This document shows, in pieces, positions 1 through 21,551 of a stretch of DNA of 21,551 nt (position 1 is the stretch's first letter; every line of letters starts with the position of its first letter). The notes beneath the pieces were generated by a model. The model had not been told where the DNA came from. It saw only the letters and a program-made list of their open reading frames with translations, and ran no database searches. The stretch spans positions 1 to 21,551 of IMG/VR virus record IMGVR_UViG_3300025138_009150, one strand, 5' to 3'. The DNA is from a virus. The translations under genes were made by a program, and so were the position numbers.

Positions 1-2
1 CA

Positions 3-680
3 TTGGGTGGGGCTAAGGATGCTAAACATTCTACTGTTGTTCCTGTAATTAGAATTCCAAAAGAAGTTCATGAACAATATACGAATGATGAACTTAAAGG
101 TGTTAGTAATCTACAAAACAAAAGACCCGACATCATCAAAAAAGCAATGGATGTTGATGATGCTGTTAAGTATATAGTAGGTGTTTATGCAAATGGTACT
201 CCACATGATTCAAATGGAAACAAAGAGTATTTAGAACTTTGTGGTTTTACCAAAAGAAGAATCACTACAATTCTTAAAAAAGCAAAAGTCGAAATTGATA
301 AGAACAATTTGGCTTTGGCTAACAAACTTTGGATTGATTATACCGATAAAGTTCACAGCAAAACAAAAGATGTAACAATCGAAGGATTTAGAGATAGTAA
401 TACAATTTCAATGGGTTACAGTTCAGCTATGTTTAAGTGGGATAATATTTTTAATACTATATTTGCTCACACCGAATACAATGAAAAGACTAAAACATAT
501 GAACCCACTAAAACCAATGTAATGATTACGGTATATCATCCTAATCCAGAAGCTGAAGAGAATTGGAAAATGGTTCATCAACCTGATGCACTTCGTAAGT
601 TGAAATATTACCTATCACCATTGGGTTATACATTTAAAATACATGAGATGGTTTCAACAATGGTAAATAAATTGGACTAG
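3..680 (+). CDS. Unknown protein, 5' end outside window
   Basis: The reading frame is open from the first complete codon. The only possible initiator near the edge is a TTG at position 3, so the true start probably lies upstream and this is a C-terminal part of at least 225 residues. I do not recognise the family. The sequence is hydrophilic, with no signal peptide or membrane segment. It has a lysine-rich stretch near residues 84-100 (ITTILKKAKVEIDKNN) that could form a helix, and an aromatic, charged C-terminal half. Its stop is one base before the next ATG, so it is co-transcribed with the glycosyltransferase-like gene and the polymerase. A role in phage DNA metabolism is suggested only by that location. 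Confidence 0.6.
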   Translation: MGGAKDAKHSTVVPVIRIPKEVHEQYTNDELKGVSNLQNKRPDIIKKAMDVDDAVKYIVGVYANGTPHDSNGNKEYLELCGFTKRRITTILKKAKVEIDKNNLALANKLWIDYTDKVHSKTKDVTIEGFRDSNTISMGYSSAMFKWDNIFNTIFAHTEYNEKTKTYEPTKTNVMITVYHPNPEAEENWKMVHQPDALRKLKYYLSPLGYTFKIHEMVSTMVNKLD

Positions 681-681
681 T

Positions 682-1812
682 ATGAGTTTTTGGGAAGTAA
701 AAGTAGATTATAAGGATTCAAGAAAAGTTCTTGTTATCCCAAATATTACAAATGCAAGTAATATAGAAAAGGATAGTTTTGTGGATGTATTATACAACCA
801 CATTATTGCTCTAGATAAAGTTGGGCAATATTTCTTTAATGTTATATTACCAAAACCCGTTAGAAAACTAAACTTAGAAAATGTAAAACAACACATCGCA
901 CCATTTAGTGGTGATATGATGAATCAGAGAGCATTTCCTCCATTAGATTTAATTAAAATAATGAAGGATACTGAATATGACGTTATTTTATCGCATTTAC
1001 CAGATTGGGTTCAAACCGGGCGTTATAAAAACTCTATTTCTACTAAAATAATCGGATATTGTCATTGGTGGGAATCAAAAACTGCTAATGGGATTGATAG
1101 AAGACCAGGTAAAGCTAAATGGTTATGGTTACCAATAGAATTATTAGGTGTACATCAGATGGATACTTGTTATGTTAATACACAAGACCAAAAGAGTAGA
1201 ATTTTAGAACAAGCAAAAGATATATTCAATGATGAGTTTATAAAAGAGTTGGATAATATTCTTGTTGTTTGGAATTTAGGGTTACCTAATAAACTAATAG
1301 TTAAAAAACCATCAACTCAAAAAAGAAAGGTTATTGTATTTAATCATCGAGCAGCTGCATATAAAGGATATCCTAAGTTTTTAGAATTAATGAGGGAATA
1401 TCGTAAAAGAAGAAATGATTTTGTAGTATGGGTTCCTCAGTTAAATGGTCAATCACCTGAAAGTTGGATAGATAACTCAAAAGCACCAAAGCATGAATAT
1501 TACCAAAGATTACAAGATACTATGGTTGGTATTCAAATGAGACAAACAAACTATGGTTGGAGTGTAAGTGGTACTGATTGTATGATGAATGGTACTCCTA
1601 TGGTTTGGCAAGAATCAGATTGTTATAGAGAAATAGACCCTAATGGTTTATTTTGGAACAAAAAGGTTGATTTCTTTAATATTTTAGATAAGATATTAGA
1701 TAATGATGATTATCGAAATGAATTGGAAATAAAAGCTATTGAAAGAGCTCATGAACTTTCTACAAACGAAGATAAAATGATAAAAGAACTACATAAAAAT
1801 CTTAGTAATTAA
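682..1812 (+). CDS. GT-B-like glycosyltransferase in the replication module
   Basis: This 376-residue protein has the layout of a GT-B glycosyltransferase. The N-terminal half is Rossmann-like (KVLVIPNI at 15-22, YDVILSHL at 99-106). The C-terminal half begins with VIVFNHRAAAYKGYPKFLEL at about 217-236, like the GT4 'hR...KG' segment. It also has a YGWSVSGTDCMMNGTPMVW stretch at 291-309, like the donor-binding region in which GT4 enzymes read ExFGxxxxEAxxxGxPvi; the usual first glutamate is not obvious. Length is close to the T4 DNA glucosyltransferases (about 350-400 residues), but I see no clear signature of either. The stop overlaps the polymerase start (TAATG), and the other glycosyltransferases lie more than 7 kb away. 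That context makes a DNA-base substrate conceivable; this is inference. A glycan acceptor remains equally possible. Confidence 0.6.
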   Translation: MSFWEVKVDYKDSRKVLVIPNITNASNIEKDSFVDVLYNHIIALDKVGQYFFNVILPKPVRKLNLENVKQHIAPFSGDMMNQRAFPPLDLIKIMKDTEYDVILSHLPDWVQTGRYKNSISTKIIGYCHWWESKTANGIDRRPGKAKWLWLPIELLGVHQMDTCYVNTQDQKSRILEQAKDIFNDEFIKELDNILVVWNLGLPNKLIVKKPSTQKRKVIVFNHRAAAYKGYPKFLELMREYRKRRNDFVVWVPQLNGQSPESWIDNSKAPKHEYYQRLQDTMVGIQMRQTNYGWSVSGTDCMMNGTPMVWQESDCYREIDPNGLFWNKKVDFFNILDKILDNDDYRNELEIKAIERAHELSTNEDKMIKELHKNLSN

Positions 1813-4334
1813 TGTATAAAAACGCATACTACCAACGAGAAAAGAACCTCGTTCACATTTGGGATGATAAACAAGGTTATAGAGCATTTCCTTATACTCG
1901 ATACGCTTATGAAAAAGCTGCTAATGGAACTTTTACTACTTTATATGGTGATAAGGTAAGTAAGATTTACAAATTTAAAGGAGATGATCCTGATTTATTC
2001 GAAAGTGATGTACCCGAAACTACAAGAGTTTTAGTAGATACTTATACTGATTCAGATTTACCATCAGAAGGACACGTTATCCTTACATATGATATTGAGT
2101 GTGAAATGGAGAGTGGGTTACCTAATCCAGAAGAAGCTACTAATGAGTTAACTTCAATTGCACTTCATGATTCCGCTACTAAACAATATTGGGTATTGGT
2201 AATGGATAAAGCTGGTGAGATGTTGGAAAAAACAACCGAATCAGCTATTGTACTTCCTTTCAGAACAGAAGAGGATATGTTAATGAAATATTTGGAGTTA
2301 TATGAGATGATAAATCCATCTATTGTAACTGGTTGGAATATCGATTACTTTGATACACCAATGTTGTACAATCGTATTAAAAGATTATTAGGTAAAAGAC
2401 ACGCTAATAGATTATCACCAATTGGTGAGTGTTTTTGGTCACCTTATCGTAAGAGATACTTTATGGCTGGTGTATCTTATTTAGATTACCTTTCACTTTA
2501 TAAAAACTTTACATATTCAGAATTAGATTCATATAGATTAGATTCTATTGCACAAAAAGAATTGGGTAGAGGTAAGATTGAATATGATGGAAACTTAGAT
2601 ATTCTTTTTAAAGAGGATATTGAAAAGTTTATTGAATATAACTTAGTGGATGTTGAGTTAGTTGTTGAATTTGATAGAAAACTACAATTCATTGATACTG
2701 CTAGAGGTATTTGTCACGCTGGACACGTTCCATATGAAGATTTTGTATATTCATCAAAATATTTAGAAGGAGCACTTTTAACTTATTTAAAACGAAAGAG
2801 TATCATAGCGCCTAACAAACCTGCTGATAGAAGAGAACGAATGGAAGCTCTTAAAGAAAATAAGCAAGAGAAGTTTATAGGAGCTTATGTAAAAGCACCA
2901 ATCGTTGGTAAGTATGATTGGATATATGATTTGGATTTAACATCTCTATACCCATCTATTATTATGACAATTAATATTTCACCTGAAACAAAGATGGGTA
3001 AGATTACTGATTGGAGTGCTGAGGATTTCGTAAAAGGTAAGAGAGATACTTGGGAAATTAATGGAGATACAATAACACAGGATAACTTAAAACTATTTTT
3101 TGAAAGAAGTAAGTTCTCAGTAGCATCAAATGGTGTTTTATATAGAACCGATAAAGTTGGTTGTATTCCTGATATATTAGACCATTGGTTTTCACAAAGA
3201 GTAGAGTTTAGAAAGTTGGAAAAGAAATATGGTGATAGTGGAGATAAGGAAAAGTATGCATTCTATAAGAAGAGACAGTTAGTACAAAAGATTCTTCTAA
3301 ACTCATTATATGGAGTATTAGGATTACCAGCATTCCGATTCTATGATGTGGATAACGCTACGGCAGTAACAACAACAGGTCAAACTGTGATTAAATCAAC
3401 TGCTGATATGACTAACATCAAATATAATAAAGAGTTGGAAACACCTGATGCTGATTCTAACATTTATATTGATACGGATTCGGTATTCTTTTCAGCAGCT
3501 CCCTTAATGGATAAGAGAATTCCTAATTGGAGAGATAATAACCAAGAAACAATAGCTGGGTTTGTAAATGATATAGCTGGTGAAGTACAAGATTATCTAA
3601 ATGATTTTTATGATATCCTTGCTAAAAAGGTATTCAATGTAGATAAGGATAATCATAGATTTGAAATTAAAAAAGAATACGTTTCAAAAGCTGGTATTTG
3701 GATTGCTAAGAAACGTTACGCACAATGGATTATATCTGATAATGGTGTACCATGTGATAGATTGGATGTAAAGGGATTGGATGTAGTACGTTCATCATAC
3801 CCAGCAGCATTTAGGAAATTTATGAGTGAAATACTTATTGAAATTCTTAGAGGTGATACCGAAGAACAATTAACAAATAGAGTTTACGATTTCAAAAATG
3901 ATTTGGTAAATATGGATGTTGTTAAGATAGCTAAAGCAGGTGGAGTAAAAAACTTATCAAAGTACATGCCTAAGAAGAGAGACCAAACGGCAATGTTTCA
4001 ATTCATTAGTGGTACACCAGCACACGTTAAAGCATCAATTGCATATAATCAATTGTTAAAACACTATAAAGTTCAAAATCAATATGAACCTTTAAAGGGT
4101 GGTGATAAAATAAAGTGGGTATATCTAAAACAAAATCCGTTTGGATTAGATGCAGTAGCTATGAATGGTTACAATGACCCACCACAAATTATGGAGTTAA
4201 TTAAAACATATATTAACTATGATAAAATCTTCGAAAGAGAACTTCTAAAAAAATTAGAAGATTTCTACGGAGCATTGGGATGGGGAGAAGTTCTATCATC
4301 CAAAAAGACAGCTGAAAAGTTTTTCTCTTTTTAG
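1812..4334 (+). CDS. 43: Family B DNA polymerase with 3'-5' exonuclease, T4 gp43-like
   Basis: This is the phage replicative polymerase, 840 residues against 898 in T4. All exonuclease and polymerase motifs are present: Exo I (YDIECE, D94/E96), Exo II (WNIDYFD, 175-181), Exo III (YNLVD, 276-280), motif A (DLDLTSLYPS, 373-382), motif B (K-x-x-x-NSLYG, ending at 501), motif C (YIDTDS, 552-557) and a KxY-type KKRY at 633-636. Proofreading and polymerisation should therefore both be active. The extreme C-terminus, KKTAEKFFSF, resembles the clamp-binding tail of T4/RB69 polymerase, which suggests tethering to the clamp encoded next door. The ATG overlaps the upstream stop (TAATG). Unlike T4, the gene precedes the clamp gene, and no regA-like repressor gene lies beside it. 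Confidence 0.95.
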   Translation: MYKNAYYQREKNLVHIWDDKQGYRAFPYTRYAYEKAANGTFTTLYGDKVSKIYKFKGDDPDLFESDVPETTRVLVDTYTDSDLPSEGHVILTYDIECEMESGLPNPEEATNELTSIALHDSATKQYWVLVMDKAGEMLEKTTESAIVLPFRTEEDMLMKYLELYEMINPSIVTGWNIDYFDTPMLYNRIKRLLGKRHANRLSPIGECFWSPYRKRYFMAGVSYLDYLSLYKNFTYSELDSYRLDSIAQKELGRGKIEYDGNLDILFKEDIEKFIEYNLVDVELVVEFDRKLQFIDTARGICHAGHVPYEDFVYSSKYLEGALLTYLKRKSIIAPNKPADRRERMEALKENKQEKFIGAYVKAPIVGKYDWIYDLDLTSLYPSIIMTINISPETKMGKITDWSAEDFVKGKRDTWEINGDTITQDNLKLFFERSKFSVASNGVLYRTDKVGCIPDILDHWFSQRVEFRKLEKKYGDSGDKEKYAFYKKRQLVQKILLNSLYGVLGLPAFRFYDVDNATAVTTTGQTVIKSTADMTNIKYNKELETPDADSNIYIDTDSVFFSAAPLMDKRIPNWRDNNQETIAGFVNDIAGEVQDYLNDFYDILAKKVFNVDKDNHRFEIKKEYVSKAGIWIAKKRYAQWIISDNGVPCDRLDVKGLDVVRSSYPAAFRKFMSEILIEILRGDTEEQLTNRVYDFKNDLVNMDVVKIAKAGGVKNLSKYMPKKRDQTAMFQFISGTPAHVKASIAYNQLLKHYKVQNQYEPLKGGDKIKWVYLKQNPFGLDAVAMNGYNDPPQIMELIKTYINYDKIFERELLKKLEDFYGALGWGEVLSSKKTAEKFFSF

Positions 4335-4366
4335 TTGTATAATTAAAAATAAATTCGTATATTAGT
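4334..4366 (+). promoter_or_regulatory. Bacteroidota-type promoter for the clamp gene
   Basis: The 63-base gap before the clamp gene contains TATATTAG (4358-4365), one mismatch from TAnnTTTG. It is preceded 20 bases upstream by GTTG (4334-4337), one mismatch from the -33 TTTG box. The surrounding text TTCGTATATTAGTAAAACAA is almost identical to the stronger site upstream of the nuclease gene at 8088-8107 (TTCGTATATTTGTATAACAA), so the two sites look like copies of one phage promoter motif. No terminator hairpin precedes it, so transcription from the polymerase gene may also read through. Confidence 0.55.
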
Positions 4367-4397
4367 AAAACAATAAAATAAATCTTAAAAGTAAATT

Positions 4398-5093
4398 ATG
4401 GAAAAAGTAAAATTAGATGGTTTCATCAATAGATACAATCTCGGTGGAGAGGTTGAATCAGTAATGGTTAAATCTGAAGGTTCTAATCTTTCGGTTAGAA
4501 TGATATCAGATGATAAAACTCTTTTAGGAGATGTAACAGTAACAGGTTCAGATTTCCCAGAAGGAGAATTTGGAATCTACACTACATCTCAATTAAAGGG
4601 ATTATTAAGTGTATTAGATAATACAATAAAAGTAGAAGAAGTAACTGGTGCACTAAAGTTCTCAGATAAAGGAACTAAAATGCAGTATATGTTAGCAGCA
4701 CCTTCAGTTATCCCAGCGGTACCTGATTTAAAAGCTCTACCTCCATTCAATGTAGATATTACATTAGATAATGAGTTTGTAAACAAATTCATCAAATCTA
4801 AGGGAGCATTAGCAGATGCTGATACATTTACATTCACTTGTAAAAATGGTAAAGGAGAAATTATCTTAGGATATTCTTCAATTAATTCAAACCGAATTTC
4901 AATCACTGTTGATTGTAAGTGTGAAGGAGATGTAGAACCAATAGCATTCTCATCTAAGTATTTGAAAGCTATTTTGTTATCAAATAAAGGTTCATCAACT
5001 TCATCTCTACAAATTTCTTCACAAGGATTATCTAAGGTATCATTTACCGAAGGAGAGTATGTAAGTAATTATTTTCTAGTAGAGATAAAATAA
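4398..5093 (+). CDS. 45: Sliding clamp, T4 gp45-like
   Basis: At 231 residues this matches the T4 clamp (228). It has the two-domain, strand-rich, acidic composition of trimeric phage clamps: an N-terminal domain (1 to about 110, with LSVRMISDDKTLLGDV) and a second domain starting at PPFNVDITLDNEFVNKFI (about 115-132) and ending in a strand-rich tail (VSNYFLVEIK). The clamp encircles DNA and holds the polymerase on it; in T4 it is also the coactivator of late transcription together with gp33 and gp55. The identification rests on length, overall pattern and position between the polymerase and the clamp loader, because clamps have no short catalytic motif. It has its own promoter-like site upstream, as expected for a protein needed in quantity. 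Confidence 0.85.
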   Translation: MEKVKLDGFINRYNLGGEVESVMVKSEGSNLSVRMISDDKTLLGDVTVTGSDFPEGEFGIYTTSQLKGLLSVLDNTIKVEEVTGALKFSDKGTKMQYMLAAPSVIPAVPDLKALPPFNVDITLDNEFVNKFIKSKGALADADTFTFTCKNGKGEIILGYSSINSNRISITVDCKCEGDVEPIAFSSKYLKAILLSNKGSSTSSLQISSQGLSKVSFTEGEYVSNYFLVEIK

Positions 5094-5115
5094 TAACCAT
5101 TAAAAAAGAAACTAT

Positions 5116-6333
5116 ATGAGTTTTTGGGATACCGAACCAGCAAAGCCAGAATTTATATTCGAAGATGAGAAAAGAAAACTTATCGAGAATATGAACTACC
5201 TTATGACAATGAGTGTAGAAGAACAAACATTGTATAAGAAATGGGTTGAGCTGCAGGAATCTAATATGATTAGAGATAAATCCCAAATTGCTACTCTTTA
5301 TGATATGCAATGGAAACCAACTGATATCAATAATAAGGAACTAACAATAAAAGAAATTGAAGAGTTAGACCCTTATGTTGAAATCGTAGAGGATAAAGAT
5401 GAAGCTACAAAGTGGACTCTTTTAAGAAAGATGATTCATACTATGAGTTGGACAGCTAATCCTGGTCGAAATGTTAAGTTGTTTCTTAAAGATAAAAAGA
5501 GTGGTAAACTTTTAGGTTTAGTATCATTAGCATCTGATGTTACTTCAATGGGTGTACGAGATAAGTACATTGGTTGGACTAAAGAAGATAAATTCGTAAA
5601 GGGTAAGTTAAATTTCACTACTATCGCATCCACTATTGTTTGTACCCAACCTTTAGGTTACAATTTCTTAGGTGGTAAGTTGACAGCAATGATGACTACC
5701 CTTCCAGAAGTACGAGAGTACTGGAAAAAGAAGTATGGGCAAACATTGATAGCTGTTGGAACTACTTCCCTTTATGGAATTCATTCCCAATATAACGGAA
5801 TCCCTCACTTTAAAACGTTGGGGGAATCCGCTGGGAAAATATCTTTAAAACCTGATGATGAATTCTATGACCCTTGGCATCAATGGATTAAGGAGAATAG
5901 AGCTGATTGGTATGAAAAGGCTATTACTAATGAAAGAATCAGAAATGGTGCTAATATGGGAACTGGTAAGGGTGCTAGTGGACCTGTAAGCGGTATCAAA
6001 CAAAAGATTCTATCACAAATCTTCAAAGAATGTGGAATCAAACAATCAGAATACCATCATGGTTTTAAACGAGGAGTTTATTTAGCAATGATGTATGAGA
6101 ATGGACCTGAGTTCTTACGTTCAGAAATTGAAGAGGAGCAATTAGTAATGAAAAAGAAATTCGTAGATGGTCAATCAAACATCAACAATTGGTGGAAAAG
6201 ACAGGCAATCAAACGATATTCAAAGTTACATGATAATGGTAAGTTAAAACCTGAAGATTTATTCTATATCGATGGTATAGGAATGAGTTGGGAAACTTTC
6301 AAAGAAAGTAGGTTAAAAGAAGTAGGTAGATAA
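5116..6333 (+). CDS. DUF4338 (DruA-like) domain protein
   Basis: This 405-residue protein matches my recollection of the DUF4338 family, best known from DruA of the Druantia anti-phage system. The characteristic run is GLVSLASDVTSMGVRDKYIGW at 134-154 (the 'GlisfssaaL..RD..IGW' core). It is followed by PLGYNFLGGKLTAMM at 179-193, W203/YG208 and TTSLYGIHSQYN at 216-227. The C-terminal third is basic and helical (KRGVYLAMMYENG, WWKRQAIKRYSK). No catalytic mechanism is known to me. It lies between the clamp and clamp-loader genes with gaps of about 20 bases, so a role in replication or replication-linked repair is more likely than defence; this is inference from position. Its N-terminus, MSFWD, resembles those of the proteins encoded at 682 and 6352. 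No close T4 equivalent is known to me. Confidence 0.65.
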   Translation: MSFWDTEPAKPEFIFEDEKRKLIENMNYLMTMSVEEQTLYKKWVELQESNMIRDKSQIATLYDMQWKPTDINNKELTIKEIEELDPYVEIVEDKDEATKWTLLRKMIHTMSWTANPGRNVKLFLKDKKSGKLLGLVSLASDVTSMGVRDKYIGWTKEDKFVKGKLNFTTIASTIVCTQPLGYNFLGGKLTAMMTTLPEVREYWKKKYGQTLIAVGTTSLYGIHSQYNGIPHFKTLGESAGKISLKPDDEFYDPWHQWIKENRADWYEKAITNERIRNGANMGTGKGASGPVSGIKQKILSQIFKECGIKQSEYHHGFKRGVYLAMMYENGPEFLRSEIEEEQLVMKKKFVDGQSNINNWWKRQAIKRYSKLHDNGKLKPEDLFYIDGIGMSWETFKESRLKEVGR

Positions 6334-6351
6334 TATAACAAAAAAAGAAAT

Positions 6352-7299
6352 ATGGCATTTTTCGAAGATACACACGAAGAACAAAAAGATAATAGTTTAT
6401 GGGTGGAGAGTTACCGTCCAACTACATTAGAAAACTATGTAGGTAATGAGCATCTTAAAACTAAGGTTGCTGGATATTTAGAAGCTGGTGATGTACCACA
6501 TTTATTATTATATGGTAGAGCTGGTACTGGTAAAACAACTCTTGCTAAACTAATTGTAAAACAAATGGATTGTGATTATATGGTAATCAATGCATCTGAT
6601 GAAAACAATGTAGAAACTGTAAGAAATAAAGTAAAAGGATTCGCATCATCGATGGGATTCAAAAAATATAAGATTATTATCTTAGATGAGTTTGATTACA
6701 TGTCTCAGAATGCACAAGCTATTTTGAGAAACTTAATGGAAACATTCTCACAACATTGTAGATTTATCTTAACTTGTAATTATGTTGAAAAAGTAATTGA
6801 CCCTATTCAGAGTAGATGTCAAACTTTCCAAATAATACCTCCAACTAAAAAAGATGTAGCAGTTCAAATATCAAAGATTTTAAGTAGTGAAGAAGTAACA
6901 TTCCAACCAAAAGACTTAGTTCCAATTATTGATGCTGGTTATCCTGATATTAGAAAGATTATCAATACCTGTCAATTAAACTCTATAAAAGGTGAGTTGA
7001 AAGTAGATACTCAGAATCTATTAGAGAATGATTATAAAATCAAAGTATTGGATATTCTTAAATCAAAGGATGATAAGAGAAATAAATATGTGAATATGAG
7101 ACAAGCTATTATTGATAGTAGGGTAACTGATTTCTCAGAACTATTTACATTATTATATGAAAAAGTAGATGAGTATGCACCATCAAATACGGCAAACGTA
7201 GTTATTGCAATATCTGAAGGACAAAGTAAACACTTTAATGCTATTGATAAAGAAATACCAACTGCAGCAACATTAATCGAAATATTAAATTTAATTTAA
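6352..7299 (+). CDS. 44: Clamp-loader large subunit (AAA+ ATPase), T4 gp44-like
   Basis: This is the RFC-small-subunit-type ATPase that opens and loads the clamp, 315 residues against 319 in T4. Visible motifs are the RFC box (WVESYRPTTLENYVG, 17-31), Walker A (GRAGTGKTT, 55-63), Walker B/DEAD-like (IIILDEFD, 108-115), sensor 1 (LTCNYVEK, about 140-147) and the SRC box with its arginine finger (154-156). A DIRKII segment near residue 205 fits sensor 2. Compared with T4 it has about 15 additional N-terminal residues beginning MAFFED. The start is supported by an A-rich leader and by the complete RFC box downstream. It should assemble with the small subunit encoded at 7608. Confidence 0.93.
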   Translation: MAFFEDTHEEQKDNSLWVESYRPTTLENYVGNEHLKTKVAGYLEAGDVPHLLLYGRAGTGKTTLAKLIVKQMDCDYMVINASDENNVETVRNKVKGFASSMGFKKYKIIILDEFDYMSQNAQAILRNLMETFSQHCRFILTCNYVEKVIDPIQSRCQTFQIIPPTKKDVAVQISKILSSEEVTFQPKDLVPIIDAGYPDIRKIINTCQLNSIKGELKVDTQNLLENDYKIKVLDILKSKDDKRNKYVNMRQAIIDSRVTDFSELFTLLYEKVDEYAPSNTANVVIAISEGQSKHFNAIDKEIPTAATLIEILNLI

Positions 7300-7300
7300 G

Positions 7301-7615
7301 ATGGCAAAAATAGTAGGAATTGGTGGTAATAAACCACAAAAAGCATCAGAGCAACCAACGCAAGGTGGGGGACCTAAAATAGATTTAGGTAAATCAAATC
7401 CTGTAATTTGTTCACATTGTGGATATGATGTATTCATAGATGGTTCTAAATTTAGAAAGATATCTAAGTTAGTAGCTGGAACTGCTCAAGATGTAGTAGT
7501 ACCAATAGAAGTTTTACTTTGTGGGAATTGTGGTGAGATATGTGAGGAGTTACTATCACCACAACTAGCAGTATTAGAAGAATTGGATAGAAAAAAAGCA
7601 GAAGGTAATGCCTAA
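7301..7615 (+). CDS. Small zinc-ribbon protein
   Basis: This 104-residue protein has two CxxC knuckles, C37-x2-C40 (ICSHCGYD) and C74-x2-C77 (LCGNCGEI), separated by 33 residues rich in strand-forming sequence, which fits a zinc ribbon. The first 30 residues are low in complexity (Gly, Gln, Pro, Lys) and probably disordered. The tail is charged and helical. The gene begins one base after the gp44 stop and overlaps the gp62-like gene by 8 bases, so its product is made together with the clamp-loader subunits. It could bind nucleic acid or bridge replication and transcription proteins. I do not recognise a named family, and T4 has no counterpart between genes 44 and 62. Confidence 0.7.
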   Translation: MAKIVGIGGNKPQKASEQPTQGGGPKIDLGKSNPVICSHCGYDVFIDGSKFRKISKLVAGTAQDVVVPIEVLLCGNCGEICEELLSPQLAVLEELDRKKAEGNA

Positions 7616-8057
7616 ATCATTATTTGACCACGTTAAGGCAATAACAAACGAACAAAATCCTAAATATTTTGATACGTTAGAAGAGGCTGATAAAAAGACT
7701 TGGAGTAACTATATGTTATTACGATTTCTATCTATGAAATATGAGTGGATTGAAACAATAGCAGCTGTTCAACCATATCTACAAGAAGTTCCTCCTAAAG
7801 CATTTTATCTTGCTATGATTGATTTACTTCCAAAAGGTAGACACTTTATGAAGTATATGAAACCCAAAGGAGCTGATAAGTATGAGAAGTGGTTAGTAGA
7901 ATTAATATCTAAACATTATCAATCCTCTAAGTTGGAAGCAGAAGATTATCTAAAGATTCTTTATGCTAGTAGAACCGGTAAAGAACGGATAAAACAATTA
8001 TCAGAAGATTATGGTACTGACCCTAAGATAATAAAAAAGTTAAAATTGAAAATATAA
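7608..8057 (+). CDS. 62: Clamp-loader small subunit, T4 gp62-like
   Basis: At 149 residues it is shorter than T4 gp62 (187) but shares recognisable blocks with it as I recall that sequence. LPKGRHFMKYMK (about 74-85) corresponds to the T4 'VPRGKRYGKWAK' segment. LISKHYQSSKLEAEDYLKIL (about 97-116) corresponds to 'LLAKRYQ...INYKSIL', and both are followed by a lysine-rich C-terminus. In T4 one gp62 joins four gp44 subunits to form the clamp loader. Position after the gp44-like gene supports this. It overlaps the zinc-ribbon gene by 8 bases and is the last gene before a strong terminator. Confidence 0.75.
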   Translation: MPKSLFDHVKAITNEQNPKYFDTLEEADKKTWSNYMLLRFLSMKYEWIETIAAVQPYLQEVPPKAFYLAMIDLLPKGRHFMKYMKPKGADKYEKWLVELISKHYQSSKLEAEDYLKILYASRTGKERIKQLSEDYGTDPKIIKKLKLKI

Positions 8058-8062
8058 TTGAT

Positions 8063-8089
8063 AAAAGTTTGGTAATCCCAAACTTTTTT
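8063..8089 (+). terminator. Rho-independent terminator closing the replication module
   Basis: A perfect 10-bp stem (AAAAGTTTGG at 8063-8072 with CCAAACTTTT at 8078-8087) has a 5-base loop, TAATC. The run of T residues extends to 8089. It lies six bases after the stop of the gp62-like gene and should end transcription of the replication genes. The left arm contains TTTG (8068-8071), which also serves as the -33 box of the next promoter. Confidence 0.85.
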
Positions 8090-8099
8090 CGTATATTTG
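8068..8099 (+). promoter_or_regulatory. Bacteroidota-type promoter for the nuclease gene
   Basis: TTTG (8068-8071), a 20-base spacer and TATATTTG (8092-8099) match the Bacteroidota primary sigma-factor consensus TTTG-N19/20-TAnnTTTG without mismatch. Transcription would start near 8103-8105, giving a leader of about 14 bases before the ATG at 8118. The -33 box lies inside the terminator stem, so the two elements overlap. Confidence 0.75.
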
Positions 8100-8117
8100 T
8101 ATAACAAATAAAAGTTT

Positions 8118-8984
8118 ATGGCAAAAGTAAGTTTTTCACAATACCAATTATATTCATCATGTCCTCGTTCATACAAACTGAGATACATTGATAGATTGGG
8201 ACAATCATCAGCTAATATCTATACTCTTTTCGGAACTGCTATTCACGAAACAATCCAACATTTCCTTTCGGTGATGTATGGTGTTTCTAAGAAACAAGCA
8301 ATGGAAATTGATACTGATAAGTTGTTGTTAGATTGGATGAGAAAAGAATACATCAAAGAGAACGATAAATTAACTGAAGGTAGTATATGTACCCAATTAG
8401 AGTTAGAAGAGTTCTATGGTGATGGTAGGTGTATATTAGAGTGGTTCAAAAAGAAGCTAGATAAGTTTTACAACAAAAGTGGTTTTGAATTAGTAGGAAT
8501 TGAGATTCCACTAAATGCAAAAGTAAAAGAAGGTGTAAACTTTATAGGTTTTGTTGATGTAGTGATGAGAGATTTATCAGATAACTCTATTATTATTATT
8601 GATTTAAAAACTTCTACTAGAGGTTGGAACAAATATCAAAAATCAGATAAGTATAAGAATGCACAAATCGTTATATACAAAAAGTATTATTCAGAATTAT
8701 TCAATATACCATTGGAGAAGATTAAAGTTGAATATCAGATTATGAGAAGAAAACTTTATGAAGATGCTCCGTTCCCAATTCCTTACATATCTAGGCATGT
8801 ACCAGCTAATGGTAAACCAACTGTAAATAGGGTTTATACTGAGTTTATGAACTTTGTAAATGAGGTATTTGATGATGAAGGTAAGTATAGAGATTTACCA
8901 TATCCTAAAGTTCCAGGTGATAGGCAAAAGAATTGTAGATTCTGTGAGTTTAAGACTAGAGGAATTTGTGATGGTAAAGCTTAA
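8118..8984 (+). CDS. PD-(D/E)XK nuclease, RecB/Cas4-like with Fe-S cysteines
   Basis: This 288-residue protein begins with the RecB/Cas4-type motif SFSQYQLYSSCPRSYKLRY (5-23), followed by a histidine motif (GTAIHETIQ, H43). The catalytic core contains GFVDVVM (D147) and IIIIDLKTS (D162, K164), the D...(D/E)xK signature. Cysteines at 15, 273, 276 and 284 match the one-plus-three pattern that holds an iron-sulfur cluster in Cas4 and AddB nucleases. An exonuclease acting on DNA ends in recombination, repair or genome processing is likely. No helicase motifs are present, so this is a stand-alone nuclease. It is transcribed from its own promoter between the replication genes and the glycan operon. 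Confidence 0.85.
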   Translation: MAKVSFSQYQLYSSCPRSYKLRYIDRLGQSSANIYTLFGTAIHETIQHFLSVMYGVSKKQAMEIDTDKLLLDWMRKEYIKENDKLTEGSICTQLELEEFYGDGRCILEWFKKKLDKFYNKSGFELVGIEIPLNAKVKEGVNFIGFVDVVMRDLSDNSIIIIDLKTSTRGWNKYQKSDKYKNAQIVIYKKYYSELFNIPLEKIKVEYQIMRRKLYEDAPFPIPYISRHVPANGKPTVNRVYTEFMNFVNEVFDDEGKYRDLPYPKVPGDRQKNCRFCEFKTRGICDGKA

Positions 8985-9013
8985 CGGAAAATAAATATCT
9001 ATATACTTATATA

Positions 9014-9021
9014 TATAAATA
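9014..9021 (+). promoter_or_regulatory. T4-type late promoter box upstream of the glycan operon
   Basis: The octamer TATAAATA is an exact match to the T4 late promoter consensus. It lies in the 51-base gap before the small gene at 9036, and the following ACT resembles the usual T4 context. The start point would be about 9027, just upstream of the ATG. By eye I saw no other exact copy in an intergenic position. The gap is almost entirely A and T, so chance occurrence is possible, but the presence of a gp45-like clamp makes late-promoter control plausible. Confidence 0.5.
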
Positions 9022-9035
9022 CTAACAATTATATT

Positions 9036-9233
9036 ATGAGTGTAGAAACTAAACTAACAACTGTAAAAATTATTAAAGGTGTTTATTCAAATTTTAAAAG
9101 AGTATCATTCGAATCGGATGTAACACTTCAGAAATTGGTAAACAGAACAGTTGAACGATATGTAAACGATGACGGATTTAGGAAAGAAATGAACGAATAT
9201 TCAAACCTTCAGATTTCCGGTTCGCAATTTTAA
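9036..9233 (+). CDS. Small ribbon-helix-helix-like protein
   Basis: This 65-residue protein has the pattern of a ribbon-helix-helix DNA-binding fold. A short strand TVKIIKG (9-15) is followed by a helix VYSNFKRVSFESD (16-28), a turn, and a second helix with TLQKLVNRTVERYVND (30-45). It probably dimerises and could regulate nearby promoters, including the AT-rich site directly upstream. The family assignment rests on pattern only. It is the first gene after the candidate late promoter and is followed after 24 bases by the first glycosyltransferase gene of the operon. Confidence 0.6.
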   Translation: MSVETKLTTVKIIKGVYSNFKRVSFESDVTLQKLVNRTVERYVNDDGFRKEMNEYSNLQISGSQF

Positions 9234-9257
9234 AAAAAAAAGTTATTTTAATAAGTT

Positions 9258-10643
9258 ATGAGTAAAAAGAAAAAGATTCTTCTCCTCTCAGACGATATGA
9301 GGATGAGTAGTGGTATCGCCACTATGAGTAAAGCATTGGTAATGGGTACTCTTAATGAGTACGATTGGTTCCAAGTAGGTGCAGCAATTAAACACCCTGA
9401 TAAAGGTAAAGTTTTAGATTTATCTGTTGATATGCAGAAAAGAACTGGTGTAGAAGATGCATCGGTTAAAATCTTACCTTGGAATGGTTACGGAAACGCT
9501 GATTTGTTAAGACAAATTATGAATTCCGAAAGACCAGATGCTATCCTTCATTTTACTGACCCACGTTATTGGACTTGGTTATATGATATGGAACACGAAA
9601 TCAGAGAAACCTGTCCAATTCTTTATTATACTATATGGGATGATTTACCAGACCCATTATATAATAGAAATTACTACGAAAGTTGTGATTGGTTAGGTGC
9701 TATTTCAAGACAAACATATGGAATAGTAAGTAGGTTAACTGCTTTGACTGATAAACCAACGTGGAAACCTCATTCAGATTGGCAAGTTTCATATGTACCA
9801 CATGGTATAAATGAAAACGAATTCAAACCAACTGATGTACCTTCAGATTTTAGAAATAAGATATTAGCTGGTAATGAGTATGATTTTATATTCTTTTGGT
9901 CAAATAGAAATATCAGAAGAAAACAACCATCTGATGTTATTATGGCATTTAAAGAGTTTTGTGATAAAATTGGTAAAGATAAAGCATCAAAAGCTGTATT
10001 ACTAATGCACACAGCACCATCTGATACTAATGGTACTGATTTACCAGCAGTAGTTGAAACTCTTGCACCTGATTGTAATGTAGTATTCTCAACTGCTAAA
10101 TTATCAACTGAACAACTAAATCTTCTCTATAATATGGCTGATTGTACAGTTAATATTGCTGGTAATGAAGGATTTGGTTTAACAACTGCAGAATCGGTTA
10201 TGAGTGGAACACCAATCATTGTAAATGTTACTGGTGGATTACAAGACCAATGTGGATTTAAAGTAGATGGTAAATATCTTACAGCTGATGATTACATTAA
10301 GATTGGTTCACTTCACAAATGGAGAGATTGGGAAGATAAAGTAACTTGGGGAGAATGGGCTACACCAATTTGGAGTAGAGCACAATCTCTGACAGGTTCA
10401 GTTCCAACTCCTTATATTTGGGATGATAAAATCGATGTAACTGAGTTATCAGAAAAAATGGAGAAAGTTTACAATACTCCAACCGAAGAATTAAAGAAAA
10501 ATGGGTTAGAAGGAAGAAGAGCATTTATTGAAGATATGGGATTATCTCAAAACAATATGTGCCAACAACTAATTAATGGTGTTGAGAGTACTTTCAAAAA
10601 CTTCAAACCAAGAAAACGATACGAATTATTTAAAATTGTATAA
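9258..10643 (+). CDS. Glycosyltransferase, GT-B fold (GT4-like)
   Basis: This 461-residue protein shows both halves of a GT4-type enzyme. The N-terminal acceptor domain opens with KILLLSDDMRMSSGIATMSK (6-25). A linker carries VPHGIN (180-185), and the C-terminal domain starts WSNRNIRRKQPSDVI (214-228), followed by the nucleotide-sugar site NEGFGLTTAESVMSGTPII (303-321) with both glutamates of the ExxxxxxxE pattern. It should transfer a sugar from a nucleotide donor with retention of configuration. No membrane segment is visible, so it acts in the cytoplasm. The leader ends AAGTTATG, as in the next gene, six bases beyond its stop. Acceptor unknown. Confidence 0.85.
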   Translation: MSKKKKILLLSDDMRMSSGIATMSKALVMGTLNEYDWFQVGAAIKHPDKGKVLDLSVDMQKRTGVEDASVKILPWNGYGNADLLRQIMNSERPDAILHFTDPRYWTWLYDMEHEIRETCPILYYTIWDDLPDPLYNRNYYESCDWLGAISRQTYGIVSRLTALTDKPTWKPHSDWQVSYVPHGINENEFKPTDVPSDFRNKILAGNEYDFIFFWSNRNIRRKQPSDVIMAFKEFCDKIGKDKASKAVLLMHTAPSDTNGTDLPAVVETLAPDCNVVFSTAKLSTEQLNLLYNMADCTVNIAGNEGFGLTTAESVMSGTPIIVNVTGGLQDQCGFKVDGKYLTADDYIKIGSLHKWRDWEDKVTWGEWATPIWSRAQSLTGSVPTPYIWDDKIDVTELSEKMEKVYNTPTEELKKNGLEGRRAFIEDMGLSQNNMCQQLINGVESTFKNFKPRKRYELFKIV

Positions 10644-10649
10644 AAAGTT

Positions 10650-11966
10650 ATGAATAAACCTTTATTAGTATATCAGGCTCCAGTATTCACAAGAAGTGGT
10701 TATGGAGACCATGCGAGAGATATTTTGAGAAGCTTATTTGAGTTAGATAGGTACGATATTAAGATTGTACCAACTAGATGGGGAAATACTCCTCAGAACC
10801 AAGCTGACCCAAATACTGAATTTGGTAAACTTATGTTATCAAATATAGCAACCCAAGTAAATAGAAAACCAGATATCTTTATGCAGATGTCTGTTGCGAA
10901 TGAATTCGAACCAAAAGGAAACTATAATATTGGTATTACTGCTGGTGTGGAAACAACTGTGGTTCCTAGAGAATTCTTAGAAGGTGGTAATAAAATGGAT
11001 TTAATCATTGTACCATCTCAGTTTACTAAATCACTATTTGATAAAACTCAATTTCAAGAGCAAGATAAAGAAACTAAGCAAATTATTAAAACTTTCAAAA
11101 ACGAAAAACCTTGTGAGGTTTTGTTTGAGGGTGTTAATAAAGAATTATATGAAAATCCAACTATAACTGATATAGATGTATTAGATGGAATTGAAACTGA
11201 TTTTAATTTCTTATTCGTTGGACATTGGTTGAAAGGACATTTAGGACAAGATAGAAAAGATGTAGGAATGGTTATTAAAACATTCTCTACTGTTTTCAAA
11301 TATCTTCCTAAAGATAAAAGACCAGGTCTTATCTTAAAAACATCACACGCTGGATTTTCGGTAATTGACAGAGAAACTACTAGAACCAAAATAGAAAGTG
11401 CGATAAAGGGACTAAGTGATGTACCACCAATTTACTTATTACATGGTGATTTAAAAGAATCAGAAATGGTTGAATTATATAATCATTCAAAAGTAAAGGC
11501 AATGATTTCATTTACAAAAGGAGAAGGATATGGTAGACCTTTAGCAGAATTCGCTACAACTGGTAAACCAATATTAGTTTCTAAATGGAGTGGGCATGTA
11601 GATTTTCTACCTGAAGAAAATACTATTTTCTTAGATGGTCAATTAACTAATGTACATGATTCAGCAGCTGATAAGTTTCTATTAAAGGAATCAAAGTGGT
11701 TTACTGTAAATTATTCTGATGCAGCTAATAAGATTTTTAAAGTATTCAATGAATATAGTACTTACCTATCTAAATCAGCTGGTTTAAGAACAAATATTTT
11801 GAATAATTTTACAATGAAAAAAATGACTGAAGAGTTGGGTAAAATTATGGATAAATATGTAGGTACTATTGCAATTCAAAAACCATTTCAATTACCTAAA
11901 TTAAATAAACAACAACCAATATCAGAGCAACCAAAGTTAAAGTTACCAAAATTAAATAAGTTATAA
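10650..11966 (+). CDS. Glycosyltransferase, GT-B fold (GT4-like) with repeat tail
   Basis: This 438-residue GT-B protein has SGYGDHAR near the N-terminus (16-23), VPSQFTK at 121-127, a second Rossmann domain starting FLFVGHW (187-193) and the donor site GEGYGRPLAEFATTGKPIL (291-309). It is probably a retaining glycosyltransferase working in sequence with the preceding one. The last 26 residues form a lysine- and proline-rich tail containing LPKLNK twice (415-420 and 432-437). Such a tail is unusual for the family and may be a docking or interaction peptide. Its stop overlaps the next start (TAATG). Confidence 0.83.
   Translation: MNKPLLVYQAPVFTRSGYGDHARDILRSLFELDRYDIKIVPTRWGNTPQNQADPNTEFGKLMLSNIATQVNRKPDIFMQMSVANEFEPKGNYNIGITAGVETTVVPREFLEGGNKMDLIIVPSQFTKSLFDKTQFQEQDKETKQIIKTFKNEKPCEVLFEGVNKELYENPTITDIDVLDGIETDFNFLFVGHWLKGHLGQDRKDVGMVIKTFSTVFKYLPKDKRPGLILKTSHAGFSVIDRETTRTKIESAIKGLSDVPPIYLLHGDLKESEMVELYNHSKVKAMISFTKGEGYGRPLAEFATTGKPILVSKWSGHVDFLPEENTIFLDGQLTNVHDSAADKFLLKESKWFTVNYSDAANKIFKVFNEYSTYLSKSAGLRTNILNNFTMKKMTEELGKIMDKYVGTIAIQKPFQLPKLNKQQPISEQPKLKLPKLNKL
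11892..11960 (+). repeat. Two 18-base imperfect direct repeats coding for LPKLNK
   Basis: TTACCTAAATTAAATAAA (11892-11909) and TTACCAAAATTAAATAAG (11943-11960) differ at two positions and encode the same six residues at the end of the glycosyltransferase. They probably arose by a short tandem duplication within the coding sequence. Confidence 0.75.
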
Positions 11967-12442
11967 TGAATCATTCATCAAAATATAGATTAATACAAGA
12001 GGGAACTGGTAAGAGAGTTTCTAAAGGAAACCTAAAACCATATGGTGTGTATAAAATAAGTACATACAAATATGCTGATGGTAATAAAGAAAGATTAGCA
12101 GGTTCTGAGGAAACAATTATATTTGTTACGGGAATATACAAAAAAAAGGTATCTGCACTTAAATTATCAAACATACCACCAGCTAACTTTTTCAAGTGGT
12201 TTAAAAAGTTAACAAAAAACGATAGTGTGGTTGAACGTGTATTAGAATCATTTCAGATTGGTTTATATGATTTAGGTGATGTATTTGATACAGGTGGTAA
12301 TAGAATATATGATGGTTATATAAAAAACAATAGAGATTTTGTAGCAAAGGGTGCTGCATATAGAACCTACAATATGGATGGAATTCAATATTCTACCGAA
12401 ATATTTTTTAAACAAGATACTTTAAAACAATACTATGGTTAA
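11966..12442 (+). CDS. Unknown protein inside glycan operon
   Basis: This 158-residue basic protein is of a family I do not recognise. It has no signal peptide, membrane segment or glycosyltransferase motif. The N-terminal part looks strand-rich (YGVYKISTYKYADGNK, ETIIFVTGIYKKKVSALKL). The centre is a helix with FFKWFKKL (about 73-80). The C-terminal part is rich in Tyr, Asn and Phe (AAYRTYNMDG, TEIFFKQDTLKQYYG). Its start overlaps the stop of the preceding gene and its end overlaps the next gene by 8 bases, so it is translated as part of the glycan operon. It may be a structural or accessory protein that the enzymes modify or bind; there is no direct evidence. Confidence 0.65.
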   Translation: MNHSSKYRLIQEGTGKRVSKGNLKPYGVYKISTYKYADGNKERLAGSEETIIFVTGIYKKKVSALKLSNIPPANFFKWFKKLTKNDSVVERVLESFQIGLYDLGDVFDTGGNRIYDGYIKNNRDFVAKGAAYRTYNMDGIQYSTEIFFKQDTLKQYYG

Positions 12443-13064
12443 TGTTACATATGGAATAACAGTTTGTAATGAAATAAAAGAAATTACAACATTAGTAAAC
12501 TTTCTTCATCCAAGAATACAATCTGATGATGAAATTCTCATTCAATATGATGAAGGTGGTGTAACTGATGATGTGATGGGTTATTTAAGAATTATAAACG
12601 ATTTACATGATAATGTAAACGTTATAGGATTTCCTCTAAACAAAGATTTTGCATCTTATAAGAATAACTTAAAGAATCATGCAAAAGGAATATTCATCTT
12701 CCAAATAGATGCTGATGAAGTTCCAAATGAATATTTGATTACAAATATGCATGATTTATTGGAATCTAATAAAGATATTGATTTATTCTTTGTTCCAAGA
12801 GTAAACACAGTTAAAGGTTTGACTGATGAACATATCCAAAAATGGAGATGGAATGTAAATGAAAAAGGTTGGGTCAATTGGCCTGATGTTCAGACAAGAA
12901 TTTATCGTAGAACATCTGAAATAGAATGGGAAGGTAAAGTACACGAAAGAATTAAAGGTTACAATACAATGACTTATTTACCAATAGAAGAAGATTATGC
13001 GTTGTATCATCCAAAGGATATTCAAAGACAAGAGAAACAAAACGCATTATACGAAACTATATAA
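12435..13064 (+). CDS. Glycosyltransferase family 2, short GT-A type
   Basis: This 209-residue GT-A protein begins TYGITVCNEIKEI (5-17), the usual GT2 opening. It carries the metal-binding DxD motif in QIDADEVP (90-97). WPDVQTRIYRR (149-159) and WEGKVHERI (165-173) are typical of the WaaE/KdtX and SunS-like branch of GT2, which adds hexoses to LPS core or to peptides. Nearly the whole catalytic domain is present; the usual C-terminal extension is missing, so it is short but probably active. It overlaps the upstream gene by 8 bases, and its stop directly abuts the next ATG (TAAATG). Confidence 0.83.
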   Translation: MVNVTYGITVCNEIKEITTLVNFLHPRIQSDDEILIQYDEGGVTDDVMGYLRIINDLHDNVNVIGFPLNKDFASYKNNLKNHAKGIFIFQIDADEVPNEYLITNMHDLLESNKDIDLFFVPRVNTVKGLTDEHIQKWRWNVNEKGWVNWPDVQTRIYRRTSEIEWEGKVHERIKGYNTMTYLPIEEDYALYHPKDIQRQEKQNALYETI

Positions 13065-13646
13065 ATGGTAAGACATAACTTTACAAAAGAAATTGTTACG
13101 GAGTTATTCAAAAAAGAACCATTAGATGTTTGGATTAACTCATTTGGAGGATGTAGGTCTAACTATATCAGAGATTGTATCAAAGATAGTTATACAACAT
13201 ATAATACAGCTTACGAACTTGCAGCTTGTCATTATGTTACTCCATTAGATGTACAAGTTGGTAGTGGTATCTTTTGTTATACCGAAGATGTTGGAATAGC
13301 AATATCATCTCAGATAAAAAGAGGTATGTATCATAACTTTCAAAAGTTAATGGGTGGTAACGAAGAAACTCCATTTGATATTGGTGTATGGTTAGAAAAC
13401 ATAGATACACAAATAGATAATTGGACTTCACCATCACATTTTCCAATTGTTATTATCAATACTGATGTAGTTGGTGATTATAAAGAAAAGTTTGAAGAGA
13501 TATATGAAGTAGATATGCTACCTTTTAAGAAAAGAAGTACATCTGAGTATATAGATGAGGTAAAGCCATATAATAAATTAATAGAAAAAATTAATAGTAA
13601 GTTAAGAAACTTACCAAACTTTACTGTAAATGAAAAAATTCAATAA
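13065..13646 (+). CDS. Sulfotransferase-like protein (degenerate PAPS loop)
   Basis: This 193-residue protein resembles small sulfotransferases in outline. VWINSFGGCRSNYIRDCI (22-39) sits where these enzymes have the 5'-phosphosulfate-binding loop (P-R-S-G-T-x-x-L), with R32 and S33 in place. A later DVGIAISSQIKRG (about 75-87) resembles the second PAPS-binding segment. FPIVIINTDV (about 126-135) fits a central strand. The loop is not canonical, so donor binding may differ; the alternative is an unrelated P-loop-like protein. It abuts the upstream gene and overlaps the next, a clearer sulfotransferase, by 17 bases, so the two may work as a pair. Confidence 0.4.
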   Translation: MVRHNFTKEIVTELFKKEPLDVWINSFGGCRSNYIRDCIKDSYTTYNTAYELAACHYVTPLDVQVGSGIFCYTEDVGIAISSQIKRGMYHNFQKLMGGNEETPFDIGVWLENIDTQIDNWTSPSHFPIVIINTDVVGDYKEKFEEIYEVDMLPFKKRSTSEYIDEVKPYNKLIEKINSKLRNLPNFTVNEKIQ

Positions 13647-14154
13647 AATATTCGTATGTGGTATATCAAGAACAGGTACCAAAAGTTTGGGACAATATTT
13701 AACTAAATTTAATTTAAAAACAGTACATCATGGTGGTAGACTTGCTAGTCCAATTCAAATAAATAAGATAGATGTTTTGTTAGATGATAAACAAACTCAA
13801 TTCGCATACGAAGTTCTTAACCAACAATACCCTAATTCACTTTTTATTTATACAAATCGTAATACCAACGAATGGGTAGATAAGATTATTTCTTGGAAAA
13901 CTGATTGTAGTTATATCTATTCTCAATTATTTAATGTAGATAATGGGGTAAGTCCAGATACAAAAGAAACATTAATAGCATTTAAAGAAGAACACTTCAG
14001 TAGATTTCAACTATTTGCAAATAAACTTACAAACGATAGAGTCTTATATTTGGATTTGGAAGATAAAGATAAGATTAAAGCTAAAAAAATTACTGAATTT
14101 TTAGGATGTAAAAATGCTGATAATGTGAAATACCCAAATATAAAATATAGATAA
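13630..14154 (+). CDS. Sulfotransferase family protein
   Basis: This 174-residue protein has the 5'-PAPS-binding loop in FVCGISRTGTKSLGQYL (8-24), as in the Sulfotransfer_4/17-type families (G-x-x-R-T-G-T-x-S-L). FIYTNRNTNEWVDK (72-85) corresponds to the 3'-phosphate segment. A helix and a strand VLYLDLED (about 138-145) close the fold. It would move sulfate from PAPS to a hydroxyl or amino group, most likely on the sugar assembled by neighbouring enzymes. It is shorter than most members (about 200-250 residues). No PAPS synthesis genes are in the window, so host PAPS would be used. Its stop overlaps the next start (TAATG). Confidence 0.65.
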   Translation: MKKFNKIFVCGISRTGTKSLGQYLTKFNLKTVHHGGRLASPIQINKIDVLLDDKQTQFAYEVLNQQYPNSLFIYTNRNTNEWVDKIISWKTDCSYIYSQLFNVDNGVSPDTKETLIAFKEEHFSRFQLFANKLTNDRVLYLDLEDKDKIKAKKITEFLGCKNADNVKYPNIKYR

Positions 14155-14927
14155 TGGAAAACATAATAATGTTTATTAAAAGTTATAGAGGTGATTTACA
14201 ACGATGTGTAGCACTAACGGAAAGTATTGCTAAATTCAATAAAGATAATATACCAGTTTATCTTTCAGTTCCAACTAATGATATTGAGTTGTTTAAACAA
14301 AATACACCATTTTATACTGAAATAATTTCAGATGATACAATAACATCAAAATCAGAAGGATGGGTAGGACAACAAATGGTTAAATCATTGGTTTACAAAT
14401 TAAACCTATGTAGATTTTATGTTTGTTTGGATTCTGATGTATATTTTTTCAAAGATTTTTATATCAAAGATTTTTTATATAAAGAGGATGTACCATATAT
14501 GATTATGCATGAAAGGGATGATTTTTATGAATTTATAGATAGATTTCCACAATTACAAACTTATGATGTTAGAGCTGGACATGAAGCTGAGTATAAATCT
14601 ATTATGAACCATTTTGGTAGAGAAGGTAAAATATACCATTATGGTATCTCTCCTTATATTTGGGATACTAAAGTTTGGGAATGGTTAGATACTGAATGGG
14701 GATTAGATACTTTATTCGAAAAACATGCAAATGAGTTAAAGTGGTATGGTGAAGGTGCTTTGGCAATGAAAACACCTATGATGCCAACCTCACCATTATT
14801 TAAAGAATTCCACTTTCCCGGACAATATGAAATATATAAACAGTTAGGTTGGGAGGAAAAACACTTCCATAAACAATATATGGGAATGGTAATGCAGAGT
14901 AATTGGGGAGCACCTTTAAAATATTAA
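14154..14927 (+). CDS. DUF6492-like putative glycosyltransferase (GT-A)
   Basis: This 257-residue protein matches the pattern of DUF6492 and related GT-A-like proteins. It opens IIMFIKSYRGDLQRC (4-18), has a GWVGQQMVKS segment (69-78) where the family has 'GWxxQQxxKL', and a DxD motif in YVCLDSDVYFF (89-99). The C-terminal part is Trp-rich (YIWDTKVWEWLD, KWYGEGALAMK), typical of acceptor-side loops. Transfer of a sugar from a nucleotide donor is likely but not shown for this family to my knowledge. The first in-frame ATG overlaps the preceding stop; a second ATG (14169) is possible but would remove the start of the first strand. Confidence 0.65.
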   Translation: MENIIMFIKSYRGDLQRCVALTESIAKFNKDNIPVYLSVPTNDIELFKQNTPFYTEIISDDTITSKSEGWVGQQMVKSLVYKLNLCRFYVCLDSDVYFFKDFYIKDFLYKEDVPYMIMHERDDFYEFIDRFPQLQTYDVRAGHEAEYKSIMNHFGREGKIYHYGISPYIWDTKVWEWLDTEWGLDTLFEKHANELKWYGEGALAMKTPMMPTSPLFKEFHFPGQYEIYKQLGWEEKHFHKQYMGMVMQSNWGAPLKY

Positions 14928-14929
14928 TA

Positions 14930-15769
14930 ATGATATCATTTTGTATTTCAACATATAATAACTTAGAATATTTGAAGATAGCAGTAGATAGTGTTCGTAA
15001 GAATTCTTACTACAAAAATTCTCCATTTATTATTCATGCTGAAAATTGTAATGATGGTACTGATGAATGGTTAAAAGAAAACTATGAAAGATATGGTTTG
15101 AATTGTTATCTTGATAAGAATGAAGTTCCTTTGGGAATTGGTGGAGGTATGAACTTTTGTGCTAGTAAAGTACAAACTGAATACATTATGTTCTTACATT
15201 CAGATTTCTATGTAACACCAAATTGGGATAAAGCTCTGATGGATACTCATAACAAATATCCAAATCAAAAATTGTGGGTAAATTCACATAGAGTAGAACC
15301 AAAAATGTTTCCTGATTCACAAAGTAGACCAGGTACAATTGTAGTTCCTAAAGAAACGTTTGGTGCATATCATAATGATTTCAATTCAGAGTTATTTGAT
15401 AAATACGCTAATGAATTCACATCTGAAAATGATTTTGAGATTCCAAAAGGTGAAGGTGTAAGTGGATTAATTAAAAAAGAACATTGGGATGAGATTGGTG
15501 GTAATGACCCATTATTTGCTCCTGCATCTTGGGATGATATGGATTTATTTCTAAGAATGTTACAAAGTGGATTTAGATTCATTCTACCAACTACATCATT
15601 AATTTGGCATTTTGGGGCAAGAGGTTCACATAGATTAGAAGAGAATGATGGAAAATCATCTGAAAGACAGATGAGAGCAGAATATAACAATTCTCAAAAG
15701 TGGTTTTCTAAATGGGGAGGAGCTCCCGTTTTTGATGAATATGAAATGATAAAAGGAATACAAAAATGA
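14930..15769 (+). CDS. Glycosyltransferase family 2
   Basis: This GT-A protein of 279 residues starts MISFCISTYNNLEYLKIAVD, the standard GT2 N-terminus. ENCNDGTDEWL (38-48) is the nucleotide-binding turn, HSDF (90-93) takes the place of the DxD motif, and WDDMDLFLRM (201-210) supplies the catalytic base region. I chose the ATG at 14930 because the upstream in-frame TTG (14903) would add nine residues before the conserved strand. The ATG lies two bases after the previous stop. The acceptor is unknown. The histidine in place of the first aspartate is seen in some GT2 enzymes and need not abolish activity. Confidence 0.82.
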   Translation: MISFCISTYNNLEYLKIAVDSVRKNSYYKNSPFIIHAENCNDGTDEWLKENYERYGLNCYLDKNEVPLGIGGGMNFCASKVQTEYIMFLHSDFYVTPNWDKALMDTHNKYPNQKLWVNSHRVEPKMFPDSQSRPGTIVVPKETFGAYHNDFNSELFDKYANEFTSENDFEIPKGEGVSGLIKKEHWDEIGGNDPLFAPASWDDMDLFLRMLQSGFRFILPTTSLIWHFGARGSHRLEENDGKSSERQMRAEYNNSQKWFSKWGGAPVFDEYEMIKGIQK

Positions 15770-16536
15770 TTACAGCAATATTAAATGGATATAAAAGAGG
15801 AGACCACCTTAATGAACAATTAGAAGCATTAAAAAATCAAACAGTACCACCTGATGAAATTTTACTATGGTATAATAATCCAGGTGATAACGATTTATTA
15901 AATTATGATATTGGAATGGAAATACCAGTTGCATATTGTAACTATAACTTTGGTGTGTGGGCAAGGTTTTACTTTGCTATGAATGCTAGGAATCCATATG
16001 TTGTAGTATTTGATGATGATACCATTCCTGGTAAAAGGTGGTTAGAGAATTGTATGAAAACAATGGAAACTAATGAAGGATTATTAGGTACAGTTGGATT
16101 ACTATATCCAAACCCTATACTACCTCAAAATTCATCTTACTATGAACATTATTTAAGGTTTGGATGGCCAACACCAGGTAATAATGATAAAGTAGTTCAA
16201 GTTGATTTGGTTGGGCATAGTTGGTTCTTTAAAAAAGAATGGTTATCCCACTTTTCAAGAGAATTACCTGAACCAAAGTATAACACTTGTGGTGAAGATA
16301 TGCACTTTTCTTATATGTTACAAAAGTATGCTAATATTCCTACATTTGTACCACCGCATCCAAGAGATGATATGGAACTTTGGGGAAGTTTAAAAGGTGG
16401 TGAATATGGTGGAGATGCAAACTCTTTATGGACTTCGAATCAAACAAACGTAGAAGGTACTCCATTCAGACAAGTTATGAACGAATATTTTAGAGAACAA
16501 AGATTAAAAGGTTGGAAATTAGTAAATGAAAGATAA
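15766..16536 (+). CDS. Glycosyltransferase family 2
   Basis: This 256-residue GT-A protein begins MITAILNGYKRGDHLNEQLE, contains LKNQTVPPDEILLWYN (22-37), and has a metal-binding FDDD motif at 82-85 (VVFDDDTIPGKRWLEN). HSWFFKKEWL (141-150) is followed by GEDMHFSYML (176-185), the typical ED acid/base region of GT2 enzymes. The start overlaps the previous stop (ATGA), and the end overlaps the epimerase gene by 11 bases. It is complete in the catalytic domain and has no membrane anchor. Confidence 0.83.
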   Translation: MITAILNGYKRGDHLNEQLEALKNQTVPPDEILLWYNNPGDNDLLNYDIGMEIPVAYCNYNFGVWARFYFAMNARNPYVVVFDDDTIPGKRWLENCMKTMETNEGLLGTVGLLYPNPILPQNSSYYEHYLRFGWPTPGNNDKVVQVDLVGHSWFFKKEWLSHFSRELPEPKYNTCGEDMHFSYMLQKYANIPTFVPPHPRDDMELWGSLKGGEYGGDANSLWTSNQTNVEGTPFRQVMNEYFREQRLKGWKLVNER

Positions 16537-17527
16537 ACCAATATTATTATGTTTTGGGACTAGACCCGAATGGTTAAAGATTAAGCCTTTAGTCAAACTT
16601 ATGGATAGGAGTGAGTATAAACTTTTATTTACAGGTCAGCATATTGACTTATTAAAAAATGTGGAAGTTGATTATAAGATAACAATATCAGAAAACTCAA
16701 ATAGATTAGATTCTATTATTTCAGATTGTATGTTACAATTTCCAAATGGAGATTTTAGAGGAGTATTAGTACAAGGTGATACTGGTTCTGTATTTGGATG
16801 TGGTTTAGCTGCATTTAATCGTAAGTTAAGAATCTATTATTTAGAAGCAGGTTTACGAAGTGGTAACTTAGAACATCCATATCCAGAAGAAGGATATAGA
16901 CAGATGATAGCTAGGATAGCTGATGTTAACTTTACACCAACTGAATTATCGGCACAAAATCTGAAAGATGAAAAAGTACATGGTGAAATTCATATAGTTG
17001 GTAATTCGGTATTAGATAACTTAATAGAGTTTGATAAACCAACTATGTTAAATAAGATATTGATTACATTACATAGAAGAGAAAATCATCATTGGATGGA
17101 TGAGTGGTTTACTGAGATTGAAAGATTAGCATTGGAATATCCTCATTATGAATTTATACTTCCTATACACCCCAATCCAAATGTTAAGAAGCATAGACCT
17201 ATTTTGAAAAACGTAACTGTTTTGGAACCATTGGAGCATAAAGATTTAATTAATATTATGTTAGAAACAAATCTAATTATTTCAGATAGTGGTGGTTTGC
17301 AAGAGGAGGGTACATTTTTTAATAAGAAGGTGATTGTATGTAGAAAAACAACCGAAAGACCTGAAGGTTTAAAAACAGGTCATTTACATATGTGTGAAAC
17401 CCCAAAACATTTAAATAATTTATTTGGAAAACTCATAGAAAATCCGTATATTAGTATATCATGTCCTTATGGAGATGGTTATACCTCAGAAAAAGTACTA
17501 AAAATATTAAGAAATGAAAAACTTTAG
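16526..17527 (+). CDS. wecB: UDP-N-acetylglucosamine 2-epimerase, non-hydrolysing type
   Basis: This enzyme interconverts UDP-GlcNAc and UDP-ManNAc, or the matching 2-acetamido-6-deoxy sugars. At 333 residues it is about 40 shorter than most members, but the active-site series is intact: FGTRPEW (10-16), GQH (37-39), QGDT (83-86, D85), EAGLRS (107-112), PEEGYRQ (120-126), LHRREN (182-187), HPNP (215-218), SDSGGLQEE (253-261) and RKTTERPE (273-280). The HRREN box is the one I associate with WecB/MnaA/FnlC enzymes rather than with the hydrolysing NeuC/LegG group. It overlaps both neighbours by 11-14 bases. It would provide a C2-epimerised precursor for the sugar made by the genes downstream. 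Confidence 0.9.
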   Translation: MKDKPILLCFGTRPEWLKIKPLVKLMDRSEYKLLFTGQHIDLLKNVEVDYKITISENSNRLDSIISDCMLQFPNGDFRGVLVQGDTGSVFGCGLAAFNRKLRIYYLEAGLRSGNLEHPYPEEGYRQMIARIADVNFTPTELSAQNLKDEKVHGEIHIVGNSVLDNLIEFDKPTMLNKILITLHRRENHHWMDEWFTEIERLALEYPHYEFILPIHPNPNVKKHRPILKNVTVLEPLEHKDLINIMLETNLIISDSGGLQEEGTFFNKKVIVCRKTTERPEGLKTGHLHMCETPKHLNNLFGKLIENPYISISCPYGDGYTSEKVLKILRNEKL

Positions 17528-18290
17528 AACTCATTTTATTACATTTAGAGATAAACTTAGAAACAAAGAACATTTTGCTTTCTCTAGGTTTTCTGATGGT
17601 GAAATGCATATATTACAAAACAAAGAATTAAAGTTAGATAGTAATCTAATACAAATAGGTGAAAAGAAGCAGGGTGGTGTCTACCAACCAGCAGATTTTA
17701 AACATTTTGACCCAAAGGAACATAGTTTTTCTCAAAAGAAATTAGTGGAATCTCTTCAATATAAACAACCAAACTATTACAAAGGTATTAGTTGTAGTTG
17801 TTGTGTTGGTAAACAAAACTTTGATTGGCAAGTTGATTTAGCTGGAGGAGATGATGAATCTCTAACTTGGGCTAACCTTTGGGTAAATGGAAACTACCCA
17901 TCATTTGTTAATGAAATATTACCTATATTTTATGGTAGGGATTGTGTATTTGTTGGACATGAAAGTGCTAAATTAGATAGATTACCATTTTTTGTAAATG
18001 ATTTTAGAGTTGGTTATAACGCTATGAGTAATAATTATGATACTATTGAAATTATGGCTAATTGGATTAGGGAAAATAATATAGAAAATCATCTATTTCT
18101 ATTTTCAGCTGCATCCTTTACTAACTTAGCAATATATCAGTTATTTAGAGAGTTTCCAAATAACACATACATTGATATTGGGACTTGTTTAACACCAATG
18201 ATGGATATGCCAACTCATAGAGGATATTTGGAAGCATATTGGGGTTATAAAGGAGGAAAAGATTTACAAAAGATTTGCGAATGGAACTAA
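17514..18290 (+). CDS. GT-D fold (DUF1792-like) putative glycosyltransferase
   Basis: This 258-residue protein carries FSRFSDGEMHIL (23-34), a match to the RFGDGE motif that marks GT-D (DUF1792) glycosyltransferases, where the DGE residues bind metal and nucleotide sugar. The C-terminal YIDIGTCLTPMM (219-230) and the following RGYLEAYWG fit the 'IDvG..ld' motif near the end of these proteins. A cysteine cluster, SCSCCVG (93-99), is an unusual addition. It overlaps the epimerase gene by 14 bases and the GNAT gene by 10. GT-D enzymes known from surface-protein glycosylation add glucose to an existing sugar; the donor here is unknown. Confidence 0.68.
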   Translation: MKNFRTHFITFRDKLRNKEHFAFSRFSDGEMHILQNKELKLDSNLIQIGEKKQGGVYQPADFKHFDPKEHSFSQKKLVESLQYKQPNYYKGISCSCCVGKQNFDWQVDLAGGDDESLTWANLWVNGNYPSFVNEILPIFYGRDCVFVGHESAKLDRLPFFVNDFRVGYNAMSNNYDTIEIMANWIRENNIENHLFLFSAASFTNLAIYQLFREFPNNTYIDIGTCLTPMMDMPTHRGYLEAYWGYKGGKDLQKICEWN

Positions 18291-18664
18291 TAAATTGTAC
18301 ACCAAAATATTGGGAATTTGTAAGAATTCTTAGAAATGATGAAAGAGTATTGGATGGATTTATAAAATCAGTTCATATTACTGAAGAGATGCAAACTGAA
18401 TATATGAGAAATCATTATAGATTTTATCGTATTGGATTGGTAGATAATAAACCCGCAGGATATGTTGGTGTAATAGAAGATGATATTAGAGTATGTACAC
18501 ATCCTGATTATCAAGGTAAAGGTTTAGGTAAGTTTATGATTAATGAATGTATGAAACTTTTCCCAACTGCATTTGCAAAAGTAAAAATAGATAATGAAAT
18601 AAGTATGAAGTTATTTGAAGCTTGTGGGTTTACAAAGAAATTTTATATTCTAACAAAAGATTAA
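18281..18664 (+). CDS. GNAT N-acetyltransferase, PseH-like
   Basis: This 127-residue GNAT protein has the acetyl-CoA pyrophosphate loop HPDYQGKGLGK (74-84) and the closing NEISMKLFEACGF (105-117). The N-terminal half (RNDERVLDGFIKSVHITEEM, 19-38) resembles PseH/LegH-type enzymes that acetylate the 4-amino group of a UDP-linked dideoxy sugar. That fits the aminotransferase and dehydratase encoded next. I take the ATG at 18281; an in-frame TTG six bases upstream is less likely. It overlaps the GT-D gene by 10 bases. Family membership is secure; the sugar substrate is inferred from neighbours. Confidence 0.8.
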   Translation: MELINCTPKYWEFVRILRNDERVLDGFIKSVHITEEMQTEYMRNHYRFYRIGLVDNKPAGYVGVIEDDIRVCTHPDYQGKGLGKFMINECMKLFPTAFAKVKIDNEISMKLFEACGFTKKFYILTKD

Positions 18665-18665
18665 T

Positions 18666-19292
18666 ATGAAACACAGTCCATACAAAATAGTAAGAATGTT
18701 TGAAGAGGATATAGCTGAATATACAGGTTCTCCATATGCTGTATCAATTGATAGTTGTACAAATGCACTATTCTTAGTTTGTAAGTATTTGGAAGTGAAG
18801 GAAGTAACTATTCCATCACAAACTTACTTATCAGTACCACAATCCATAGTTCACTCTGGAGGTGATGTTATCTTCGATAAGAGAGCAGAAACTAATCATT
18901 GGAAGGGTATGTACCAATTGAAACCATATCCTATCTGGGATGCCGCAAAACGATTGACATCGAATATGTATGTTCCTAATCAGTTTATGTGTTTATCATT
19001 TCACATTAAAAAACTACTTCCTATTTGGAAAGGTGGTATGATTTTAACCGATGATAAAGATGCATATAATTGGTTTAAGAAAGCAAGATACGAAGGTAGA
19101 AGTGAAAAGTACTATAAAGATGATGATATAACATTTCATGGTTGGAATATGTATATGACTCCTCAACAAGCAGCACATGGTTTATCAATGTTCCAAAACT
19201 ATCCAGAACATATGAGTGATTTGGGTGAAGATAATGGATATAGAGATTTAACTGAATTTACAGTATTTAAAGATTTTAAAACAATAGAATAA
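18666..19292 (+). CDS. DegT/DnrJ/EryC1-type aminotransferase, half-length
   Basis: The protein matches the large PLP domain of sugar aminotransferases: SIDSCTNALFLV (27-38), TIPSQTYLSV (48-57), WDAAKR with PLP-binding D92 (91-96), SFHIKK with the probable Schiff-base lysine K116 (111-116), then GGMILTDD (123-130) and NMYMTPQQAAHGL (161-173). The family is normally about 370-400 residues; this one stops at 208, so the C-terminal small domain is missing. The next gene starts in a different family 14 bases later, and no continuation is visible in another frame. It may be a specialised mini-enzyme, need a partner, or be decaying. PLP-dependent amination of a 4-keto sugar fits the neighbouring genes. 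Confidence 0.75.
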   Translation: MKHSPYKIVRMFEEDIAEYTGSPYAVSIDSCTNALFLVCKYLEVKEVTIPSQTYLSVPQSIVHSGGDVIFDKRAETNHWKGMYQLKPYPIWDAAKRLTSNMYVPNQFMCLSFHIKKLLPIWKGGMILTDDKDAYNWFKKARYEGRSEKYYKDDDITFHGWNMYMTPQQAAHGLSMFQNYPEHMSDLGEDNGYRDLTEFTVFKDFKTIE

Positions 19293-19306
19293 TAAAAAAT
19301 ATAATA

Positions 19307-20170
19307 ATGATACAAATTGAAAAAAACAAATTATATCTCGTAACTGGTGGTGGTGGTTTTTTAGGACAACCATTGGTAAAGCATATATTAAACGAAGGTG
19401 CACGAGTTAGAATTATAGGTAGAGATGAAGCTACATTGGTAATGATGAAACAAAGACATCCAAATATAGAAATACATCCAGGTGATATTTCAGATGAATT
19501 TGAGGTAAGACAATCAATGAAAGATGTAAATGGTGTATTCCATCTAGCTGCATCTAAGCATGTTGGTTTAGCCGAAACGTTTGTACGTGAGAATCTAAAA
19601 AGTAACGTAATTGGTTCATTTAACATATATGAACAATCCTTAAAGCAAGACTTAGATTTTGTATTAGCAATTTCTACTGATAAGGCAGCACAAGTTGTTG
19701 GTGTATATGGAGCTACTAAACTGATGATGGAAAGATTATCAAAACAATATCAGAATTTAAATTCAAATTGTAAATATCGTATTGTACGATATGGTAACGT
19801 ATTATATTCAACAGGTTCAGTATTATGTAAATGGAAAGATTTAATAGAACAAAAGAAAGAGTTAATTGTAACCGAACCTGATGCAACAAGATTCTTTTGG
19901 ACAGTAGAACAAGCTATTGATTTAATTTTAGATTGTATGGAAAATGCAACTGATAGTACACCATATTGTCCGAGTATGAAATCAATGAGTATAAAAAGTT
20001 TATTAGGAGCAATGGTTGAAAAATATGGTAACTCTAGTTGGGAAAAGTATCCAATTAAAATAATAGGATTACAACCAGGTGAAAACTTTCATGAGAAGGT
20101 TTTAGATGAAGGTCCTTTTTCAAATGAAGTTGAACAATTTACTATTGAAGAGATTAAAGAATTAATATAA
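19307..20170 (+). CDS. UDP-sugar 4,6-dehydratase-like SDR (PseB/CapD/FlaA1 type)
   Basis: This extended short-chain dehydrogenase has 287 residues. The NAD(P) loop is VTGGGGFLG (12-20). ASKHVGLAE (82-90) matches the family's 'ALKHVPxAE' signature. STDKA (123-127) and YGATK (134-138) form the catalytic Asp-Lys and Tyr-Lys set of UDP-GlcNAc 4,6-dehydratases. RYGNVLYSTGSV (161-172) and TEPDATRFFWTV (189-200) complete the Polysacc_synt_2 pattern. The reaction would be UDP-GlcNAc to a 4-keto-6-deoxy sugar, feeding the aminotransferase and acetyltransferase encoded just upstream. It is shorter than PseB (about 330) only at the C-terminus. The leader is AT-only and 14 bases long. Confidence 0.87.
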   Translation: MIQIEKNKLYLVTGGGGFLGQPLVKHILNEGARVRIIGRDEATLVMMKQRHPNIEIHPGDISDEFEVRQSMKDVNGVFHLAASKHVGLAETFVRENLKSNVIGSFNIYEQSLKQDLDFVLAISTDKAAQVVGVYGATKLMMERLSKQYQNLNSNCKYRIVRYGNVLYSTGSVLCKWKDLIEQKKELIVTEPDATRFFWTVEQAIDLILDCMENATDSTPYCPSMKSMSIKSLLGAMVEKYGNSSWEKYPIKIIGLQPGENFHEKVLDEGPFSNEVEQFTIEEIKELI

Positions 20171-20172
20171 GT

Positions 20173-20820
20173 ATGAATTTAACAACCATAGTAGGAACTT
20201 GTGATTCGTATTTGGATTTAATTCCAGGTTTTAGTATTTTATATGAACGATACTTCGAACCAAATATAGAAACATTAATAGTTAGTGAAACAGAAGATTT
20301 AGATATATCTAAATATAAATTTATAACTCCAGGTAAAAAACAATGGGGTGAACGAATTATTCAAGCAATATCTGAAACCAAAACTGAATATGTATTTTTT
20401 GTTTTAGATGATTATTACTTATCTCAGTTGTTAACTAATGAATACATAGAATACCTACTAAAGTTTATGGATAATCATAAGGTAAACAAAATAATGTTAA
20501 GTCCTGTTCCTGATTTTGCTAAGTATGAATATTTAGAAAGTATTAATACTATGCATAAAATGTCTCCTAATAGTCCTTGGTTAACATCAGTACAACCAGC
20601 AATATGGAGAAAAAGTGAGTTGTTAAAATTCTTAAAACCCGAATATACTCCTTGGAACTTTGAAGTTAAGGGTAGTGAATTAGCAAAGAATAATATAGAA
20701 AATTATTTTGTAGCAAAGTTGGATAACCCAATATACTTTAATATGGTTAGAAAAGGAAAACAACCATCACCAGGTTGGGAAGAATTTTTAAAAGAACAAA
20801 ATTTAACTCAATACATATGA
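20173..20820 (+). CDS. Putative glycosyltransferase, GT-A-like
   Basis: This 215-residue protein begins TTIVGTCDSYLDLIPGFSIL (4-23) and has YVFFVLDDYYLSQ (73-85), a DD motif after a hydrophobic strand as in GT-A enzymes. SVQPAIWRKSEL further on resembles the segment that follows the catalytic loop in related surface-glycan transferases. A full GT2 nucleotide-binding turn is not obvious, so a divergent or inactive family member is possible. The gene starts two bases after the dehydratase stop and overlaps the next gene by four bases (ATGA). Confidence 0.55.
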   Translation: MNLTTIVGTCDSYLDLIPGFSILYERYFEPNIETLIVSETEDLDISKYKFITPGKKQWGERIIQAISETKTEYVFFVLDDYYLSQLLTNEYIEYLLKFMDNHKVNKIMLSPVPDFAKYEYLESINTMHKMSPNSPWLTSVQPAIWRKSELLKFLKPEYTPWNFEVKGSELAKNNIENYFVAKLDNPIYFNMVRKGKQPSPGWEEFLKEQNLTQYI

Positions 20821-21551
20821 AAATAGCAGTTGTACTTTCTGGTTACTTTGGTACTATTAGTACTAACGATATGCAATCTGGTATAAAATCTCATAAGAAA
20901 ATAACAAATTTCTTTAAAGATTATGATGTAGATTATTATATACATTCGTGGCAGATTTGGGATAAGAATGAAATAGTTGATTTATATAATCCCAAAAAAA
21001 GTATGTTTGAATCACAAATAGATTTTGATATAACCGAAAAAGAAATATGTGATAACCAAAAATGGTTCGATGAGGGATTTGATAGAAATTCAACAATGTA
21101 CAAAACGGCAACTATTTATAAAACATTATCATTTTTCTATTCAAGAAGTTCAGCACTAAAATTAATAGAAGGTGATTACGATAGAGTATTTGTGATGAGA
21201 TTGGATATAGGAAATAGGGGTACTGATGATGTAAACTTTCCACATAAGTTCGACTTTAACTCAGATGCTAATAAAATATACACACCATATTGGAATCAAT
21301 TAAATATTGGTTTAGGTGATATGTGGACTATTATGAATGGTGAAGATGCAAATAAACTATCTAAAATATATGATAAGGTAAAATCATATTATCAAACTGA
21401 TAGCGAATATGTAAATAAGATGTTAAATGGTTGGCCAATGAGTGAAAAGGGTGAGTTTAATCAAACCGCAAAAGAACAATTTAGTAATGTATGTTTAACT
21501 GATAGAACTCCCGAATTAATGACGTATCCAAAGTGGTATTGTGTAAATAAT
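20817..21551 (+). CDS. Glycan-biosynthesis protein, glycosyltransferase-like, 3' end outside window
   Basis: The ATG overlaps the previous stop, and the frame stays open for 245 codons to the end of the window. The N-terminus MKIAVVLSGYFG, then YIHSW (41-45) and LYNPKKSMFESQ (56-67), followed by a helix with YKTLSFFYSRSSALKLIEG and YDRVFVMRLDI, matches a family often seen in capsule and O-antigen loci ('CLSGqpR ... DVFIHTW ... Y.PK...E ... YD.ViR.R.D'). A nucleotide-sugar transferase role is assumed for that family, but no catalytic residues are established to my knowledge. The gene shows that the glycan operon continues beyond the window. Confidence 0.6.
   Translation, partial: MKIAVVLSGYFGTISTNDMQSGIKSHKKITNFFKDYDVDYYIHSWQIWDKNEIVDLYNPKKSMFESQIDFDITEKEICDNQKWFDEGFDRNSTMYKTATIYKTLSFFYSRSSALKLIEGDYDRVFVMRLDIGNRGTDDVNFPHKFDFNSDANKIYTPYWNQLNIGLGDMWTIMNGEDANKLSKIYDKVKSYYQTDSEYVNKMLNGWPMSEKGEFNQTAKEQFSNVCLTDRTPELMTYPKWYCVNN

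Follow-up and report, generated by a model that had tools for sequence, protein, structure and literature searches.

Genes at the locus

The window, as we call the whole stretch of 21,551 nucleotides that was analysed, derives from an aquatic phage, and positions 16526-20170 of it hold five ORFs, all of them open and on the plus strand, that overlap or abut. A non-hydrolysing UDP-GlcNAc 2-epimerase of the WecB type (16526-17527, 333 aa), a GT-D-fold glycosyltransferase (17514-18290, 258 aa) and a GNAT N-acetyltransferase (18275-18664, with an ATG at 18281; about 127-129 aa) are encoded by ORFs that overlap by 10-16 nt. The gene for an aminotransferase (18666-19292, 208 aa) starts 1 nt past the end of the GNAT gene, and that for a CapD/FlaA1-type NDP-HexNAc 4,6-dehydratase (19307-20170, 287 aa) starts 14 nt past the end of the aminotransferase gene on the same strand. 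The Pfam matches are far beyond chance (Epimerase_2, 4.6e-59; Acetyltransf_1, 1.3e-10; DegT, 3.6e-20 in two pieces; Polysacc_synt_2, 3.4e-63). The preliminary description of four types of sugar-nucleotide enzyme with a GT-D transferase between them holds. The catalytic residues are kept in the dehydratase, the epimerase and the aminotransferase, and pN/pS values of 0.14-0.49 across all five genes indicate purifying selection. The cassette lies in a T4-like replisome neighbourhood, within a glycosyltransferase island.

The epimerase and the glycosyltransferase block

The epimerase passes the cut-off of the WecB equivalog TIGR00236 (220.8 bits; cut-off 210.15), so UDP-GlcNAc is its predicted substrate. 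The motifs GTRPE, GD85 and SDSGGLQEE are present, and the catalytic Asp, Glu, Glu and His are retained as D85, E107, E121 and H183. Directly 5' of the epimerase, both in the window (15766-16536, plus strand; PF00535, 4.6e-7) and, at 78-89% identity, in some 20 relatives, is a gene for a GT2-family glycosyltransferase, the first gene of a conserved block in which glycosyltransferase, epimerase, GT-D protein, GNAT and aminotransferase follow one another in these relatives.

The GT-D protein itself has no Pfam match, and sequence searches with it alone returned no matches; however, 23 of its 51 relatives match PF22882 (GT-D-like). Its AlphaFold model (pLDDT 95.5) superimposes on the DUF1792/GT-D structures 5v4a, 4pfx and 4phr with Z about 16 over about 200 residues, whereas the next structural matches are TagA/TarA (Z 9.7) and unrelated proteins (Z about 4). 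R25, D28, G29 and E30 are invariant across the 51 relatives. The predicted fold and the matches of the relatives together settle the assignment to the GT-D group (PF08759/PF22882). The protein shares with the known GT-D glycosyltransferases an invariant R-x-x-DGE motif, although identity is only 12-13% and the phage protein reads RxSDGE (here RFSDGE) where they have RxGDGE.

The preliminary description had taken the four enzymes as one mixed pathway. On this reading they would act in series on one sugar, and the epimerase would convert an intermediate or the diacetamido compound itself into a new 2-epimeric sugar. The contiguous and overlapping genes fit this scheme, as does the L-QuiNAc route of Megavirus, in which a C2-epimerase acts after the dehydratase/5-epimerase (PMC9614988). 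The substrate predicted from the WecB match speaks against it, however, as does the conservation of the epimerase with the glycosyltransferase block: among the block's relatives, in records of up to 271 kb, only other SDRs and no CapD-type dehydratase were found. Only 24 of 116 loci with the short aminotransferase described below hold this epimerase. We therefore consider the in-series scheme very unlikely and do not retain the single mixed pathway. As judged from the genes and their neighbours, the epimerase is a member of a separately conserved glycosyltransferase block, and the dehydratase comes from a different phage module.

A half-size aminotransferase and its partners

The preliminary description of the fourth gene product as a DegT-type aminotransferase is right as to family (PF01041, 72.9 bits with a gathering cut-off of 19.8), but its size had gone unnoticed: at 208 aa it is about half as long as its known relatives of about 360-390 aa, and the DegT sugar aminotransferases compared with it span about 357-440 aa. 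Missing from it are a stretch at the N terminus, an inner segment of some 40 aa and the small domain at the C terminus, so that it does not show the two-domain architecture of about 350-400 aa; it also falls far short of the PseC equivalog TIGR03588 (46.3 bits; cut-off 423.5). The AlphaFold model is nevertheless a confident DegT large-domain fold (pLDDT 96.4) that is nearest to sugar transaminases, including GDP-perosamine synthase, with Z 18-20. The large PLP domain, the Schiff-base lysine, the PLP-ring aspartate and the GG and GxN motifs are shared with the DegT/DnrJ/EryC1/StrS enzymes (PseC, GDP-perosamine synthase, ArnB, WecE), all of which carry the small domain that the phage protein lacks. 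We class this mini-aminotransferase as a reduced variant of the family and not a canonical member. A frameshifted or truncated pseudogene was considered and rejected, since its family, mostly 180-240 aa long, shares the three deletions and since selection on the gene is purifying.

Matches to that family number at least 562 among viruses, the cultured Flavobacterium phage immuto and Synechococcus phage S-SCSM2R included, and at least 45 among cellular sequences, the latter including some marine bacteria; most members are 180-240 aa long and none is full length. In a tree from a quick search, whose long branches led us to use this separation only, they stand apart from eight full-length proteins. 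Absence of the small domain and inner segment throughout the family could mean that transamination was lost and that the protein acts as a PLP-dependent dehydrase, or that it assists the acyltransferase without catalysis of its own. In ColD and E1, two DegT dehydrases, a histidine takes the position of the Schiff-base lysine. In the mini-aminotransferases, however, this lysine (Lys116) aligns with its counterparts in 3bn1 and in full-length DegT proteins and, like Asp92, does not vary among 110 members; the PLP-pocket residues and the short length are retained down to 31% identity, and dehydratase and N-acyl- or N-formyltransferase neighbours fit the formation of an amine. Loss of transaminase function thus seems quite unlikely. 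Rather doubtful is the bolder proposal that the protein is a fold-type-I sugar aminotransferase, reduced to its large domain yet catalytically complete, in which an obligate complex with the neighbouring acyltransferase replaces the small domain, and that phages swap 4,6-dehydratases in front of this core and so obtain different amino sugars. The partner in such a complex might be a GNAT, a hexapeptide or a formyltransferase, with the amine passed straight on.

The GNAT (PF00583, 42 bits; cut-off 20.7) keeps the acetyl-CoA motif Q/RxxGxG/A as QGKGLG. It matches no sugar-specific model, and its NCBIfam matches include none to PseH. A GNAT gene of the window type lies directly 5' of the mini-aminotransferase in 29 of 118 representatives, as against a mean of 3.0 and a maximum of 9 in 2000 random trials, and the two are fused in two loci (L086 and L075). 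In 63 of the 118 no recognised acyltransferase is directly adjacent; the statistic uses the GNAT count only, because the hexapeptide pattern is too permissive.

On the 3' side, the partner varies. Ten loci have a GMD-like (GDP-mannose) 4,6-dehydratase directly downstream, four of them scored by HMM (335-371 bits, below the cut-off of 415) and the rest by sequence similarity, and two have an RmlB (dTDP-glucose) 4,6-dehydratase (L106, 427 bits; L086, 318 bits; cut-off 365). A formyltransferase gene precedes that of the mini-aminotransferase in L175, and Prochlorococcus SAG loci carry the order formyltransferase, mini-aminotransferase, GMD. The order N-acyltransferase, aminotransferase, 4,6-dehydratase thus recurs in other genomes with other dehydratases, whereas a CapD-type dehydratase 3' of the mini-aminotransferase was seen only in this window.

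The preliminary description of that enzyme as PseB/CapD-type holds for its PseB-like active site, but not for membership in the PseB equivalog TIGR03589 (165.9 bits; cut-off 407.75). It matches PF02719 with 214 bits (cut-off 20.2) and has GGGGFLG (GxxGxxG) at 14, T124-D125-K126 and Y134xxxK138; the catalytic residues kept on alignment to FlaA1 are STDKAAQVVGVYGATK. The best matches are FlaA1 (2gn4, 1e-37) and CapE (5e-37), which together with Tyr134 suggest a C5-inverting dehydratase. The GxxGxxG, TDK and YxxxK motifs are common to the UDP-GlcNAc 4,6-dehydratase/5-epimerases FlaA1/PseB, CapE and Megavirus Mg534 (4tqg), which match the phage protein over most of the chain (1e-37 to 1.5e-24) but are longer, at about 320-345 aa. 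Its 11 phage relatives are 59-77% identical. Relatives in loci L034-L043 have no mini-aminotransferase nearby; their neighbours are other SDR-like genes or a DegT aminotransferase of full length. We do not claim an RmlD-type reductase beside L035, L039 and L040, since the Pfam match is partial or absent.

A proposed route and its known counterparts

Because mini-aminotransferases elsewhere neighbour GNATs and 4,6-dehydratases, it is plausible that these three enzymes together make an N-acetylated 4-amino-4,6-dideoxy sugar. Our main reading, to which we give a probability of roughly 0.6, is that 18275-20170 encodes such a three-enzyme route to the sugar nucleotide and that the epimerase and the glycosyltransferases serve the surrounding island. 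The dehydratase would convert UDP-GlcNAc to a UDP-4-keto-6-deoxy sugar, probably with inversion at C5 since the FlaA1-type tyrosine is kept. The 208-aa aminotransferase would place an amino group on C4 through PLP chemistry, and the GNAT would acetylate this amine from acetyl-CoA, giving a UDP-2,4-diacetamido-2,4,6-trideoxyhexose (UDP-AltdiNAc or UDP-QuiNAc4NAc). The epimerase may make UDP-ManNAc or take a later sugar as its substrate. Within the glycosyltransferase island, the GT-D and GT2 proteins may use such donors, the acceptor most likely being virion parts or host surface glycans.

A different, somewhat unlikely explanation is that recombination joined two unrelated modules, with the mini-aminotransferase and GNAT taking a keto-sugar from the host or from a different phage enzyme and the dehydratase serving a separate route, for example to a 6-deoxy-HexNAc whose reductase is encoded at another site in the genome. 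The block's relatives without a CapD-type dehydratase and the dehydratase's relatives without a mini-aminotransferase speak for this explanation; however, the window dehydratase, close behind the aminotransferase, occupies the position that GMD or RmlB takes beside other mini-aminotransferases. With catalytic motifs kept and the gene order matched elsewhere, the earlier proposal that the phage makes its own N-acylated amino-deoxy sugar is still the best reading, apart from the epimerase's share in one route. That the product may be novel is one possibility, but UDP-QuiNAc4NAc and UDP-AltdiNAc are known sugar nucleotides.

The absence of a NeuB-like synthase noted earlier holds for the window ORFs scanned. 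PF03102 (NeuB) was also not found in 17 related records of up to 271 kb, which may be incomplete, and a nonulosonic acid pathway was rejected for this lack of support. A self-contained lipid-linked polysaccharide pathway is likewise unsupported, as no PF02397 or PF00953 initiator was present in 14 records.

The real novelty of the cassette is the half-size aminotransferase. Comparable pathways encoded by viruses are already on record from giant viruses. Reduced DegT enzymes in phages were not reported in the literature searched, which left out most subscription papers, and the compact form appears to be undescribed there. If active, the enzyme, at roughly half the size of the solved sugar aminotransferases that it matches, would reveal which part of the DegT fold suffices for transamination. 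It marks a large, mostly viral family with modular partners, namely dehydratases of GMD, RmlB and CapD types and transferases for acetyl, formyl and maybe further acyl groups, so that phage-made amino sugars could be predicted from neighbouring genes. On virions or on host surfaces, such sugars are relevant to receptor masking and superinfection.

Among the genes listed for marine viromes are those of perosamine type (per/rfbE), gmd and neuA (PMC10653327). In the GDP-N-formylperosamine route (GMD, perosamine synthase, formyltransferase) the nucleotide sugar and acyl donor are different and the classical synthases are full length, but the Prochlorococcus order corresponds to the GNAT, mini-aminotransferase, dehydratase order of the phage. 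The UDP-D-QuiNAc4NAc set of Moumouvirus australiensis (Ma465-Ma467) and the UDP-Vio4NAc set of Mimivirus (R141, L136, L142) likewise combine a virus-encoded 4,6-dehydratase, 4-aminotransferase and N-acetyltransferase; Ma458-460 of Moumouvirus australiensis add a CapD-like dehydratase/5-epimerase and a 2-epimerase (PMC9614988). These, however, are giant viruses of eukaryotes with full-length aminotransferases (352-384 aa), and the Mimivirus acetyltransferase is PglB-like (PMC9614988), whereas that of the phage cassette is a GNAT.

A reduced aminotransferase family

The DegT-type aminotransferase of the window (18666-19292) is 208 aa long. Alignment with DegT proteins of full length encoded in the same loci shows that it lacks an N-terminal stretch, about 40 aa from the strand after G65 to the PLP-ring aspartate, and the entire C-terminal small domain. 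We reject decay as the origin of this short form, since 110 relatives, with identities as low as 31%, all share 13 residues (E13, P50, Y83, D92, S111, F112, K116, G123, G124, G144, R145, G159 and G172), most members of this mini-aminotransferase (mini-AT) family have 180-240 aa, and pN/pS against close relatives is 0.14-0.24. Of the solved structures, the AlphaFold model (pLDDT 96.4, pTM 0.92) comes nearest to those of sugar transaminases, GDP-perosamine synthase and PseC among them (Z 18-20, rmsd 2.7-3.4, about 200 residues); the chains among the matches listed all have at least 357 residues.

A fully supported branch in a quick tree separates all mini-ATs from eight full-length enzymes. Profile scans recovered the family in at least 562 viral stretches and 45 times in the GTDB genome set, where carriers include Prochlorococcus single cells, Neomarinimicrobiota, Alphaproteobacteria, Bacteroidota and DPANN archaea. 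Flavobacterium phage immuto (L031) encodes a full-length DegT aminotransferase (8292-9491) and a mini-AT (12001-12645) in one island.

Gene order around the mini-AT

The GNAT family found in the window (18275-18664) lies directly upstream of the mini-AT in 29 of 118 representatives, against 3.0 expected and a maximum of 9 under random placement (2000 trials), and is fused to it in two loci, L086 and L075 (344 and 354 aa). Elsewhere the acyltransferase beside the mini-AT is a hexapeptide enzyme (L003, L023), PglD-like (L033) or a formyltransferase (L175; PF00551, 1.5e-14). Directly downstream, ten mostly cellular loci carry a gene like that for GDP-mannose 4,6-dehydratase (GMD); four of these were HMM-scanned and scored 335-371 bits (cut-off 415), and the others were grouped by sequence similarity. 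The dTDP-glucose 4,6-dehydratase RmlB takes this place in L106 (427 bits), where RmlA is also present, and lies 3' of the fusion in L086. N-acyltransferase, mini-AT and 4,6-dehydratase thus recur in this order while the class of the dehydratase varies; a CapD-type enzyme was seen there in the window only. This recurrence is the main argument that the mini-AT would aminate an NDP-4-keto-6-deoxy sugar and that the GNAT would acetylate the resulting amine.

In the Prochlorococcus SAGs L170 and L175, a formyltransferase-like gene, a mini-AT and a GMD-like gene stand one after another; in these cellular genomes they are a candidate for a compact route to GDP-N-formylperosamine. In L014 (8629-10643) the mini-AT is followed by an ORF resembling acyl carrier protein, then by an AMP-binding enzyme (PF00501) and a FabG-like SDR, which suggests an unusual N-acyl group. 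A 252 kb relative (L048:4729-7924) has a second mini-AT; the protein before it is weakly GT-D-like, and after it come a homologue of acyl-CoA dehydrogenase and a hexapeptide-like protein.

Two modules joined in the window

The five ORFs of the preliminary description are real and share one strand, each overlapping or abutting the next. The epimerase (16526-17527) scores 220.8 with the WecB equivalog model, above its cut-off of 210.15, and keeps catalytic residues D85, E107, E121 and H183; QGKGLG in the GNAT is an acetyl-CoA motif; the dehydratase (19307-20170) aligns to FlaA1 over nearly its entire length (1e-37), with the active site STDKA...YGATK intact. A Pfam search of the GT-D protein (17514-18290) gave no match, but structure confirms the assignment: its predicted model (pLDDT 95.5) reaches Z 16 to DUF1792 GT-D structures, well above values for unrelated folds, and R25, D28, G29 and E30 are invariant in 51 relatives.

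The block from the GT2 gene (15766-16536) through epimerase, GT-D and GNAT to the aminotransferase is syntenic in about 20 relatives. A CapD-type dehydratase is found in none of 17 related records, where SDRs reach no more than about 50 bits against PF02719 and as many as 180 against PF01370, and the 11 relatives of the window dehydratase (59-77%) occur in other phages with no mini-AT nearby. The window therefore unites two modules of separate history. Their joining may be due to chance; alternatively, the junction may be functional because the dehydratase supplies the substrate class of the aminotransferase, and we give functional coupling a probability of roughly 0.6. The earlier placement of all four enzyme types in one pathway was not supported; the most likely role of the epimerase is to supply UDP-ManNAc separately.

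The glycan island and known viral routes

The window makes up a whole IMG/VR viral contig of 21,551 bases. In it, a T4-like replisome segment, with a DNA polymerase B (1812-4334) whose nearest isolate is Microcystis phage Mel-JY01 (50.7%), is followed first by a PD-(D/E)XK-like nuclease and then by a long island of glycosyltransferases; in immuto and Mel-JY01, too, glycosyltransferases come after replisome or nuclease. In L003 (1141-6049), a hexapeptide acyltransferase and a mini-AT sit between two separately started polymerase halves, matching residues 1-544 and 546-824 of the window enzyme; either the polymerase is split or the assembly is chimeric. A sulfotransferase-like protein within the island (13630-14154; PF17784, 1.5e-13) suggests that the glycan may also be sulfated.

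The absence of NeuB from 17 related records argues against a nonulosonic acid product. Initiators of lipid-linked sugars were found in none of 14 records, and the island therefore probably serves to decorate virion parts or to modify host-made glycans. Two relatives carry collagen-repeat (PF01391) proteins inside the island (L014:655-2721 and L026:1488-3320); such a protein is a possible glycan acceptor, which would yield glycosylated fibres.

The literature searched gave no description of a reduced DegT enzyme consisting of the large domain only together with acyltransferase fusions. Genes for gmd, per/rfbE and neuA have been reported from marine viromes (PMC10653327). Among giant viruses, Mimivirus has a biochemically characterised UDP-Vio4NAc route (R141, L136, L142), Megavirus a UDP-L-RhaNAc route and Moumouvirus australiensis a predicted UDP-QuiNAc4NAc route (PMC9614988); the logic of these routes is the same as that of the window cassette.
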